Assembly (NCBI GenBank): GCA_019694875.1
Contig: JAIBBC010000002.1
Coordinates: 868,001-932,000, forward strand
DNA length: 64,000 nt
Source: Cyclobacteriaceae bacterium
GTDB taxonomy: Bacteria; Bacteroidota; Bacteroidia; Cytophagales; Cyclobacteriaceae
Direction of reading: 5' to 3'
Shown: one piece after another, positions 1 through 64,000 of the stretch
Position numbering within the stretch: position 1 is the stretch's first letter
Layout of the letters: every line of letters begins with the position of its first letter
Translations under genes and position numbers: made by a program
Notes under the pieces: generated by a model
Databases searched by the model: none
What the model was told of the DNA's origin: nothing
The model's input: only the letters and a program-made list of their open reading frames with translations

Positions 1-36
1 CTTGCTTGTATGAAAGATTGCATTTATCTTTCATTC

Positions 37-531
37 ATGAACAATCGTGTTTTGGTACTAAATCAGGATTCCAGCCCGCTCATGGTGTGTTCGGTTGAGC
101 GTGCATTTATCCTCGTGTATCTAAACAAAAGTGAGCTGGTGCGGCCCGCTAACGGCCACAAAATTCATTCGGTAACAATGACCTTTCCCATGCCATCGGT
201 AATCCGGTTAAACCGGTATGTTCATGCGCCTTACAAAGGGGTGACGTTGACACGTCAAAATGTTTTCAAACGCGACAGCTTTGAATGCCAATATTGCGGC
301 ACGCGCAAGGAACTTACGCTGGATCATATTATTCCAAGCTCCAAAGGTGGATTGCACACGTGGGCAAACCTGGTTACCGCTTGCAAAAAATGTAATGCCA
401 AGAAAGGTGACTACACACCCGAACAAGCTTCCATGCCGCTTCGTAAGAAACCTCATAAACCCACGTATGCTCTTTTTCTGAAAGAACTCTCCGGCCATCA
501 TGGCAATGAGTGGGATGAATTTTTGGATTGA
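37..531 (+). CDS. HNH endonuclease family protein
   Basis: This is a 164-residue protein with a classical HNH/zinc-ribbon nuclease core near its middle: CQYC at residues 84-87, DH at 96-97, N111 and CKKC at 116-119. The paired CxxC motifs should bind a structural zinc ion, while the DH pair and the Asn form the beta-beta-alpha metal site. The ~80 residues before the core are conserved-looking but without a domain I can name. An upstream in-frame ATG at position 10 exists, but the protein starting at 37 (MNNRVLVLNQD) begins in the way usual for this Bacteroidota family, so I prefer it. No restriction or phage genes lie nearby, so the role (repair, housekeeping or selfish) is open. The nuclease fold is confident; the substrate is unknown. 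Confidence 0.8.
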   Translation: MNNRVLVLNQDSSPLMVCSVERAFILVYLNKSELVRPANGHKIHSVTMTFPMPSVIRLNRYVHAPYKGVTLTRQNVFKRDSFECQYCGTRKELTLDHIIPSSKGGLHTWANLVTACKKCNAKKGDYTPEQASMPLRKKPHKPTYALFLKELSGHHGNEWDEFLD

Positions 532-637
532 GAACCCATGAAATTGACGGTTTCTAAACATTTCTTCACCTCTGGTGTAACTTATGCCATGAATTGATTC
601 GCGATGTCTTATTTTTAGGGCAACTAAATAAACCTCA

Positions 638-1264
638 ATGAAAAAGAATTCAAAGATTTTTTGGCTTTCAATGGCTGCAGTGGTTGGACTTTCAGCCTGC
701 GGTGGTGATGATGATGCTGCTCCCAGTAATCAGGTAAAGCTTGATGGTAAAACAATCAAATTTGATGAAGCCGATTTAGGCTCGTCATTCGACCTTGAAG
801 GCGAACTTGGAACCTATAGCTATCACGAATTTTTCCTAACCAGTGAAGGCTTAACCATGAGTGAAACTGGAAATTTATCAGGCTCCGGAGATATGGTTGC
901 TTTTGGTTTAATTTCTGAATCAACATCTGAACTTCAGGAAGGTACCTATGAGCTTAAGCTGAATTCAGAAATTGGAGACGTGGATTATTTCGAGGTGTAT
1001 TCTAACTTGAGCGAATCAGGTCCTGATACTTATTACGCAGCTTATCGCGGAACAGTTAAAGTATCAAAATCAGGTGAAGACCGGTACACGCTAACGTTTA
1101 ACATCGATATCTTTACATCTCAGACTGAATCAGAACAAGAAGAATTTGTGGATGGTGCACTCAAAGGAAATTACAAGGGAACCGTAGATGTGATTACATC
1201 AAGCGGTACACGTAAGCATTCAGGCAGTATTACAAAGGGAAAGAAAAGTTTCTCCTGGGAATAA
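638..1264 (+). CDS. Putative lipoprotein of unknown function
   Basis: This 208-residue protein has a short Lys-containing N-region, a hydrophobic core and the lipobox LSAC with Cys21, followed directly by GGDDDAAP. That is the acidic, glycine-rich tail typical of Bacteroidota lipoproteins, and a Ser/Gly/Asp-rich +2 region often goes with surface export in this phylum. The mature part is acidic, rich in Ser, Thr and Gly and predicted beta-rich, with no motif I recognise. It stands alone, followed by a clear terminator at 1291. The function is unknown; only the lipoprotein call is supported. Confidence 0.7.
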   Translation: MKKNSKIFWLSMAAVVGLSACGGDDDAAPSNQVKLDGKTIKFDEADLGSSFDLEGELGTYSYHEFFLTSEGLTMSETGNLSGSGDMVAFGLISESTSELQEGTYELKLNSEIGDVDYFEVYSNLSESGPDTYYAAYRGTVKVSKSGEDRYTLTFNIDIFTSQTESEQEEFVDGALKGNYKGTVDVITSSGTRKHSGSITKGKKSFSWE

Positions 1265-1290
1265 GACCTATTTCAATTTTGAACTTCAAG

Positions 1291-1316
1291 AGAGCCACGT
1301 GAGTGGCTCTTTTGTT
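1291..1316 (+). terminator. Rho-independent terminator after the lipoprotein gene
   Basis: A perfect 8-bp stem (AGAGCCAC / GTGGCTCT) with loop GTGA is followed by a short T-rich run (TTTGTT). It lies 27 bases after the stop codon of the lipoprotein gene. The T-run is on the plus strand only, so it serves that gene rather than the convergent kinase gene. Confidence 0.75.
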
Positions 1317-1318
1317 GA

Positions 1319-2680
1319 TTAAAACCTCATCGTAAAAGTTGTTTTTACATCCGGTTCTGACTCAACCGTGAGTGAGCCGTTATGAAGCTGCATGATTTGT
1401 CGCGACAGACTCAATCCAATACCCGAACCGGTTTTCTTGGTTGTATAAAACGGAACAAAAATCCTTTCAATCGCTTCCGGAATAATGCCTGTGCCATTGT
1501 CGGTCACTTCTATTTTTATATGCGAGCCATCGTAACGGCCAATTAAATCGATTCGCGGATTCTCTACCTGCGCTACCGCTTCCGCTGAGTTCTTCAACAG
1601 GTTGATCAGCACCTGCTCAATCATTTCCTCATCGGCCTGAATCGTAAGATATTCTGAGTTGCACTCGTAGTGAAAGTCCACGCGGTAGTTTTTCATCTCC
1701 TGCCGCATCAGCATCGCAACCTTTTCGATCAGACTTTTTAAGCGGATAGTCTTCAGTTTCGGATTGGGTAACGATGTGTACTCCCGGTAGGCATCAATAA
1801 ACTTAATCAGACCTTTGCTTCGGTTTTCGATCGTGTTCAAGCCTTCCTTCAAATCGTCAGCACCTTCAGATTTCAATTCGAAGTGATCTCCTTTTTGTGT
1901 CAGATCGTAATCGAGAATATCTTTCAGCGTAGACGTCAGTGACGAGATGGGCGTGATTGAATTCATGATCTCATGCCGCAGTACGCGGGTGAGGTTCTGC
2001 CAGGCTTCCAGTTCCTGCTTTTGTAATTCTGGCTGAATGTTCTGCAGGGTCAGCAGCTTGACATCCGCTCCGCGAATGCGAAGTTCAGTGGCCTGGATCG
2101 TCAAATGGAATTCGTTCGCATCCTTGTAGAGCGAGCTTTTGCCCGGCTCGGTCGTAGTAAGAATGTGGTGAAGCTTGTAGTTACGCTCTTTCAGTTCATG
2201 AATGTTTTTGATATTCTGAATGTTCAGAAACTTGCGGGCGTTCATATTAATCAGCTGCACATTTCCGTCTGTATCGAACGATACAATTCCGGTGCGGACC
2301 TGCTGCACAACTGTATTCAAATACTGCCAGTGCTCTTCTTTTTCAGAACGTGCCCTGCGAAATGCTTCCAGCACCTCGTTAAAGGAAATGTTGAGTTCCT
2401 TAAAGCTCTTTCCCAGCTTGTTATCGGCCGTAAATCCGGATACGAAGTCGGAGTACTTAACCGATTCGAGGAATCGTGTGAGTTTACGGTTGGTAAGACT
2501 TACGAAATGAAACAGTTCCGCTATCTGAAAAATAATAATTACGCACATCAGAATGGCGGCAAACAACATGTTGGTCTTGCCGATCATATAAACCGCAAGC
2601 GAAATGGATGTAGCCAGGAAAATTGTGCGCAGAATTACCCGCGACCGGAAGTCTTTCAGCATGTTCGATACCTTGCCCAT
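1319..2680 (-). CDS. Membrane sensor histidine kinase (NtrY-like)
   Basis: This 453-residue sensor kinase is presumed to phosphorylate the sigma-54-type regulator encoded just upstream at 2748-4127. Two hydrophobic segments (about residues 14-33 and 37-56) anchor it with almost no periplasmic loop, so the signal may be membrane-borne. A PAS-like region follows at about 115-215. The H-box LRHEIMNS has phospho-acceptor His236, and the ATPase domain shows the N-box (NLLKNSAEA, about 360-368), DNGTG (394-398) and GSGIGLSL (418-425). The RHEIMNSITPI H-box is of the NtrY kind. It lies 67 bases downstream of the regulator gene on the same strand, so the two probably form one transcript. The input signal is not visible. 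The kinase call is certain and the pairing is an inference from adjacency. Confidence 0.93.
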   Translation of the reverse strand: MGKVSNMLKDFRSRVILRTIFLATSISLAVYMIGKTNMLFAAILMCVIIIFQIAELFHFVSLTNRKLTRFLESVKYSDFVSGFTADNKLGKSFKELNISFNEVLEAFRRARSEKEEHWQYLNTVVQQVRTGIVSFDTDGNVQLINMNARKFLNIQNIKNIHELKERNYKLHHILTTTEPGKSSLYKDANEFHLTIQATELRIRGADVKLLTLQNIQPELQKQELEAWQNLTRVLRHEIMNSITPISSLTSTLKDILDYDLTQKGDHFELKSEGADDLKEGLNTIENRSKGLIKFIDAYREYTSLPNPKLKTIRLKSLIEKVAMLMRQEMKNYRVDFHYECNSEYLTIQADEEMIEQVLINLLKNSAEAVAQVENPRIDLIGRYDGSHIKIEVTDNGTGIIPEAIERIFVPFYTTKKTGSGIGLSLSRQIMQLHNGSLTVESEPDVKTTFTMRF

Positions 2681-2747
2681 CGTCCAACAGGATGTTTGTG
2701 TTGGCGGGTTAGTTTTAAAGACAGCAATTTACCGAATCAAACGCAGA

Positions 2748-4127
2748 TTACAGACCGTATTTTTCGAGCCTGCGGTAGAGCGAAGATCGCGTGAGGCCAA
2801 GTTCGGAAGCTGCCTGCGTGATGTTACCGTTATATTTCTTTAACACCTTGCGGATGAGCAGTTTCTCTACCTCTTCCAGGTTATACTGATCGAGATTGAG
2901 CTGACCGTCTTCACGTTGCGTAACAGGGGCGAAGTTGAAATCTTCCGGTTGCAGTACACTGGTGTTGCTCAAAATCACTGCGCGCTCAATGGCATGCTGC
3001 AGTTCACGGATGTTACCGGGCCATGGATGTTTGTGCATGCGGGTCATGGCGCCTTCGCTGATCTTGTTCACCGACTTATCGTACTTCACGGCATAGTGCT
3101 TCAGAAAATGTGAGGCAAGCAGGGGAATGTCTTCGAGCCGGTCGCGCAACGCAGGAATCTCCACTTCGATGGTGTTGATTCGGTAGAGCAAATCCTGACG
3201 GAAGCGATTCTCTTTCACCATGTCGTATAACGGCATGTTGGTGGCGCAGATCAGGCGGATGTCGATCGGGGTATCTTTGTTCGCGCCCACGCGGCTAACT
3301 TTTCTGTTTTGCAGAACGGTAAGAAGTTTCGCCTGTAACGGCATTGAGAGATTCCCGATTTCATCGAGGAAAAGCGTTCCGCCATTCGCGAGTTCAAATC
3401 TTCCTGCGCGATCTTCCTTCGCATCGGTAAAAGAGCCTTTCTTATGTCCGAAGAGTTCGCTTTCAAAAAGTGTTTCGGTAATTGAACCAAGGTCGACACT
3501 GATAAAATTTTCCGCTTTGCGTGACGAATTGCGGTGTATGGCACGTGCAATCAGCTCTTTCCCGGTACCGTTCTCTCCTAGAATAAGCACGTTCGCATCG
3601 GTTTTGGCGACCCGGTCGATTGTTTGAAAGATTTTCTGCATCGCGCTGCTTTGCCCGATGATTTCGCTGAAGCGATCATTCAGCGCCTGATTGATCTCGT
3701 GGTTTTTTATTTTCAGGTTCTGTACTTCATCGCGCGATTCGCGCAATCGCATGGCAGAGAACAGCGTGGCTAATAGCTTCTCATTTTCCCAGGGCTTCAG
3801 CACAAAGTCGGTTGCTCCGGCTTTGATAGCTTTCACCGCCATCTGTACGTCACCATAAGCTGTGATGAGCACAACTACGGATGACGGGTCGAATTGAAGA
3901 ATTTTTTCAAGCCAGTAATAGCCTTCACTTCCGCTGCTCACATCTTTTGTGAAGTTCATGTCAAGCAGAATTACATCGTAATCTTCGTTGTTCATCAACG
4001 CGGGAATGGCTTCGGGATTCTTCTCAATGTCAACCTGGGAGAAGTGACGTTTCAGGAACATCTTTGCTGCTTTCAGCAAGTCTTCGTTATCGTCAACAAT
4101 GAGAATTTTACCGTGTTTTTGTTCCAT
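2748..4127 (-). CDS. Sigma-54-dependent response regulator (NtrC family)
   Basis: This 459-residue enhancer-binding protein has three parts. The receiver domain (1-120) has acidic residues D12/D13, phospho-acceptor D56 and K111. The AAA+ domain has Walker A GENGTGKE (184-191), GSFTDA at 231-236 in the place of the sigma-54-contacting GAFTGA loop, Walker B TLFLDEIG (251-258) and sensor FRQDLLYRIN (about 309-318). A Fis-type helix-turn-helix occupies about 434-456. The GSFTDA variant is close to the GAFTDA form common in Bacteroidota and compatible with sigma-54 activation. It is divergent from the HlyD gene, and the intergenic region holds a pair of dyads and a sigma-54-like element. I therefore infer that it activates the efflux genes 4392-14022. 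Confidence 0.93.
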   Translation of the reverse strand: MEQKHGKILIVDDNEDLLKAAKMFLKRHFSQVDIEKNPEAIPALMNNEDYDVILLDMNFTKDVSSGSEGYYWLEKILQFDPSSVVVLITAYGDVQMAVKAIKAGATDFVLKPWENEKLLATLFSAMRLRESRDEVQNLKIKNHEINQALNDRFSEIIGQSSAMQKIFQTIDRVAKTDANVLILGENGTGKELIARAIHRNSSRKAENFISVDLGSITETLFESELFGHKKGSFTDAKEDRAGRFELANGGTLFLDEIGNLSMPLQAKLLTVLQNRKVSRVGANKDTPIDIRLICATNMPLYDMVKENRFRQDLLYRINTIEVEIPALRDRLEDIPLLASHFLKHYAVKYDKSVNKISEGAMTRMHKHPWPGNIRELQHAIERAVILSNTSVLQPEDFNFAPVTQREDGQLNLDQYNLEEVEKLLIRKVLKKYNGNITQAASELGLTRSSLYRRLEKYGL

Positions 4128-4233
4128 GATCGATCAAATATGTCCGCTGGTGGGCAAAACTGATACCGAAAGCCAACACATTACAATTTGGCTGGAAAAT
4201 GCAGAATTCAATTAAAAATCGCCTTCTGAACGT

Positions 4234-4267
4234 GTCCGGTAGCGAACATTTACGTTCACATCTGAAC
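4234..4267 (+). promoter_or_regulatory. Tandem dyads (candidate enhancer) upstream of the efflux adaptor gene
   Basis: Two sites of the form GTTC-N6-GAAC lie exactly 20 bp apart. One is at 4234-4247 (GTCCGGTAGCGAAC, one mismatch) and one at 4254-4267 (GTTCACATCTGAAC, perfect). The second extends to a 7-bp arm, ACGTTCA/TGAACGT, at 4252-4269, and another half-site TGAACGT lies at 4227-4233. The proximal dyad centre is about 63 bp upstream of the GG of a sigma-54-like element, a suitable distance for an NtrC-type activator. The same arrangement recurs at 6501-6534. Confidence 0.6.
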
Positions 4268-4320
4268 GTGAATTAGCGGGAATTGCTGCTGAAAAGGCAT
4301 CAAAGCGACTGTAAACCCAC

Positions 4321-4338
4321 TTGGCACACTTGTTGGCA
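4321..4338 (+). promoter_or_regulatory. Candidate sigma-54 promoter for the HlyD/ABC operon
   Basis: The sequence TTGGCAC-N5-TTGGC fits the -24 half of the sigma-54 consensus (TGGCAC) perfectly. The -12 half reads TTGG instead of TTGC, with GC displaced by one base. It predicts a start about 45 bases before the HlyD ATG at 4392. Support comes from the divergent sigma-54-type activator gene and the tandem dyads upstream. Confidence 0.55.
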
Positions 4339-4391
4339 ACACCCGAGCGATTCGCAAACGAAAGAATCACCCAGATACTTAGACAAACAGA

Positions 4392-5645
4392 ATGGATAAG
4401 CAACTCAAGAAGAAAAAATGGACTTTAAAGCGTATCGCGCTCTATGGCGGTATCGCTGCTTTTGTATTATTTATCGCTTACCAGTTTTTACTAGGTGACA
4501 GGCGTCCGACTTTAGTAATTGAAAAAGATAAGATCACGATTGCAACCGTTGGTCGTGGTATTTTCCAGGATTACATCCCGCAAACGGGAACGGTTGAGCC
4601 AAGCCGTACGGTATACCTGGATGCCGTGGAAGGAGGTACCATCAAACGGATAGTCGCGGAAAGCGGTGCCATGCTGAAAAAGGGTGATGTGATCATGGAG
4701 CTGACTAACCTGAACCGTGAACTCACAGTTCTCCAGCAGGAAGCTTCGTTCAACGAAAGTATTAACCGTGCCCGTGAAACGCGACTGAACATCATGCGGA
4801 ACGACTTGGAACAACGTCAAACGTTAGCAACCATTCAAAATCAACTTGACATTTTTGAGCCTCAATATCTCCGTCAGAAGCAACTTTTTGAAAAGAAGTT
4901 GATCTCTAAGCAGGAATACGAGCAAACGAAGGCCAACTATGAATTTAACAAGAAGCGCATGCAGATCACTTACGAAGTTTATCGTGCAGACTCGGTAGAT
5001 CGCATCCGTCAATTGAAGTTTACAGCTGAATCAGAGCGTAAAATGATGACCAGTTTGGACGGGCTTTCCAAAATTCTCGACAACCTCACAATCCGCGCCC
5101 CAATCGATGGTCAGCTCGCCAGACCTCAGCTGGAAGTGGGTCAGAACATCAACCAAGGGCAGCGATTAGGCCAGGTCGATATTCTCGGCAGCTTTAAAGT
5201 TCGCGTGGAAATCGATGAAATTTACCTGCCCCGCATACAAACCGGATTAAAAGCTACCACCACATACAACAATAAGGATTATGTGTTGTCTATTACATAC
5301 GTGTATCCGGATGTTGCCGCTGGCGGACGGTTTGCGGTTGATATGAACTTTGTTGGGGAAACTCCTCCGGGAATCCGCAGAGGTCAGTCGCTTCGCTTGC
5401 GCATCGAATTAGGCCAGTCGTCTGAAGAGTTGTTGCTTGCTGTAGGCGGCTTCTATAAGGATACAGGCGGTAACTGGGTCTTTGTTCTTGACGAAAGCGG
5501 TAACAAAGCTGTGAAACGTAACGTCAAACTCGGTAGAAAGAACACCGAAAACTTCGAAGTGCTGGAAGGCCTGAAGCCGGGAGACAAGGTAATTACCTCA
5601 TCCTATGAGAATTTCGGGAATAATGAGGTGCTGATTTTGAAGTAA
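4392..5645 (+). CDS. HlyD-family periplasmic adaptor of an ABC efflux system
   Basis: This 417-residue membrane-fusion protein should link an inner-membrane ABC pump to the periplasm or outer membrane. A basic N-terminus is followed by one membrane anchor (about residues 14-34). Next come a lipoyl-like half domain (about 65-100, starting GTVEPSRTVYLDAVEGGTI), a long alpha-helical hairpin (about 100-215, rich in Gln, Glu and Arg), the second lipoyl half (TIRAPIDGQLARPQLEVGQNI) and beta-barrel and membrane-proximal domains to the end. It is the first gene after a candidate sigma-54 promoter and lies 100 bases before the ATPase gene. The adaptor family is clear. The exported substrate cannot be read from sequence; peptides, lipids or toxic compounds are all possible. 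Confidence 0.92.
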   Translation: MDKQLKKKKWTLKRIALYGGIAAFVLFIAYQFLLGDRRPTLVIEKDKITIATVGRGIFQDYIPQTGTVEPSRTVYLDAVEGGTIKRIVAESGAMLKKGDVIMELTNLNRELTVLQQEASFNESINRARETRLNIMRNDLEQRQTLATIQNQLDIFEPQYLRQKQLFEKKLISKQEYEQTKANYEFNKKRMQITYEVYRADSVDRIRQLKFTAESERKMMTSLDGLSKILDNLTIRAPIDGQLARPQLEVGQNINQGQRLGQVDILGSFKVRVEIDEIYLPRIQTGLKATTTYNNKDYVLSITYVYPDVAAGGRFAVDMNFVGETPPGIRRGQSLRLRIELGQSSEELLLAVGGFYKDTGGNWVFVLDESGNKAVKRNVKLGRKNTENFEVLEGLKPGDKVITSSYENFGNNEVLILK

Positions 5646-5745
5646 CTGTAACTTTTTCTGAAAAAAGAAGTATAAATTGTTCAGGTATCATACAACCAAT
5701 CAACATAACCACGCATCCACTATCTAACTTGTAAATAAACCAGCC

Positions 5746-6435
5746 ATGATCAAACTTAAAAATCTTGAGAAAGTTTACACTACTGAAGAAGTAGAAACTA
5801 CCGCGCTGAATAATATAAACCTGGAGATCAAAGAAGGCGAATTCGTAGCCATCATGGGTCCTTCAGGTTGCGGTAAATCAACGCTATTGAACATTCTCGG
5901 TCTGTTGGACAATCCTTCAGGCGGTGAATACCACTTTGGTGAGCATGAAGTGGCCAAGTATTCTGAGCGCCAGCGCGCGCAGCTTCGCAAAGGCTCAATT
6001 GGCTTCGTGTTCCAGAGCTTTAACCTGATCGATGAATTAACGGTGTTCGAAAACGTAGAACTTCCGTTGCTGTACATGAAGGTGCCGGCTTCAGAAAGAA
6101 AGCAGCGCGTAGAGGAGGTGCTGGAGCGCATGAACATCATGCACCGCAGGAACCACTTCCCGCAGCAACTCTCGGGTGGTCAGCAGCAGCGCGTTGCGAT
6201 TTCACGTGCCATCGTTGCGAAACCTAAAGTGATCCTGGCCGATGAACCAACTGGTAACCTTGACTCTGCAAATGGTGAAGAAGTAATGAAGCTTCTGTCG
6301 CAATTGAACGAAGAAGGAACAACCATCATCATGGTAACGCACTCACCTTACGATGCAAACTATGCACACCGCATTGTTAACTTGTTTGACGGTAAAGTGG
6401 TTACTGAAAACATCAAAGAACAGTTCCACATTTAA
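5746..6435 (+). CDS. ABC transporter ATP-binding protein (LolD/MacB type)
   Basis: This 229-residue ATPase drives the FtsX-type permeases. All motifs are intact: Walker A GPSGCGKST (38-46), Q-loop VFQSFN (about 88-93), signature LSGGQQQRV (142-150), Walker B VILADEP (162-168), D-loop NLDS and switch His199. Length and the GNLDSANGEEVM segment are those of the MacB/LolD mechanotransmission subfamily, which couples ATP hydrolysis to periplasmic movements rather than classical transmembrane transport. It is the only ATPase gene in the locus, so the three permease genes downstream presumably share it. A strong terminator follows immediately, and the first permease has its own candidate promoter, so ATPase and permease levels may be set separately. 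Confidence 0.95.
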   Translation: MIKLKNLEKVYTTEEVETTALNNINLEIKEGEFVAIMGPSGCGKSTLLNILGLLDNPSGGEYHFGEHEVAKYSERQRAQLRKGSIGFVFQSFNLIDELTVFENVELPLLYMKVPASERKQRVEEVLERMNIMHRRNHFPQQLSGGQQQRVAISRAIVAKPKVILADEPTGNLDSANGEEVMKLLSQLNEEGTTIIMVTHSPYDANYAHRIVNLFDGKVVTENIKEQFHI

Positions 6436-6459
6436 GCAGTAGTTTACAGTTTAGTTAAG

Positions 6460-6488
6460 AACCCTGACGATAGCCGTCAGGGTTTTTT
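6460..6488 (+). terminator. Strong intrinsic terminator after the ABC ATPase gene
   Basis: A perfect 10-bp stem (AACCCTGACG / CGTCAGGGTT) with a 5-nt loop is followed by TTTT within a six-T run. It separates the adaptor-ATPase transcript from the permease genes, which begin after a second candidate sigma-54 promoter. Confidence 0.9.
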
Positions 6489-6500
6489 ATTTCCGGAAAA

Positions 6501-6534
6501 GTTCCGCAGCGAACACCACCGTTCGTATTCGAAC
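6501..6534 (+). promoter_or_regulatory. Tandem dyads (candidate enhancer) upstream of the first FtsX permease
   Basis: Two perfect GTTC-N6-GAAC sites, GTTCCGCAGCGAAC (6501-6514) and GTTCGTATTCGAAC (6521-6534), lie exactly 20 bp apart. This mirrors the pair at 4234-4267. Aligned without gaps, the two 34-base blocks share 23 bases. The proximal site is centred about 61 bp before the GG of the TTGGCA element at 6586. This is the second copy of what looks like the binding site of the divergent NtrC-like regulator. Confidence 0.6.
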
Positions 6535-6585
6535 AACTTAAGGTTCAAAACGTTACGAAAACAAATCGGATTTGAGCTTTCCCGG

Positions 6586-6602
6586 TTGGCATTCTGTTTG
6601 AC
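6586..6602 (+). promoter_or_regulatory. Candidate sigma-54 promoter for the permease genes
   Basis: TTGGCAT-N5-TTGAC resembles the element at 4321: the TTGGCA and TTG blocks keep the same spacing. The -24 part is TGGCAT against TGGCAC, and the -12 part is TTGA against TTGC, so the match is weaker than the first. It predicts a start about 20 bases before the ATG at 6631. The dyads at matching distance raise confidence. Confidence 0.45.
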
Positions 6603-6630
6603 TTACGGAGAGCGATCAATTCAGTGCCCC

Positions 6631-9009
6631 ATGTTAAAAAATCATTTGCTCATCCTCTTCAGAAATCTGAATAAGAACCGGTTGTTCGTATTCATCAACA
6701 TTGCAGGCCTGGCCATTGCCATCGGCTGCTGCGTAGTGGGATATTTCAACTTCGATTTCAATAACTCGTTCGATGAGGTTCACACGAATGCAGCATCGAT
6801 TTACCGGGTTAACGCGGTTCGCGAATACCAGGGCGCATCAACTTCTTACGGTTTGGTGCCGCTTCCGCTCGGAGAGATGGTCCGTCAGAATGTAAAAGAC
6901 GTGGAGATGTTCACCCGTGTCAGCGGAGGAGGCATGAACATTCGTATTGGTGATGAAATGTTCGGTACGAACTGCGCATACATCGATCAGGATTTCTTTA
7001 AGATGTTTTCGTTCGAGTTTATTCACGGAAGTGCTGCCGCGATGACCGACAAAAGCAAGATTGTAATCAGCGACCAGCTGGCCACGCGTTATTTCGGAAA
7101 TGAAAACCCGATTGGCAAAGCGGTTACAAACCTCGTGCACGGTGACGTCAAGAAAGAATACGAGATTGTTGGTGTTTATAAACTGGCCAAAAGAAACTCA
7201 AGCTTCGATGAAGACCTGTTCGCCCTGTACGATAACTACTGGGATGTTTCTCCGGAATTTGAAAACGGAGCAAACTGGAAAACCCGCAACGCGCTTTTTG
7301 TTTACGTTTCAGATCCATCACGAGTGGCTGCCATAGAAAAACAACTTCAGCCGTATACCGAAAACAACAATAAAGTACGCGAGGATTTTATCATCCGGGA
7401 GTTCAAGCTGGATCAGCTTAAAGGCATGGCTGTCCGCGATGAAGTGAGCCATCGACCGGGGGTAATTACCCGTCATGCTTCACCGCTATCGGCTGTGATT
7501 GGCTGTGCCGTAATGGGCGTTATCATGCTTTTGATTGCATGTTTCAACCTGACCAATACATCTATCGCGCTGTCATCCAAACGTTTAAAAGAGATTGGCA
7601 TCCGCAAAGTAATGGGCAGCATGCGCAAACAACTCATTGCGCAGTATATCGGTGAAACGCTGGTAATTTGCTTTATCGCATTACTGCTCGGCATAGTGCT
7701 GGCCGATAGTTTCCTGCTGCCAGCCTTTAATAAGCTCTGGCCGTATATGAAACTTGAGGCTCAATATCTAGAAAAGCCTGAATTCCTGATCGTCATGTTA
7801 GGCGTACTGGTATTTGCGGGAATTGTAGCCGGCAGCTATCCTGCATTTTATGTGAGCAAGTTTCATCCGGCTGCAGTGTTAAAGGGCCAGCAGAGGTTTG
7901 GAGGAAATGGGATCGCAACCTATGTGTTTCTGGGTGCACAACTCGTGCTCTCGTTGTCGGCCATCGTCTGTTCAGCAGGCTTTGTTGCCAATGCCCGCTT
8001 TCAGCGTGAGTTCGATATGGGCTATAATCAAAATGGAGTGATTTTTACGTTTGTCGATAATCGCTCGGAGTATGAAACTTATCGTAACGCGCTTGCCGGG
8101 AACCCCGAGATTAAATCAATCTCCGGATCACTTAATCATATTTATTCAAGCTATTATAACGATCCGGTCAAGCATGAGAGTCGCGAACTGGAAGCTAACA
8201 TTATGGATGTTGGTGACGACTACATGAAAACAGTGGGTATGACCCTGTTGGAAGGCCGGGATTTTATAAAAGATTCTGAAACCGATCGTAAAGAGTCTGT
8301 AATCGTTACGCAGGAGCTGGTACGCAAGTTCGGCTGGGATAAGCCGATTGGTAAAGAAATTATCTGGATGGACACCGTTAAGCTGTATGTGATTGGTGTG
8401 GCCCGTGACATTTACAGCATCTGGGAACCGCTTGAGCCAATGATACTCCGGTATTCCGACCCCGAGCGCGTGAATTATGCCATCGTAAGTACTTCGCCTG
8501 ACAACGTGCAGGAGGTAAACGCCTTTATGGAAAAAAAATGGAAGGAGGTTTTTCCTAACCGTATGTACAACTCCCGCTTTATGAACGCGGGTGCGGTTGA
8601 AGCTGACCAGGTTAATAAAAATATTCTTTGGATGTTTCTTTTTGAAGGCGGTGTGGCGCTGTTGTTATCCGTTACCGGATTGTTTACGCTTGTTTCACTG
8701 AATATTATTAAACGGATGAAAGAAATCGGGGTGCGGAAAGTACTCGGTGCATCGGTCGCTAATCTTTCCCGCATCATAAACAGTCAGTTTATCGTATTGC
8801 TGATGATTGCTTTGGTTATTGGCAGTTACTTTGGAATGTGGATATCCGATATCCTGATGGGATCCATATTTGATCATTACCAGCCGCCAACCATTATTAC
8901 GGCTGTTGTGTCGTGTGTGATGTTGATTATCGCATGTGTGCTCACCGTTGCTTTCAAAACATACAATACTGCGCGGATGAATCCCTCAGATGTACTGCGA
9001 AGTGAATAA
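6631..9009 (+). CDS. FtsX-like ABC permease, first of three
   Basis: This 792-residue inner-membrane protein starts at the ATG giving MLKNHLLILFRNLNKN; an upstream TTG-initiated extension overlaps the promoter and is unlikely. A first membrane helix (about 18-38) leads into a large periplasmic MacB-like domain (about 40-270). An FtsX domain follows, with the coupling motif KEIGIRKVMGS and the GSYPAFYVS loop. After it come a second periplasmic domain and a second FtsX domain with KEIGVRKVLGAS near the C-terminus. The duplicated layout with about eight helices is the usual Bacteroidota form, so one chain may supply both halves of the permease. It shares the ATPase at 5746 and lies 116 bases before the next permease. 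The substrate is unknown. Confidence 0.9.
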   Translation: MLKNHLLILFRNLNKNRLFVFINIAGLAIAIGCCVVGYFNFDFNNSFDEVHTNAASIYRVNAVREYQGASTSYGLVPLPLGEMVRQNVKDVEMFTRVSGGGMNIRIGDEMFGTNCAYIDQDFFKMFSFEFIHGSAAAMTDKSKIVISDQLATRYFGNENPIGKAVTNLVHGDVKKEYEIVGVYKLAKRNSSFDEDLFALYDNYWDVSPEFENGANWKTRNALFVYVSDPSRVAAIEKQLQPYTENNNKVREDFIIREFKLDQLKGMAVRDEVSHRPGVITRHASPLSAVIGCAVMGVIMLLIACFNLTNTSIALSSKRLKEIGIRKVMGSMRKQLIAQYIGETLVICFIALLLGIVLADSFLLPAFNKLWPYMKLEAQYLEKPEFLIVMLGVLVFAGIVAGSYPAFYVSKFHPAAVLKGQQRFGGNGIATYVFLGAQLVLSLSAIVCSAGFVANARFQREFDMGYNQNGVIFTFVDNRSEYETYRNALAGNPEIKSISGSLNHIYSSYYNDPVKHESRELEANIMDVGDDYMKTVGMTLLEGRDFIKDSETDRKESVIVTQELVRKFGWDKPIGKEIIWMDTVKLYVIGVARDIYSIWEPLEPMILRYSDPERVNYAIVSTSPDNVQEVNAFMEKKWKEVFPNRMYNSRFMNAGAVEADQVNKNILWMFLFEGGVALLLSVTGLFTLVSLNIIKRMKEIGVRKVLGASVANLSRIINSQFIVLLMIALVIGSYFGMWISDILMGSIFDHYQPPTIITAVVSCVMLIIACVLTVAFKTYNTARMNPSDVLRSE

Positions 9010-9125
9010 TTTTTTCTGAACGCTGTAACCACGGGTGGGGTAGCGGGCGTCTAACGATTACTTACCTAATCTTTTTGTTGGACAAATCGCCTTCCGGCCG
9101 TTGCCGGACGCTACCCTTTATCTTT

Positions 9126-11552
9126 ATGTTCAGAAATTACCTTAAAGTCGCGCTCCGGAATATTGTTAAGCACCGGACATTTTCATTCATCAACATCTTC
9201 GGCCTGGCCGTTGCCATGTGTGTTTGTATGGCCATTGTCATGATGGTGGCCGACCAGATGATGGTTGATCGCGACAATCCGTTGGCAGACCGTATCTATC
9301 GCATAAACACAATTCCTTACTGGAAAGACAATAATGGTCAGCCGGGTAATGAAACAGCATCAACCACATTGCCGCTGCGCGATGAATTGCTCACTAACTA
9401 TACAGGCATCAAAAAAGCTGTCCGGTTTATGCGGGGTTTTGGAAACACGTGGCTTGAGCTTGAGCCGAGCTTTGATGTAAACATTCCGGTGAGCGGTTAC
9501 TTCACCGATGCTGAAACACTGGAGATGTTTGATTACCAATTGTTGTATGGTGATATGCGTACAGCATTGGTTGAGCCGTACTCCGTAGTGTTAACCAAGC
9601 AGGCAGCGGAAAAGTTGTTCGAAAAGGAAAACCCGGTTGGCGAAACATTGAAAGTAGGGAACCTGGGCGTGTACACCGTTACAGGTGTCATCAAAAATAC
9701 GGATAAGCGTTCGCACATTGTTGTGGAGGCGTTTGCCAGTATCTCCACGGTACCCAGCCTCGAAAAGGCTGGCGTCATGACATCCAACATCGAGAATTGG
9801 GACAACGCCTATTCGGGTTGGGTTTATGTTCAACTGGCTGAAGGCACATCACCTGAAGATGTTCAGGCAACGCTTGTAAACGTTACGGACGATCATTTTG
9901 TTAAACGCAAATCGCAGGATGGTGACATCTTCCGGTACTCACTTCAAAACCTGCTCGACATTGTACCGGGCCCATTGCTGAATAACCCCATCGGACCGTT
10001 CATGCCATGGTATCTTATCTATTTCCTTTCATTTATTGCAGGCGTAATCCTGATAACCTCCTGTTTCAACTTTACCAATCTCTCTATAGCGCGTTCGCTT
10101 ACCCGAGCCAAAGAGATCGGAGTTCGCAAAGTTACCGGGGCGGTTCGCTGGCAATTGTTTGTACAGTTCCTGAGTGAATCGGTCGTGATTGCGTTGTTCG
10201 CACTCGTTCTTGCGCTTGCATTGATCTATGTAATCAAGCCACTTATTGCCGACCTCGCATTTGTTCGTCTCATGCGCTGGAACTTGTCGGCAAACTATGT
10301 GGTGTATGGTTTATTCCTGCTTTTTGCTGTAGCGGTGGGAATTATTGCCGGACTGTTTCCGGCCGGGGTATTGTCTGGCTTTCAGCCGATTAAAGTTCTC
10401 AAGAATATCGGCAATTCGAAACTGATGTCAAAAGTTGGATTGAGAAAGGTGTTGCTGGTTGTACAATTCTCCGTATCGATGATTTTTATCCTTACGGTGA
10501 TTGTGTTGTACAATCAGTTGAATTTATTTCTTCACAACGACAACGGTTTTGTGGTCGAAAACAAAGTCATCATCCATAAAGGAAATACTTCACTGGAAGT
10601 ACTCAAGCCTGAACTTGAAAAGCAACCTAGTGTGATAAGTGTGTCTGCTTCATCACACATACCCATGGCCGGTATGGTAAGAGGAACCGACATGCAAAAG
10701 CCCGGCACAGACACCTGGAGTAACCTTTCGTATTTCTCGGTGGATGAGGATTACCTGGACAACATGGGTCTTACGCTCGTTGCGGGGAAATTTTTTGACA
10801 AAGACGCGGGTGCATCTAACTCAAACTTTATTGTTCTGAATGAAGAGGCAGTGAAGTCGTACCAACTGGGCACACCTTCCGAAGCTATTGGCCAGCACCT
10901 GGTTTTGAAGAGTGATTCGAGCGAGAAACTCGTGATTGGTGTTGTTAAGAACTATTACCACGAATTGTTCACCGACAAACTCAATCCGTTGGGATTTCTA
11001 TACCTGCCGGAAGAATATTCATTACTTCAAGTATCTTATGCCGGTGATTTAAATGCAGCGAAGAAGTCGGTCGAGAAGGCGTGGGCGACTGTTAACCCGG
11101 GCTTAAAGGCGGATGTAAAGGAGTTTAAAGCTGAGATGGGTGTTCTCTATGAAATAATATTCGGAACGATGGTGAAAGTGCTGGGCTTCATTTCCATGCT
11201 TGCCATCATCATCTCGTGTCTGGGCTTGCTCGGCATGGCTACGTACACCATTCAGACACGCAAAAAGGAAATTGCCGTGAGAAAAATTTTGGGAAGCTCT
11301 AACCGATCGCTTGTTCTCACGCTATCAAGGGGATATTTAGCCCTGCTGCTGATTGCCATCGGGTTAGCCGTGCCGATTGGGTATTTCATTAACACGCTTT
11401 GGTTAGAGAATTTCGTGCTGCATGTAACGGTCGATGTTTTGACAATCGGGGCAGGGGTATTCATTCTGGGTGCCCTCGGGCTACTTACAATCGGGTCGCA
11501 AACGCTTCAGGCTGTATACCTTAATCCGGTAGAAAATTTAAAAGAGGAATAA
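9126..11552 (+). CDS. FtsX-like ABC permease, second of three
   Basis: This 808-residue paralogue of the flanking permeases starts at the ATG giving MFRNYLKVALRNIVKH. A 17-residue upstream extension (SGRCRTLPF...) is not family-like. It has an N-terminal helix (about 20-42), a periplasmic domain, FtsX domain 1 with KEIGVRKVTGA, a second periplasmic domain and FtsX domain 2 with KEIAVRKILGSS. The opening block FRNYLKVALRNI is almost the same as FKNYLKVAFRNI in the third permease, indicating tandem duplication followed by divergence in the periplasmic parts. I found no copy of the tandem dyads in front of it, so it is probably read from the upstream promoter. Confidence 0.9.
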   Translation: MFRNYLKVALRNIVKHRTFSFINIFGLAVAMCVCMAIVMMVADQMMVDRDNPLADRIYRINTIPYWKDNNGQPGNETASTTLPLRDELLTNYTGIKKAVRFMRGFGNTWLELEPSFDVNIPVSGYFTDAETLEMFDYQLLYGDMRTALVEPYSVVLTKQAAEKLFEKENPVGETLKVGNLGVYTVTGVIKNTDKRSHIVVEAFASISTVPSLEKAGVMTSNIENWDNAYSGWVYVQLAEGTSPEDVQATLVNVTDDHFVKRKSQDGDIFRYSLQNLLDIVPGPLLNNPIGPFMPWYLIYFLSFIAGVILITSCFNFTNLSIARSLTRAKEIGVRKVTGAVRWQLFVQFLSESVVIALFALVLALALIYVIKPLIADLAFVRLMRWNLSANYVVYGLFLLFAVAVGIIAGLFPAGVLSGFQPIKVLKNIGNSKLMSKVGLRKVLLVVQFSVSMIFILTVIVLYNQLNLFLHNDNGFVVENKVIIHKGNTSLEVLKPELEKQPSVISVSASSHIPMAGMVRGTDMQKPGTDTWSNLSYFSVDEDYLDNMGLTLVAGKFFDKDAGASNSNFIVLNEEAVKSYQLGTPSEAIGQHLVLKSDSSEKLVIGVVKNYYHELFTDKLNPLGFLYLPEEYSLLQVSYAGDLNAAKKSVEKAWATVNPGLKADVKEFKAEMGVLYEIIFGTMVKVLGFISMLAIIISCLGLLGMATYTIQTRKKEIAVRKILGSSNRSLVLTLSRGYLALLLIAIGLAVPIGYFINTLWLENFVLHVTVDVLTIGAGVFILGALGLLTIGSQTLQAVYLNPVENLKEE

Positions 11553-11554
11553 GA

Positions 11555-11579
11555 TTATGTGCAACCTTTGGCCACATAA
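11555..11579. repeat. Inverted repeat between the second and third permease genes
   Basis: TTATGTG and CACATAA form a perfect 7-bp inverted repeat around an 11-base spacer, in the 58-base gap between the two permease genes. No T-run follows, so it is not a convincing terminator. It could be an operator or an mRNA processing stem; chance is also possible. Confidence 0.35.
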
Positions 11580-11610
11580 CTTCGTCATGTTGTAAACCCG
11601 ATTTCCCCCC

Positions 11611-14022
11611 ATGTTTAAGAATTACCTGAAAGTCGCTTTTCGTAACATTTTAAAGTACAAGTTTTTCTCCCTGATCAACATCCTCGGGATGACCATCGGG
11701 GTGACGGCTTGCTTGCTGATTGCACTATACGTTACGTTTGAAACCAGTTACGATCGTTTTCACGAACAAGCGCATAAAATTTATCAGGTAGGACTGCATG
11801 CACGTCTTGGAGGCCAGGACATCATGACTTCGACTACGTGTCCGCCCATGGCCGAAGCGTTTGTGAAAGAAATTCCGGGCGTTGAGCAATCAACGCGCAT
11901 CGCGGAAGTGTGGGGATCGGGTGTTGTAAAATATGAGCCTAAAAATCTCATGTTCACGGAAGAGAAGATCTTCTATGCCGATTCCAACTTCTTTAAGTTC
12001 TTCAGCTTTCACCTGATCAACGGTGACCCTGAGAAAGTGCTGTTGGAACCCAACTCCGTGGTGCTTACCCGCGCTATGGAAACCAAATATTTCGGAACCG
12101 AATCAGGGATCGGCAAGTTGTTATCGATCGGGGGCCATGAAAAGACCTACAAGGTTACCGGTATCACAGACGATTGTCCTGAAAACTCACATTTCCGGTA
12201 CAACATGCTTGTATCATCCTCGTCTGGTGAACATTTGAAATCCACTGAATGGCTCAACAACTATCTTCATACCTACCTGATCATAAACGAAAACACTCCG
12301 ATATCCGCTATTGAAAACAAGTTTCCGGAATTAACGGGAAAATATGTGGGGCCGGAGATCGAAAAGTTCATGGGCGGCACACTGGAGCAAATGAAGCAGC
12401 AAGGTGGAGACTTTGGATATTTTTTAACTCCACTCACAGACATACACCTGAAATCCAAATCGCGTGACGATCTTGAACCCGGAGGCGATATTACCTACGT
12501 TTATGTATTCACTGCCATCGGGGCATTCATCATCATAATTGCGTGCATTAACTTCATGAACCTGAGTACGGCCCGTTCTGCAGGTCGCGCCAAGGAGGTT
12601 GGATTGCGCAAAACACTTGGTTCGTTACGCAGCCAGATGATCTTCCAATTCATGGCTGAGTCTATGATTTACAGTTTAATTGCGGTGTTGCTGGCCGTTG
12701 GACTGTGTTATCTGTTACTGCCATATTTCAATTTGTTGTCCGGAAGGCAACTGGGAATGGAGGCGCTCACCAGCACCGCATTCCTGCTGGCGCTTCTCGG
12801 TCTGGTTGTGCTGGTGGGTGTTGTGGCCGGCAGCTACCCTGCATTTTATATGACTTCCTTCAATGCAGTTGAAGTACTGAAGGGAAAAGTGCGCTCGGGC
12901 ATGAAGAGTAAAGGCATACGGTCAGGACTGGTGGTACTACAGTTTATGATTTCTATCGTGCTCATCATCTCAACGGCTGTAGTTTATCAACAGCTGACGT
13001 TTATGCAGGACCGCGACATGGGTATTGATAAGCACAATGTGCTGATCATTCACAGTGCTACACGTTTGGGCGACAATATAAACGCCTTTAAGACTGCGCT
13101 CGAATCTCAAACGGGTGTAGTCGCGGCCAGTTATACCAACAACAGTTTCCCCGGGGTTAATAATACAACCGTATTTAAGGCGGTTGGTTCTGAACAGGAT
13201 CATATCATGGGCCTGTACTATGCAGACTATGACCATCAGGAGGTAATGAAGTTTGAACTGAAGGAAGGAAGATACTTCTCAAAAGATTTCCCATCTGACT
13301 CCATGGCCATATTATTAAATGAAGCTGCGGTGAAAGAATTTGGTTATGATAATCCACTGCAGGAAGAAGTAATCTACAGTAACAACGGTACCAAAGAGAG
13401 GTTGAAAGTTATCGGTGTGTTTAAGGATTTCAATTTCGAGTCATTGAAAACGGAAGTCCGGCCCTTGGCAATTCGTGTTATCAATAAATCATGGCAGCTG
13501 ATGGTGCGCTATGAGGGCAATGCGCCAGATGCGGTTGCTTCCATCGAAAAACTTTGGAAAGTATATGCGCCTAACGAACCATTCGATTATGGATTTCTCG
13601 ACCAGAATTTTGACGAATTGTTCCGTTCAGAACAGCGCATCGGGCAACTGGCACGCGTGTTCTCCGGTCTGGCCATATTTATCGCCAGCCTTGGGCTTTT
13701 CGCACTGGCCGCGTTCACAACTGAGCAGCGGGCAAAAGAAATTGGAATCCGCAAGGCGATGGGTGCTTCTCCCGCAGGTCTTGTAATGCTGTTGTCGCGT
13801 GAGTTTACACGGCTTGTGCTGATTGCTTTTATACCCGCAGCCGGACTTGCGTATTGGGCCGTAAACGAGTGGTTGAACGGGTTTGCCTACCGGATCAGCA
13901 TGAGCCCGCTGATATTTATTGGCAGCGGTATAGCGGCAATTTCGGTGGCCTGGATTACCGTATCTTATCAATCCATTAAAGCAGCCGCGGCTAACCCCGT
14001 GGAATCGCTCCGGCAGGAATAA
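11611..14022 (+). CDS. FtsX-like ABC permease, third of three
   Basis: This 803-residue protein has the same double architecture: N-terminal helix (about 20-42), MacB-type periplasmic domain, FtsX domain with KEVGLRKTLGS and GSYPAFYMT, second periplasmic domain, and FtsX domain with KEIGIRKAMGAS close to the C-terminus. It is the last gene of the efflux locus. No further transporter component follows, and no outer-membrane TolC-like gene is present. Three large permeases served by one ATPase and one adaptor suggest either alternative substrates or mixed complexes. The family is certain and the substrate unknown. Confidence 0.9.
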   Translation: MFKNYLKVAFRNILKYKFFSLINILGMTIGVTACLLIALYVTFETSYDRFHEQAHKIYQVGLHARLGGQDIMTSTTCPPMAEAFVKEIPGVEQSTRIAEVWGSGVVKYEPKNLMFTEEKIFYADSNFFKFFSFHLINGDPEKVLLEPNSVVLTRAMETKYFGTESGIGKLLSIGGHEKTYKVTGITDDCPENSHFRYNMLVSSSSGEHLKSTEWLNNYLHTYLIINENTPISAIENKFPELTGKYVGPEIEKFMGGTLEQMKQQGGDFGYFLTPLTDIHLKSKSRDDLEPGGDITYVYVFTAIGAFIIIIACINFMNLSTARSAGRAKEVGLRKTLGSLRSQMIFQFMAESMIYSLIAVLLAVGLCYLLLPYFNLLSGRQLGMEALTSTAFLLALLGLVVLVGVVAGSYPAFYMTSFNAVEVLKGKVRSGMKSKGIRSGLVVLQFMISIVLIISTAVVYQQLTFMQDRDMGIDKHNVLIIHSATRLGDNINAFKTALESQTGVVAASYTNNSFPGVNNTTVFKAVGSEQDHIMGLYYADYDHQEVMKFELKEGRYFSKDFPSDSMAILLNEAAVKEFGYDNPLQEEVIYSNNGTKERLKVIGVFKDFNFESLKTEVRPLAIRVINKSWQLMVRYEGNAPDAVASIEKLWKVYAPNEPFDYGFLDQNFDELFRSEQRIGQLARVFSGLAIFIASLGLFALAAFTTEQRAKEIGIRKAMGASPAGLVMLLSREFTRLVLIAFIPAAGLAYWAVNEWLNGFAYRISMSPLIFIGSGIAAISVAWITVSYQSIKAAAANPVESLRQE

Positions 14023-14145
14023 ACTTTAAAGCCCTATATGTAACAGGCTCATAATGAGTGGCTTTTAAGAGCGAATATTAAATAATTGTTAAGACTTAAT
14101 CTTCCGGTAACGATTCGCTAATTTTCTATTCTTAACACACTCATC

Positions 14146-14409
14146 ATGACTAAGGATAAAACGCTTAAGAAAGAACTGCAGGCGAAGCTGACTGTTTCAA
14201 TGGAGCAAACAGTTACTCCGGTTGCCAAGGAAACAAAGAAGGTGAAGAAGCTGATCGATAAATCGTCTAAGAAAATTGCTACGGCCGTTGCCAAACAGGC
14301 GAAGCGGGAAGAGAAAGAAAGCAAGAAGGCTGCTAAGGCACTCGATAAAGACTTTGCAAAAAAAGTAAAGAAGGAAAAAAAGAAGGCTGAGAAAGCTACC
14401 CAGGCTTAA
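14146..14409 (+). CDS. Small lysine-rich basic protein
   Basis: This 87-residue protein has 28 lysines (about one third) with many Ala and Glu residues and repeated KK, KKA and KKVKK blocks. There are no cysteines, no membrane segment and only one proline, so a long charged helix or coiled coil is expected. The composition recalls histone-H1-like or nucleoid-associated proteins of some Bacteroidota, but no sequence motif supports that beyond composition, and RNA or ribosome association is equally possible. The start is the only good ATG, and the 123-base gap upstream could hold its promoter. Its stop overlaps the convergent lycopene cyclase stop by 4 bases. I judge it real because the frame is uninterrupted and compositionally coherent. 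Confidence 0.6.
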   Translation: MTKDKTLKKELQAKLTVSMEQTVTPVAKETKKVKKLIDKSSKKIATAVAKQAKREEKESKKAAKALDKDFAKKVKKEKKKAEKATQA

Positions 14410-15095
14410 GATTTCCTTCGCTGCAGCCACTCGAACAGCGATACATTCATAATCAACAATAACATCCCGTAGAAGGTGTCTTCTACGGGAATTGTTCCCA
14501 TCCTGATGCCGAGATTCTCGGCATTGTTGTACCAGACCACTTCGCCTTCAATAAAACTTCCTGTAAGAATTCCGTTTACAATGAAGAACGGTATCAGTAC
14601 GAAGATATACGCGAAATAGAACCGGCTCAGAAACGTAGCATGAGCGACAAACTCCAGTATACCGATATATGCGGCCAATCCTGCGAACGTAGTAACAGTG
14701 TACCACTTGTCGGTATTCAGTAATGCGAGCAACAGTGAACCTGCAATCAACACGATTGAAATCTTTCGCTGGTGCGGAGCGAAGTAATCTTTTGTAACCA
14801 GGTAATTCAATGCTTCATAGGTGAACACACATGCGTATGGAATGCAGATAAAGAATAATACTTCTTCAAGCGGAAGGCTTCCGAGATAAATTCCGCTTAA
14901 GTACTCAGGATTAAATCCCCAAACATTCAGCTGTGTAAACCACTCATCCCACACCAGGAAAATTATCCCGGGAATGAGAATCGCAATCCAAAGGTATTTC
15001 CATTTCTTTGAAAAATTAGCCTTCGGATAAAAGCTGAAAAGAAACGGGAATAAAATCGTTAGTACGTCAAGCAGTAAATACAAATATTGTTTCAC
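14406..15095 (-). CDS. Lycopene cyclase domain protein (CrtYcd type)
   Basis: This 229-residue integral membrane protein is the last gene of the carotenoid operon. It has about seven hydrophobic helices arranged as two similar halves, each with the acidic signature of the CrtYc/CrtYd family: PLEEVLFF in the first half and VPVEDTFYG in the second. These acidic residues are thought to drive proton-initiated ring closure of lycopene to beta-carotene, without FAD. The length matches single-chain fusions of the heterodimeric actinobacterial enzymes. It lies three bases after crtZ. The domain call is confident; beta-ring specificity is inferred from the hydroxylase next to it. Confidence 0.88.
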   Translation of the reverse strand: MKQYLYLLLDVLTILFPFLFSFYPKANFSKKWKYLWIAILIPGIIFLVWDEWFTQLNVWGFNPEYLSGIYLGSLPLEEVLFFICIPYACVFTYEALNYLVTKDYFAPHQRKISIVLIAGSLLLALLNTDKWYTVTTFAGLAAYIGILEFVAHATFLSRFYFAYIFVLIPFFIVNGILTGSFIEGEVVWYNNAENLGIRMGTIPVEDTFYGMLLLIMNVSLFEWLQRRKS

Positions 15096-15098
15096 CGG

Positions 15099-15593
15099 CT
15101 ACTGTGTTTGCTGACGTTCTTTTTTGAATATAAACTTTTTCGGCTCATAGCGTTTCGGAGCCCAGAGAAATCCGAATGCTTCACAACCCTCTTTGGTATG
15201 TTTTGCATGATGGATGTAGTGTGCATGAATCATACGTTGCAAATACCGGCTTCTGTTCTTGGGAAGCCAGCGGATTCGCTGATGAACGATAATGTCGTGA
15301 AAGATCAGGTAAAAGATTCCGTAACACAGAATACCAAGTCCAACGGCAAGCCCGTACGGGCTGTAATGCACAAGACTGAAATAATAAAACAGGCCGATCG
15401 AAGGAAGGCTGAATACAATCGCAAACAAATCGTTCTTTTCCGTCACGTGATGATGAACGGTGTGATGCGATTTATGCCAGACCCATAAAAATCCGTGCAT
15501 TACGTACTTATGCGTAAACCACGCCACAAACTCCCAGAACAAAAATGTTCCGATGGTAATCGCAGCACAAATCAAGATAACGGTCCAGTTCAT
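15099..15593 (-). CDS. crtZ: Beta-carotene hydroxylase (sterol desaturase family)
   Basis: This 164-residue membrane di-iron oxygenase is expected to hydroxylate the beta-rings of beta-carotene to give zeaxanthin. The histidine clusters that bind the iron pair are complete: HKYVMH, then HKSHHTVHHH, then HDIIVH, then HYIHHAKH. The downstream EAFGFLWAPKRYE segment is characteristic of the CrtZ group. It starts inside the 3' end of the SRPBCC gene (4-nt overlap) and is followed after three bases by the lycopene cyclase gene, implying translational coupling. Confidence 0.92.
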   Translation of the reverse strand: MNWTVILICAAITIGTFLFWEFVAWFTHKYVMHGFLWVWHKSHHTVHHHVTEKNDLFAIVFSLPSIGLFYYFSLVHYSPYGLAVGLGILCYGIFYLIFHDIIVHQRIRWLPKNRSRYLQRMIHAHYIHHAKHTKEGCEAFGFLWAPKRYEPKKFIFKKERQQTQ

Positions 15594-16063
15594 CCCTGCT
15601 CACTTTTGCGGAAGTATCGCTCCAATACTTCGTAACGATGATTAAAAATAGTGTTTAAGTCACGTTTCACAAACAGCCAGTGCGCGAGCGTACCCAGTGG
15701 CCCGAATGGAATTGCGTACGTAACTTCATCCGTCATCTCCACTCCATTCTCAACTGCTTTGAAACTGTGCTGATGATGCCAGATGGCAAACGGTCCTACA
15801 CGCTGGTCATCGACAAAATAATCAGGCTCCTGTACGTAGGTAATCTCTGTAACCCAGGTAACCGAAAATAATGGCAAGGCTTTTACTTTATACCGGATAA
15901 TCTGCCCGGGGTAGGCTTTCTCGCTTCCTGAGATATGCAGGATTCTGAAATTCATTTTTGCCGGAGTGATCTTGCTTAGATTCCGGGGCGTTGAAAAGAA
16001 TTCCCATGCTTCTTTCAGCGAAATGGGGAGTACCTGTTTTCGGATGATTGAATAAACTTTCAT
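15590..16063 (-). CDS. SRPBCC-family (START/polyketide cyclase-like) protein
   Basis: This 157-residue protein is of the helix-grip fold family, recognisable from the N-terminal pattern RKQVLPISLKEAWEFFSTPRNLSKITPAK and the late WxYEVLERYF-like helix. The fold forms a hydrophobic cavity. In carotenoid loci it may bind a pigment or lipid, but no catalytic residue is evident. It overlaps the photolyase gene by 4 nt upstream and crtZ by 4 nt downstream, so it is a fixed member of the operon. Family assignment is good; the precise role is unknown. Confidence 0.8.
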   Translation of the reverse strand: MKVYSIIRKQVLPISLKEAWEFFSTPRNLSKITPAKMNFRILHISGSEKAYPGQIIRYKVKALPLFSVTWVTEITYVQEPDYFVDDQRVGPFAIWHHQHSFKAVENGVEMTDEVTYAIPFGPLGTLAHWLFVKRDLNTIFNHRYEVLERYFRKSEQG

Positions 16064-17370
16064 GATTTAAGCGCAACCTGATAAACGTCCAGCACACGGG
16101 TGCGTGCATAGTCGTGGTCAACAATTGGTTTCGGATAGTCGGGTGATTCAAATTCCGGGACCCATTTTTTGATATACGTGAGATCCGGATCAAACTTTTT
16201 GGTTTGCAGGTAGGGGTTGAAAACCCGGAAGTATGGTGCGGCATCGCAACCCGATCCAGCCGCCCACTGCCATCCGCCATTATTTGCAGCAAGGTCGAAG
16301 TCGAGGAGCTTTTTGGCAAAGTATGCCTCGCCCCAGCGCCAGTCAATCAGCAGGTGTTTTGTCAGGAAGCTGGCCGTGATCATGCGCACCCGGTTATGCA
16401 TGAACCCGGTTTCATTCAGTTCGCGCATGCCTGCATCAACAATGGGATAACCGGTTTGTCCGGTGCACCAGGCTTCAAACTCTTTTTCATTATTCCGCCA
16501 TTTGATCTGATCGTACTGCGGCTTGAACGCATTTTCAACTTTCGGGAAATGCCACAAGATCATATGATAGAAGTCACGCCAGATGAGTTCGTTTAGCCAC
16601 GTCTCATTTTTACGGACGGCAACCTGCACAAGCTTGCGAATGCTCACCGTGCCGAAACGAAGGTGTACGCTGAGTTTTGTTGTTCCGGCAATAGCCGGGA
16701 AGTCGCGCGTTTCGTGGTAATGCTCAACGATCGACTGTTTGATACTGCGCTCAGGAAAATTCGCATTTGCCTGTTTAAACCCAATGTCGGCAAGCGAAGG
16801 AAAGGGAAGAGGTTTTATTTTTTTTAGTGCCCCAAAGTACTTTTCAACCGGGTAGCTCTTGTAGAAAAACGGTTCCAGCTTCGCTTTCCATTTTTTACTA
16901 TAAGGTGTGAATACCGTATACGGACTGCCATCATCTTTGACAACTTCGTCCTTTTCGAAAATTACCTGGTCTTTATACGTTTTTAACGCGCCACCTTTCG
17001 CACTCAGAATTTCTGAAATTTCCTGATCGCGTTTTCGGGCATACGGTTCGTAATCGCGGTTCGTATACACGGCTTTGGGCCGAATGCTGCCAAAAAACTC
17101 TTCCGGAGTGCCGTTGAAAACAAGAAGTGAACTGCCGTTCTCTTCGAGCTGGGATTTCAGATTTTGTAATGCATCGTGAATAAACTCTACACGCTTGTCG
17201 GCTTTGTCATCAAGTTTATCGAGAATGTTCGTATCGAATATGAAGACGGGCAATACGCTGTCATTTTCCTTAAGGGCACGATGCAGCGCGGCATTGTCAG
17301 ACAATCGCAAATCCCTGCGAAACCAGAATACAGTTGTATCCGAATCGATGAGCTTACCGAGATCTATCAT
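16060..17370 (-). CDS. phrB: Deoxyribodipyrimidine photolyase / cryptochrome family
   Basis: This 436-residue flavoprotein probably repairs UV-induced cyclobutane pyrimidine dimers using visible light. The N-terminal Rossmann antenna domain begins VFWFRRDLRLSDNAAL. The C-terminal FAD domain contains RFGTVSIR, LIWRDFYHMILW, TGYPIVDAGMREL, the HNRVRMI segment, WRWGEAYF and NNGGWQWAAGSGCDAAPYFRVFNP, which carries active-site Asn and Trp residues of class I photolyases. Length is typical. Position between idi and the SRPBCC gene with 4-nt overlaps puts repair and pigment synthesis in one transcript, presumably light-controlled by the CarH-like regulator. A signalling cryptochrome is the alternative but less likely. 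Confidence 0.93.
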   Translation of the reverse strand: MIDLGKLIDSDTTVFWFRRDLRLSDNAALHRALKENDSVLPVFIFDTNILDKLDDKADKRVEFIHDALQNLKSQLEENGSSLLVFNGTPEEFFGSIRPKAVYTNRDYEPYARKRDQEISEILSAKGGALKTYKDQVIFEKDEVVKDDGSPYTVFTPYSKKWKAKLEPFFYKSYPVEKYFGALKKIKPLPFPSLADIGFKQANANFPERSIKQSIVEHYHETRDFPAIAGTTKLSVHLRFGTVSIRKLVQVAVRKNETWLNELIWRDFYHMILWHFPKVENAFKPQYDQIKWRNNEKEFEAWCTGQTGYPIVDAGMRELNETGFMHNRVRMITASFLTKHLLIDWRWGEAYFAKKLLDFDLAANNGGWQWAAGSGCDAAPYFRVFNPYLQTKKFDPDLTYIKKWVPEFESPDYPKPIVDHDYARTRVLDVYQVALKS

Positions 17371-17888
17371 GCCGGTACAAACTCGAGAAATGCCGGGTGT
17401 TTAAGGATTTCCTTGAACCAGAACGTGTATTGGTGGGGGTGAAGCGTCACGTCTTTTTGTACGTCAGCCAGCGATACAAATTTCCACTCGGCAACTTCAT
17501 CGGAATCAATCACCGGTTCCTCATCGCATGTACCGGTAAACACATAATCCAACTCATGCTCGATCAGGTTGTTATCAAGCGGTGTGCGGTAGAGGAATTT
17601 GTATAGAAAATTAGTTTCGCACGTAAGGCCCATTTCTTCTTTCAATCTGCGACTGGCTGCGTCAATCACACGTTCGTTCGGCATCGGGTGACTGCAGCAT
17701 GTGTTTGTCCAGAGGCCTGCGCTGTGATATTTTCCAGCCGCACGCTTTTGCAAAAGCAGTTCTCCTGCTGAATTGAAAATCAGCACCGAGAACGCGCGAT
17801 GAAGCATTCCTTTTTGATGAGCTTCGAGCTTGTCGAGATACCCGATTTCATTATCATTTTCATCTACCAGCACTACCAGATCTCTCAT
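17367..17888 (-). CDS. idi: Isopentenyl-diphosphate delta-isomerase, type I
   Basis: This 173-residue Nudix-fold enzyme interconverts isopentenyl and dimethylallyl diphosphate, feeding isoprenoid synthesis. The catalytic Cys lies in TNTCCSHP (about residues 61-68), the Nudix-like helix reads RRLKEEMGL (80-88), and the catalytic Glu region is HELDYVF. Metal-binding His and Glu residues appear intact. It overlaps crtB upstream and the photolyase gene downstream by 4 nt each. A dedicated copy in the operon raises precursor supply for carotenoids; crtE (geranylgeranyl diphosphate synthase) is not in the window. Confidence 0.94.
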   Translation of the reverse strand: MRDLVVLVDENDNEIGYLDKLEAHQKGMLHRAFSVLIFNSAGELLLQKRAAGKYHSAGLWTNTCCSHPMPNERVIDAASRRLKEEMGLTCETNFLYKFLYRTPLDNNLIEHELDYVFTGTCDEEPVIDSDEVAEWKFVSLADVQKDVTLHPHQYTFWFKEILKHPAFLEFVPA

Positions 17889-18730
17889 AACATGTTCAAC
17901 TGATGTTTGAAATAGGAATAGGCAAGCAGCCGCGCCTTGTCGTGGTTGGCAATTCTAACCCGGCTCTGGAGCACATCCTGAGAGGGAGTGTTCTTTATCT
18001 TTTTGAATAATGCGAGGTAATAAACATAGGCTACATACACCCCAAAACGTGATGAGCGCGGCAGTTTTACGATCCCTTCATATCCATGATGAAAATCTTT
18101 CGCAATGCTCTCTTCAATTTCACGTTTTGTTTCATCATTGAAATTATTCAAGTCGACATCCGGGAAATAGGTACGGCCCATGCCCACATAGTCGGCTCCC
18201 AGGTCGCGCAGGAAGTTGATTTTCTGAAATGCTGAACCCAGGCTCATGGCATTGGGCTTCAGTGCATTGTACATGTCATCGTGCCCGTTGCAGAAAACGC
18301 GCAGGCACATCAGGCCGACAACTTCCGCTGACCCGAGAATGTATTCTTTCAACCCTTCGGATGAATAGTTTTTCTGGTTGAGATCCATCTCCATGCTCTT
18401 CAGGAAAGAGGCAATCAGGTCGCGCCCGATCCTGAAATGATTAACGGTTATTTGAAAACTGTTCAGGATTGGATTGGTACTAATCTTGTCATCGATGGCC
18501 CGATAGGTATCTTCTTTAAACCTGCTGAGAAGTTCAACCTTGTTGTACTCGTGAAAGGTATCAACAATTTCATCCGCAAAGCGGACAAATCCATAAATCG
18601 AATAGACAGGATCGCGCAATTCTTTGCCAAGACACCGGATGCCGAGTGAAAAGGATGTGCTGTAGGCTTTCGTTGTAAGCCGGCTGCATTTGATGGAAAC
18701 CTGATCGTACAGTTCTTTCATCTCTTTCAA
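17885..18730 (-). CDS. crtB: Phytoene synthase
   Basis: This 281-residue squalene/phytoene synthase-family enzyme condenses two geranylgeranyl diphosphates to phytoene. Both Asp-rich motifs are present: DEIVD (53-57) and DLGAD (176-180), which bind the Mg-diphosphates. The SLG and YSIYGFVRFADEIVD region is typical for bacterial CrtB. It follows crtI after a single base and overlaps idi by 4 nt. Adjacency to crtI, and no other squalene-type gene, favours phytoene over squalene. Confidence 0.94.
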   Translation of the reverse strand: MKEMKELYDQVSIKCSRLTTKAYSTSFSLGIRCLGKELRDPVYSIYGFVRFADEIVDTFHEYNKVELLSRFKEDTYRAIDDKISTNPILNSFQITVNHFRIGRDLIASFLKSMEMDLNQKNYSSEGLKEYILGSAEVVGLMCLRVFCNGHDDMYNALKPNAMSLGSAFQKINFLRDLGADYVGMGRTYFPDVDLNNFNDETKREIEESIAKDFHHGYEGIVKLPRSSRFGVYVAYVYYLALFKKIKNTPSQDVLQSRVRIANHDKARLLAYSYFKHQLNML

Positions 18731-18731
18731 T

Positions 18732-20225
18732 TTACGCGAATTCCCGCTTTCTGGATTTCTTGTGCTCGTTAATTATATGCTGTGCTACCACCTGTCCGGA
18801 AATCAGCGAAGGCGGAACCCCGGGACCTGGAACGGTCAGCTGACCTGTATAAAACAGGTTCTTCACTTTTTTGTTTACAATGGATGGTTTCAGATTGGCA
18901 GTTTGCATGAGTGTATTCGCCAGTCCGTATGCATTTCCTTTAAACGCGTTGTAGTCCTGAATAAAATTGCTGGGACCATAGCTGCGGAAGTACACAATGT
19001 GTTCTCTTATTGACTCGCCCGTGAGGGCTTCTATTCTGTCGATGGTGTGTTGAAAAAATCGTTTCTGAACTCCTTCGGTGTCAATCAATCCCGGAGCGGA
19101 GGGCATCAGGATGAACAGGTTTTCATGCCCCTCAGGCGCAACCGTACTATCTGTTTTTGACGGGCACGATACATAGAACAATGGTTTCTCAGGCCATGCC
19201 GGATTGTCATAAATCTGGTCTGCATGTTTGTTGAAATCCGCATCGAAGAAAAGATTATGATGCTGAAGCTTGTTGAGTTTTTTATTTAATCCCACGTAAT
19301 AAATGAGCGATGAGGGCGCAAGTTTGCGATCATCCCAATATTCCTCATCGTATTTCCGGTGTTCAGCCGGTAAAAGCTTTTGTTCCACATGATGGTAGTC
19401 GGCACCGGCTACGATATAGGTGTAGTTCTCCTGCTTGCCATTTACGATCAATCCTTCCACCATTTTGTCGTGCACCACAATTTGTTCAACGGTTGCATTG
19501 AATCTGAATTTCACGCCCAGCGATTCGGCCAGCGACACCATTCCTTCAATGATTTTGTACATGCCACCTTGCGGATACCACGTGCCCAGGCTCATGTCGG
19601 CATAATTCATCAGGCTGTAAAGTGCAGGAGTGTTCTTTGGCGCAGCTCCGAGAAACAAGACTGGAAATTCAAGCAGTTGAATGAGTCGCTGATCGTTGAA
19701 ATATTTTCGCACATAAGCCGACATCGATTGGAATACGTGGAGCTTCAGCATGCCCTTTAACAAACCGGCATCCATCAGTTCAGTTATGGATAGCCCCGGT
19801 TTGTAAACCAGTTTTTGCATGCCCACTTCATATTTGTACTGCCCTTCCTCCAGAAATCGCAACAGGTTAACGCTGCTGCCCGGTTCGATACGCTCAAAGA
19901 ACTCACACAATGCGGGCACACCTGCCGGAATATCCCACACATCGTCCTTCGAATAAAAAACGCGGTAGGAAGGATCCAGTCGAACCAATGAATAGTAGTC
20001 GGAAGTTTTTTTATTGAATGCGTTGAAGAATGATTCAAATACATCGGGCATCCAGTACCAGCTCGGACCCATGTCGAACATGAAACCCTGTGTTTCGAAC
20101 TTGCGGGCACGACCGCCTGGTGAGCTGTTTTTTTCAAGAACCGTTACATCGAATCCTTCGCGCGCCAGCGTGCAGGCCGCTGCGAGCCCTGAGAATCCCG
20201 ATCCGATAACAGCTGCTTTCGTCAT
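18732..20225 (-). CDS. crtI: Phytoene desaturase
   Basis: This 497-residue FAD oxidoreductase is expected to desaturate phytoene to lycopene. The N-terminal dinucleotide-binding fingerprint VIGSGFSGLAAA (about 6-17) is followed by the VLEKNSSPGGRA motif. The C-terminal carotene desaturase signature FYTGQLTVPGPGVPPSLISG is intact. Length fits the four-step CrtI group. The gene starts 15 bases after the sigma-factor gene and ends one base before crtB, so sigma factor and biosynthesis genes probably share a transcript. Confidence 0.94.
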   Translation of the reverse strand: MTKAAVIGSGFSGLAAACTLAREGFDVTVLEKNSSPGGRARKFETQGFMFDMGPSWYWMPDVFESFFNAFNKKTSDYYSLVRLDPSYRVFYSKDDVWDIPAGVPALCEFFERIEPGSSVNLLRFLEEGQYKYEVGMQKLVYKPGLSITELMDAGLLKGMLKLHVFQSMSAYVRKYFNDQRLIQLLEFPVLFLGAAPKNTPALYSLMNYADMSLGTWYPQGGMYKIIEGMVSLAESLGVKFRFNATVEQIVVHDKMVEGLIVNGKQENYTYIVAGADYHHVEQKLLPAEHRKYDEEYWDDRKLAPSSLIYYVGLNKKLNKLQHHNLFFDADFNKHADQIYDNPAWPEKPLFYVSCPSKTDSTVAPEGHENLFILMPSAPGLIDTEGVQKRFFQHTIDRIEALTGESIREHIVYFRSYGPSNFIQDYNAFKGNAYGLANTLMQTANLKPSIVNKKVKNLFYTGQLTVPGPGVPPSLISGQVVAQHIINEHKKSRKREFA

Positions 20226-20240
20226 TCGCTTTTAAGATAC

Positions 20241-20741
20241 TTAATATCCGGTCAACCTTTTTTGAATTTCTTTCCGTGCATGAAAAATTCTGTTTTTCAC
20301 TGTTCCGATCGGCAGATCGAGATCTTTGGCGATCTCATGGTATTTGTAACCATTTGTATGAAGCAGAAAAGGTTCCCGCAAATCATCTTCAATCGCGTTG
20401 ATGTGGCGGAGAATGTCGTGATATTCAAACGTACTTTCGGGCTTGTTGAACGTATACTGGTCTTCCACATTCAGGAAGTATAATTCCTTCGTATCATCTG
20501 TTGATGTTCTCGCGCGTTTTTGTCTGCGATACATGTTGATGAATGTATTCCGCATGATGGTAAACAACCAGCCCTTCAGGTTTGTGTTTTCGCGAAACGT
20601 ATCGCGGCACGCGAATGCTTTCAGCAGGGTCTCCTGAACCAGATCATTCGACTCTTCGCGATTACTGGTAAATCTGCGCGTAAATGCCCGAAGCGTGGGG
20701 GTAAGACCGGAAAGCTGGTGGGTAAATTCGATCGCTGTCAT
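20241..20741 (-). CDS. ECF-type RNA polymerase sigma factor, first gene of the crt operon
   Basis: This 166-residue sigma-70-family factor contains only regions 2 and 4. Region 2 includes DLVQETLLKAF and GWLFTIMRNTFINMYRRQKR (core and -10 binding). Region 4 ends in LDLPIGTVKNRIFHARKEIQKRL, a helix-turn-helix for -35 recognition. No anti-sigma gene is adjacent. With a CarH-like repressor gene 106 bases upstream and crt genes directly downstream, the arrangement parallels the LitR/LitS light-control pairs of Streptomyces. I infer that light-released CarH frees this promoter and the factor then amplifies transcription. The sigma-factor family is certain; the light role is inference. Confidence 0.9.
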   Translation of the reverse strand: MTAIEFTHQLSGLTPTLRAFTRRFTSNREESNDLVQETLLKAFACRDTFRENTNLKGWLFTIMRNTFINMYRRQKRARTSTDDTKELYFLNVEDQYTFNKPESTFEYHDILRHINAIEDDLREPFLLHTNGYKYHEIAKDLDLPIGTVKNRIFHARKEIQKRLTGY

Positions 20742-20747
20742 ACGGTT

Positions 20748-20764
20748 AATTTGTTTAACAAATT
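20748..20764. promoter_or_regulatory. Palindrome before the sigma-factor gene, candidate CarH operator
   Basis: AATTTGTT-T-AACAAATT is a perfect 8-bp-arm palindrome only 7 bases upstream of the sigma-factor ATG. A further TTAAACAA half-site at 20775-20782 forms an inverted pair with TTGTTTAA at 20751-20758. On the minus strand a TAAATTTG block (20759-20766), matching the Bacteroidota -7 form, lies within it. A MerR-type repressor bound here would block initiation. No such palindrome is visible in front of the structural genes. Confidence 0.45.
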
Positions 20765-20847
20765 TATTAAAAGATTAAACAAAATAAAGGCCAAAGTGGG
20801 TTTTTGCTCAATTTTCGATGAATTGCCATAAACGGGTGGTGGATGGA

Positions 20848-21723
20848 TTAAAGCTTGGAAATCAGCTCTTTGAACGCCATTGCATTACGGAACGCCTGAA
20901 CATTCGATGGAAATTTCCCTGTCATTTCGGCTGTTTGCAAGCCTGTCACAAGTATTTTCTGGTTGGGGAATTGCTCCGACAAAAGCGACAAATAGGCAGC
21001 AATCCCTTTGGGCATTGTTGTGGTAATTGACGTGACCAGCGTTTGCGGCTCGTGGGTATCTACAACACTTACCAAATCGTTATGAGGAACGCTTTGCCCC
21101 AGATAGTATACTTTGAAACCTGCTTGCTTGGCGAGGTAGTAATTAAATAGCAGTCCCATTTCGTGCATTTCGCGTTCCGGCAGAAAAAGGAGAATTTTTT
21201 TAGCGCTGTTGAGTGCGTGCGGCAGTGCGTCAATAGCAGCAATGATTTTTTGACGGATGAGATTCGAAATGAAATGTTCCTGTGCAGGATTGATATTTTC
21301 GGTTTGCCAGAGTATCCCAATCTTTTCCAGGAATGGGTAGATGGCCTCGGTTATCGTTCGTTCAAATCCGAATTTTTTCACGAGTGAACCGATGATGCCG
21401 TCAAATTGCTCTTCATTAAGATCAACCATCGCCACCACAAGTTGTTCGATGTAGGCCGAAGCAGTGGTTTGGGATGCCGTAACATCAAGCACATTGCGGT
21501 TGATTTCGTCTGGCGACATGCCTGCGATGCGCGAGATTTTTACACCGTGGTTGTTCAGCAGTGAAACGTTAATGATTTTTTTCAGATCGTCATCCGAATA
21601 GAACCGGATATTGGTGGATGTCCGGGCCGGATGGATGAGATTATGCCGTTTCTCCCAAATGCGGATTGTGTGGGCTTTGATGCCCGAAAGCTTTTCCAAT
21701 TCCTTGATGGAGTACGTGCCCAC
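20848..21723 (-). CDS. MerR-family B12-binding regulator (CarH/LitR-like photoreceptor)
   Basis: This 291-residue repressor candidate has a MerR winged helix at residues 1-75 (TYSIKELEKLSGIKAHTIRIWEKRH). A four-helix cap follows, with W139-x9-E149-H150, and a cobalamin-binding Rossmann domain contains E185-x-H187-xx-G190. In CarH the W-x9-EH element covers the light-sensitive upper face of adenosylcobalamin and its His takes over as ligand after photolysis, while the His of ExHxxG is the lower ligand. All of these are present, so this should be a true light sensor rather than a B12-independent relative. It sits 106 bases upstream of the sigma-factor gene that leads the carotenoid operon. Confidence 0.9.
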   Translation of the reverse strand: MGTYSIKELEKLSGIKAHTIRIWEKRHNLIHPARTSTNIRFYSDDDLKKIINVSLLNNHGVKISRIAGMSPDEINRNVLDVTASQTTASAYIEQLVVAMVDLNEEQFDGIIGSLVKKFGFERTITEAIYPFLEKIGILWQTENINPAQEHFISNLIRQKIIAAIDALPHALNSAKKILLFLPEREMHEMGLLFNYYLAKQAGFKVYYLGQSVPHNDLVSVVDTHEPQTLVTSITTTMPKGIAAYLSLLSEQFPNQKILVTGLQTAEMTGKFPSNVQAFRNAMAFKELISKL

Positions 21724-21814
21724 GGTTTAGTTTTTCAGGAAAACACACAACTATCGGAATTGTTCAAAAAATTTACAAACTGACCGGATATTTTTCACGA
21801 CCGCGATTAAACAC

Positions 21815-21822
21815 TATTTTTG
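21815..21822 (+). promoter_or_regulatory. Candidate -7 element for the small membrane protein gene
   Basis: TATTTTTG fits the Bacteroidota -7 consensus TAnnTTTG and lies about 20 bases before the ATG at 21843. The T-rich block at 21791-21795 is at the right distance for a weak -33 element. It is a motif match only. Confidence 0.35.
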
Positions 21823-21842
21823 AGTTTGGTGAACCTGAGCGC

Positions 21843-22154
21843 ATGACAAACGACAATCTAAAACACTGGTTTAGAGATTATGGCGCATACTGGATTGCCT
21901 ATTTGCTAACGATTGTGTTGCAGGCTGTAATCACCGAATCGCAGTTGCCTGAACCCACCGTTACCTGGTTTTTCATTTTCCTGGGAGGGTTCTTTGTGAT
22001 CAATATCTTGGTGGCCTTCCTTATTCTGTTGCTAACCTGGCCCGCGCGAAGAAATCTGGCGTTTTCACGATACATTAAGATTCTCATTGCATTCTCGGCT
22101 GTATACGTATTGAGCCAGTTGATCGCGGCTGCAGTCGTTTATTTCCAGGGTTAA
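21843..22154 (+). CDS. Small three-helix membrane protein
   Basis: This 103-residue protein has three hydrophobic segments (about residues 14-31, 40-66 and 76-100) and a positively charged loop (WPARRNLAFSRYIK) between the second and third, implying a cytoplasmic loop there. I do not recognise a family. It lies 88 bases upstream of cydA on the same strand, so it may be cotranscribed with the oxidase, but it is too long for the usual CydX-type subunit and has no heme-ligand pattern. It diverges from the CarH-like gene. Existence is likely; function unknown. Confidence 0.6.
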   Translation: MTNDNLKHWFRDYGAYWIAYLLTIVLQAVITESQLPEPTVTWFFIFLGGFFVINILVAFLILLLTWPARRNLAFSRYIKILIAFSAVYVLSQLIAAAVVYFQG

Positions 22155-22242
22155 ATAACCGTTATCTTCTTCATTTATCCGGGCAATTTCCGCGTAGGCA
22201 AACAGCCAGCCTGTATATTTGTCGGCACCTCTTGCCGTATTT

Positions 22243-23574
22243 ATGAATGACTTTCTTGCTGCGCGTTCGCAGATGGCATTATCGCTCGGGTTTCACATCA
22301 TCTATGCCTGCATCGGTATGGTGATGCCATTCTTCATGGCGATTGCACACTACAAATGGCTTAGAACGAATAACATTGTTTACCGAAACATTACAAAGGC
22401 GTGGAGCAAGGGTGTGGCAATCTTCTTCGCGACCGGGGCCGTGTCGGGAACGGTGCTTTCATTTGAGCTCGGCTTGCTGTGGCCCGGCTTTATGAAACAT
22501 GCGGGTCCGATTTTCGGGATGCCATTTTCACTGGAAGGGACTGCATTCTTCATCGAAGCAATTGCGCTTGGTTTTTTTCTTTACGGATGGGATAAGCTTA
22601 ACAAATGGTTTCATTGGTTTACGGGTATCGTGGTGGGAGTTAGCGGATTGGCTTCGGGAATCCTGGTGGTGTCGGCCAATGCATGGATGAACAGTCCGGC
22701 AGGCTTTGAATATGTTAATGGTGAATACATCAATATCGACCCGATTAGCGCCATGTTCAACGGGGCTTGGTTTTCGCAGGCACTGCACATGACGCTGGCT
22801 GCTTTTGCGGCTACCGGGTTTGCTGTAGCAGGCGTACATGCGCTGATGATCTTGCGAAAGAAGAACGAAGTTTTCCATGCAAAGGCTTTCCGGATCGCGA
22901 TTGTATTCGGTGCGATTGCTGCACTGCTTCAGCCGGTCAGTGGTGACATTTCCGCCAAGGATGTTACGAAGCGGCAACCCGCCAAGCTTGCTGCGATGGA
23001 AGCGCTATTTAAAACTGAAACAGCCGCACCCTTGATCATCGGTGGTATTCCGGATGAAGAAACCCAAACGGTAAAATATAAAATCGAATTGCCAGGCATG
23101 TTGAGTTTTCTCGCGCATGGCGATTTTACACATGAAGTGACCGGTCTCGATAAAATCCCGAAAGAAAATCATCCGCCTGTTATGGTAACCCATTTCGCAT
23201 TCCAGATCATGGTGGGTATTGGATCATTTTTGGTATTGCTTGCACTGATTTATTTTATCTCGCTTAAAAAGAAAAGCTGGTATAATCGCAAATGGTTCCT
23301 GCGTCTTTTTGTGGTTGCCATTCCGCTTGGCTTTATTGCAGTCGAGGCAGGGTGGGTGGTAACGGAAGTTGGGCGCCAGCCGTGGATCATCTACAACGTG
23401 TTGCGTACGGCCGATGCCGTCACGCCAATGCCGGGTATTGTGTATTCGTTTTACATGTTCACAGTCATTTATCTGTCGCTTACCGCTGTGGTGATCTACC
23501 TGCTCAGGCGCCAGATTCAGATGGTACCGGTTCTGTACGATAAAAAAGATTCAACTCAACCCGCAGTTAACTGA
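22243..23574 (+). CDS. cydA: Cytochrome bd ubiquinol oxidase subunit I
   Basis: This 443-residue membrane subunit of the terminal oxidase reduces oxygen to water with electrons from quinol. The ATG giving MNDFLAARSQMALSLGFHIIYACIG is chosen; an upstream TTG extension is not family-like. The heme ligand His lies in LGFHIIYA, a second in QALHMTLAAF, and the GRQPWIIYNVLRTADAVTP block near the C-terminus is diagnostic. The quinol loop is of the short type (KRQPAKLAAMEALFKTE and the following ~60 residues), without the long C-terminal extension of the E. coli enzyme. Its stop overlaps the cydB start by one base. High oxygen affinity and a role under low oxygen or nitrosative stress are family properties. 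Confidence 0.95.
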   Translation: MNDFLAARSQMALSLGFHIIYACIGMVMPFFMAIAHYKWLRTNNIVYRNITKAWSKGVAIFFATGAVSGTVLSFELGLLWPGFMKHAGPIFGMPFSLEGTAFFIEAIALGFFLYGWDKLNKWFHWFTGIVVGVSGLASGILVVSANAWMNSPAGFEYVNGEYINIDPISAMFNGAWFSQALHMTLAAFAATGFAVAGVHALMILRKKNEVFHAKAFRIAIVFGAIAALLQPVSGDISAKDVTKRQPAKLAAMEALFKTETAAPLIIGGIPDEETQTVKYKIELPGMLSFLAHGDFTHEVTGLDKIPKENHPPVMVTHFAFQIMVGIGSFLVLLALIYFISLKKKSWYNRKWFLRLFVVAIPLGFIAVEAGWVVTEVGRQPWIIYNVLRTADAVTPMPGIVYSFYMFTVIYLSLTAVVIYLLRRQIQMVPVLYDKKDSTQPAVN

Positions 23575-24587
23575 TGGAATACGTTGTAATCGCCTACCTC
23601 TTTCTTTCCATTCTGCTGTATGTAGTACTGGGCGGGGCCGACTTTGGCGCGGGTATTATCGAACTCTTCACCTCCGAAAAAAATAAGGATCGCACACGTG
23701 AAACTTTGTATCGCGCCATAGGGCCAATCTGGGAAGCGAATCACATGTGGTTGATTATCACAATTGTGATATTGTTCGTTGCCTATCCGTTGATCTATGC
23801 GGAAATGTCAGTCTACCTGCACATCCCGTTGATTATCATGCTGATCGGGATCATTGCACGCGGTACGGCCTTTGTGTTCCGTAATTATGATGCGGTGAAA
23901 GACGACATGCAGCACATTTACAACCGGATCTATTTTACATCAAGTTTCATCACACCGTTGTTCCTCGGCATTGTTGCCGGAAGCGTTGTATCCGGACACA
24001 TTGACCATGCCGCTGCCACATTTGTTGATGTTTACATTTTCAGCTGGCTGAACTGGTTTTCGGTTGGCGTTGGCTTTTTTGTGGTTGCATTGTGCGGCTT
24101 CCTGGCATCGGTGTACCTGATAGGTGAAACCGATAATCCTGACGATCGCAAACGATTCATTAACAAAGCGCGCCATATGAACATTGCTGCGGTGCTCAGC
24201 GGCATGTATGTATTCATTACTGCATGGATTGATGATATACCGTTGGCCAACTGGATTTTTGGTACAACGATCGGATTAATTGCGGTCATTGCAGCCGGGA
24301 TATCGCTTGTTATTCTTTGGATACTGATCTATTCCGGTAACGCGATTATAATCCGGTTACTGGCCGGCTTCCAGGTAACGATGATCTTGCTGGCACTGGG
24401 CTATGCACACTTCCCGGATTTTATTGTCGTGAAAAACGGAACAAACTTAACGCTGATGGATCATCGCGCCACGCTGCAAACGATTAACGCGCTGGGCTGG
24501 GCATTGCTGACCGGTACGGTATTCATTATTCCGGCATTGTTTTACCTGTACTATAAATTCAAGCACAAGGAATATCCTCACGATTGA
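23574..24587 (+). CDS. cydB: Cytochrome bd ubiquinol oxidase subunit II
   Basis: This 337-residue partner of CydA has about eight or nine membrane helices. Typical features are the N-terminal LGGADFGAGIIELFT, the GPIWEANHMWLIITIVILFVAYPLIYA segment, and a C-terminal helix ending in YYKFKHKEYPHD. The ATG lies within the TGATG junction with cydA, implying coupled translation and fixed stoichiometry. It ends two bases before the convergent PqiA-like gene, with no room for a separate small CydX gene downstream. No cydCD assembly genes are visible in this window. Confidence 0.95.
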   Translation: MEYVVIAYLFLSILLYVVLGGADFGAGIIELFTSEKNKDRTRETLYRAIGPIWEANHMWLIITIVILFVAYPLIYAEMSVYLHIPLIIMLIGIIARGTAFVFRNYDAVKDDMQHIYNRIYFTSSFITPLFLGIVAGSVVSGHIDHAAATFVDVYIFSWLNWFSVGVGFFVVALCGFLASVYLIGETDNPDDRKRFINKARHMNIAAVLSGMYVFITAWIDDIPLANWIFGTTIGLIAVIAAGISLVILWILIYSGNAIIIRLLAGFQVTMILLALGYAHFPDFIVVKNGTNLTLMDHRATLQTINALGWALLTGTVFIIPALFYLYYKFKHKEYPHD

Positions 24588-24589
24588 AT

Positions 24590-25918
24590 TTATGAGAGGG
24601 CAGGAGTGGGAACAGGATTAGCTTTTCTCTTCTTGCGTTGTTCGCGCACCGTAATGCGATTCAACACTTCCGACAGGATCAAACTAAATAATACGAAACC
24701 GATAAAGAGTACAAATCCGGGTTGCAGCGTAGTTTCGCTGGTCGAGATACTGACAAGCGAATCAGTTTTCATGGTGAGCCCGCTGATCTGATCATCAAGG
24801 ATTCCGCGAAAGCCAATGTAGGCCATGAAAATCGCCACTACATACACATCGGCCATACTCCACTTGCCCGACTTAAACGCAAAGAAGCGGATCACTTTGT
24901 TGTGACGCCACTTGGTTTTACCGAGCAGGTAAAGTTTGGTCGACAGAATTTTGGCAACCGGAAACAAGATGCTGAAGGCCATGATTAATATACCGACCAG
25001 GATTGAATCGTATTTGCCCGTCTCCAGCAGAATGTGAACTACATCAACAATACTTTTGCTTTGAAAGAAGATCACCTGATCTTTGAATTCGATTGGTTCT
25101 CCAATCAAGTGGAATGTGAGTTCTTTGATGCGGGCGTCAATCTCAATCATGGGTGATGTTAACCCTGCGAACAAAACAATCAGCGCCAGTAAAACAGACA
25201 TAATAAAAAGCGGTGTGTGATATACCTTGGCATCCCGCACCAGCCACCATAATACCAGGAAGCAAATCATCACCCCGAGAATTACGAACATGAAGAAATG
25301 AGCAGAATCCTGCAGGCCGTTCAGCACAAGATCGGTTCGCGTATTGAATTCTTCCAGGCTGGCTGCCTCATATTTCGCAAGTATAGCCTGAACGCGATTA
25401 ACATCGTTAATACTGTCGTATGTGATCGACCCAAACTGTTCAAGCTTACTTTGGATCAGGAATTTAAGACGTTCCTTATTTTTCTTGTTGGTGATTTCTT
25501 TAACGATGGTTTCTGAAAACTGTGGTACACGTTTGTGAAGCTTGTCTTCATTGTAGAGCGCCTTCACTGCAACCTTTCTGATTTTCCCTTTGAAGGTCTT
25601 CTGCTTTGCGTTAATCATGCTGTCGGCCTTGTTGATGACGGCATGCAATACCTCCGAGACTTCAGCCTTTAGTGCTTTTTCCTGTTCCGGGGTGAATTCG
25701 AAATCATCTATCCGGTGCGTTACCACCCTTACCATGTGGTCGCGCCAGGCGTTTACGGATAACAATCCATAGGTGATGTTATTCAGCAGGCTATAGTCGC
25801 GTTTTATGGCTGCGCGCTCACGCGACAGATCGAAAACCTTAAATCCGCTGAAGCCGGCAATAACCAGCAGCAGGGCAGTGATGATGACAATCGAGAAACG
25901 TTGTAGAAGTCTTTTCAA
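24590..25918 (-). CDS. PqiA-like membrane protein with large N-terminal helical domain
   Basis: This 442-residue protein has a first membrane helix at about 10-30 and then ~190 residues of charged, helical, probably extracytoplasmic sequence (about 35-205). Four further hydrophobic segments follow. The C-terminal half carries the paraquat-inducible-protein-A signature: SILFPVAKILSTKLYLLGKTKW, then FFAFKSGKWSMADVYVVAIFMAYIG. PqiA relatives act in lipid handling across the envelope. There is no PqiB/MCE gene next to it, and the large N-terminal part is not part of the usual family, so the name is only a domain call. It is convergent with cydB. Confidence 0.75.
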   Translation of the reverse strand: MKRLLQRFSIVIITALLLVIAGFSGFKVFDLSRERAAIKRDYSLLNNITYGLLSVNAWRDHMVRVVTHRIDDFEFTPEQEKALKAEVSEVLHAVINKADSMINAKQKTFKGKIRKVAVKALYNEDKLHKRVPQFSETIVKEITNKKNKERLKFLIQSKLEQFGSITYDSINDVNRVQAILAKYEAASLEEFNTRTDLVLNGLQDSAHFFMFVILGVMICFLVLWWLVRDAKVYHTPLFIMSVLLALIVLFAGLTSPMIEIDARIKELTFHLIGEPIEFKDQVIFFQSKSIVDVVHILLETGKYDSILVGILIMAFSILFPVAKILSTKLYLLGKTKWRHNKVIRFFAFKSGKWSMADVYVVAIFMAYIGFRGILDDQISGLTMKTDSLVSISTSETTLQPGFVLFIGFVLFSLILSEVLNRITVREQRKKRKANPVPTPALS

Positions 25919-26023
25919 GCGAGCAGGGGTTAACCTTCATGCTCGCATTGACAATCGGTATGCCAAGGGAAATCAGGGTTGTTTACGAGACTTGAGCCGC
26001 CCGATTGTGGAAAATATTTCTCA

Positions 26024-27223
26024 CTACAAATAGCTCAGCCATTTGTAAGCGTGCGTGCTCTTGAACCGGTTATACCAGTTGCACAGCGGGTAAAGCCCTG
26101 TTACTACGGTGATCCATGCAACATACGTCCAGACGAGCGGATAGCCTATGCCGGGCCCAATGCCGCCCAGACCCGCACTTACGTGGAAGTCGATGTCACT
26201 CAATGATTTACCGGAGACGATCAAATGGGTAACGAGTGCTGCAATGTGAAGAACATAAAAATGCACGATGAAATAGAACAAGGGAACGCGGCCAAACACA
26301 GTTGCCTTTGCAGTGAACCACCCGCGCGCGCCTTCGGTAAAGGAAAGCAGAATCATTATCGGCCCGAGAATCATCAGCGTAAACAAAAGTGTTACCGGGT
26401 ATTTTGTGCAGTTGATAAAGCTAAGGAATGTGAACCATGCGTTATCCTGGACTGACCAGGCATCAAGTGGAGCGAGAACGTTGGTGAACCGGATAATAAT
26501 GAACAGCGCAATTGCCGCCACGCCAGTAATTCTTAAAACCTGCTTTCGTTTGTCGGGAGAAAAGTGTGTATAAAGACGCGCTGCGCCAAACCCGGCCAGC
26601 ATGATTCCGAGCCACGGGATAACCGGGTAGCTAACAAAAATTCCGTGGCTTGCATCGAGTGCGATAAATCCCGGTTGAACAGCAAGCGTCCAAATTGTAA
26701 AACCGGAATCTTCCGGAGTAAAGCGAATGGCTGACAGTGCATCGTGCCCGAATATCAGCAACAGTCCGATACCAAGAATAGCCTGTTGCGGAAGAAATAC
26801 CAATGCCGACAACACCATCATGGATGCGCCAATCGTGAAAATGACTTCGAAGAATGTGATGTCGTAATAGAAGTTGAAGGTAAATCCAAACCGCATGATG
26901 GTTAGCTCAACAATCACCAGCCACAATCCGCGTGTAACTAAAAACCACGACAGTTCCTTCTTTGATTTTCGCTGCAGCGATAACCCGGCCGACAAACCCG
27001 AAAGGAAAACAAACGTGGGCGCACAGAAATGTGTGATCCATCGTGTAAAAAACAGGAGGGTAGTAGTTTGAGTGAGGTCGGTTGGGTTAAACAAGTTTGC
27101 ATCCACGTGAAAAAAATCACGCGCATGATCCAATGCCATGATAATCATCACAATTCCGCGAACCAGATCGATCGAGGCGATGCGTTGTTTTTGTGCAAGG
27201 GGTGATGCAAGCTCGGTGGTCAT
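26024..27223 (-). CDS. DUF1624 / heparan-alpha-glucosaminide acetyltransferase-like membrane protein
   Basis: This 399-residue polytopic protein (about ten helices) opens with IASIDLVRGIVMIIMALDHARDFFH, the hallmark of DUF1624 proteins related to lysosomal heparan-alpha-glucosaminide N-acetyltransferase and to acyltransferase-3-like enzymes. The conserved Asp and His in ALDHARDFF are plausible catalytic residues for moving an acetyl group across the membrane, by analogy. It starts one base after the end of the rhomboid gene upstream, so the pair is probably cotranscribed. The acceptor is unknown. A gap of 105 bases to the PqiA-like gene contains nothing I recognise. Confidence 0.85.
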   Translation of the reverse strand: MTTELASPLAQKQRIASIDLVRGIVMIIMALDHARDFFHVDANLFNPTDLTQTTTLLFFTRWITHFCAPTFVFLSGLSAGLSLQRKSKKELSWFLVTRGLWLVIVELTIMRFGFTFNFYYDITFFEVIFTIGASMMVLSALVFLPQQAILGIGLLLIFGHDALSAIRFTPEDSGFTIWTLAVQPGFIALDASHGIFVSYPVIPWLGIMLAGFGAARLYTHFSPDKRKQVLRITGVAAIALFIIIRFTNVLAPLDAWSVQDNAWFTFLSFINCTKYPVTLLFTLMILGPIMILLSFTEGARGWFTAKATVFGRVPLFYFIVHFYVLHIAALVTHLIVSGKSLSDIDFHVSAGLGGIGPGIGYPLVWTYVAWITVVTGLYPLCNWYNRFKSTHAYKWLSYL

Positions 27224-27224
27224 G

Positions 27225-27851
27225 TTAGAATATTTTCCATTCTGAAATTTGTTCGAAGAATAACCTTACAGAATCCGGATAAAGCACGATACAAAACAGT
27301 ATTCCGAACAGGGCTCCGTACAGGTGTGCATCGTGGTTGATGCCGTCACGCGAACGTTTGGCGCTCACGTACGAGTAAATGAGGTAGATGGCAGCAAAAA
27401 TGAACCCCTTGATTGGAATCGCAAAGTACAGGTACAGGTTAGCGAGCGGATCGAACAGGATACACCCAAAAATTACAGCCGACACGGCACCAGAAGCCCC
27501 GAGCGAATTGTAGCCGGGATTATTCCGGTGTTTTAGCACAGTGGGTAAGTCGGAAACGATGATTCCAAGTACGTAAAGTGCAACATAATATGCTAAGCCG
27601 TGGGATCCGAAAATAACACTGAAGATGTATTCCAGGTTTGGACCGAAGAAGTACAACGACAGCATGTTGAAAATTAAATGTGCGAAGTCTTTATGAATTA
27701 AACCCGAGGTAATCAGCCGGTAATATTGTCCCCGCTGGGTAACCATGTAGGGATTCATCATAAACTTGTAGAGAACTTCGCGCTGATTCATCGCGTACAG
27801 GCTTACAGCTGAAGTGATAATAATAATGGCAAGGGTGAAACTGAATTCCAT
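27225..27851 (-). CDS. Rhomboid-family intramembrane serine protease
   Basis: This 208-residue, six-helix protein is expected to cleave transmembrane helices within the lipid bilayer. The catalytic dyad is visible: Ser120 in LGASGAVSA and His176 in HDAHLYGA. The helix-2 motif HLIFN (H58 and N62) is the oxyanion-hole HxxxN pattern, so the active site looks complete. The length is that of a minimal rhomboid without extra domains. It is the upstream member of a two-gene unit with the DUF1624 protein. Substrates cannot be inferred. Confidence 0.93.
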   Translation of the reverse strand: MEFSFTLAIIIITSAVSLYAMNQREVLYKFMMNPYMVTQRGQYYRLITSGLIHKDFAHLIFNMLSLYFFGPNLEYIFSVIFGSHGLAYYVALYVLGIIVSDLPTVLKHRNNPGYNSLGASGAVSAVIFGCILFDPLANLYLYFAIPIKGFIFAAIYLIYSYVSAKRSRDGINHDAHLYGALFGILFCIVLYPDSVRLFFEQISEWKIF

Positions 27852-27926
27852 GCGGGTGTGAAATTATAGATTAATTCACGTAAAGATAGGCGCGAAGCCT
27901 CACCCGCCATGGGGTATTATGAACAA

Positions 27927-29357
27927 TTATTCCTCTTCCGGGGCAATCCAGAGAACGGAGTTGCCATTGCGGAATTCGTTTTGTTCCCACAACTCATTAT
28001 CCGGATCAATGATCCATTTTCCGTCAACAATGAATTTGTAGAGGTGTTTCCCGGGTGGGAGGTATGCTTGAAAAATCCATCCGGTAGAAGTCTTTCTCAT
28101 GGTATACCCAACACCCCAGTCGTTGAATGTTCCGGCAACGGAAACGGTAGCAGCATTCAGATATTGCTTCAGGATAAATGTATGGTTTGGCTTTATTGAA
28201 ATAACCGAATTGGTATGGCCATGCAAACTTGCCAGGTGCGGATTTGCCGGATCGGTCATCCATTGGCCGTCAACGATAAATTTGTATTGATAGTTACCCG
28301 GAGCGAGTACATACGGAAGCTCCCAACCGGTTGCTGTTTTATTCATTGCCAGTTCCTGTTCATTCCAGTTGTTAAACTCTCCTGCAAGAATTACCCGTCT
28401 TGCAGTTGTATTTCCGGGTAGCCTAAACAGGGCAGCATCGCCTAATTGAAGGAATGAATTTATCTTGCCGCTTCCGTCATCGCGTGTGTTTGGGTTTGCC
28501 GGATCAGTTATCCATTCGTCATCTACTATAAATTTGTATTGATACGATCCATCTTTCAGGTAAACGGGAAGTTTCCAGCCTGCTGCAGTTCTGATCATTC
28601 GTAAATCGCGTTCGTTCCAGTTGTTAAACGTTCCGGCCAGGATAACTCTTTTAGCGTTGTTATAGCCGGTTAAACTGAATTCATAATTCGTAACAAAATA
28701 AACCGAATTAAGACCGCCCTGACCATCGTCTTCGCGGTTGTCGTTGCGCGGATCTTCCATCCAGTGACTGTCGATGATGAACTTGTACTGATGCTTGCCC
28801 GGCTGCAACGGAACAACAGCATACCAGCCCGAGTCGCTCTTGATCATCCGCGTTTTTAATGTACTCCACTCGTTAAATGTTCCTGACAGGTAAACATCTT
28901 TTGCTGAGCGATAACCCTTCAGGAAGAATCGTGTGCCGGTTTTATCGGTTAACACTACACCATTTCGAATACGGTTCGCTCCAAACGTAGCGTTTACCTG
29001 CGATTGAATCGTAGTAGCGAGACCGCTCTTGTAATGGATGATGGCCTTGTTCCATTTGATATCACCCGAGAGATCGGTGATCGACTTGAAAATTTTATAG
29101 CCCGTGTTGGTCCGGGTAAATTTCCAGCCTTCTTTTGCCCACCGGCCGATGCTGTTAAATTTCCAAAGGGTATCGAGCGATAGGCCTTCCATGCCGGTTT
29201 GAGCTAACAGCTTTTCCTGTTCGGTGCGCGGCATTTTGGTATCGAGGTGAAGAACAATGTTGTGACCCTCAATTTTGTATTCTTTCAGGTCAGGCGTTTG
29301 CGCATAGCCGGCCAGGACGGTTATCAGTTGTAGCAATATCGTAACCCGGAATCTCAT
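27927..29357 (-). CDS. Secreted protein with four tandem AMPK/CBM48-type glycogen-binding domains
   Basis: This 476-residue protein has a signal peptide (about residues 1-19) and an N-terminal ~120-residue region that I cannot assign. Four consecutive E-set/CBM48 repeats follow at about 145-222, 226-304, 309-386 and 392-471. Each contains the pattern VxxAGTFNxWN, a GW turn, and PGxxxYKFIVDGxWxxDP, which in AMPK-type modules forms the carbohydrate-binding face. No catalytic domain is present, so it may bind a polysaccharide or act as a scaffold. Its start overlaps the aspartyl protease gene by 4 nt, linking the two products. Stacked repeats with no enzyme are unusual for this family. Confidence 0.82.
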   Translation of the reverse strand: MRFRVTILLQLITVLAGYAQTPDLKEYKIEGHNIVLHLDTKMPRTEQEKLLAQTGMEGLSLDTLWKFNSIGRWAKEGWKFTRTNTGYKIFKSITDLSGDIKWNKAIIHYKSGLATTIQSQVNATFGANRIRNGVVLTDKTGTRFFLKGYRSAKDVYLSGTFNEWSTLKTRMIKSDSGWYAVVPLQPGKHQYKFIIDSHWMEDPRNDNREDDGQGGLNSVYFVTNYEFSLTGYNNAKRVILAGTFNNWNERDLRMIRTAAGWKLPVYLKDGSYQYKFIVDDEWITDPANPNTRDDGSGKINSFLQLGDAALFRLPGNTTARRVILAGEFNNWNEQELAMNKTATGWELPYVLAPGNYQYKFIVDGQWMTDPANPHLASLHGHTNSVISIKPNHTFILKQYLNAATVSVAGTFNDWGVGYTMRKTSTGWIFQAYLPPGKHLYKFIVDGKWIIDPDNELWEQNEFRNGNSVLWIAPEEE

Positions 29358-30352
29358 GGCTTGCTGAGGTCAAACGGATGCATCCGCAGCTCCTTTGTAA
29401 CAAAGTTGATGCTAATTATTCCTTTCACCAAAAAGTTGCTTCCCAATATCCCATCAATTGATCGGCCGTAGGCCTCCCCAAGATCGTCTAACCGCGTGAT
29501 GGCCGCGTGCATATTTTTAAACGACCGGTTGCCGATCATCATATCGTCAATTGTGCCAAGCAGGACTTCCGTTTGAGAACCACCGGTGCCCACCAAAACC
29601 ATACGCTTCGAAACGCGGAATACTTCGAGAACTTTATCGGGCAGGCGGTTGCTGAGGGCATTTGCTTCCGCACCGGTGTCGACACAAAACACAAGCTTTT
29701 TTCCAGCCATCATTACGTCAACTGTGATCGTGTTCCGAATGAGCTTGAACGGGACATTAAGCGTTGACTCAGATTTAACAATGCGTTCAGTTTCCGGCAC
29801 CCTTCCGTTCTTGTCGAGTTTATGCAAGTACAGCACACTTTTATGTACATCGATCACCATCTCAAATGATGTGAACAAACTCACCCCGAGCAAACCGAGA
29901 ATTTTTATTCCACGATGGTTCTCAATGTGGCCGAGGTCGTTCAGATCGGCCGGAAGGTTTTCAAAGAACAATTCGCGAATTGCGAGGTCGTTAACACGGG
30001 TTCGCATAACCGGGGTAGCTGTTCCCCCTGCATTGGCGGCTGTGAGATTTGCATCCCAGCCCTTTCGGAAATACGTTTTGTTCAGTACGAGAATCGGGGA
30101 GCCGGTATCGAGTATAAAATTTCCGATGATGGTATCGATCCGTGCTTCGATAATGATCAGATTTTGAATGCGTTTGATCGGAATGACCAGCGTTTTAAAA
30201 TCGTCACAAGTATTGACGGAATCGCCTGAGTAAAAAATGGAAAGGTTAACTACCGAATGTTCTTTTTTTACTTCTGCGCCCGGCCCGGATGTGCGTGCCA
30301 TTGCCCCAAGGGAGCATGCAAACATCAGGAAAACAAGTAAAAATTTGGCCAA
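29354..30352 (-). CDS. Two-lobed retropepsin-like aspartyl protease, exported
   Basis: This 332-residue protein has an N-terminal signal sequence (about 1-20) and two similar halves. The first has ILDTGSP (DTGS at 82-85) and GLLGVSLF (about 153-160). The second has CVDTGAEAN (DTGA at 225-228) and DGILGSNFL (about 300-308). Each half has the DTG plus hydrophobic-GLLG pairing of a retropepsin monomer, so one chain could form a complete pepsin-like active site without dimerising. No PDZ domain is present, unlike many Bacteroidota relatives. The gene overlaps the four-repeat CBM48 gene by 4 nt. Both catalytic Asp residues are intact; the target is unknown. Confidence 0.85.
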   Translation of the reverse strand: MAKFLLVFLMFACSLGAMARTSGPGAEVKKEHSVVNLSIFYSGDSVNTCDDFKTLVIPIKRIQNLIIIEARIDTIIGNFILDTGSPILVLNKTYFRKGWDANLTAANAGGTATPVMRTRVNDLAIRELFFENLPADLNDLGHIENHRGIKILGLLGVSLFTSFEMVIDVHKSVLYLHKLDKNGRVPETERIVKSESTLNVPFKLIRNTITVDVMMAGKKLVFCVDTGAEANALSNRLPDKVLEVFRVSKRMVLVGTGGSQTEVLLGTIDDMMIGNRSFKNMHAAITRLDDLGEAYGRSIDGILGSNFLVKGIISINFVTKELRMHPFDLSKP

Positions 30353-30421
30353 ATCCGGGGGCTTTGAAAGCCTTAACGGATTCTTTAAAAATTTGATGCA
30401 GAAAGTGTGTCCTAAAACAGA

Positions 30422-31651
30422 CTAAATACCAACCTCCACCTGGAAGCGCATGATGAAATATTCATGATCATCTTCAGTGCCCTCAAGCCAGGTGTCTTTT
30501 GCATAGGTGAATTCGGTTTGCAGCTTGACGCGATGTCCGCGCAGGTATTTGGTGGCACCCAGCGTATACTGTTCCAGTTTAGGTTCCAGTTCCTGGATAT
30601 CATTATCCGGGTTAACTACCGAATACCGGCCGATTATTTCGTAATTGCTTCTGAAAAGATAGCTGCCCTGGTAATTCTGCCCGTTCCCGGCAAACACATG
30701 TTGTTCTTTGGTTACGTCATCAGGGTTAATGGTGATTGGATCTTTTGCATATCGTCTTAAAAATTCACCGGCAAACGCCCACCCATTGTGCTTATACAGC
30801 AAATCGAACATCGTGGTTTCGATGTCTCTTGATTCGTATAAATATTTTCCTAACTGACCACCGGAGCGCTTTGCATTTTCGTTGTTTGAAAACCCACCGC
30901 CGATGGAAAGCTTTGGCCTTGGTTCGCGTGCCAAGTCGCCTTCAAAGTAATCACCGTTGTTCGTGAATTCTCCAAATGGCAGCAGTTCGATGCGTCCGGT
31001 GTAACACAATCCATTTACGGCCACATCGGTCTTTACCGTTGAGGAAGTGCCTGCATTGTTGAAGTTGCGGCCGTCACCGGAGCTTACCGCCCCACGGATC
31101 ACGTAACCAAATCCTTTGATGTTATTGCGATAATATAATTGAACGCCAAAGTCACGGTCGATGTTGAACTCAGAATTGACAATCGAACGGTCGGGTAATT
31201 GTAAATCGCCTGACGAATTCACGCGTTGCCGGTTTCCGGGAAGTTTGGTTTGCCCGATGCCGAGCGCAAAATGTTTATTGAAGTTGTAAATCACCATTGC
31301 ATCGCGGATGATGTTCGGGAAGCCACTGTCTTCGTAGTCGATATCACCCCGTGAAAACGACAGCTGTAAAACATACGTCAGCTTCGGGTTATACACGTAG
31401 CCATCTAATCGCAACCGCAACCTGCGCACGCGGCCTTCAATCACTTCGGGTTCCCAGTCGGTTGGACTCATCGTTTCAATGCCAACCCGGTTCTGCATTC
31501 TGAAGCGAATGTTCATCAGAAACAGACTGTCGGGCGACATAATGCCGAGCCCTTTGCCGTACGTGAAATATGGAATTTGCGTGTTGATCTGAGCAAACGC
31601 AGGAATGGAAAGCAGCATCAATAATGCTGCAACGGGCAGAAGTCTTCTCAT
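30422..31651 (-). CDS. Phosphate-selective porin OprO/OprP-like outer-membrane protein
   Basis: This 409-residue beta-barrel candidate has a signal peptide (MRRLLPVAALLMLLSIPAFAQ). Alternating amphipathic strands run through the chain, and it ends in FQVEVGI, whose aromatic/hydrophobic pattern suits outer-membrane insertion. Features such as RLRLRLDGYVYNPKLTYVLQLSF and the FALGIGQTKLPGNRQ segment are those of the OprO/OprP family. It lies 84 bases downstream of the PiT-type phosphate transporter gene on the same strand, which supports a role in phosphate passage across the outer membrane. Confidence 0.8.
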   Translation of the reverse strand: MRRLLPVAALLMLLSIPAFAQINTQIPYFTYGKGLGIMSPDSLFLMNIRFRMQNRVGIETMSPTDWEPEVIEGRVRRLRLRLDGYVYNPKLTYVLQLSFSRGDIDYEDSGFPNIIRDAMVIYNFNKHFALGIGQTKLPGNRQRVNSSGDLQLPDRSIVNSEFNIDRDFGVQLYYRNNIKGFGYVIRGAVSSGDGRNFNNAGTSSTVKTDVAVNGLCYTGRIELLPFGEFTNNGDYFEGDLAREPRPKLSIGGGFSNNENAKRSGGQLGKYLYESRDIETTMFDLLYKHNGWAFAGEFLRRYAKDPITINPDDVTKEQHVFAGNGQNYQGSYLFRSNYEIIGRYSVVNPDNDIQELEPKLEQYTLGATKYLRGHRVKLQTEFTYAKDTWLEGTEDDHEYFIMRFQVEVGI

Positions 31652-31735
31652 TGAGGTCAGGTAGAGTTGTCCGAAAATTAGGCGTAATGTTCCGGAGTGC
31701 CAAACGGGCCCCCTGACCTTAAAACAGGATGAAGA

Positions 31736-33151
31736 TTAAGCGAAAATGGTGCGGAAAAGCAGGAACAGCGTTCCGGCCATCAGCATTACCACAGGCAACG
31801 TGAGGAACCAGGCGATCAGGATGTTTCTAACCGTGTCGGCCTGAAGATTTTTGATACCCTTGTTCGCCACCATACTTCCGGCAATACCGGAAGAAAGAAC
31901 GTGTGTGGTACTTACAGGCAACGCAAAATACGTGGAGACACCGATTGTACTTGCAGCAACCAGCTCGGCACTAGCCCCTTGTGCATACGTAAGGTGTTCT
32001 TTACCGATTTTTTCACCAATTGTTTTTACAATTCTTTTCCAGCCAATCATTGTACCGATACCCAGAGAAATTGCAATCATCATGATGACCCAGGTAGGAG
32101 AGTAATCAATCATTTTGCGAAGCGATTTGGTTTGATCGGCAAGCGCAGCGCGTTCAACCTCACTCATGCGCAATTCAGTCTTCTTAAGTAAATCTTTACA
32201 ATTGCGCTCAATGAGCATTATATCTTTCCGGACTTCAAAGCGCTGCTCTTTTGCGATGGCAGATACGGAAGGAGTAGTTGCCACCAGCGTTTTAAGCTGG
32301 TCATTCAGTTCAATTGTTTTAGCGAGCTTTTGCTGATCCGGGTCAGAAAGCGGAGTTCCATCAACCGATTTCAAAATTTGTTCAATCTTGCTAACGGGAG
32401 CTGATAAGTTGCTTGGAGAGAAGTTAGAATCAAGTGCGAAGTACGCAGGGACAATTCCAATCAGAATAAGCATCACCAAACCAACACCTTTCTGCCCATC
32501 ATTTGAACCGTGTGAGAAACTTACGCTGGTACATGTAAGAATGAGAATACCGCGAATCCACGTTGGAGGTGGAGCATTTTTCTTGGGTTCCTTGAAAAGA
32601 CTGTCACCATATTCTGTCCTGCGGGTCAATCGCTTAATGATGAACATCAGGATAATCGTCATTGAAAATCCGAACAGCGGAGAGATCAATAACGACATAC
32701 CGGTTTGTGAGGCCTTCTCCCAGTTAACCGGTGCTTCTGTTACGCCCGGTAATAATGAATACGCAATTGCAACCCCAAGAATCGATCCTAATAGTGTATG
32801 CGAACTTGAGCAGGGAATGCCGAAATACCATGTTAACAAATTCCAGACGATGGCGCTGATCAGCAATGCCATAATCATCGACATGCTGTGCGCAAGATTT
32901 TGATCGACCAGCGTTTCAACCGGTAACAAATTTATAATGCTGACAGCTACACCGATCCCTCCCAGCAAAACGCCTAAAAAGTTAAAAAAACCAGACCAGA
33001 TAACCGCAAACCAAGGCTTCAATGAATTCGTATAGATTACTGTCGCCACAGCGTTAGCTGTGTCGTGAAATCCATTGACAAATTCAAACCCGCAAGCGGC
33101 AATAAGACAAATGATCAGAAGAACGGAGTAGGAGAGGTTCAGGTCGAACAT
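31736..33151 (-). CDS. PiT-family inorganic phosphate transporter
   Basis: This 471-residue inner-membrane symporter for phosphate has the two inverted PiT repeats, with signatures GFEFVNGFHDTANAVATVIYTN (residues 21-42) and GASAELVAASTIGVSTYFALPVSTTH (392-417). A soluble, highly charged and helical insertion of about 100 residues (243-350) separates the two halves and is longer than in E. coli PitA. It contains KEQRFEVRKD and SEVERAALADQTKSLRKM, but no motif I can name. The porin gene follows on the same strand, together forming an outer and inner membrane phosphate route. The 143-base gap upstream shows no recognised Pho-box. Confidence 0.92.
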   Translation of the reverse strand: MFDLNLSYSVLLIICLIAACGFEFVNGFHDTANAVATVIYTNSLKPWFAVIWSGFFNFLGVLLGGIGVAVSIINLLPVETLVDQNLAHSMSMIMALLISAIVWNLLTWYFGIPCSSSHTLLGSILGVAIAYSLLPGVTEAPVNWEKASQTGMSLLISPLFGFSMTIILMFIIKRLTRRTEYGDSLFKEPKKNAPPPTWIRGILILTCTSVSFSHGSNDGQKGVGLVMLILIGIVPAYFALDSNFSPSNLSAPVSKIEQILKSVDGTPLSDPDQQKLAKTIELNDQLKTLVATTPSVSAIAKEQRFEVRKDIMLIERNCKDLLKKTELRMSEVERAALADQTKSLRKMIDYSPTWVIMMIAISLGIGTMIGWKRIVKTIGEKIGKEHLTYAQGASAELVAASTIGVSTYFALPVSTTHVLSSGIAGSMVANKGIKNLQADTVRNILIAWFLTLPVVMLMAGTLFLLFRTIFA

Positions 33152-33294
33152 ATAGACGATAGAATTGCGCCCGCAATCTAACCGTTACATTTGGTTGGGT
33201 TGTTATGCCAATGTTAACTTTTGTTCAGGTATGTACAGCTTAAAACGCAAATACTTGATTTTCAATAACTTGTATTTTAACGCTATGCTAAGTT

Positions 33295-34038
33295 TTACCG
33301 ACCTGACGTTTTGCTGAATAACCAGGGTAACAATTCCGGTTCCGCAAATGCGTTTACCCAGCTGTCGTGACCTACTTTTTTGTACTCAGTGTATTTTGGC
33401 GAGCCCCCGGCTGCTTTTAATGCCTGGATCATGTTGCGCGAATGTTCTACGGGCACTGCATCATCTTTTGCACCATGAAAATTCCAGATCGGTATGTGAC
33501 TGAATTTTTCAACCTGATGTGTATCACCACCGCCACAAATCGGAACGGCTGCTGCAAATAATTCAGGACGTTTGGTTAACAGGTACCAGGTTCCATAACC
33601 ACCCATCGATAACCCGGTTATATACACCCGCGATTTGTCGATGTGAGGAAGTGCAATCAATGAATCGATTAATGAGATCAGGGTGCTCATCGGTTTTTTC
33701 GGTTCCAGGTACCAATCCGGATAGATCCAGTTTTCATTTGCCGGGCATTGCGGCACTACCAGGAAGCAGGGATATTTTTCGCGGTTGCCGGCATTCAAAA
33801 AAAGAGGGCTGATGTATTTTAATTGCACCACGTTGTCGTTACCGCGTTCACCGGAGCCGTGCAGAAAAATTACCAGTGGATACTTTTCAGAATCTTTTTG
33901 CTGAATCGGTTTCAACAGGCGGTACAACAATGTGTCGTCTGAAGTTTTATACCGGAGTTTGTCGAATTCGGGTGAATCCTGTGCGTGTGTATTGAATACG
34001 ATTGCTGCAAAAGCAATCAGAAATGATATTTTTGTCAT
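33295..34038 (-). CDS. Secreted esterase / dienelactone hydrolase-like alpha-beta hydrolase
   Basis: This 247-residue alpha/beta hydrolase is of the prolyl-oligopeptidase/feruloyl-esterase kind. I place the start at the ATG giving MTKISFLIAFAAIVFNTHA, a clean signal peptide; a GTG 14 codons upstream is possible but adds a non-signal extension. The nucleophile elbow is GLSMGGYG, the acid lies in HGAKDDAVP and the His in KVGHDSW. The HGSGERG motif near the oxyanion hole supports an esterase. It diverges from the CapA-like gene with 42 bases between starts. The substrate is unknown. Confidence 0.88.
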   Translation of the reverse strand: MTKISFLIAFAAIVFNTHAQDSPEFDKLRYKTSDDTLLYRLLKPIQQKDSEKYPLVIFLHGSGERGNDNVVQLKYISPLFLNAGNREKYPCFLVVPQCPANENWIYPDWYLEPKKPMSTLISLIDSLIALPHIDKSRVYITGLSMGGYGTWYLLTKRPELFAAAVPICGGGDTHQVEKFSHIPIWNFHGAKDDAVPVEHSRNMIQALKAAGGSPKYTEYKKVGHDSWVNAFAEPELLPWLFSKTSGR

Positions 34039-34080
34039 GGAGAAGTAGACTATCCACAAGGTATTAAAAAAATCCCGCAC

Positions 34081-35220
34081 GTGAAGATCAGATTAGCGTT
34101 GGTTTTAGGAGTGCTTGGCACTGCGTACTCAATATCGGCACAGGATACGACACGCATTTCGCTGTTGTTTATTGGAGACGTGATGCAGCATGATTCGCAG
34201 ATAAAAGCTGCTTACAATATTTCAGCTGACGCCTATGATTACAGTTCATGCTTTCAATTTGTAAAGCCTTATCTCGCTTCCGCTGATCTGGCAATCGGGA
34301 ATCTGGAGGTAACGCTGGCCGGTTCTCCGTACAAAGGATATCCGCAATTCAGCGCTCCTGATGAACTGGCGCTTACGCTGAAAGATGCTGGAATGGACAT
34401 TCTGGTAACGGCCAACAATCACTGTCTTGATCGGGGCAAGAAAGGCCTTGAGAGAACGGTGATGATGCTTGACAGTTTAGGCATCCTGCACACGGGAACA
34501 TTTCGGGATACAGTTGAACGCATGAATGATTACCCGCTGATTGTTGAAAAGAACGGATTTAAGCTGGCGTTGCTGAATTACACCTACGGAACAAACGGTA
34601 TCGCGGTAACCAAACCCAATGTTGTTAACCGGATTGATACAACAACCATCCGGAAGGATATGATCAAAGCAAAAGAGCTCATGCCCGATGCAATCATTGT
34701 GTTCCTGCACTGGGGTCAGGAATATCAGTCGCTCCCGAATAAATGGCAGCGCGATGTTGCTGCTGTATGCTTTGATGCGGGCGCCAAACTGGTCATCGGG
34801 GCACATCCGCATGTACTTCAGCCGATGGAATGGCGCAAAGAAAACGATCAGCTGATTGTATACTCGCTCGGCAATTTTGTAAGCGGCCAGCGCGACCGGT
34901 ACAAAAACGGGGGAGCCATGTTGAAAGTTAATCTGACGAAAACCGTTTTGGATAGTGTTTCCACCACCCGCATCGACTCAGCGGGATATATACTCGAATG
35001 GGTTTATCGCACGGCAGATGCAAAAAAATACTACTACATTTTGCCGGTGCCGGATTTTGAGAACGATACAACAGCATTTATTAAAGACGATGCATCGAAG
35101 GCTGCGCTCAAATTGTTTATTGACGATTCGCGCAAGCTGTTTAAAAGACACAACGTTTCGCTTGATGAAATTAAAACCCCTGTGCACGCAGGTGAAGCAT
35201 TAAAACCAGAAGAAGAATGA
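34081..35220 (+). CDS. CapA-family metallophosphoesterase-like protein
   Basis: This 379-residue exported protein starts at GTG and has a signal peptide (KIRLALVLGVLGTAYSISAQ). The body is a PGA_cap (CapA) domain: FIGDVMQH, YLASADLAIGNLEVTL, VTANNHCLDRGKKG, FLHWGQEYQ and IGAHPHVLQP. These give the metal-binding Asp, Asn and His residues of the calcineurin-like fold. In Bacillus CapA aids poly-gamma-glutamate capsule formation; many Gram-negative homologues have unknown substrates. The GTG start, abutting a divergent gene, leaves little leader. It overlaps crcB by 4 nt. Confidence 0.88.
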   Translation: MKIRLALVLGVLGTAYSISAQDTTRISLLFIGDVMQHDSQIKAAYNISADAYDYSSCFQFVKPYLASADLAIGNLEVTLAGSPYKGYPQFSAPDELALTLKDAGMDILVTANNHCLDRGKKGLERTVMMLDSLGILHTGTFRDTVERMNDYPLIVEKNGFKLALLNYTYGTNGIAVTKPNVVNRIDTTTIRKDMIKAKELMPDAIIVFLHWGQEYQSLPNKWQRDVAAVCFDAGAKLVIGAHPHVLQPMEWRKENDQLIVYSLGNFVSGQRDRYKNGGAMLKVNLTKTVLDSVSTTRIDSAGYILEWVYRTADAKKYYYILPVPDFENDTTAFIKDDASKAALKLFIDDSRKLFKRHNVSLDEIKTPVHAGEALKPEEE

Positions 35221-35585
35221 AACAAGTTCTCTTTGTCGGATTAGGTGGTGCCGCGGGAAGTATGCTGCGGTATTTGACCAACGTAATTACGCTGAAATAT
35301 TACTCAGCCAATTTTCCACTGGCCACATTCATCGTAAACGTGGCCGGTTGTTTTATTGCAGGACTCATCTTCGGATCAATCACGCAGGAAACTGCGGAAG
35401 CACAAAACCTCAAAGTTTTGTTGATAACAGGTTTCTGCGGTGGGTTTACTACGTTCTCCGCCTTTGCGCTTGAGAATGTCAGACTCATGAATTCAGGTAA
35501 TCTCTCAACAGCCGTTCTTTACACGGGGCTGAGCATTGTGGCAGGGTTGCTTGCTGCGTGGCTGGGTCTTTCAGTTGTACGCTGA
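35217..35585 (+). CDS. crcB: Fluoride ion channel CrcB/Fluc
   Basis: This 122-residue, four-helix fluoride exporter works as an antiparallel dimer. The N-terminal GLGGAAGSMLRYL, FIVNVAGCFIAGLIFG and GFCGGFTTFSAFALEN motifs are all present. They include the pore-lining Asn and the TTFS segment that holds the central sodium site. It starts within the end of the CapA-like gene (ATGA overlap), so it is translated from that transcript. I find no fluoride riboswitch in front of the operon. Confidence 0.94.
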   Translation: MKQVLFVGLGGAAGSMLRYLTNVITLKYYSANFPLATFIVNVAGCFIAGLIFGSITQETAEAQNLKVLLITGFCGGFTTFSAFALENVRLMNSGNLSTAVLYTGLSIVAGLLAAWLGLSVVR

Positions 35586-36317
35586 TTATCTTCTTCTTTT
35601 GTTACTCTTTTTGCCAGGACTCGGTCCACCACCGGCATCAAAAATCAGGCTGATTGTAAACTCCAGTCCTGTGAAATCAATTTTAGCGTCTTTATAGTCG
35701 ATGTCGGCTGTGGTTAGTGTTCCTGAATTATCGCTTCCGGTGTATGATCCTTTTAATGGAAAGCCTGCCTGACCCACGAGGTAATTTGTCTCAAACGAAA
35801 CTCCTACACTGCTCGTTACATAAAGGGTTAATTCTGCACCTGCATGATATCCAAAGCCCGGTTTGCTCGTAAACGTCAAATCTGAGTTAACGACTTCGAG
35901 TTCTTCAAATGTTCGCAATGCCCGATCGAAGTTTCCATAATTGATCTTGTTTCCAAAACAGTAAAAGAAAAAGCCACCGCCTTTTAAATCGAGCTCAACC
36001 TTTCCGGTCTTGAGCATCAACACGAGTTCGGCCGGAACGAACGCTGTAAAGTTGGGGCCAACGAGTGGATTTTTGCTGTCGAACGGAAGGTCTTTCAAAT
36101 TCAATCCGCTCATGCGGTATAACGATCCGCCTGTTTCAAGTGAAAGGAAGTCGGTAAGATTAACACCAATCCCGCGAACGGAAAATGGGCTGACGGGTGT
36201 TGACAGATAGCCATTCTTCGGCAGAAAATACGAGAACGACAGTCCAAACTGTTGTGCTTGCGCGAATGATGTTATTAATAGTAAAGCCAGTACAATGAAC
36301 TTTATCTTGCGGATCAT
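35586..36317 (-). CDS. Outer-membrane beta-barrel-like protein of unknown function
   Basis: This 243-residue protein has a signal peptide (MIRKIKFIVLALLLITSFAQAQ) and a mature part with alternating hydrophobic strands (for example VELDLKGGGFFFYCFG and LTLYVTSSVGVSFETNYLVG). A polar, basic tail ends SNKRRR. I see no catalytic motif. The GVSFETNYLVGQAG pattern and IGVNLTDFLSLETGGSLYRM fit small outer-membrane barrels, but the basic tail is atypical because such proteins usually end in an aromatic residue. It overlaps the LTA-synthase-like gene by 4 nt, so they are coexpressed, and it converges with crcB with no gap. Confidence 0.65.
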   Translation of the reverse strand: MIRKIKFIVLALLLITSFAQAQQFGLSFSYFLPKNGYLSTPVSPFSVRGIGVNLTDFLSLETGGSLYRMSGLNLKDLPFDSKNPLVGPNFTAFVPAELVLMLKTGKVELDLKGGGFFFYCFGNKINYGNFDRALRTFEELEVVNSDLTFTSKPGFGYHAGAELTLYVTSSVGVSFETNYLVGQAGFPLKGSYTGSDNSGTLTTADIDYKDAKIDFTGLEFTISLIFDAGGGPSPGKKSNKRRR

Positions 36318-38146
36318 TTTTTCGAATTATAGTCGAGGAATAATTTTTGAACGTACGCCCGGGCCGGATAGGTGTCTTCTTCTTTGGTAACACCGGTTTG
36401 GTGGAGGTACAACTTGCCGGGATTGTCATACACGATGTAATGCCCGGGATCCACATAACCATATCCATCAATGAAGATGTACATCGCAAAATCTTTTGTG
36501 TTGTTGCCGAACATGTCCTTGCTGAAAACAAAATCTGCCGATGGCTTGTCGAGTTGCGCCAGCAATGTGTTCGCAATATCGGTTTGTCCACCGTAACGGG
36601 TAACAAGTGTATCTTTCTTTATCGCGCCTCCCAGCCAGAGCATAGGCGTATGGAATTTTTCACGGATACGGGAATCAATTTTATCCGGTAAACGATGCCC
36701 GTGATCGGCTGTGATTACAATCAATGTGTTGTTCCACCACGGTTGCTTTTTGCAGTATGCAATAAAGTCACCGATACATTTGTCGGTGTAGTAACATGAA
36801 TTTAAAAACAGCGAAGGGTCGTCTTCACCCGGTATTTGTTTGAGCGGAACATCAAACGGCTCGTGACTGCTCAGCGTAAGCATGGCTTTGAAGAACGGCT
36901 TGTTCAGTGAAGTGGTATCAAGTTCCTTTTCTGCCTGTTCGAAAAGGTATTGATCGTGTACTCCCCATTTGGAAGTGTTGTAATCGCTGTCGAAGTCATC
37001 CACGGAAGTAATGTGTCGGAATCCTCCGTACGTCAGGAACGAACGATAGTTTGCAAAGTCGGCATCGCCTCCGTACACAAATGAGGTTTGGTAACCAAGG
37101 CCTTCAAGCTTGCGACTGAGGTAGGGCAGTTTCTGTGTTTTATCCGGAAACTTGATGATCGATCGCTGTGTCTGCGCGGGAAAGGCGCTGAGGATGCTTA
37201 CCAAACCTTTGTCTGTCCGGTCGCCACTCGCATAGAAATTGGTGAACAGAATTCCTTCCCGGCTGAGTCGGTTGAAGTTGGGCGTGATTCCCTTTCGTCC
37301 GCCAAGCGGTTCGATAACGTTGGCGGTAAATCCTTCGACTATCACCAGTATGATGTTCGGCCTTTTTGTTGTAAGGACAGAGGTTGTTGAATCGTTCTGC
37401 GGATACAGGCTTTTGAAATACGTTTCAGTAAGCGAGCGATCGAAATAATCTTCCGGATACTGCAGGTTTACATCGCTTTGCAGGCTGCTCAGGAAATTCC
37501 AAAGCACATTAATGCCGGCATGGTTGGCGAAGTTGTTGGTTTTATGGAAGTACACCTGGCCCGCATTCATCGTGGCAACGCTAAATCCGCCCCGGATGGG
37601 AATGAACATCAATGCCGTTACAACAAACAGGGGAATGGCAACTTTCTTATTCACAGGGTTCAGCCTAGATGCATACCGGCCCACAAAACGGAAATAGCTG
37701 AATGTAAAAACTACCAACAGCACGATCAAAATGATGATGAGCAAGGCGATAACACCTTTACCGGCACTTCCGGCCGCCTCTGAACTCATGTAAAACAATG
37801 GAGTTGTGTTCAGTCGAAAGCCCCAGTGATGATAAAGTTCGAGATCCGTGACAACGGCTGCACAAAGCGCTGTCAGCATCAGCATGTTGATGGCATGCAG
37901 CGCATACACAACCCATTTGCCTTGCGTAAAAACTGACGCGATAAGAATTAACCCCGAAAGCAACAGGATGTATCCCGTCATGCTCATGTCCATGCGCAAG
38001 CCATAGATCATCGCTTTTGCGATATCGCCCCAGGTTAGCTGGGCTGTGAGGTCGGCATTGTAAACAAGAAAGCAAATCCTCGCAACGATCATAACCACCA
38101 TCCAGAAGATGGCGAGCCGAAGCAATATTTGAAAGCGTTCGCGCAT
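36314..38146 (-). CDS. LTA-synthase-like sulfatase-fold membrane enzyme
   Basis: This 610-residue protein has about five N-terminal helices (to about residue 190) and a large extracytoplasmic alkaline-phosphatase-fold domain. That domain shows RPNIILVIVEGF (metal Glu), DRTDKGLVS (nucleophile Thr), VYGGDADFANYR, KWGVHDQYL and ITADHGHRLP (metal Asp/His). This is the layout of lipoteichoic acid synthases and phosphoglycerol transferases such as MdoB. In a Gram-negative, phosphoglycerol decoration of glycans or lipids is more likely than true LTA. It precedes and overlaps the outer-membrane protein gene, suggesting a shared envelope function. Catalytic residues are intact. Confidence 0.88.
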   Translation of the reverse strand: MRERFQILLRLAIFWMVVMIVARICFLVYNADLTAQLTWGDIAKAMIYGLRMDMSMTGYILLLSGLILIASVFTQGKWVVYALHAINMLMLTALCAAVVTDLELYHHWGFRLNTTPLFYMSSEAAGSAGKGVIALLIIILIVLLVVFTFSYFRFVGRYASRLNPVNKKVAIPLFVVTALMFIPIRGGFSVATMNAGQVYFHKTNNFANHAGINVLWNFLSSLQSDVNLQYPEDYFDRSLTETYFKSLYPQNDSTTSVLTTKRPNIILVIVEGFTANVIEPLGGRKGITPNFNRLSREGILFTNFYASGDRTDKGLVSILSAFPAQTQRSIIKFPDKTQKLPYLSRKLEGLGYQTSFVYGGDADFANYRSFLTYGGFRHITSVDDFDSDYNTSKWGVHDQYLFEQAEKELDTTSLNKPFFKAMLTLSSHEPFDVPLKQIPGEDDPSLFLNSCYYTDKCIGDFIAYCKKQPWWNNTLIVITADHGHRLPDKIDSRIREKFHTPMLWLGGAIKKDTLVTRYGGQTDIANTLLAQLDKPSADFVFSKDMFGNNTKDFAMYIFIDGYGYVDPGHYIVYDNPGKLYLHQTGVTKEEDTYPARAYVQKLFLDYNSKK

Positions 38147-38231
38147 ATCAGGTAAACCGGCCGTGCAACCTCAACAGCTTGGGTTTTCAGTTAAAATATC
38201 CCTAAAATTAGGTCTAATAATTTATTGAACA

Positions 38232-39932
38232 ATGAACAAGCTCTTACCCCTTTTACTCTTTGTTGTTTTCATTTCATGTTCAGGAAAGAAACCGGCAGAT
38301 CTTGTGATCACCGGAGGCACGATCTATACGATGGATGCTTCGCAACCTGTTGTTGAAGCAGTAGTTGTTAATGAAGATACCATTGTTTTTGCAGGTACGG
38401 CAAAAGCTGCAGCTGAATGGATTGGCGACAACACGAACGTTATTGAGCTGCAGGGCAAAACAATGGTACCCGGTTTTATTGAAGGTCACGGCCACTTTAT
38501 GGGCGTGGGCTACAATGAACTCGACCTTGATCTTTCGGGTGTAAAGACCTTTGATGAAATTGTTGAACGCGTGCGGATTGCTGCAAGCAAGGCCAAGCCG
38601 GGCGAATGGATTCTCGGTCGTGGCTGGCACCAGGATAAATGGGACGTAAAACCTGCCGACATGGTGAAGGGTTATCCATCGCATGCACAGCTAAGCGCAG
38701 TATCGCCCGATAATCCTGTATTCCTTTCACATGCCAGTGGTCACATGAGTCTCGCGAATGCGAAAGCGATGGAGATTGCCGGAGTCAATCAGTTGTCGAA
38801 GGAAAGCCTGAACAAATTCAGCGATGAGGGCGGAGAGATCATCCGTGATGCGAATGGCAATCCGACCGGGTTGTTCAACGAAAATGCAGAAGATGTAATT
38901 GCAAAGTTCATTCCCGCAAATGATTCCGAACGGATGACAAAAGCATTTGAGCTCGCCACACAAACATGTTTGAAGAATGGCATCACCGGGTTTCATGATG
39001 CGGGTGTTGGTCGGGAGGTAATTAATTTTTATAAAAGCCAGTATGCTTTAGGAAAGTTCGGACTTCGGATGTACGTGATGGTAACGGGCTGGGACCGCGA
39101 CCTAGTGCATGAGTGGTTTAAGAAAGGGCCGGAAGTTGATCCAAAGCACTGGTTGACAATCCGCTCGATTAAGTTGAATTGTGACGGTGCGTTGGGTTCG
39201 CGCGGAGCCTGGTTGCTTGAACCGTATACCGACCGCCCCGACTTTTATGGCATGGCTACACTCTCAATGGATACCGTGCTGGCAACTTCGCGTGACGCGC
39301 TGAAGGCAGGATTTCAGGTTTGCTCACATGCGATTGGCGACCGCGCCAACCGCGAGATTCTTGATCGTTACGAAATGGCGATGAAAGAAAACCCTGACGT
39401 GAAAGATTCCCGGTTCCGCATTGAGCATGCACAGCATTTAAACCCGACAGACATTCCGCGCTTCGCCAAACTTGGCGTGATTCCGGCTATGCAGGCAATC
39501 CACATGGCCAGCGATCGGCCGTGGGCTATCGACAGGCTGGGAGAGAAGCGTATCAAGGAAGGTGCATACATGTGGCAGTCGCTGTTGAAGTCAGGTGCCA
39601 GGATTGTAAACGGAACCGATGCTCCGGTTGAACCGGTAAATCCAATCCCGAGTTTCTATGCTTCCGTTACCCGGATGACATTGAAGGGTGAACCTGAGGG
39701 TGGCTATGAGCCGGAAGAAAAAATGACCCGCGAACAGGCTTTGCGTTCGTATACATTGGATGCTGCCTATGGAGCATTTGAAGAAAAATTCAAGGGCTCC
39801 ATTGAAAAAGGTAAGCTTGCCGACTTCGCCATTTTGTCGAAAGACATCATGACCATTCCTGATAAAGAAATTCTCAGCGCAGAGGTGCTGACAACCATCG
39901 TAGGCGGCAAGGTGGTTTATGAAAAGAAGTAA
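38232..39932 (+). CDS. Lipoprotein amidohydrolase (YtcJ-like)
   Basis: This 566-residue metal-dependent hydrolase is of the amidohydrolase superfamily. It has a lipobox (ISCSG, Cys16), so it is anchored to the envelope. Metal-binding elements are GFIEGHGHF (HxH), SHAIGDRANREIL, RIEHAQHL and NGTDAPVEP (Asp). The wide N-terminal domain (LVITGGTIYTMD) and the C-terminal AILSKDIM-VVGGKVVYEK strand are typical of the YtcJ/exoenzyme group. The substrate could be a cyclic amide or N-acyl compound and cannot be deduced. A terminator follows at 39962. Confidence 0.92.
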   Translation: MNKLLPLLLFVVFISCSGKKPADLVITGGTIYTMDASQPVVEAVVVNEDTIVFAGTAKAAAEWIGDNTNVIELQGKTMVPGFIEGHGHFMGVGYNELDLDLSGVKTFDEIVERVRIAASKAKPGEWILGRGWHQDKWDVKPADMVKGYPSHAQLSAVSPDNPVFLSHASGHMSLANAKAMEIAGVNQLSKESLNKFSDEGGEIIRDANGNPTGLFNENAEDVIAKFIPANDSERMTKAFELATQTCLKNGITGFHDAGVGREVINFYKSQYALGKFGLRMYVMVTGWDRDLVHEWFKKGPEVDPKHWLTIRSIKLNCDGALGSRGAWLLEPYTDRPDFYGMATLSMDTVLATSRDALKAGFQVCSHAIGDRANREILDRYEMAMKENPDVKDSRFRIEHAQHLNPTDIPRFAKLGVIPAMQAIHMASDRPWAIDRLGEKRIKEGAYMWQSLLKSGARIVNGTDAPVEPVNPIPSFYASVTRMTLKGEPEGGYEPEEKMTREQALRSYTLDAAYGAFEEKFKGSIEKGKLADFAILSKDIMTIPDKEILSAEVLTTIVGGKVVYEKK

Positions 39933-39961
39933 TTGAGTTAGTCATCCGCTGCAGCAATAAA

Positions 39962-39990
39962 AAAGGGAACCGCGAGGCTCCCTTTATTTT
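39962..39990. terminator. Bidirectional terminator between convergent genes
   Basis: AAAGGGAaCC-GCGA-GGcTCCCTTT forms a nine-pair stem with one mismatch. A T-run follows on the plus strand (ATTTTT), and an A-run preceding it serves the minus strand. It stops both the amidohydrolase gene and the TerB-like gene. Confidence 0.85.
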
Positions 39991-40010
39991 TGGTTTATAG
40001 GTTAGGTTGA

Positions 40011-40415
40011 TTAAAACACGATAAACTTCTCAGCTTTCTTACGCAGCATGTCGCGGTCAGCCGTAATAGACGGATCGCTGTAAATATGCTGTGAAAGCTC
40101 GCGTACTACTCCCTTCTTATACCCCATTTTTTCTGCGATCTGTTCGCAGAACATGATTTCGCTTTTAAACACCTGTCCGTCCATTTTCATCATCTGGATC
40201 AGGTAATATAAATGCTCGAACTTCTCGTCAGAGGTCAATGCGCTGATGGTGCTGATAGGTTGCGGGTTTTTAATCATCTCGGCAACTTCTTCTTTACTCA
40301 TGCCGTTTGCTTTTCCTACCATGTGAATAAGCTTTGCTTCGCGGTCCTCAATCGTGCTGTCACTGGCTGCCAGATTGATCAGGATGTTGAGCTCTGCTTT
40401 TTTATTAAATGCCAT
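40011..40415 (-). CDS. TerB-like domain protein
   Basis: This 134-residue, mostly helical cytosolic protein resembles the TerB/tellurite-resistance fold in its repeated acidic helices, such as LINLAASDSTIEDREAKLIHMVG and YLIQMMKMDGQVFKSEIMFCEQIAEKMG. These pair as in the TerB double-helix repeat. TerB domains often bind metals and act in stress or signalling complexes. No ter operon is nearby. A candidate promoter lies at 40461-40493. The domain call is moderate because only the pattern, not a full profile, can be judged here. Confidence 0.65.
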   Translation of the reverse strand: MAFNKKAELNILINLAASDSTIEDREAKLIHMVGKANGMSKEEVAEMIKNPQPISTISALTSDEKFEHLYYLIQMMKMDGQVFKSEIMFCEQIAEKMGYKKGVVRELSQHIYSDPSITADRDMLRKKAEKFIVF

Positions 40416-40460
40416 AGGTTGAAATGTTGTTTTGGATCCGAAAATATTTGAATAAGCTTT

Positions 40461-40493
40461 GAAATATAGGGAAAATTACGATGTTTTGGCAAA
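40461..40493 (-). promoter_or_regulatory. Candidate promoter of the TerB-like gene
   Basis: On the minus strand TTTG (40493-40490) is followed after 21 bases by TATATTTC (40468-40461). This is one base from the Bacteroidota -7 consensus TAnnTTTG with an acceptable -33 spacing. It lies 46 bases upstream of the start codon. Confidence 0.45.
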
Positions 40494-40561
40494 TGAACAA
40501 AAAATAGACTCACGCGCAACCTTCTGATAACACGCTGGTCTTTAGGAGTAAACAGGTAAAT

Positions 40562-41242
40562 ATGAAAAGGCTTATAATCATCTTCCTCGTACTGATAACT
40601 GCGGTTGCTTTCGGTCAGAAATCGGAGAATCGTTCAGTAGATTCGTTCAAGGGTGTTAAGGCATTACAGGGAATTGACGTGTATCTGAAGAAAGGTTCGA
40701 AAGAAGCTGTAAGGGTGGAGGTGAGCGGTGTGGACTTGAGTGATGTATTAACGGAAGTTTCGGGCGACTACCTGAGAATCCAGATGAGACAGGGCAACTA
40801 TCGCAACGAGCACTCGGTTAAAGTGTATGTAACCTACGTAGAACTTACTAAGCTATCGGCCAGTTCGGCCGGGGCAATTTTTGCTGAAAATGTAATTAAA
40901 TCCGACATGCTCTCCCTGAGCGCATCCAGTGCGGGAACAGTTGATATTCAGGTTGATGCCGGAACGATTGACGTAAGTGCTTCCAGCGCGGCCGAAATTG
41001 AACTGAAAGGTAAGGCAACCAGCATCTCGATTAATGCCGTAAGTGCTGCCGAGGTGGATGCCTACGAGCTGACAGCCGACAACGTAGATGTTAGTGCAGT
41101 GAGTGCAGGCTCGGCCAAAGTAAACGCAGTTAAGTCAATCAAGGCAAGGGCAGTGAGTGGAGGTTCCATCCGCTACCGTGGAAACCCCGAGCAGAGCAAC
41201 ACCACATCCTCCAGCGGTGGCTCGGTGAAGAAATCAAACTAA
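40562..41242 (+). CDS. DUF2807 (head GIN domain) exported protein
   Basis: This 226-residue exported protein has signal peptide MKRLIIIFLVLITAVAFGQ. After the VKALQGIDVYLKKG strand the chain forms a right-handed beta-solenoid-like ladder with regularly spaced SASSAG, SASSA and SAVSAG turns (about residues 99-190), characteristic of DUF2807, the putative auto-transporter head GIN domain. The tail is Ser/Gly rich. These proteins are common in Bacteroidota envelopes but have no firmly known function. It ends 9 bases inside the convergent membrane-protein gene. Confidence 0.85.
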   Translation: MKRLIIIFLVLITAVAFGQKSENRSVDSFKGVKALQGIDVYLKKGSKEAVRVEVSGVDLSDVLTEVSGDYLRIQMRQGNYRNEHSVKVYVTYVELTKLSASSAGAIFAENVIKSDMLSLSASSAGTVDIQVDAGTIDVSASSAAEIELKGKATSISINAVSAAEVDAYELTADNVDVSAVSAGSAKVNAVKSIKARAVSGGSIRYRGNPEQSNTTSSSGGSVKKSN

Positions 41243-41746
41243 CGTATTATCCTGTAACGGACAGTTTAAAAAGCTGGCGGCCTTCTGAAGTATGGTTGTC
41301 AGCTTTTCTTTTTTACGGCTGTTGATCAGGTGAATCTTTTCACCATTATTCAGCTTCAGGTACGCATTGTATTCCGTATTCTCGAAAACGGATGAATAAT
41401 TGTTGTGTGTGGTGTACGCCCGGGTCGTGGATTTGGCGCTGTTAATGTAAATCTTTTCCGCACCGGGGAATTTCTTCCATTTGCCGCCCCGAATAATAAA
41501 ATAAAACGAAATGTACTCGCGGAAGCGGCCTTTGCTGAGGTCGATCTCCGTACCGTCAGCTGCACTCAGAATAAACCCGGCAGCAAAAACCAGCACCGAA
41601 CTCATTACCGGTTTTTCAAGTATTAGTGCCAATCCTGCCAGAAGTATAACAACTGCGATCAGTTGGAAATGCCAGGGAAACAAGGTGCTGTTCCGAATGT
41701 CGACCTTCTGATTGTTCATGGGGTAAACAAAAATAGGAAGTTCCAT
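41234..41746 (-). CDS. Hypothetical membrane protein
   Basis: This protein of about 170 residues (start at MELPIFVYP; the ATG at 41719 is also possible) has two adjacent hydrophobic helices, LIAVVILLAGLALIL and SSVLVFAAGFIL. A soluble C-terminal part follows, with the pattern LSKGRFREYISFYFIIRGGKWKKFPGAEKIYI that suggests a beta-rich PH-like cytosolic domain. The function is unknown. It is tail-to-tail with the DUF2807 gene, overlapping it by 9 bases. The frame is open and hydrophobic segments are well formed, so I regard it as a real gene. Confidence 0.55.
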   Translation of the reverse strand: MELPIFVYPMNNQKVDIRNSTLFPWHFQLIAVVILLAGLALILEKPVMSSVLVFAAGFILSAADGTEIDLSKGRFREYISFYFIIRGGKWKKFPGAEKIYINSAKSTTRAYTTHNNYSSVFENTEYNAYLKLNNGEKIHLINSRKKEKLTTILQKAASFLNCPLQDNTLV

Positions 41747-41918
41747 GGACTTGTATCCGCTATTGCCATGTGTTAGCAAATGCTTCCGGTAACGTGTGCA
41801 TGGAATGACTTAAAGTATTTCTTGATATGATGGGTCAAAATTTTACGTGATTTTATAAATCCACACACTATTTTTCTAAAAACTGGTTCGTTTTTAACCC
41901 TGTCATGGTAAAAATCGA

Positions 41919-41926
41919 TAGATTTG
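41919..41926 (+). promoter_or_regulatory. Candidate -7 element of the glutamine synthetase gene
   Basis: TAGATTTG fits TAnnTTTG exactly and lies 35 bases before the ATG, giving a leader of roughly 28 bases. No clear TTTG is found at the -33 position; the TTTTTAACC stretch is the closest. It is a partial motif match. Confidence 0.4.
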
Positions 41927-41960
41927 TGCCCGTAATACTTCCAAAACAACAACCACTATT

Positions 41961-44123
41961 ATGGCGCATTTACGCTTCCGGGCTTTGGAGCAGCTCAGTA
42001 ACCGGCCGAAAATTCATGTAGAATTTCCTTCGGCTAAAGCTTCCGACTTCTTTGGCGAGAATACATTCGGGCTTAGCCAAATGAAATCAACCCTTTCGTC
42101 CGATGTTTTCAAGCAGGTAAGTCAGTCCATTAAGAACGGTTCGAAAATTGACACCGTAACTGCCGATGCAGTTGCTGTTGCTGTAAAATCGTGGGCGCTT
42201 GCAAAAGGTGCAACGCACTTTACACACTGGTTCCAGCCGTTGACTGGCGGAACTGCCGAGAAGCACGATGCGTTCTTTGACGGTCTTGCCGGAATCGAGA
42301 AATTCAAAGGCGGAGAGCTCGTTCAGCAGGAGCCTGATGCTTCTTCGTTCCCGAACGGTGGTATCCGCAGCACATTTGAAGCCCGTGGTTATACAGCATG
42401 GGACCCGTCTTCACCGATGTTTCTGTACGGAAAAACACTGTGTATCCCAACCATCTTTGTTTCTTACACAGGTGAATTGCTTGACACAAAAGCTCCGTTG
42501 CTGAAGGCATTGCTTGCAGTAGACAAAGCCGCTGTGCAGGTTTGCCAGCTTTTCGATAAAGACATTCAGAAAGTAAACGCTTCCCTCGGTATTGAACAGG
42601 AGTATTTTGTTGTGGATGAGGCTTTGTACATGGCTCGCCCTGACCTGGTAATGGGTGGTCGCACCGTGTTCGGGCATTCACCTGCACGTGGACAGCAGCT
42701 TGAGGATCACTATTTCGGCAGTATCCCGGCCCGTGTGTACGATTTCATGAAGGAGTTTGAGATCGAGGCGTGGCGTGCCGGAATTCCGTTGCGTACCCGT
42801 CACAACGAGGTGGCACCAAGCCAGTTCGAAGTAGCGCCTCTGTTTGAAGAAGTGAACGTAGCCAACGACCACAACCAGCTTCTGATGGATTTGATGGGCC
42901 GTGTAGCGGAAAGACACCACCTTAAAGTGTTGTTCCATGAGAAACCATTTGCAGGCGTTAACGGAAGCGGAAAACACAACAACTGGTCGCTGATCACGGA
43001 TACAGGTGTTAACCTTTTCGCACCGTCAAGCAGCGCACGGGATAACCTCATGTTCTTAACATTCTTTGTAACAACCGTACGCGCAATTCATGAGCATGCC
43101 GATTTGTTGCGTGCGAGCATTGCTACAGCGGGTAACGATTACCGCCTGGGTGCCAACGAAGCTCCACCGGCTATCATGTCCACCTTCCTGGGTTCACAAA
43201 TGAGTGTGGTGCTGGATGAGCTCGAGAAGAACGGTAACATCAAGATCGAGAAAGGCGATAACATGTACATGAAACTTGGTATCGACCGCATCCCGGAAAT
43301 TATCCTCGATAACACCGATCGTAACCGTACCTCTCCGTTTGCCTTTACTGGTAATAAATTCGAATTCCGTGCGGTAGGTTCAAGCGACAACTGTGCAACG
43401 CCAATGACTGCATTGAACCTGATCGTAGCAGAACAACTGACACACTTCTACGAAGCTGTTGAAAAAGAAATCGAAAAAGGAACAGAAAAGCGCCTCGCGA
43501 TTGTAAACATTCTCAGAAAGTATATCAAAGAATCGAAGTCAATACGCTTTGAAGGTGATGGATACTCTGAAGGCTGGGTGAAAGAAGCTGCAAAACGCGG
43601 TCTCTCTAACAAGAAAAACGCGGTTGACGCGATTGATGCCTACCTGACTCCGAAATCGGTTAAGATTTTTGAAAAGCATAATGTGCTTTCACACAAGGAA
43701 CTTGAGGCTCGCCAGGAAATTAAGCTGGAAAGCTATATCAAGCGTGTGCAGATTGAAGCACGTGTAATGGGCGATCTCGCGGTGAACCACATTATTCCTA
43801 CGGCTATTGCGTATCAAAATAAACTGATCATCAACGCCAACGGATTGAAAGGCCTGGGCGTGGATAACAAGGCGGTTTTGAAGACAATCAAGGAGATTTC
43901 AGGTCACATCGAAACCATCAAAACCAATGTTGACGACATGGTAGAAGAGCGTAAACGCCTGAACAAGCTTACCGATACTCATAAAAAGGCGGTGGGATAC
44001 TGCAAAAACATCAAGGAGAAGTATTTTGATGTTATCCGGGACTCAGTCGATAAACTCGAATTATTAGTAGACGATGAGGACTGGCCGCTTGTAAAATACA
44101 GGGAACTTTTGTTTCTTCGCTAA
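41961..44123 (+). CDS. glnN: Glutamine synthetase type III
   Basis: This 720-residue ATP-dependent ligase joins ammonia to glutamate. The length and the GSIII signatures RTRHNEVAPSQFEVAPLFEEVNVANDHNQLLMDLM and FHEKPFAGVNGSGKHNNWSL distinguish it from the ~470-residue type I enzyme, and its C-terminal helical extension (about 600-720) is also GSIII-specific. Type III is the main glutamine synthetase in many Bacteroidota. It has its own leader and a terminator at 44146, so it is monocistronic. Nitrogen control is likely but not visible. Confidence 0.97.
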   Translation: MAHLRFRALEQLSNRPKIHVEFPSAKASDFFGENTFGLSQMKSTLSSDVFKQVSQSIKNGSKIDTVTADAVAVAVKSWALAKGATHFTHWFQPLTGGTAEKHDAFFDGLAGIEKFKGGELVQQEPDASSFPNGGIRSTFEARGYTAWDPSSPMFLYGKTLCIPTIFVSYTGELLDTKAPLLKALLAVDKAAVQVCQLFDKDIQKVNASLGIEQEYFVVDEALYMARPDLVMGGRTVFGHSPARGQQLEDHYFGSIPARVYDFMKEFEIEAWRAGIPLRTRHNEVAPSQFEVAPLFEEVNVANDHNQLLMDLMGRVAERHHLKVLFHEKPFAGVNGSGKHNNWSLITDTGVNLFAPSSSARDNLMFLTFFVTTVRAIHEHADLLRASIATAGNDYRLGANEAPPAIMSTFLGSQMSVVLDELEKNGNIKIEKGDNMYMKLGIDRIPEIILDNTDRNRTSPFAFTGNKFEFRAVGSSDNCATPMTALNLIVAEQLTHFYEAVEKEIEKGTEKRLAIVNILRKYIKESKSIRFEGDGYSEGWVKEAAKRGLSNKKNAVDAIDAYLTPKSVKIFEKHNVLSHKELEARQEIKLESYIKRVQIEARVMGDLAVNHIIPTAIAYQNKLIINANGLKGLGVDNKAVLKTIKEISGHIETIKTNVDDMVEERKRLNKLTDTHKKAVGYCKNIKEKYFDVIRDSVDKLELLVDDEDWPLVKYRELLFLR

Positions 44124-44145
44124 GTAATTTACCTAAACCTAAGGG

Positions 44146-44181
44146 AAAAGCGGGTTGCTGAAAAGCAGTCCGCTTTTTTAT
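44146..44181 (+). terminator. Terminator after glutamine synthetase
   Basis: AAAAGCGG and CCGCTTTT arms enclose an inner GCT-GAAA-AGC stem-loop, followed by a run of Ts. It lies 22 bases after the stop codon. Confidence 0.85.
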
Positions 44182-44213
44182 TGTAGATTGTTCATCTGAA
44201 AAACTTTAAATCA

Positions 44214-45716
44214 ATGAGAAAATTACCCTTAGCCCTTCTGTTCGTATCGTTGGTGATTGGCCTACAGGCGCAGAAAAGGCCAGCTAAAAACACGACATCA
44301 CCCATAGCGGATATTACCAGTCTGGTAACGAAAAGTGATGCAGAAGCTCACCTGACATTTTTAGCGTCCGATGAAATGCGCGGTCGCAATACCGGTTCCC
44401 CGGAACTCGAGATTGCCGCCAATTACATTGCATCAAACTTCAGGCAGTGGGGTATCAAACCTGCGCCCGGAACCAATGACAAATATTTTCAGACCGTGGA
44501 GTTTCAAAAAACAACTCCGCCTTCGGTACTTGATTTTGTTGTTGAAACACAAACCTTCAGGCTGAAGGAAGATATTATCCAGATAGGAGGAGGTGATGTG
44601 GAAGCATCGGGCGGAATTGTTTTTGTCGGGTATGGATCGCGTGCTGATTTTGAAAAAGCCGGCATAAAAGGCAAGATTGTGGTTGCGCTGACCGGTTCTG
44701 CTGATGATGCGAATATCAATCGGGCGTTCATGACCGAATCAGTTTCGAAGAATGCATTAACCAAAGAATTTGGGGGTGTTGCGCTGGTTGAGATTAACGT
44801 TATTCCTGGAATTCCGTGGCAGGGCATTGCGGGATTTTTAGGCGGATCCAGAACCTCATTGAAAAGGGAAGCTTCTGCTGTTCCTCATTTCTGGATGAAG
44901 AATAGTGATTCGGCTGTGTTAAATGCATTGAAAGAATCGAAGACTGCAAAAGGAAGTTTGAAATCCGTTGGACTGAAAGTGAAATATTTCTCCGGTAAGA
45001 ACGTGGCCGGAGTTGTTGAAGGCACCGACCCTGCATTGAAGAATGAGTACATCGTTATCTCCGCGCACTACGATCACGTGGGAGTGAAGCAAAAGCCCGG
45101 TCAGCAGGATTCGATTTATAACGGTGCGCGAGACAACGCGATCGGTACGGTCGGTATGATGGAGACTGCACGATTCTTTGCAAAGTATCCGCAGAAGAGA
45201 TCCGTGCTGCTATTAGCCTTAACGGCCGAAGAAGCAGGATTGCTGGGAAGCTCGTGGTATTCCGATCATCCGCTGATTCCGTTGAATCAAACAGTGTTTA
45301 ATTTCAACTGTGACGGTGCCGGATATAACGACACATCAATTGCAACGGTAATCGGCATGGAGCGTACAACCGCTGAACCCGAAATCGCAAAAGCATGCGA
45401 AGCGTTTGGATTGAAGGCAACCGTTGATCCTGTGCCGGAGCAAAACCTGTACGAGCGTTCCGACAACTACAACTTTGCCAAAAAAGGTGTACCGGCAATC
45501 GACTTTGCTCCGGGAACCAAGGCGTTCGATGCCGAATTGATGAAGTATTATCACCAGCCCGCTGATGAGGTTAGTTCGCTCGACTTTGATTACCTGATCA
45601 AATACTTCCGGGCATACGTGTACACCAACTATCTGTTAGCCACGATGCCAAAAGCACCGGTATGGAAAGCAGGCGATAAGTTCGAAGCAGAGGCAAAGAA
45701 ATTGTACGGGAAATAA
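44214..45716 (+). CDS. M28-family aminopeptidase with PA domain
   Basis: This 500-residue exported zinc peptidase has signal peptide MRKLPLALLFVSLVIGLQAQ. A protease-associated insert occupies about 110-240. The catalytic domain has ISAHYDHVG (zinc His), GARDNAIGTVGMME (bridging Asp), TAEEAGLLGSSWY (general base Glu and zinc ligand), and a later His near KYYHQPADEV. It probably trims peptides in the periplasm or outside. Length and motif order match the family. Confidence 0.92.
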   Translation: MRKLPLALLFVSLVIGLQAQKRPAKNTTSPIADITSLVTKSDAEAHLTFLASDEMRGRNTGSPELEIAANYIASNFRQWGIKPAPGTNDKYFQTVEFQKTTPPSVLDFVVETQTFRLKEDIIQIGGGDVEASGGIVFVGYGSRADFEKAGIKGKIVVALTGSADDANINRAFMTESVSKNALTKEFGGVALVEINVIPGIPWQGIAGFLGGSRTSLKREASAVPHFWMKNSDSAVLNALKESKTAKGSLKSVGLKVKYFSGKNVAGVVEGTDPALKNEYIVISAHYDHVGVKQKPGQQDSIYNGARDNAIGTVGMMETARFFAKYPQKRSVLLLALTAEEAGLLGSSWYSDHPLIPLNQTVFNFNCDGAGYNDTSIATVIGMERTTAEPEIAKACEAFGLKATVDPVPEQNLYERSDNYNFAKKGVPAIDFAPGTKAFDAELMKYYHQPADEVSSLDFDYLIKYFRAYVYTNYLLATMPKAPVWKAGDKFEAEAKKLYGK

Positions 45717-45753
45717 AGCGGGCGAACACGCGAAACCTCGTGAATAAACGTCT

Positions 45754-45796
45754 TTAAAAAAATCGTAGTGACGCAGTATTTTGCGTCACTACGATT
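45754..45796 (-). terminator. Perfect 15-bp terminator hairpin overlapping a stop codon
   Basis: AATCGTAGTGACGCA and its exact complement enclose a 6-nt loop (45776-45781). On the minus strand a run of seven Ts follows. The stem includes part of the stop codon of the alpha/beta hydrolase gene (45795-45797), so termination starts at the very end of the frame. Confidence 0.9.
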
Positions 45797-46652
45797 AATG
45801 TTGTTCTAACAGATTAACAATCGCATTGCGGATCAATTCCGGGTCACTCCAGGGTACAAAGTGATTCATATCATCCTTTGTAACCAATTCCACACTGGTG
45901 CCCGTCATCACCCGTTTTGCAAACGCGGCATTGCCCGGGTCAACGAGTTGGTCTTTCATTCCTTGAACAAAAATCACCGGGCATTTAATGTCTTTCCAGC
46001 GGGGCATCATGTTCTCCAGCTGAGGTTCGAGCTGATAGATTTCTTCATTCGAAGCGCGAAAGGAGCGGGGAAGCACCCAGCTCAGGAAGGGTGTAGCCAG
46101 CGGAGCGCGGAACCACAATTCGTCCGGCTCCAGTGAAGGATCGATTGAAGCTGCGACAAACACCAGTCCGCCAACAAGTTCAGGATAATCCATCGCCATT
46201 TGCGCAATCACAGGTCCGCCAAGCGAATGCCCGACTAAAATTACCGGCTTGTTGTTTTTATATTTTTCAAGGATCGGCTTTAATGCGGCAGCCTGCTTCT
46301 CGAGTGACGTTTCCGCAATACCGAAATGTGAATAACCAAAGCCGGGCCTGTCGGTCGTTACCAGCAATGCCTTTTCTAACAAAACGGAATCTGCTAAAAA
46401 ATCAATAAAAGCACTTAACGATCCCGGTGAGCCGTGCACAAAAAGGACTAATGGTTTTGATTCGTCACCGGACTGCGCATAATGAATGTCGTAATTGCCG
46501 GCTTTGTACTGATGCTGGCTTCCGGCAACATTTTTGGCTTTAAAGAAGCTGTCAACTTCTTTGGGACTCATCCGGAAGGTCATGCAAGAATGCATGAGGA
46601 TGAGCACCGTAAAATAAGGCACCGCGAAAATCAGCAGGCGCTTTTGTTTCAT
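45795..46652 (-). CDS. Lipoprotein alpha/beta hydrolase
   Basis: This 285-residue hydrolase of the epoxide-hydrolase/lipase superfamily has a lipoprotein signal ending in LMHSC (Cys about residue 22). The HGSPGS oxyanion-hole motif, the nucleophile elbow VGHSLGGP (Ser), the acid region around QGMKDQLVDPGN and the His in DDMNHFVPW are present. The substrate is unknown. It starts three bases after the S41 protease gene, so the two form a unit ended by the 15-bp hairpin. Confidence 0.88.
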   Translation of the reverse strand: MKQKRLLIFAVPYFTVLILMHSCMTFRMSPKEVDSFFKAKNVAGSQHQYKAGNYDIHYAQSGDESKPLVLFVHGSPGSLSAFIDFLADSVLLEKALLVTTDRPGFGYSHFGIAETSLEKQAAALKPILEKYKNNKPVILVGHSLGGPVIAQMAMDYPELVGGLVFVAASIDPSLEPDELWFRAPLATPFLSWVLPRSFRASNEEIYQLEPQLENMMPRWKDIKCPVIFVQGMKDQLVDPGNAAFAKRVMTGTSVELVTKDDMNHFVPWSDPELIRNAIVNLLEQH

Positions 46653-46655
46653 TTA

Positions 46656-48293
46656 CTAGGGTTTAAGCAGACGGCTATAGTTGGACCGGTTCAGCAGAAC
46701 TTCGGAAGCTTTCTTCAGTTCCTGATCGTATTTAAATCCAACCTGAACGGTACCTTCTTCGAGGTAATACCGCGCCATAATGTCTTCTTCCAAAAGTTTT
46801 TTGATCTGATCTTTATACAGCGTCAGCTCATTCTTCTTGTTCTCGGCAATCTTGGTTCTGATCTGATCGATGTGGGGCTTTAAGTCGGTGTAATAGTTTT
46901 CGTCTTCTGCCTCCTGAATTAATTGCTTCAGTTTAACATCCAGATTTGATGTGTAGGTATAATTCTTTCCTTTCATCCAGTTAACAAACTGCTGGTATTC
47001 TTCGTTCGACAGTGAGAAGTTTCTCGGTTCTGCAAGTTTTTGATGATTGAACGCATACAACGTGGCATAATCAAATATGAATCCGTCCTGAAACAGCTTT
47101 TGTGTTAGCGGATGAGCTTCAGCCGGCTGAAGTTTTACATCAGGATCAATGCCACCGCCATCGTATACGGTACGGCCACCCGCAGTTTTAAATGCACGCT
47201 TCAGCGAATCGGGAACAGAAAGCACACTTCCGTCTTCCCTGCGATGTGAATAATCCAGCACCTGGATGCATCGGCCGGTAGGCGTGTAATACTTGGCTGT
47301 AGTCACTTTCAGCTGCGCTTTGTAGGTCAACTGGCGGCTCACCTGTACTAAACCTTTTCCAAATGATTTTTCACCCACAATCACTGCACGGTCATAATCC
47401 TGCAACGTGCCGGCCACAATTTCAGAAGCGGATGCGCTGCCGCGGTTGATGATTACGGCAACGGGAATCTCTGTATCGATCGGGGAGAAGTTTGTTTGAA
47501 AATCCTGATGTTCAATTTTTCCTTTCGTGGTAACGACCAGCTTTCCTTTCGGAATGAAAACGTTACAAACGTTCACAGCTTCATCCAGCAGTCCGCCCGG
47601 ATTATTCCGCAAGTCGAGTACGATGGAAGTGGCGCCTTTTTCCTTGAGCGCAACTACAGCGTTCTTCACTTCCTTGCCTGCATCGGGCGTAAACTCAAGT
47701 AGCTGTACATACCCGATGTTGTTCTCAAGCATGCCGTAGTACGGAACATTGCTGATTTTGATTTTCTCGCGTTTGAAATCAAGCTTGATGGGTTTATCGG
47801 AGCCCATTCGCTTAACGGTAAGACTTACCGGTGTACCCACCTGCCCCTTCATCAAATGTCCTTCTTCCCCGGGCTCAAGCGTTGACAAATCTTTATTATC
47901 GATTTTCAAAACTTCGTCACCGATTTTTAATCCGGAGCGTTGCGCGGCATAACCCTGTAATACCATCGTAACTACGGTGCGACCTCCGATTTCACGTGTG
48001 TAGGCACCGATACCGCCATACTGCCCGGTGTTGAGCGTGCGGTAATCTTCCACCATTTCTTCAGGGATGTAGTTGGTGTACGGATCCAGTGATTCAAGCA
48101 TTGCATCAATGCCCGTTTTCACCAGCGTACTCGGATTAACTTCATCCACATACGCTGCGTTGACTTCTTTGAAAAGCGTGGCGAAAATGTCGAGGTTCTT
48201 CGCGATCTCAAAGTAACGTTCTGAGGCAGGAGTGAAGGAAAAAATCACCAACGCCACAACCGGTAAACCGAACACAAATAGCCTTTTTTTCAT
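46656..48293 (-). CDS. S41-family C-terminal processing peptidase
   Basis: This 545-residue envelope protease of the Tsp/CtpA type has an N-terminal membrane or signal segment (KRLFVFGLPVVALVIFSF) and a PDZ domain at about 75-175 with GGIGAYTREIGGRTVV and AQRSGLKIGDEVLKI. The catalytic domain has LDLRNNPGGLLDEAV, NRGSASASEIVAGTLQDY (nucleophile Ser) and GEKSFGKGLVQ (general base Lys). A ~150-residue helical tail follows. Such proteases degrade or process periplasmic and membrane proteins. It leads a two-gene unit. Confidence 0.94.
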   Translation of the reverse strand: MKKRLFVFGLPVVALVIFSFTPASERYFEIAKNLDIFATLFKEVNAAYVDEVNPSTLVKTGIDAMLESLDPYTNYIPEEMVEDYRTLNTGQYGGIGAYTREIGGRTVVTMVLQGYAAQRSGLKIGDEVLKIDNKDLSTLEPGEEGHLMKGQVGTPVSLTVKRMGSDKPIKLDFKREKIKISNVPYYGMLENNIGYVQLLEFTPDAGKEVKNAVVALKEKGATSIVLDLRNNPGGLLDEAVNVCNVFIPKGKLVVTTKGKIEHQDFQTNFSPIDTEIPVAVIINRGSASASEIVAGTLQDYDRAVIVGEKSFGKGLVQVSRQLTYKAQLKVTTAKYYTPTGRCIQVLDYSHRREDGSVLSVPDSLKRAFKTAGGRTVYDGGGIDPDVKLQPAEAHPLTQKLFQDGFIFDYATLYAFNHQKLAEPRNFSLSNEEYQQFVNWMKGKNYTYTSNLDVKLKQLIQEAEDENYYTDLKPHIDQIRTKIAENKKNELTLYKDQIKKLLEEDIMARYYLEEGTVQVGFKYDQELKKASEVLLNRSNYSRLLKP

Positions 48294-48389
48294 AACACGC
48301 CTTTCCGTAGAGATACGGTAAGTTCCGCAATTAAGTTCTTAAATAAAATACCGTGCATGGCACGGATAACCCGCACATCCCTTTCCGGC

Positions 48390-49025
48390 TTAACCCAACA
48401 GGTTCAGCACGGCAAAAACATGGAAACCGCTGCCCGCGAGTACAAACAGGTGCCAGATACTGTGAAAGTATTTTATGCGATCTTTCACAAAGAACAACGT
48501 TCCGGCTGTGTAGAACAAACCTCCTGTTATAAGCAGAATGAAAGTGGGCAGGCTAAGCGATTTGAACAAGGGCTGTATGGCAATCAAGGCAACCCATCCC
48601 ATCATCACGTAGAGGATTGTTGAGAGCAGTTCTTTCTTTCCGGTATAAAACGCCTTGAGCACAATGCCGATGATGGCGCATCCCCAAACAATTCCAAACA
48701 GCGTCCAGCCGATCCAGTTGTTTAAAACAGTAAGACAAAACGGAGTGTATGTTCCGGCAATCAACAGGTATATCGACATGTGATCGAACTTGCGGAAAAG
48801 CACTTTAACCCGGTCGTTTGTTAAGCTATGATAAAGTGTAGAGGCAACGTAAAGTGTTACCAGCGTTGCCCCGAAAATGGAAAAACTCACTACGTGCCAA
48901 GCATTGCCACGGATGGCTGAGAACACCGTAAGCACAACGAGTGCTGCGATTGCCAGCAGCGCACCTATTCCGTGGGTTATGGCATTGGCTATTTCTTCCT
49001 TTTTTGTGGGACGCACGATCTCCAT
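48390..49025 (-). CDS. Hemolysin III / PAQR-family membrane protein
   Basis: This 211-residue protein has seven predicted helices. Family motifs include NAITHGIGALLAIAALVVL, STLYHSL, FDHMSIYLLIAGTYTPFCL and a late SIWHLFVLAGSGFHVFAV. These give the His, Asp and Ser residues that form the zinc site in the related adiponectin-receptor (PAQR) hydrolases. The name hemolysin III is historical; membrane homeostasis or ceramidase-like activity is the modern reading. It is on the minus strand between fabH-side genes and the S41 gene. Confidence 0.9.
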   Translation of the reverse strand: MEIVRPTKKEEIANAITHGIGALLAIAALVVLTVFSAIRGNAWHVVSFSIFGATLVTLYVASTLYHSLTNDRVKVLFRKFDHMSIYLLIAGTYTPFCLTVLNNWIGWTLFGIVWGCAIIGIVLKAFYTGKKELLSTILYVMMGWVALIAIQPLFKSLSLPTFILLITGGLFYTAGTLFFVKDRIKYFHSIWHLFVLAGSGFHVFAVLNLLG

Positions 49026-49079
49026 AGGTGATTCAATTTTTTCTTTAACGGAAAACGGGATCAGAAAATTCTGCGGAGG

Positions 49080-49304
49080 CTAAAATTTATCCGGAATCTG
49101 GATGATGCGGATCACTACCTCGTGCGGATCTCCGTCACGGTCGAGCAGGCTGAACTTCACGGTAGGATTATCCTGATTGATGTTACTTTCGACATTCACC
49201 ACTTTATTGTCGTGGAGATGTTTCTCAATCTGCTGCTGGAGAATGAACAAGGCGTTGGCGAAATCTACTTCAAGTGGACTTGGATTATAAGTCGGTGTCT
49301 TCAT
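49080..49304 (-). CDS. Small conserved-looking cytosolic protein
   Basis: This 74-residue protein has an N-terminal helix (SPLEVDFANALFILQQQIEKHL) and beta-strand-like C-terminal segments (VKFSLLDRDGDPHEVVIRIIQIPDKF). No cysteine, no signal and no motif I recognise. It lies 10 bases downstream of fabH on the same strand, so it is probably cotranscribed with it. The compact alpha-beta pattern and tight spacing favour a real gene. Function unknown. Confidence 0.6.
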   Translation of the reverse strand: MKTPTYNPSPLEVDFANALFILQQQIEKHLHDNKVVNVESNINQDNPTVKFSLLDRDGDPHEVVIRIIQIPDKF

Positions 49305-49314
49305 GCACGGTCGT

Positions 49315-50313
49315 TTACCACCGGATCAGCGCGGAAGCCCAGGTGAACCCGCTGCCGAATGCGGCTAAGCAAATAACGTCATTTTCCTTGATTTTACCTT
49401 CTGCCCAGGCTTCGCTCATCGCGATGGGGATAGAAGCTGCTGTGGTATTACCATATCGCATGATGTTGTTGTACACCTGATCATCGCGGAGGGAAAGTTT
49501 CTCCTGGATATATTGACTGATGCGCAAGTTGGCCTGATGAGGGACGAGCAGGTCGATATCTTCCTTCTTCATGTTGTTGGCGGCCAGCGCCTCGTTGATT
49601 ACTTCCATGAAACGGACCACAGCATGTTTGAACACCTGGTTCCCGTTCATGTGTACTTTAAAGCCGGACGTGTCAAGAATCTGCTCAGGTTGACGCTCTT
49701 TATTCGGGCGACTGCCACCCGGATCTTTTACATAAAGCTCTTCGGCAAACCTGCCATCTGCATGAAGATGGGTTGATAAAATTCCGGGCTTGTCGGAAGG
49801 GCGCAACACCACGGCCCCGGCCCCGTCACCAAAAATCACTGCGGTATTTCTTCCGCGATCGCTCACATCAAGTGCGCTTGACTGGATCTCGGCACCTACC
49901 ACAAGAATCGTTTTATACATTCCGGATTTTATGAACTGATCGGCAATAGAAAGGGCGTAGATGAAGCCGGAGCATGCGTTTTTAATATCGAGTGCGCCAA
50001 TGCCTTCCAGGCCGAGTTCACGCTGCAAAAGCACACCTGAGCCCGGGAAATAGTAGTCGGATGTGATGGTGGCGAACACGATGAACTCAACATCCTTTTC
50101 CGTTAAACCTGCACGCTGCAGCGCCATACGCGAAGCTTTCGCAGCCATGTTGGCTACCGTGTCTTTATCAGGATTGATCCAGCGCCTTTCCTTGATGCCC
50201 GTTCGTTCCGTTATCCACGCATCGTTCGTATCCATGATGGTGGAAAGATATTCGTTGGTGATGATGGTTTCAGGAACGTGGTGACCGATACCGGAAATTT
50301 TGGAATAGCGCAT
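49315..50313 (-). CDS. fabH: 3-oxoacyl-ACP synthase III
   Basis: This 332-residue ketosynthase starts fatty acid synthesis by condensing acetyl-CoA or a branched acyl-CoA with malonyl-ACP. The start is the ATG giving MRYSKISGIGHHVP; a TTG eight codons upstream is less likely. The catalytic triad is Cys114 in IKNACSGF, His in VPHQANLRI and Asn in RYGNTTAAS. Length is normal. It could be a secondary FabH copy or one for another pathway, but the active site is complete. It is downstream of leuS with 88 bases between. Confidence 0.92.
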   Translation of the reverse strand: MRYSKISGIGHHVPETIITNEYLSTIMDTNDAWITERTGIKERRWINPDKDTVANMAAKASRMALQRAGLTEKDVEFIVFATITSDYYFPGSGVLLQRELGLEGIGALDIKNACSGFIYALSIADQFIKSGMYKTILVVGAEIQSSALDVSDRGRNTAVIFGDGAGAVVLRPSDKPGILSTHLHADGRFAEELYVKDPGGSRPNKERQPEQILDTSGFKVHMNGNQVFKHAVVRFMEVINEALAANNMKKEDIDLLVPHQANLRISQYIQEKLSLRDDQVYNNIMRYGNTTAASIPIAMSEAWAEGKIKENDVICLAAFGSGFTWASALIRW

Positions 50314-50401
50314 CTGTGGGACGTTTAACTTCGCCAAGTTAACGAAATGTTACGTCTTTACTAATGAGCGTTAGCCCGACCTGCGAAAGCGGACTCCCTC
50401 C

Positions 50402-53400
50402 CTAAAGAACTACGTTTACGATTTTACCCGGAACGATAATTACTTTCTTGGGCGGCTTGCCTTCACTCCACTTCTGAACGATTTCCGATGCCACCACCAG
50501 CTTCTCGATGTCTTCCTTCGGCATATCTAGTGCGAAGCTCATCTGGGCACGCACTTTTCCGTTGATGGAGATCGGATAGGTAAATGAACTTTCGATCAGA
50601 TACTGTTCATCGTACTGAGGGAACGTTGCATCAAAGACCGTTTCAGTATGCCCCAACTTTTCCCACAGTTCTTCGGCAATGTGTGGGGCAAAAGGGGCGA
50701 GGGTAATAACCAACGGTTCAAGAATGGCACGCTTGTTACACTTCATTGAGCTCAGCTCGTTTGAGCAAATCATAAATTCACTCACGGATGTGTTGAACGA
50801 GAAATTCTCAATGTCGGACTGTACTTTTTTTATCGTCTTGTGCAGAACTTTCCATTCGTCTTTTGTTGGTTCGGCATCCGTAACAGTAAGGTTGCCGGTT
50901 GCATCGTGAAACAGATTCCAGAATCGTCTCAGGAATTTGAATACACCGTCAATGCCTTGTGTGTTCCAGGGTTTGGATTGATCGAGCGGCCCGAGAAACA
51001 TCTCATACATTCTCAGCGTATCGGCACCATAGTCGTTTACAATGTTGTCGGGGTTGACAACGTTGTGCTTCGACTTAGACATTTTTTCGACTTCGCTGCC
51101 AACGATGAATTTATCACCTTCCAAAATGAACTCAGCATTTTTCAAATCATCGCGCCAAGATTTCAATTTTTCAATATCCAGAACATCACCTTCTACGAAT
51201 GAAATATCAACATGCAGGGGTGTAGTGTCATATTGCTTCCGCAGATTGTACGAAACAAATTTGTTCGTTCCGTTAACACGATGCGCAAACTTTGAAACAC
51301 CCTGAATGTGCCCCTGGTTGATTAGTTTTTTAAAGGGCTCTTCCGAATCAACGTACCCCAGGTCTTTTAGTGCCTTGCACCAGAAACGTGAATACAACAA
51401 GTGGCCGGTCGCATGTTCCGATCCGCCAATGTAAAGGTCAACGTCTTTCCAGTAACTGATTGCCTTTTTGCCGGCAAATTCAGTTTCATTTCTCGGGTCC
51501 ATATACCTGAACCAGTACCAGCTCGAGCCGGCCCAGCCGGGCATGGTGGTGAGCTCATACGGGTTTCCTTTGTAGTTCCAGTTTATTGCCCGTCCAAGCG
51601 GTGGTTCACCGGTTTCCGTAGGCTTGTATTCGTTTATCTCCGGCAATGTTACCGGCAAGTCTTTCAAATCGACCAGCTTGGGAATTCCATTCTCATAATA
51701 AACCGGGAATGGTTCGCCCCAGTAACGCTGCCGTCCGAAGATTGCATCGCGCATGCGGTAGTTAATCTTGCGTTTGCCAATCCCCAGTTGCTCAACGCGC
51801 TGTAATGCTTTTTCAATCGCCTCTTTCCAATCCAGTCCGTTTAGAAAATCTGAATTGATCATCTTGCCCGACTTCGGATCGAAGTTGTCTTTCGTGATGT
51901 CGGATGTCGGTCCTTCCAGCACATCGATGATCGGGAGATTAAAATGTTTGGCGAAAGCATAGTCGCGCGTATCGCTCGATGGAACCGCCATTACGGCCCC
52001 GGTTCCGTATCCTGCTAAAACATAATCGGCAATCCAAACCGGAATCTTTGCTCCGTTAAACGGATTGATCGCATACGCTCCGGTAAACGCACCGGTGATG
52101 CGTTTTACTTCCGTCATTCTTTCGCGTTCGCTGCGATTTTTGGCAACCTCAACGTATTTCTCAACTTCTCCTTTTTGTTCCGGTGTCGTGATTTTTGAAA
52201 CAAGTTCATGTTCCGGTGCCAGCACCATAAACGTTACGCCATAGATGGTATCGATGCGTGTGGTGAAGACGGTGATGGCCTCACCCTTGCCCTCTCCGGG
52301 GGATAGGGTACCGTGTTCGGCTTTGATTGACGGAGCTTTTTCTAATGTCGATTTAATTTTTTCGAGCACCTTTTGCAGGTCACCTTTTATCTCATCGTTG
52401 GTAAACCGAATGACTTGAAAGCCGGCTTCGTTCAAAAAGGCAGTACGTGCGTCATCGTATTCAACGTTATTTAAATGATAGTCACCATCGATTTCAATAA
52501 CCGTTCTTCTGTCCAGACAGACGAAATCGGCTATGAAAGTTCCTATGGCGTGCTGTCTCCTGATCTTGTAACCAAGCTTGCTATTGCGCACTTCTTGCCA
52601 AAGAATCCCCTCGCACTCAGTAAAGTAACGCCTGTTTTCTTTGGAGTACTTTTTAAGAACGCTCCAGTAATTTTTTTCTGCAGTCTGGTAGTTTCCTGTT
52701 TTTGCCGAGGCCGCTCCCTTCTCCACCGGAGAAGGGTTGGGGATGAGGCTAAAACTCAGTTCGCACCCGGTAGATTTTCCGATCCAGTTGCGCTGCATTT
52801 CTTTTACCGGCTCGGGCCAGTCGATCGTGTCAAGGCCATTCAGCAACCGTTCTGCATAGGCTGAGATACGCATGCTCCACTGCCACATTTCTTTACGCTC
52901 AACGGGATATCCGCCACGCTCACTCACACCATCCTTTACTTCATCGTTAGAAAGTACTGTTCCCAACGCAGGGCACCAATTCACCATCGTTTCCGAGCGG
53001 TAAGCGATGCGGTACTTCTGTAAAAAAGTTTCTCTCTCTTGTTCGTTAAAGTTCTTCCACTGGTCCGCAGTGATCAGCGGTGTTTCATCGTCACATACGG
53101 CATCCACGTTTCTGTTACCATTCTTCTCCAGTTCGGAGATCAGCTTTTGAATGTCTTCTGTTTTGTCGGTCTTCTTGTTGTAGAAGCTGTTGAACAACTG
53201 TATGAAGATCCACTGCGTCCACTTATAATAAGCCGGGTCGCTGGTTTGCACCTCACGGCTCCAATCGTAGCAAAAGCCGATCTGTCCCAACTGCCGTTTA
53301 TACGTTTCGATGTTAACCCGCGTGGTTTTTTCGGGATGTTGCCCGGTTTGAATGGCATATTGTTCTGCCGGCAAGCCGAACGAATCAAAACCCATCGGGT

Positions 53401-53632
53401 GAAGTACATTAAAACCCTTCAGGCGCTTGTAGCGCGATACAATATCGGTGGCGATGTATCCCAGCGGGTGGCCTACATGCAACCCGGCACCGGAAGGATA
53501 GGGGAACATATCCAGCACATAGTACTTAGGCCGGGGCGAGTCGTTCGACACTTGGTATGTGCCACGTTTTGCCCATTCTGAGCGCCATTTCTCTTCAATT
53601 TTCCTGATCTCTTCTTTACTGTATTCGGCCAT
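50402..53632 (-). CDS. leuS: Leucyl-tRNA synthetase with an in-frame DUF559 insertion
   Basis: This 1076-residue class I synthetase should charge tRNA-Leu. The HIGH motif is HVGH (52-55), KMSKS is at 850-854, and the editing domain begins with ITVFTTRIDTIYGVTFM. Residues 296-451 do not belong to LeuRS: they lie between GKSTGCELSFS and AITVFTTR, at the root of the CP1 editing domain, and encode a DUF559 nuclease-like domain. Without them the protein is about 919 residues, a normal length for the phylum. The frame is kept across both junctions and no stop occurs. No intein motifs are present, so the mature protein should be a fusion. As the only leuS seen here, it is presumably functional. Confidence 0.95.
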   Translation of the reverse strand: MAEYSKEEIRKIEEKWRSEWAKRGTYQVSNDSPRPKYYVLDMFPYPSGAGLHVGHPLGYIATDIVSRYKRLKGFNVLHPMGFDSFGLPAEQYAIQTGQHPEKTTRVNIETYKRQLGQIGFCYDWSREVQTSDPAYYKWTQWIFIQLFNSFYNKKTDKTEDIQKLISELEKNGNRNVDAVCDDETPLITADQWKNFNEQERETFLQKYRIAYRSETMVNWCPALGTVLSNDEVKDGVSERGGYPVERKEMWQWSMRISAYAERLLNGLDTIDWPEPVKEMQRNWIGKSTGCELSFSLIPNPSPVEKGAASAKTGNYQTAEKNYWSVLKKYSKENRRYFTECEGILWQEVRNSKLGYKIRRQHAIGTFIADFVCLDRRTVIEIDGDYHLNNVEYDDARTAFLNEAGFQVIRFTNDEIKGDLQKVLEKIKSTLEKAPSIKAEHGTLSPGEGKGEAITVFTTRIDTIYGVTFMVLAPEHELVSKITTPEQKGEVEKYVEVAKNRSERERMTEVKRITGAFTGAYAINPFNGAKIPVWIADYVLAGYGTGAVMAVPSSDTRDYAFAKHFNLPIIDVLEGPTSDITKDNFDPKSGKMINSDFLNGLDWKEAIEKALQRVEQLGIGKRKINYRMRDAIFGRQRYWGEPFPVYYENGIPKLVDLKDLPVTLPEINEYKPTETGEPPLGRAINWNYKGNPYELTTMPGWAGSSWYWFRYMDPRNETEFAGKKAISYWKDVDLYIGGSEHATGHLLYSRFWCKALKDLGYVDSEEPFKKLINQGHIQGVSKFAHRVNGTNKFVSYNLRKQYDTTPLHVDISFVEGDVLDIEKLKSWRDDLKNAEFILEGDKFIVGSEVEKMSKSKHNVVNPDNIVNDYGADTLRMYEMFLGPLDQSKPWNTQGIDGVFKFLRRFWNLFHDATGNLTVTDAEPTKDEWKVLHKTIKKVQSDIENFSFNTSVSEFMICSNELSSMKCNKRAILEPLVITLAPFAPHIAEELWEKLGHTETVFDATFPQYDEQYLIESSFTYPISINGKVRAQMSFALDMPKEDIEKLVVASEIVQKWSEGKPPKKVIIVPGKIVNVVL
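52290..52308. repeat. Left-end palindrome of the DUF559 cassette
   Basis: CCCTCTCC-GGG-GGATAGGG pairs at seven of eight positions and lies just inside the GCCTCACCC end (52278). It is the mate of the perfect palindrome at the other end. Confidence 0.7.
52716..52736. repeat. Right-end palindrome of the DUF559 cassette
   Basis: CCCTTCTCC-ACC-GGAGAAGGG is a perfect 9-bp palindrome with a 3-nt loop, adjacent to the inverted GCCTCATCC end at 52741-52749. It resembles REP-type dyads. Confidence 0.75.
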
Positions 53633-53657
53633 TGTCTGCTAAAAATTCCTGGTGAAG

Positions 53658-53676
53658 TCCCGGAAAATCTCCGGGA
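53658..53676 (-). promoter_or_regulatory. Hairpin in the leuS leader
   Basis: TCCCGGA and its complement form a perfect 7-bp stem with a 5-nt loop, 26-44 bases upstream of the leuS start. A TATTTTTG -7 element on the minus strand (53689-53682) predicts transcription starting at about 53676, so the hairpin would be the very 5' end of the mRNA. No T-box features are present. Confidence 0.4.
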
Positions 53677-53681
53677 AACCG

Positions 53682-53689
53682 CAAAAATA
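53682..53689 (-). promoter_or_regulatory. Candidate -7 element of leuS
   Basis: On the minus strand the block reads TATTTTTG, an exact TAnnTTTG match, 50 bases upstream of the leuS ATG. A -33 TTTG is not obvious. Confidence 0.4.
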
Positions 53690-53820
53690 ATCCAATCCTC
53701 TGAATTGCCCAGTTTCCGGTTTCCACAGTTCATCCGGCTCACCCGACAGTTCGGTAACATCCTTTTTAAAACGCCATCCCTGACACAAATCTTTACCGTG
53801 TAATCGCTCAAAAACCCTCT

Positions 53821-55977
53821 ATGAAATTATTTGTTACCGCTCTGTGTATAACTCTGATTGCGACAGCTCACGCCCAGGTGAAAGTCTCGGGGAAAGTGAC
53901 TGACGAAAAGGGGGAAGCTGTAATCGGAGCCAATGTTGTGATTAAAGATTCTTACGATGGCGCGAGCGTAGGGGTGGACGGTTCATTCAGTTTCAACACC
54001 ACCGAAAACGGTACGCGCATTTTAGCAATCACGGCCATCGGCTACCAGCCCTTTGAGCAGGAGGTGGATCTCAGTAAACCGGTTGAACTGAACGTAACGC
54101 TGCATGAAGAATTCAATGAGCTTGATGCGGTGGTGATTTCGGCAGGTTCGTTTACGGCCGGGGAAGAAAGACGCAGAACAATTTTAAAAGCAATCGACAT
54201 TGCTACAACAGCAGGCGCAACGGCCGACATTGCCGGAGCATTGAATACGTTACCGGGCACGACTAAAGTAGGCGAGACCGGTCGTTTGTTTGTGAGGGGT
54301 GGCGATGACAGCGAGGCACGGACTTTCATTGATGGCCTGGCAGTTCTCAACTCATACGCGGCATCCGCACCTAACACGCCAACCCGAAGCAGATTTTTAC
54401 CTTTTATGTTTAAGGGAACAAGTTTCAGCACCGGTGGCTATTCGGCAGAGTATGGACAAGCACTTTCATCGGCTTTAATTCTGAATTCAAGGGATAAAGC
54501 CGAAATGAATCAAACAGATATCGGAATTTTTTCGCTTGGGGCTGAAGTTGCTCATACGCAGGTGTTTGACAGATCGTCCGCATCGGCAAAGATTTCGTAC
54601 ACTGACATCAGTCCATATTACGACATCATTCAGCAGCGTGTCGATTGGAAGAATCCTTATAAATCATTAACCGGTAATGCAGCTTATCGCCAGCAACTTG
54701 GGGATAATGGCGGCTATCTTAAATTTTATGGGAATTACAGCCAAACAAACTTTTCGCTGTATCAGCATGATATTGATGAACCGTCACAAAAGGAGCTTTA
54801 TGATATCCATAACGAGTACGCCTATGGTAACGCAGCATTTACTCAACCTCTGAACAAAAATTGGTCGGTACGGAGCGGTGTTTCATACTCGTATAATAAA
54901 GATGCTATTGAAATTGGTGGAGTGCCGATGAGCGAAACGGAACAGGGACTTCACGTTAAGGGAGTGTTGGAGCACTCGCTGTCCGATAAAGCTGAGCTGC
55001 GTTTCGGTTCGGAATTAATCTCCAGAAAATACGAGGCATCGCGTTTTGATGAAGCTTCGTCAACTACTCAATCGCAAGGTTTTGATGAGGTGATCTCAGG
55101 AACCTTTGCGGAAACTGAGATTTATGTAAGCAACGCCATCGTAACCCGGCTGGGTGCGCGAACAGAATACAACAATCTGCTAGGCAAGCTTTCGCTGGAT
55201 CCGCGATTGTCAATTGCATACAAACCGTTTGAAAGCGGTCAATTTTCATTTGCTTACGGTACGTTCCGGCAATCCGCTAAAAATCAATACGTTAGAGTCA
55301 ATCCTGAACTAAAAAATGAGAAGGCTGAGCATTTCATCCTGAACTATCAGGTGATTACCGATAGCCGCACGTTCCGGGTTGAGGCTTATTATAAAAGGTA
55401 TTCGGATCTTGCGAAGTTTGGTAGTGCCGATCAAACCATCATCAACAACAAAGGAACCGGGTATGCACGAGGTGCGGAGGTTTTCTGGAGAGATAATAAA
55501 TCGTTGCCGAATGTTGACTACTGGATTTCGTATTCATTTCTGGATACCAAGCGCGACTACATGAATTTTCCGGTTAAAGCGATGCCAACCTTTGCGTCAA
55601 GGCATAATTTCTCCGCTGTATACAAGCACTTTATCAACGCGTTAAAAACGCAACTCGGAGTTACGTATTCGTACGGGTCACCGCGGCCATACAACAATCC
55701 GAACAGCAATAAATTCAATGCGGGCCGCACGCCATCGTACCATGATTTAAGTGCTAATATTAGTTACCTGCCGAAGAACTGGCTGATCATCTATGTGTCA
55801 TGCACCAACCTGCTGGGTCGCGATAATATTTTCGGATACCGGTACAGTACGGTCGCAGATGCAGATGGTGCGTATGCACGCGAGGCAATCCGGCAACCGG
55901 CACGTCACTTTCTTCTTGTTGGAATTTTAATCACCCTATCTAAAAATAAATCAATCAATCAATTACCTAACCTTTAA
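53821..55977 (+). CDS. TonB-dependent outer-membrane receptor
   Basis: This 718-residue receptor has a signal peptide (MKLFVTALCITLIATAHAQ) and a carboxypeptidase regulatory-like domain (about 20-95: VKVSGKVTDEKGEAVIGANVVIKD). A plug follows with LNTLPGTTKVGETGRLFVRGGDDSEARTFIDGLAV (about 140-175), then a 22-strand barrel. It takes up an unknown ligand using TonB energy. No SusD partner is adjacent, so it is a siderophore/cofactor-type rather than a polysaccharide-utilisation receptor. The next gene encodes a secreted helical protein and is probably cotranscribed. Confidence 0.92.
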   Translation: MKLFVTALCITLIATAHAQVKVSGKVTDEKGEAVIGANVVIKDSYDGASVGVDGSFSFNTTENGTRILAITAIGYQPFEQEVDLSKPVELNVTLHEEFNELDAVVISAGSFTAGEERRRTILKAIDIATTAGATADIAGALNTLPGTTKVGETGRLFVRGGDDSEARTFIDGLAVLNSYAASAPNTPTRSRFLPFMFKGTSFSTGGYSAEYGQALSSALILNSRDKAEMNQTDIGIFSLGAEVAHTQVFDRSSASAKISYTDISPYYDIIQQRVDWKNPYKSLTGNAAYRQQLGDNGGYLKFYGNYSQTNFSLYQHDIDEPSQKELYDIHNEYAYGNAAFTQPLNKNWSVRSGVSYSYNKDAIEIGGVPMSETEQGLHVKGVLEHSLSDKAELRFGSELISRKYEASRFDEASSTTQSQGFDEVISGTFAETEIYVSNAIVTRLGARTEYNNLLGKLSLDPRLSIAYKPFESGQFSFAYGTFRQSAKNQYVRVNPELKNEKAEHFILNYQVITDSRTFRVEAYYKRYSDLAKFGSADQTIINNKGTGYARGAEVFWRDNKSLPNVDYWISYSFLDTKRDYMNFPVKAMPTFASRHNFSAVYKHFINALKTQLGVTYSYGSPRPYNNPNSNKFNAGRTPSYHDLSANISYLPKNWLIIYVSCTNLLGRDNIFGYRYSTVADADGAYAREAIRQPARHFLLVGILITLSKNKSINQLPNL

Positions 55978-55987
55978 TCCAAAGCAT

Positions 55988-56623
55988 ATGAAAGCTGTAT
56001 TTGCAATTCTTCTTATTCTGGTTGTTTCTACCCTCACCGCTCAGGATAAGTATACCGAAACCATGTTAAAAAACATCGAGGCAACCTATAAGGCCCAAAC
56101 GGTTGCTGACTTCCAGGCTGTAGCCAACACATTTGAGCGCATCGCGGCTGCCGAAAAAACAAAATGGGAACCATTCTACTATGCAGGTTACAACTACCTG
56201 ATGATGGCAACCATTGAAACGGATGGCCCGAAAAAAGATTCGTATCTTGATCTGGCAACCAAAAACATTGATCAGGCAAAAGCCATTAAAGCAAACGACT
56301 CCGAGATCACTGCACTGGAAGGGTTCGTGCACATGATTCGTGTTACTGTTGATCCGCAAACCCGTGGCCAGGAATATTCAGGCAAAGCATTCCGCTCATT
56401 CAGCACAGCGGTTGCTCTTAACGGAGAAAATCCACGCGCATTAATGCTGATGGGGCAGATGCAGTACGGTACCGCACAATTCTTTGGTACGCCAACAACG
56501 GATGCGTGTGCTACAATCGAGAAGTCACTTCAGAAGTTTGAAACCTTCAAGGCCGATAGCGCAATTGCTCCGCAGTGGGGAAAGCCTTTGGCAGAAAAAT
56601 TAAAAGGAAATTGCAAGCTTTAG
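55988..56623 (+). CDS. Exported helical (TPR-like) protein
   Basis: This 211-residue protein has signal peptide MKAVFAILLILVVSTLTAQ. The mature part is a series of helices with spacing that recalls tetratricopeptide repeats, such as FYYAGYNYLMMATIE, LDLATKNIDQAKAIKANDSEITALEGFVHM and SFSTAVALNGENPRALMLMGQMQYGTAQFFG. It starts 10 bases after the TonB-dependent receptor gene. The linkage suggests a periplasmic partner of the receptor. The TPR call is moderate; the specific role is unknown. Confidence 0.65.
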   Translation: MKAVFAILLILVVSTLTAQDKYTETMLKNIEATYKAQTVADFQAVANTFERIAAAEKTKWEPFYYAGYNYLMMATIETDGPKKDSYLDLATKNIDQAKAIKANDSEITALEGFVHMIRVTVDPQTRGQEYSGKAFRSFSTAVALNGENPRALMLMGQMQYGTAQFFGTPTTDACATIEKSLQKFETFKADSAIAPQWGKPLAEKLKGNCKL

Positions 56624-56683
56624 AGAACGGGGCAGAAGCAATGCCGTCAACGTCAGAATAGTTGTCTTTAATTTTTGAATCAC

Positions 56684-57370
56684 ATGGAAAAGTTAGTCCT
56701 GTTTTTGAAGTACTCTCACATCGTGGCCGGAGTTATCTCGCTAATCACCGCCCCGGTGGCAATGCTTGTTACGAAAGGAGGTGCCGCACACCGCACATCC
56801 GGTAAAATCTTCCTCTGGAGCATGGTGTATATTTTTGTTTCTGCCATTATCCTGGGGACCTATCATTGGAAACCTTTTCTGCTCATGGTCTCCGTGTTAA
56901 GCTTTTACCTCGTCTACAGCGGCACACGTACACTGAAGCAAAAGCAAATCAGACTTGCCGGCAGTGTGATGTGGTACGATTGGCTTGTTGCAATAGCATG
57001 CGGTTTATTTATGATTGCCTTTTTAATCTGGTCAGTAGATTTAATGGTGAACGGTACCAACGTTATTCTGATTTTGTTTTTTAGCGTTGGGGGATTATTC
57101 AGCATTGTTACCGAAATGAAGCGCTACCGGGTTCGCACCGAAACGAAACATGGCTGGCTATTCAACCACATCGGCAGAATGACGGGGGGATTTATTGCAG
57201 CTGTAACAGCCTTTTCCACTAATGTGCTAACGTTTCTCCCGGGAGTTGTGCAATGGTTATGGCCTACGTTGATTGGCAACGTGCTGATTATCTTCTGGAT
57301 AAGAACATACCGTAAAAAACTTGACAACGGGGCCCGAATCACCGACCTTGTTCAATTAAACCGACATTAA
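56684..57370 (+). CDS. Polytopic membrane protein (DUF2306-like)
   Basis: This 228-residue protein has about seven hydrophobic segments and starts at the ATG giving MEKLVLFLKYSHIVAGVISL; a TTG-initiated extension is dismissed. The early KYSHIVAGVISLITAPVAML and the AAHRTSGKIFLW segment, with conserved His residues, resemble DUF2306 proteins, and a heme or metal could be bound there. The late HIGRMTGGFIAAVTAF contains another His. The gene ends three bases before the LytS kinase gene, so it may supply or sense the signal for it. The family call is tentative. Confidence 0.6.
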   Translation: MEKLVLFLKYSHIVAGVISLITAPVAMLVTKGGAAHRTSGKIFLWSMVYIFVSAIILGTYHWKPFLLMVSVLSFYLVYSGTRTLKQKQIRLAGSVMWYDWLVAIACGLFMIAFLIWSVDLMVNGTNVILILFFSVGGLFSIVTEMKRYRVRTETKHGWLFNHIGRMTGGFIAAVTAFSTNVLTFLPGVVQWLWPTLIGNVLIIFWIRTYRKKLDNGARITDLVQLNRH

Positions 57371-57372
57371 AC

Positions 57373-58398
57373 ATGCCCCGCGTCTCACGTTGGCAAGGAC
57401 TGAAATTCGAATTGAAGTTTTTCATCAGCGTTACGCTTGTCAGCATTGGGCAGACATGGGTGTTTTGCCAGTACTGTCATAATCATCTCAGGGCATTCGT
57501 TTTGGTGAGCCTGTTTTGTCTCTGCATGTGGTTTTTTCTTTGGCGGGGCAATGCCCGGTTAACCGATTATACCAACAGCAAGATCTCCTGGCTTGAACAG
57601 CCAATCAAAAGATTTGTGGTAGGAATGATTAGTACAATCGCGTATACCGCGGGTACTATTGTGGCTACTATGTACGTTTTTAAATGGCTTTTCGATTTTG
57701 ATTTTGGCGACAGCCTTAAAACCACAATTGTAATTTCAATTGTGATCACTCTTTTAATCTCCTTTTTTCTTCATGCACGGGAGTTTTTCTTTAACTGGCG
57801 AAAACTTGAACTTGATGCCGTAAGGCTGCGCAATGAAAACCTGACATCCAAATATGAATCCCTGAAAAGCCAGCTTGACCCGCACTTTTTGTTCAATAGT
57901 CTGAACGTGTTGACCAATCTGGTGTATGCTGACGCGGACAAGTCGGCCCGGTTCATCAAACAGCTTTCGGAAGTTTACCGGTATGTGCTTGAGGTAAGAA
58001 ACAAGGAACTTGTGCCGCTTGAAGAAGAACTGAGGTTCGTAGAGTCCTATCTCTACCTGCAACAAATCCGTTTTGGCGATAAACTCCGGGTTGAAAATAA
58101 ACTGGAGGGCCTGTCAGGCCTGATCCCGCCTCTTGCGCTTCAGATTCTGGTCGAAAATGCTATAAAGCATAATGTTATTTCGGAAGACGATCCCCTCACA
58201 ATTAAAATGTATGTACAGGATAACGAGGTAGTGGTGGAGAATAACTTTCAAAAGAAAACCCGCCTAACGGAAGGTAGTACGGGCATCGGTCTGGATAACA
58301 TCTCGAAGCGATACGAGTTTTTGAGCAACAAAAGGATTACCATTTTGGAAACGCCATCCTCATTCCTTGTTAAACTACCGTTACTTCAAAGCAGTTGA
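57373..58398 (+). CDS. LytS-family sensor histidine kinase
   Basis: This 341-residue membrane kinase has four hydrophobic segments (about 15-31, 40-57, 80-103 and 116-134) and a short linker. The HisKA-like box LDPHFLFNSLNVLTNL has His171, and the ATP-binding domain shows PPLALQILVENAIKHN and GIGLDNISKRYEFL. It has no periplasmic sensing domain, as is usual for this group. It overlaps the LytTR regulator by one base, forming a pair. Confidence 0.93.
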   Translation: MPRVSRWQGLKFELKFFISVTLVSIGQTWVFCQYCHNHLRAFVLVSLFCLCMWFFLWRGNARLTDYTNSKISWLEQPIKRFVVGMISTIAYTAGTIVATMYVFKWLFDFDFGDSLKTTIVISIVITLLISFFLHAREFFFNWRKLELDAVRLRNENLTSKYESLKSQLDPHFLFNSLNVLTNLVYADADKSARFIKQLSEVYRYVLEVRNKELVPLEEELRFVESYLYLQQIRFGDKLRVENKLEGLSGLIPPLALQILVENAIKHNVISEDDPLTIKMYVQDNEVVVENNFQKKTRLTEGSTGIGLDNISKRYEFLSNKRITILETPSSFLVKLPLLQSS

Positions 58399-59159
58399 TG
58401 AACGTTTTAATTATCGAAGACGAGCCGCTCGCGGTGCAGCGATTGGAGACACTGGTTGGTGATATTCATCCGGGCGCTAACATCGTTTCCCGGATCGATT
58501 CTGTTAAGAAGTCTGTTCAGTGGTTTAAAAGTAACCCGTCACCCGATTTGGTGCTCATGGATATCCAGCTTGCAGATGGCATCAGCTTCCAGATTTTCGA
58601 ACAATGTGAAGTTAACGCACCCGTTATCTTTACAACAGCATATGACGAGTACGCATTGAAGGCATTTAAAGTTAACAGCATTGATTATATTTTAAAACCG
58701 GTTGATAAAACCGACCTGGCCAACGCGTTACGGAAACTGGAGTCGTTAAAAAATGCCCAGCCAACACAAACACAGCTTATGCAAAGCATTACACAGGCGA
58801 TGCAAATGCTTACGCGAAAATACAAAGAGCGGTTTGTAATAAAAGTAGGGGAGCATCTCAAAACAGTCGACACTAAAAGCATACTTTACTTCTACAGTCA
58901 GGAGAAAACCACCTTTTGCCACACCTCCGACAATCGAAATTACATTCTCGACTACACGCTCGAGCAACTTGAAACACTTGTTGACCCGACTGATTACTTC
59001 CGGGCAAACCGCAAGTACCTGGTGGGCAATAACAGCATTCAGGATATTATTTCGTACACAAACAGCAGGCTGCGATTGGTGCTTAAGAATTCTCAGGATA
59101 ACGACATCATTGTTGCGCGTGAGCGCGTGCAGGATTTCAGGCTTTGGTTGGATCGTTAG
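58398..59159 (+). CDS. LytTR-family response regulator
   Basis: This 253-residue regulator has an N-terminal receiver with phospho-acceptor Asp55 (LVLMDIQLADG), acid residues in IIEDEP, and the switch Lys in YILKPVDK. A LytTR DNA-binding domain occupies about 145-250 (VIKVGEHLKTVDTKSILYFYSQEKTT, FRANRKYLVGN). LytTR proteins bind pairs of direct repeats. It starts at the ATG within TGATG at the kinase stop; a TTG one codon earlier is not needed. It overlaps the convergent receiver gene by 23 bases. Confidence 0.94.
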   Translation: MNVLIIEDEPLAVQRLETLVGDIHPGANIVSRIDSVKKSVQWFKSNPSPDLVLMDIQLADGISFQIFEQCEVNAPVIFTTAYDEYALKAFKVNSIDYILKPVDKTDLANALRKLESLKNAQPTQTQLMQSITQAMQMLTRKYKERFVIKVGEHLKTVDTKSILYFYSQEKTTFCHTSDNRNYILDYTLEQLETLVDPTDYFRANRKYLVGNNSIQDIISYTNSRLRLVLKNSQDNDIIVARERVQDFRLWLDR

Positions 59160-59547
59160 GTTCGATAATCTTTTTCAGATCATCAATGTCGGCCTGTCGC
59201 AGTGGCTTGGTTACAAATTGCACCACATTCTTATATTGAAAAGCCTGAGCCCGGTCTTTCTGACTATTCGAGCTGGTGAGGACAATTATTTTGGATTTAT
59301 CACGAACCTCATCGGGAAGTTTGTTGAAACCTTCCAGAAATCCGAACCCGTCAAGGTTAGGCATGTTCAAATCGAGAAAAATAACGTCAGGCACGGTATG
59401 CGGGCGGGCTGAGTTGAGCTTCTCAAGGGCTTCTTCTGCGGATTTGTAGCTGGTCAGGTTCTTCGAAAAACGGTATACCTCCAAAAACCTCTTCTGAATA
59501 AAGAGGTCAATATCGCTGTCGTCAATTAGAACCGTTGAGTCAACCAT
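59137..59547 (-). CDS. Single-domain response regulator (CheY-like)
   Basis: This 136-residue protein is a lone receiver domain. Phospho-acceptor Asp59 lies in VIFLDLNMPNLDG, the acidic pair is in LIDDSD, the Thr is in VLTSSNS and the Lys in VTKPL. I choose the ATG giving MVDSTVLIDDSD; upstream codons add a non-receiver tail. It lacks an output domain, so it must relay to a partner, for example in a phosphorelay. It is tail-to-tail with the LytTR gene with 23 bases of overlap. Confidence 0.88.
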   Translation of the reverse strand: MVDSTVLIDDSDIDLFIQKRFLEVYRFSKNLTSYKSAEEALEKLNSARPHTVPDVIFLDLNMPNLDGFGFLEGFNKLPDEVRDKSKIIVLTSSNSQKDRAQAFQYKNVVQFVTKPLRQADIDDLKKIIEPNDPTKA

Positions 59548-59717
59548 GCCACAGATCGTGTCGCCAAGTGCGTAGTATAAACTTAAAACAAAAGTTTCTA
59601 AAAAGCGGAAAAAATCTTGTAAAATTGTGTTTCGAACAATCCGGTAAATTGTCGATTGGATTGTTTTCAAAGCATTGAAAAAAACACTAAAATTGCCCTT
59701 TAAACCCTAATTCAACT

Positions 59718-60608
59718 ATGAACTTCAAGCGGTATGTGTATCTGGTTCTGAGCGCTTTTTTAATGGTTGGTCTTGCGTCATGCGGATCGTCCAACAGCGA
59801 TAAAGAAAAGGATTCTGATGAATTCAAAGATGCTGAAAAGAGCCTGGAAAATCAGATTAAAGATGTGGTGTATAACATCCCGTCTCCAACGGAAATCCCT
59901 TACCTGTTACAGGCAACCGGAGCGGATTACAACCCGACACTTGTTAATCCTAAAACCAAAGTTGATCAGTACACCACACACACCGATAAGGCTGCCCTTA
60001 ACCTGGGTATCTACTCCGCTGATATCGGCTACCTGACTTCATATGAAAAAGCGCAGGAAGCAATCGACTACCTCAACGCCTGCAAAAACCTCGCTGACGG
60101 TTTGGGTGTTATCGGAACCTTTGATATCGGTATCCTGAAGCGTTTTGAAGCCAACATTTCCAACAAAGATTCTCTTTCTTACCTGCTGGATGAAACCATC
60201 AAGGAAACTGATAAATTCCTGAAAGACGAAAGCCGCAACAAGCTTGCTGCACTGGTCGTTACCGGAAGCTTTGTAGAAGGTCTTTATATCTCTACTGCAT
60301 TGATAAAAACATACCCTAAAAATATCCTTCCGGATGATGCAAGAACTGCAGTTCTCGGGCCACTCATTCGCGTGGTGCTTCAGCAACGCGAGTCGGTAAC
60401 CGATCTGTTGAAAATGCTGAGCGTGGTGGAACAAACCGGTCCTGTGGCTGGAATCATATCTGACCTGAAGGACCTTGAGAAAGCATACGCAAACCTCAAC
60501 ATTGAAGAGAACTTGAAAAATAACCGTGCTGACCTCGTATTGAACGACAAAGCATTGAGTGAAGTGACGACCATTGTTGAGCGCCTGAGAAAATCAATCG
60601 TTGATTAA
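59718..60608 (+). CDS. Lipoprotein with helical periplasmic domain
   Basis: This 296-residue protein has a lipobox (LASCG, Cys about residue 23) followed by an acidic tail (SSNSDKEKDSDEFKDAEK), typical for Bacteroidota lipoproteins. The mature part is helical with many Asp, Lys and Leu residues, such as AALNLGIYSADIGYLTSYEKAQEAIDYLNACKNLADGLG, and later DLLKMLSVVEQTGPVAGIISDLKDLEKAYANL. No catalytic motif is seen. It has its own terminator. Function unknown. Confidence 0.7.
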   Translation: MNFKRYVYLVLSAFLMVGLASCGSSNSDKEKDSDEFKDAEKSLENQIKDVVYNIPSPTEIPYLLQATGADYNPTLVNPKTKVDQYTTHTDKAALNLGIYSADIGYLTSYEKAQEAIDYLNACKNLADGLGVIGTFDIGILKRFEANISNKDSLSYLLDETIKETDKFLKDESRNKLAALVVTGSFVEGLYISTALIKTYPKNILPDDARTAVLGPLIRVVLQQRESVTDLLKMLSVVEQTGPVAGIISDLKDLEKAYANLNIEENLKNNRADLVLNDKALSEVTTIVERLRKSIVD

Positions 60609-60634
60609 CGCTTAACACACGAAAACCTTACATG

Positions 60635-60672
60635 CAGGGACTGACTCGCCATGGGTCAGTCCCTGTTTCTTT
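60635..60672 (+). terminator. Terminator after the lipoprotein gene
   Basis: CAGGGACTGAC and its exact complement GTCAGTCCCTG form an 11-bp stem with a 9-nt loop, followed by TTTCTTTT. It starts 26 bases after the stop codon. Confidence 0.9.
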
Positions 60673-60716
60673 TGTGCGGATACCCGTATATTTATCAGGC
60701 CTAATTTCCCTAAACC

Positions 60717-63700
60717 ATGAGTGAGCTCATTCTAAAAGCTATTATCCGATTGTTTGCTGTTGTCGCCCGGCTGGATGGCGTGACGGAGCAGGAGCGCGAG
60801 CAAATCAAAACGTTTCTGAAAGAACATCTTGCGCAGGGAGCAGTAGGGCATTACCTCGCACTGTTTGATGAATACACCAAACCCGGTTCGCACAGCGAGC
60901 AGTCAGATTCCGCAGCGCTCCAGCGCGAGTGTGACGAGATAAACCGCGGCCTTACCCAAAAGCAAAAGGTCATTATCGTGCTTGAGCTTGAGCGCATTGT
61001 GCTGGCCGATGAAAAAATCTCGGCTCGTGAAGAAGAACTCATGCATATCATATGTGAGTCTTTTAAGGTAAGGGAGGAAGACCTCAGTTCTATCCGCCAG
61101 TTTGTGGTGGGGCAGGAGGCATCCGAGCTGGACCACGAGGCGTTGCTGATCATCGATGCGCATGAAGATAAAGACTTTGTTCATGCCCGCCATATCCGGA
61201 GGCCGCACCTGAAGGGCTTAATTGAAATTCTTTACATCCAGCAGGCCGAACTCTACTTCGTTAAATATATTGGTCGTGAGGATGTTTACCTGAACAGCGT
61301 TCCCGTAAAACCGGGTACAATCAACGTGCTGGCAGTCGGCAGCGCGCTTCGTTGGGATAAAGATGATCCGGTTTATTATGGAGACGTAATCGGTCGGTTC
61401 AAAAAATTTGAAGATGGAGCACGAATTACATTTGAAGCCAAGTCGATCGAATTCAAATTCAAGAATGGCAAGCTGGGTTTGCGTAACATCAATCTTTCCG
61501 AAGAATCAGGCAACCTGATTGCGTTAATGGGCGCCAGTGGTTCCGGAAAGTCTACCTTGCTGCACGTATTGAATGGCTCAGAAACGCCTTCAAAAGGGCA
61601 GGTACTTATCAACGGAGTCGACATCCACCGGGAGCCGCACCGCATCGAAGGTGTGATCGGCTTCGTACCTCAGGACGACTTAATCATTGAAGACTTAACC
61701 GTTTATCAGAACCTGTATTTCGCGGCCAAGCTTTGCTTTAACGATAAGTCAGAGGCAGAAATTGATGCTTTGGTTTTGAAGGTATTGGAAGACCTCGGTT
61801 TATCTGAAACAAAGGACCTTAAAGTAGGATCACCTCTGCGTAAAACGATCAGCGGTGGTCAGCGTAAACGCCTCAACATCGGTCTGGAACTTCTGCGGGA
61901 ACCTTCGGTTTTATTCTGTGATGAACCTACTAGTGGATTATCGTCACGTGATTCTGAAAACATTATCGACTTGTTAAAAGAGCTTTCGCTCAAGGGCAAG
62001 CTTGTTTTTACGGTTATCCACCAGCCTTCGTCTGATATTTTTAAGAAGTTCGACAAGCTGGTTATCCTGGATACAGGCGGATATCAGATTTATTACGGAA
62101 ACCCGGTAGACGCGATCGTTTATTTCAAGCGAAACATCAACCTGATTAACAGTGATGAAGGTGAATGTAAAGAGTGCGGTAACGTTAACCCGGAGCAGAT
62201 ATTCAACATCATCGAAACCAAGGTGATCAACGAATACGGACACTTTACGCTCGAACGTAAGATAAATGCAGAGCAATGGAACCGGATTTACGAAGGCTCT
62301 GCAAAGTCTGCGAACATGGAGTCCGAAAAAGCGCAACTGAAGTCAACGCTTCAAATTCCTGCGCGGCTGAAGCAGATGCGCATATTCTCCCTGCGCGATA
62401 TCCAGGCAAAAATCCACAACACTCAGTACATGGTTATCAACCTGCTGGAAGCTCCGTTACTGGCTTTTATCCTGGCATTCATCGTCCGGTATTATAACAT
62501 CGATGATAAGATGACAACGGGTTATGTGTATGGGAAAAACCTGAACCTTCCGGCTTACCTTTTTATGAGCGTGATTGTAGCGCTTTTCATGGGCCTCACG
62601 GTGAGCGCTGAAGAAATCATCCGCGACCGGAAAATCCTGAAACGTGAAGCGTTTTTGCATCTTAGCCGAAGCAGTTACCTGATGTCGAAAGTTTCGATCC
62701 TGTTTGCCTTATCGGCTATCCAAACGGTGATGTTTGTATTATTGGGCAACTACATTCTGGATATAAAGGGGATGTTTTTTGAGCATTGGGCGATTTTGTT
62801 TACGGCTTCCTGTTTCGCTAACGTGTTGGGCCTCAACATTTCATCGGCTTTTAATTCCGCTGTAACCATTTATATTTTGATTCCGATTCTGTTGATTCCG
62901 CAACTGATTTTGAGCGGGGTGGTAGTTAAGTTCGACAAGCTGAACCCAGCCATCGGTAACACTACTACCGTTCCTTTTGTGGGTGATTTGATGGCGTCCC
63001 GCTGGGCATTCGAAACAGCCATGGTTACGCAGTTCAAGGATAACAAGTTCGAGCAGGAGTTTTATGAGGAAGACAAGACGATGGCTAACTCGGATTATAA
63101 GAAGGTTTATTTCATACCCGAACTTGAAACACGGCTTCAGTACTGCCTTGTAAATCTTGCAGCAGAAGACGAGACGATTAAAGGTAAAGTAAAGCGTGAT
63201 TTTGAATTGATCTCGAATGAAGTTCATCGCGAGGCTGAGGAGGTGGGCGCAAGCGAAGATGACATTTCCTTTGTTAACTCATTGTCACAATCGAAATTCG
63301 ATTCGACTGTGTATCAGAAGGCAAGTGACTTCTTTGTTAAGCTCAAACGGGTCTACATGAAGCGCTACAACGAAGCCGATGCGCGAAAGGAAGACAAGAT
63401 TGCAGCGATGACTGCCACCTCAGAAAAAGAGCTTGAGTTTGAACGGTTCAAAGCCGACTATCACAATGAAGTCATTGCAGAGCTTGTTAAAAATCTTTCA
63501 GAAACACATCGAACCGTTGAGAAGGATGGCAAACTCATACAAAAGATTTATCCGATCTATAAAGACCCTGACCCCGATCACAAAATCGATTTTAATGCAC
63601 AGTTCTACATGCCCAAAAAGCACTTCCTTGGCTATAACATCGACACATTCTATTTCAACCTGGGTGTTATCTGGTCAATGTCGTTTGTGCTGGCGATTGC

Positions 63701-63764
63701 ACTGTACTTCGATGTGCTTCGAAAAATAATTGATGGTATAGGCAGTCTCTCAAGACCGGTATAG
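60717..63764 (+). CDS. ABCG-type transporter with TerB-like and FHA-like N-terminal regions
   Basis: This 1015-residue half-transporter carries an unusual front end. Residues 1-130 form acidic helical repeats resembling TerB (RLFAVVARLDGVTEQEREQIK, RIVLADEKISAREEELMH). Residues about 160-230 are beta-rich and FHA/ABC-linker-like (VYLNSVPVKPGTINVLAVGSALR). The ABC domain has Walker A GASGSGKS (272-279), signature ISGGQRKR (378-385) and Walker B LFCDEP (399-404). Five helices occupy about 573-735, then a ~235-residue charged loop (745-980) precedes a final helix (about 982-1003). ABCG proteins move lipids or hydrophobic compounds. The long loop and front modules are not in the usual family. Confidence 0.85.
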   Translation: MSELILKAIIRLFAVVARLDGVTEQEREQIKTFLKEHLAQGAVGHYLALFDEYTKPGSHSEQSDSAALQRECDEINRGLTQKQKVIIVLELERIVLADEKISAREEELMHIICESFKVREEDLSSIRQFVVGQEASELDHEALLIIDAHEDKDFVHARHIRRPHLKGLIEILYIQQAELYFVKYIGREDVYLNSVPVKPGTINVLAVGSALRWDKDDPVYYGDVIGRFKKFEDGARITFEAKSIEFKFKNGKLGLRNINLSEESGNLIALMGASGSGKSTLLHVLNGSETPSKGQVLINGVDIHREPHRIEGVIGFVPQDDLIIEDLTVYQNLYFAAKLCFNDKSEAEIDALVLKVLEDLGLSETKDLKVGSPLRKTISGGQRKRLNIGLELLREPSVLFCDEPTSGLSSRDSENIIDLLKELSLKGKLVFTVIHQPSSDIFKKFDKLVILDTGGYQIYYGNPVDAIVYFKRNINLINSDEGECKECGNVNPEQIFNIIETKVINEYGHFTLERKINAEQWNRIYEGSAKSANMESEKAQLKSTLQIPARLKQMRIFSLRDIQAKIHNTQYMVINLLEAPLLAFILAFIVRYYNIDDKMTTGYVYGKNLNLPAYLFMSVIVALFMGLTVSAEEIIRDRKILKREAFLHLSRSSYLMSKVSILFALSAIQTVMFVLLGNYILDIKGMFFEHWAILFTASCFANVLGLNISSAFNSAVTIYILIPILLIPQLILSGVVVKFDKLNPAIGNTTTVPFVGDLMASRWAFETAMVTQFKDNKFEQEFYEEDKTMANSDYKKVYFIPELETRLQYCLVNLAAEDETIKGKVKRDFELISNEVHREAEEVGASEDDISFVNSLSQSKFDSTVYQKASDFFVKLKRVYMKRYNEADARKEDKIAAMTATSEKELEFERFKADYHNEVIAELVKNLSETHRTVEKDGKLIQKIYPIYKDPDPDHKIDFNAQFYMPKKHFLGYNIDTFYFNLGVIWSMSFVLAIALYFDVLRKIIDGIGSLSRPV

Positions 63765-63765
63765 T

Positions 63766-64000
63766 ATGTTCTTTGTGCTTTCCAAAGTACTGGGCTTTCT
63801 TACCAATCCGTTAATTTTTGTTTTCGGATTTTTGATTGCATCCGTTTGGGTGAAGAAAGCGCATTTGAAAAAGCGCTTCTTCTGGATTGCATTTTCGTTG
63901 CTGTTATTTTTCTCGAACGACTTTATTGCCAATGAAGCCATGCGCGGCTGGGAGATTGAAGCAACACCATATGCATCGATCAGCAAAACATATGACTGGG
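63766..64000 (+). CDS. YdcF-family (DUF218) protein, N-terminal part only
   Basis: An open frame from ATG 63766 runs off the end of the window. It encodes MFFVLSKVLGFLTNPLIF with two hydrophobic segments (about 10-28 and 39-52), then NDFIANEAMRGWE. This is how YdcF/ElyC-type DUF218 membrane proteins begin. It starts 1 base after the stop of the ABCG gene, so it is likely cotranscribed. The family is inferred from the N-terminus alone. Confidence 0.6.
   Translation, partial: MFFVLSKVLGFLTNPLIFVFGFLIASVWVKKAHLKKRFFWIAFSLLLFFSNDFIANEAMRGWEIEATPYASISKTYDW

Follow-up and report, generated by a model that had tools for sequence, protein, structure and literature searches.

The window analysed here, a 64,000-nt stretch of a Cyclobacteriaceae genome (G000), holds a leucyl-tRNA synthetase gene (leuS) with a DUF559 nuclease domain inside its reading frame. 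This raises the question of what the extra segment is, how it came to lie within an essential enzyme, and whether it serves the synthetase or only itself. The gene and the segment are:

50402..53632, minus strand: leuS, the host gene, 1076 codons plus stop in a single uninterrupted reading frame
52278..52749, minus strand: in-frame element with ends GCCTCA...TGAGGC, delimited by comparison with empty and occupied relatives and by the low divergence between G000 and G002

The 1076-aa product scored 927.6 bits against the leuS_bact profile (cut-off 548.4), and no other locus in its own genome exceeded that cut-off. Synthetase, editing and anticodon domains were found in the protein, with DUF559 lying after the NWIGKS strand and before the VFTTR strand, which bears out the claim of an earlier note on this DNA that the nuclease is inserted in frame in LeuRS. 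The limits given in that note, 52278-52749, are those of the terminal inverted repeat, which spans 52749 to 52278; its count of 157 codons became 158 (474 nt, 52277-52750) when alignment to empty relatives set the extra segment at S295-A452. The note had looked to such an alignment for the exact joint and any target duplication; the joint was placed, and by eye no convincing duplication was seen at either of the two LeuRS sites described below. About 8 loop residues (AVEGSTSK) of the empty G009 allele are replaced in the window allele, so the insertion was not clean. The closest match in named records was JAEUUJ010000004.1, a Cyclobacteriaceae metagenome assembly, with an insert 99% identical over the query. 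In a full-length AlphaFold2 model built from 24 sequences (mean pLDDT 72.9, pTM 0.54), the insert was predicted to have secondary structure of its own and to lie between two LeuRS strands, residues 452-457 on one side and, on the other:

52742..52777, minus strand: LeuRS strand, residues 286-297, entering the insert (AlphaFold2 model, moderate confidence)

The features of the nuclease itself are:

52343..52657, minus strand: DUF559 (PF04480) nuclease domain, residues 326-430, 106.5 bits against a cut-off of 20.6, E=8.6e-31
52610..52612, minus strand: nuclease-motif residue E341, matching position identical in 105/105 in-gene copies
52526..52528, minus strand: nuclease-motif residue D369, 105/105 in-gene copies
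52493..52495, minus strand: nuclease-motif residue E380, 105/105 in-gene copies
52487..52489, minus strand: nuclease-motif residue D382, 105/105 in-gene copies
52475..52477, minus strand: nuclease-motif residue H386, 104/105 in-gene copies

The four acidic residues had been named correctly, at the right positions, from the letters of the window; they were nearly invariant in a 24-row LeuRS alignment as well. The dN/dS of the domain was 0.04-0.15 in 12 of 15 pairs, with similar values for the host (the other 3 pairs were saturated and left out), showing, at the level of codon comparison, that the DUF559 domain is under purifying selection. When a profile of 46 copies was compared with solved structures, only 3hrl (2.8e-31) and 3r3p (7.8e-7) were returned at E <= 0.01, and the title of 3r3p is that of the catalytic domain of the homing endonuclease I-Bth0305I. 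An AlphaFold2 model of the insert alone (mean pLDDT 77.5, low confidence at the ends outside DUF559) had a TM score by target of 0.90 with 3hrl and 0.75-0.76 with 3r3p; the match to Vsr was weaker (TM 0.46-0.47, E 0.02-0.03). The predicted structure and the conserved acidic motif place the insert nuclease in the EDxHD/Vsr-like fold. Pfam and NCBIfam scans found DUF559 as the sole domain of the 158-residue insert, with no extra DNA-binding region. Against the PADLOC defence models, the insert had weak matches to AbiO (E 0.0015) and Nhi (E 0.0083), and the whole 1076-aa protein had no match. Purifying selection and intact motif residues speak in favour of a domain recruited to give LeuRS an extra function, such as nucleic-acid cleavage or the gauging of DNA damage, which the earlier note had put forward as one of two readings.

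No stop codon was found inside the insert, and there was no sign that it is spliced out. Pfam and NCBIfam scans of the leuS product revealed no intein domain; the joint reads GEA-ITV, with no C-terminal Asn and no nucleophile, and the first insert residue happens to be Ser. The lack of intein splice residues recorded in the note was thus confirmed. Over leuS, no Rfam match to a group I or II intron or to any other structured RNA was obtained up to E=1. As far as sequence tells, the insert stays in the protein unspliced. The paired ends could bring the flanks together, as would suit removal of the segment by an undescribed process at the RNA or protein level, or its bypassing by the ribosome; the empty scans and the joint argue against this, and so does a frame that is open through both ends and linkers, which removal would not require. 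We consider removal very improbable. As the note had also read, no Met codon occurs in the window insert, and the open frame and the absence of Met fit its claim that the nuclease would be made only as part of LeuRS. Alternative starts are present in frame (GTG at 303, 348 and 422; TTG at 400), so internal initiation is possible. In 62 of 105 in-gene copies an in-frame Met was found in the stretch from 40 residues ahead of the domain to its first motif residue, so some of these could be produced as separate proteins.

Fifty LeuRS sequences from 99 genomes were aligned, comprising 30 returned loci and 20 picked for long or broken frames; since the set was chosen partly in this way, carrier frequencies are not readable from it. 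The nuclease was present at the root of the CP1 editing domain in 4 of the 50 (G000, the window genome; G002; G015; and G084, of another family) and at a second site, in the catalytic domain, in 3 (G007, G008 and G079). On a LeuRS tree of the 50 rows built without the insert columns, the carriers were scattered, with at least 4 changes for nuclease-bearing CP1-site alleles, and the empty G009 was sister to the carrier G002 (SH-aLRT 94). This is not the pattern that the note had named for a family domain, that is, vertical inheritance at one site in all relatives; the patchy tree, together with the many host genes described below, supports its other reading, a selfish cassette protected by its host gene. 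The LeuRS of G079 also had a nuclease-free palindromic insert of ~30 aa at the CP1 site, and short palindromic remnants were recognized by eye in four other LeuRS, those of G012 and G039 (CP1 site) and those of G001 and G010 (second site); all four are read as putative in-frame scars after loss. The G015 copy, at the CP1 site, was closer to second-site copies (identity 0.70 and 0.68 to G007 and G008) than to the window copy (0.63), and the window copy was about equally close to second-site copies (0.64) and to G015 (0.63). These values suggest that the nuclease may change place within leuS inside one genus; the nuclease tree did not settle the order of CP1-site and second-site copies.

Several further observations were made in LeuRS. 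The L264 frame (4029-6548) apparently has two DUF559 inserts, one at the CP1 site and one downstream near the contig end. In L009, L043 and L014 the nuclease-free LeuRS turn can hold AT-rich, repeat-like sequence, e.g. AATTAACAATTCACAATTAACAATT, as if the CP1 turn collected several kinds of repeat. A third insertion region lies before KMSKS, with 105 extra residues in L045 and 93 in L010; the L045 insert had a weak DUF559 match (E 3.5e-9) and is perhaps a decayed copy.

The strongest single fact came from the comparison of G000 with G002. Their inserts differed at 14 of 474 bases, when the lowest value in any 474-nt host window was 53. Third-position divergence was 6.3% in the insert and 40.8% in the host; synonymous divergence was 0.082 in the nuclease and 0.627 in the host. 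This contrast rules out that the window copy was simply inherited from an ancestor shared with G002, and shows a recent transfer or conversion at this site with the insert at its centre, for which the nuclease is the putative driver. The first 60 nt downstream had 3 differences against a host mean of 11.5 (a mean that includes a poorly aligned stretch) and the first 60 nt upstream had 5 against 9.1; this small effect hints at co-conversion of the flanks. Low divergence around the insert would also result, without nuclease action, if a leuS fragment had recombined between species in the ordinary way. Among 129 same-site pairs with host identity above 60%, the nuclease was more alike than the host in 13, and G000/G002 was the only pair with a nuclease excess above 7 points; in the other 116 the nuclease was less alike than the host, as expected of old or vertically inherited copies. 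The likeness of the G000 and G002 inserts is not contamination, because both flanks are diverged. An artefact of assembly or binning might be suspected in that many named records are metagenome assemblies and that one LeuRS copy (L186), in a one-contig genome listed as 94% complete, is frameshifted. Against it stand the divergence of the host sequence that flanks a nearly identical insert on either side and the in-frame internal copies in strain-titled records that bear no metagenome label (Daejeonella sp. H1SJ63, Flavobacterium difficile, Winogradskyella sediminis, Maribacter luteus and Gillisia marina), and we give this explanation almost no weight.

Surveys beyond leuS ruled out a one-off LeuRS fusion, since DUF559 was found in many host genes. 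In the genus, 26 matches were obtained in 14 of 17 genomes, and in the class DUF559 was present in 65 of 119 genomes, where, among the part of the matches that was listed, the 47 with an open frame of at least 300 aa and not yet covered in full were examined together with 60 loci of the shorter-frame ones. Among named genomes, 80 loci with a total of 82 copies were found; 62 of these copies were internal, a proportion that is no frequency, the query having been built from in-gene copies. Judged by the names in the record titles, the loci belong to Cytophagales, Chitinophagales, Sphingobacteriales, Flavobacteriales and Bacteroidales, and some of the copies come from cultured isolates. A viral scan returned 68 loci, the best with 43% identity to the first row of the query. 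With "internal" defined as a stop-to-stop frame of at least 100 aa on each side, we counted 105 distinct internal copies in about 36 site clusters, so the search for other in-frame host genes that the note had proposed was productive. Two clusters were in LeuRS (32 copies at the CP1 root, 11 at the second site) and nearly all remaining copies were in other hosts: RecG (8), MetH (6 and 6), AcsA (4), methylmalonyl-CoA mutase (4) and IleRS (3), followed by three clusters of 2 copies and 25 singletons; the number of sites is approximate, as at least one LeuRS copy (L283) came out of the clustering as a singleton.

Host kinds beyond LeuRS numbered 18. Representatives were named with Pfam and NCBIfam, and the other copies by host similarity or by eye. 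The hosts included MetH, HsdR, RecG, AcsA, RecJ, MutS, ValRS, MetRS and Ham1 as well as a CoA-transferase, methylmalonyl-CoA mutase, an M23 peptidase, a GH31 glycosidase, a 7TMR-DISM/SpoIIE protein, and Eco57I and type ISP restriction enzymes; a TsaD-family protein (TsaB by eye) and a class I synthetase (IleRS by eye) were identified partly by eye. Recruitment for a LeuRS function is disfavoured because DUF559 lies inside these 18 other kinds of host, many of them unrelated; presence is also patchy within one genus, and remnants read as scars after loss, so that we regard recruitment as improbable. That the element moves, lies in frame and has made its home in many hosts is strongly supported by these sequence comparisons.

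The relationships of the copies pointed to ties within sites as well as between them. With L007 excluded, 44 of 104 copies had a same-site nearest neighbour, compared with a mean of 11.7 and a maximum of 23 in shuffles, and the remaining 60 had theirs at another site; this indicates persistence or homing within sites together with movement from one site to another. A nuclease tree of 139 copies had a group of 41 rows (SH-aLRT 88) with 40 inside genes and with 37 of the 45 internal copies in the tree, against 8 internal among the 98 rows outside it (Fisher p 2e-21, a post hoc value from non-independent rows); the group was defined after seeing the tree, which rests on a short domain of 118 columns. 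The other members of the group are L118 (near a gene start), L122 (cut by a contig end), L186 (the frameshifted LeuRS) and L210 (intergenic). Most in-gene copies share, by eye, a lead resembling Y-x-T-A-[DS] and have no stop. Eight RecG copies (the flavobacterial L228, L236, L242, L246, L248, L249 and L294, and L120) have one common insertion site, and for 7 of the 8 the nearest neighbour was at the RecG site.

Copies at the starts of genes and stand-alone copies were observed as well. In the same genus, palindrome-coded linkers join DUF559 ORFs in frame to the N-terminal end of several other gene products: to an amidohydrolase (HutF-like by eye) in L058, L059 and L062, to a SpoU/TrmH-type methylase in L061 and L073, to QueG in L066, L067 and L075, and in L080 to a partner below the cut-off of a MocA-type family. 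Four of these nine hosts were scanned with profiles and the rest named by eye, and all nine fusions fall outside the 41-row in-gene group. In L210 and L272, DUF559 lies just upstream of, or is fused to the start of, genes that are RecQ-like by eye. L161, from a one-contig genome, has a tandem pair of stand-alone DUF559 genes that are almost identical and lie each between palindromic repeats; the pair may be a recent duplication.

Both ends of the window insert are imperfect inverted palindromes, and the reading frame is open through them:

52716..52749, minus strand: 5' terminal repeat with internal palindrome CCCTTCTCC-GGT-GGAGAAGGG, translated LIPNPSPVEKG; similar ends in other genomes of the order
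52716..52736, minus strand: hairpin with a 9-bp stem inside the 5' end, z -1.93, 8/200 shuffles as good
52278..52308, minus strand: 3' terminal repeat, a degenerate palindrome read from the sequence, translated TLSPGEGKGEA

The 3' end folded no better than its shuffles (113/200 as good). Inverted repeats around the domain were above the 99th percentile of 920 control windows, taken elsewhere in the same loci, in 26 of 46 in-gene copies, and above the control maximum in 13 of 46; the window copy, with a score of 10.0, was over the control median (8.0) and under the 99th percentile (12.5). A first test with cross-pairs of copies as the control, in which 12 of 46 internal copies were above its 95% level, was dropped because the copies share motifs. 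In a DNA search of 390 genomes of the order, in which scoring, for the rows shown, was confined to the two best first-look candidates of each genome, the only full-length match to the insert among the 41 listed was the insert itself; 35 of the 41 span just its first 35-51 bases, the palindromic end, and 5 span parts of the nuclease. At one locus with a palindromic-end match, two palindrome copies were seen by eye ~560 bases apart.

The 35 matches to the palindromic end alone and the nuclease-free insert of G079 at the same LeuRS site would also suit a passive palindromic repeat of the REP or MITE type that a transposase or recombination moves in trans and that carries the nuclease as cargo, e.g. 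for defence or mismatch repair. REP elements inside ORFs are known, according to the available part of PMC3733652. Against a passive repeat, the motif residues E, D, E and D are conserved in all copies, most internal copies fall in the one tree group described above, and the exact palindrome pattern occurs in its own genome at the leuS insert only. We judge a passive repeat unlikely, with a better claim than recruitment. Compared with what defines MITEs, Rickettsia palindromic elements (RPEs) and REPs, inverted ends were found in those 26 of 46 copies, which do not include the window copy; a nuclease is carried, and target duplication was not seen.

Known systems resemble the insert in parts. 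As in the EDxHD homing endonucleases (I-Bth0305I, 3r3p), it has a related nuclease core, sits inside conserved genes and has undergone one recent same-site transfer; 3r3p is named as a mobile intron protein, whereas the LeuRS insert lies in no intron and its nuclease is encoded within the host's own frame. EDxHD enzymes are described, in the accessible text of PMC3943268, with an extended DNA-binding region, in contrast to the compact domain of the LeuRS insert. Stand-alone Vsr-like proteins of DUF559/COG2852 (3hrl; VsrA of Caulobacter) share the Pfam family and the motif residues; they are free proteins, whereas most in-gene copies form a tree group of their own. VsrA is functionally linked to a cytosine methyltransferase in an excerpt of PMC12907096, and a cyanobacterial DUF559 gene is assigned to the EDxHD homing family in an excerpt of PMC9403480. 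Inteins with a homing endonuclease are likewise in frame in essential conserved genes, patchy and homing-like; however, inteins splice, and with no splicing domain or splice residues found in the LeuRS insert its product would stay joined. RPEs and intragenic REPs place palindromic DNA in frame in housekeeping genes (sections of PMC10969869 and PMC3733652), RPEs being short, about 150 bp, in the former. REPtrons (RAYT with REP) have a nuclease gene flanked by palindromic repeats, as outlined in a portion of PMC3733652. The RAYT of REPtrons is a tyrosine transposase, unlike the DUF559 nuclease of the LeuRS insert. To our knowledge, RPEs and intragenic REPs encode no nuclease and RAYTs are not carried inside host ORFs.

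The segment is probably a mobile element, a homing-type endonuclease of the DUF559/EDxHD type between translatable palindromic ends, persisting as a tolerated loop. It would persist at the CP1 root turn of LeuRS, a loop that may tolerate a compact extra domain. The nuclease, made as part of LeuRS, would cut uninserted alleles, and recombinational repair would copy the element and a little flank, that is, homing. Its palindromic ends would allow rarer jumps to new sites. In essential genes only in-frame, sense, loop-tolerated insertions would survive, and deletion of the element would leave short in-frame scars. As in a homing element, we found occupied and empty (G009) alleles with one clear recent same-site transfer, G000/G002, for which recombination without homing is also possible. 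Homing by the nuclease would be the best-supported mechanism. On balance, and with less assurance, we lean towards the wider reading that such elements occur phylum-wide, as unspliced in-frame loops in essential genes that would carry a homing-type nuclease expressed by the host, spread by homing and palindrome-linked jumps, and add loops to proteins through in-frame scars.

A nuclease of homing-endonuclease fold was found in aminoacyl-tRNA synthetases, methionine synthase and DNA repair enzymes, recurrently, at the same sites and with no sign of splicing. Association with self-splicing elements is said, in the part of a review available (PMC3943268), to free homing endonucleases to invade highly conserved genes. 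We found no description of unspliced in-frame nuclease elements in essential genes in searches of an open-access collection, most subscription papers lying outside that scope. The nuclease elements in many core Bacteroidota genes seem to represent an as yet undescribed lifestyle of selfish DNA. If the element homes, selfish nucleases would have a further way to inhabit essential genes; core enzymes would gain new domains directly from them, and the occupied sites would mark places in essential proteins where nature has already proven that an insertion works.
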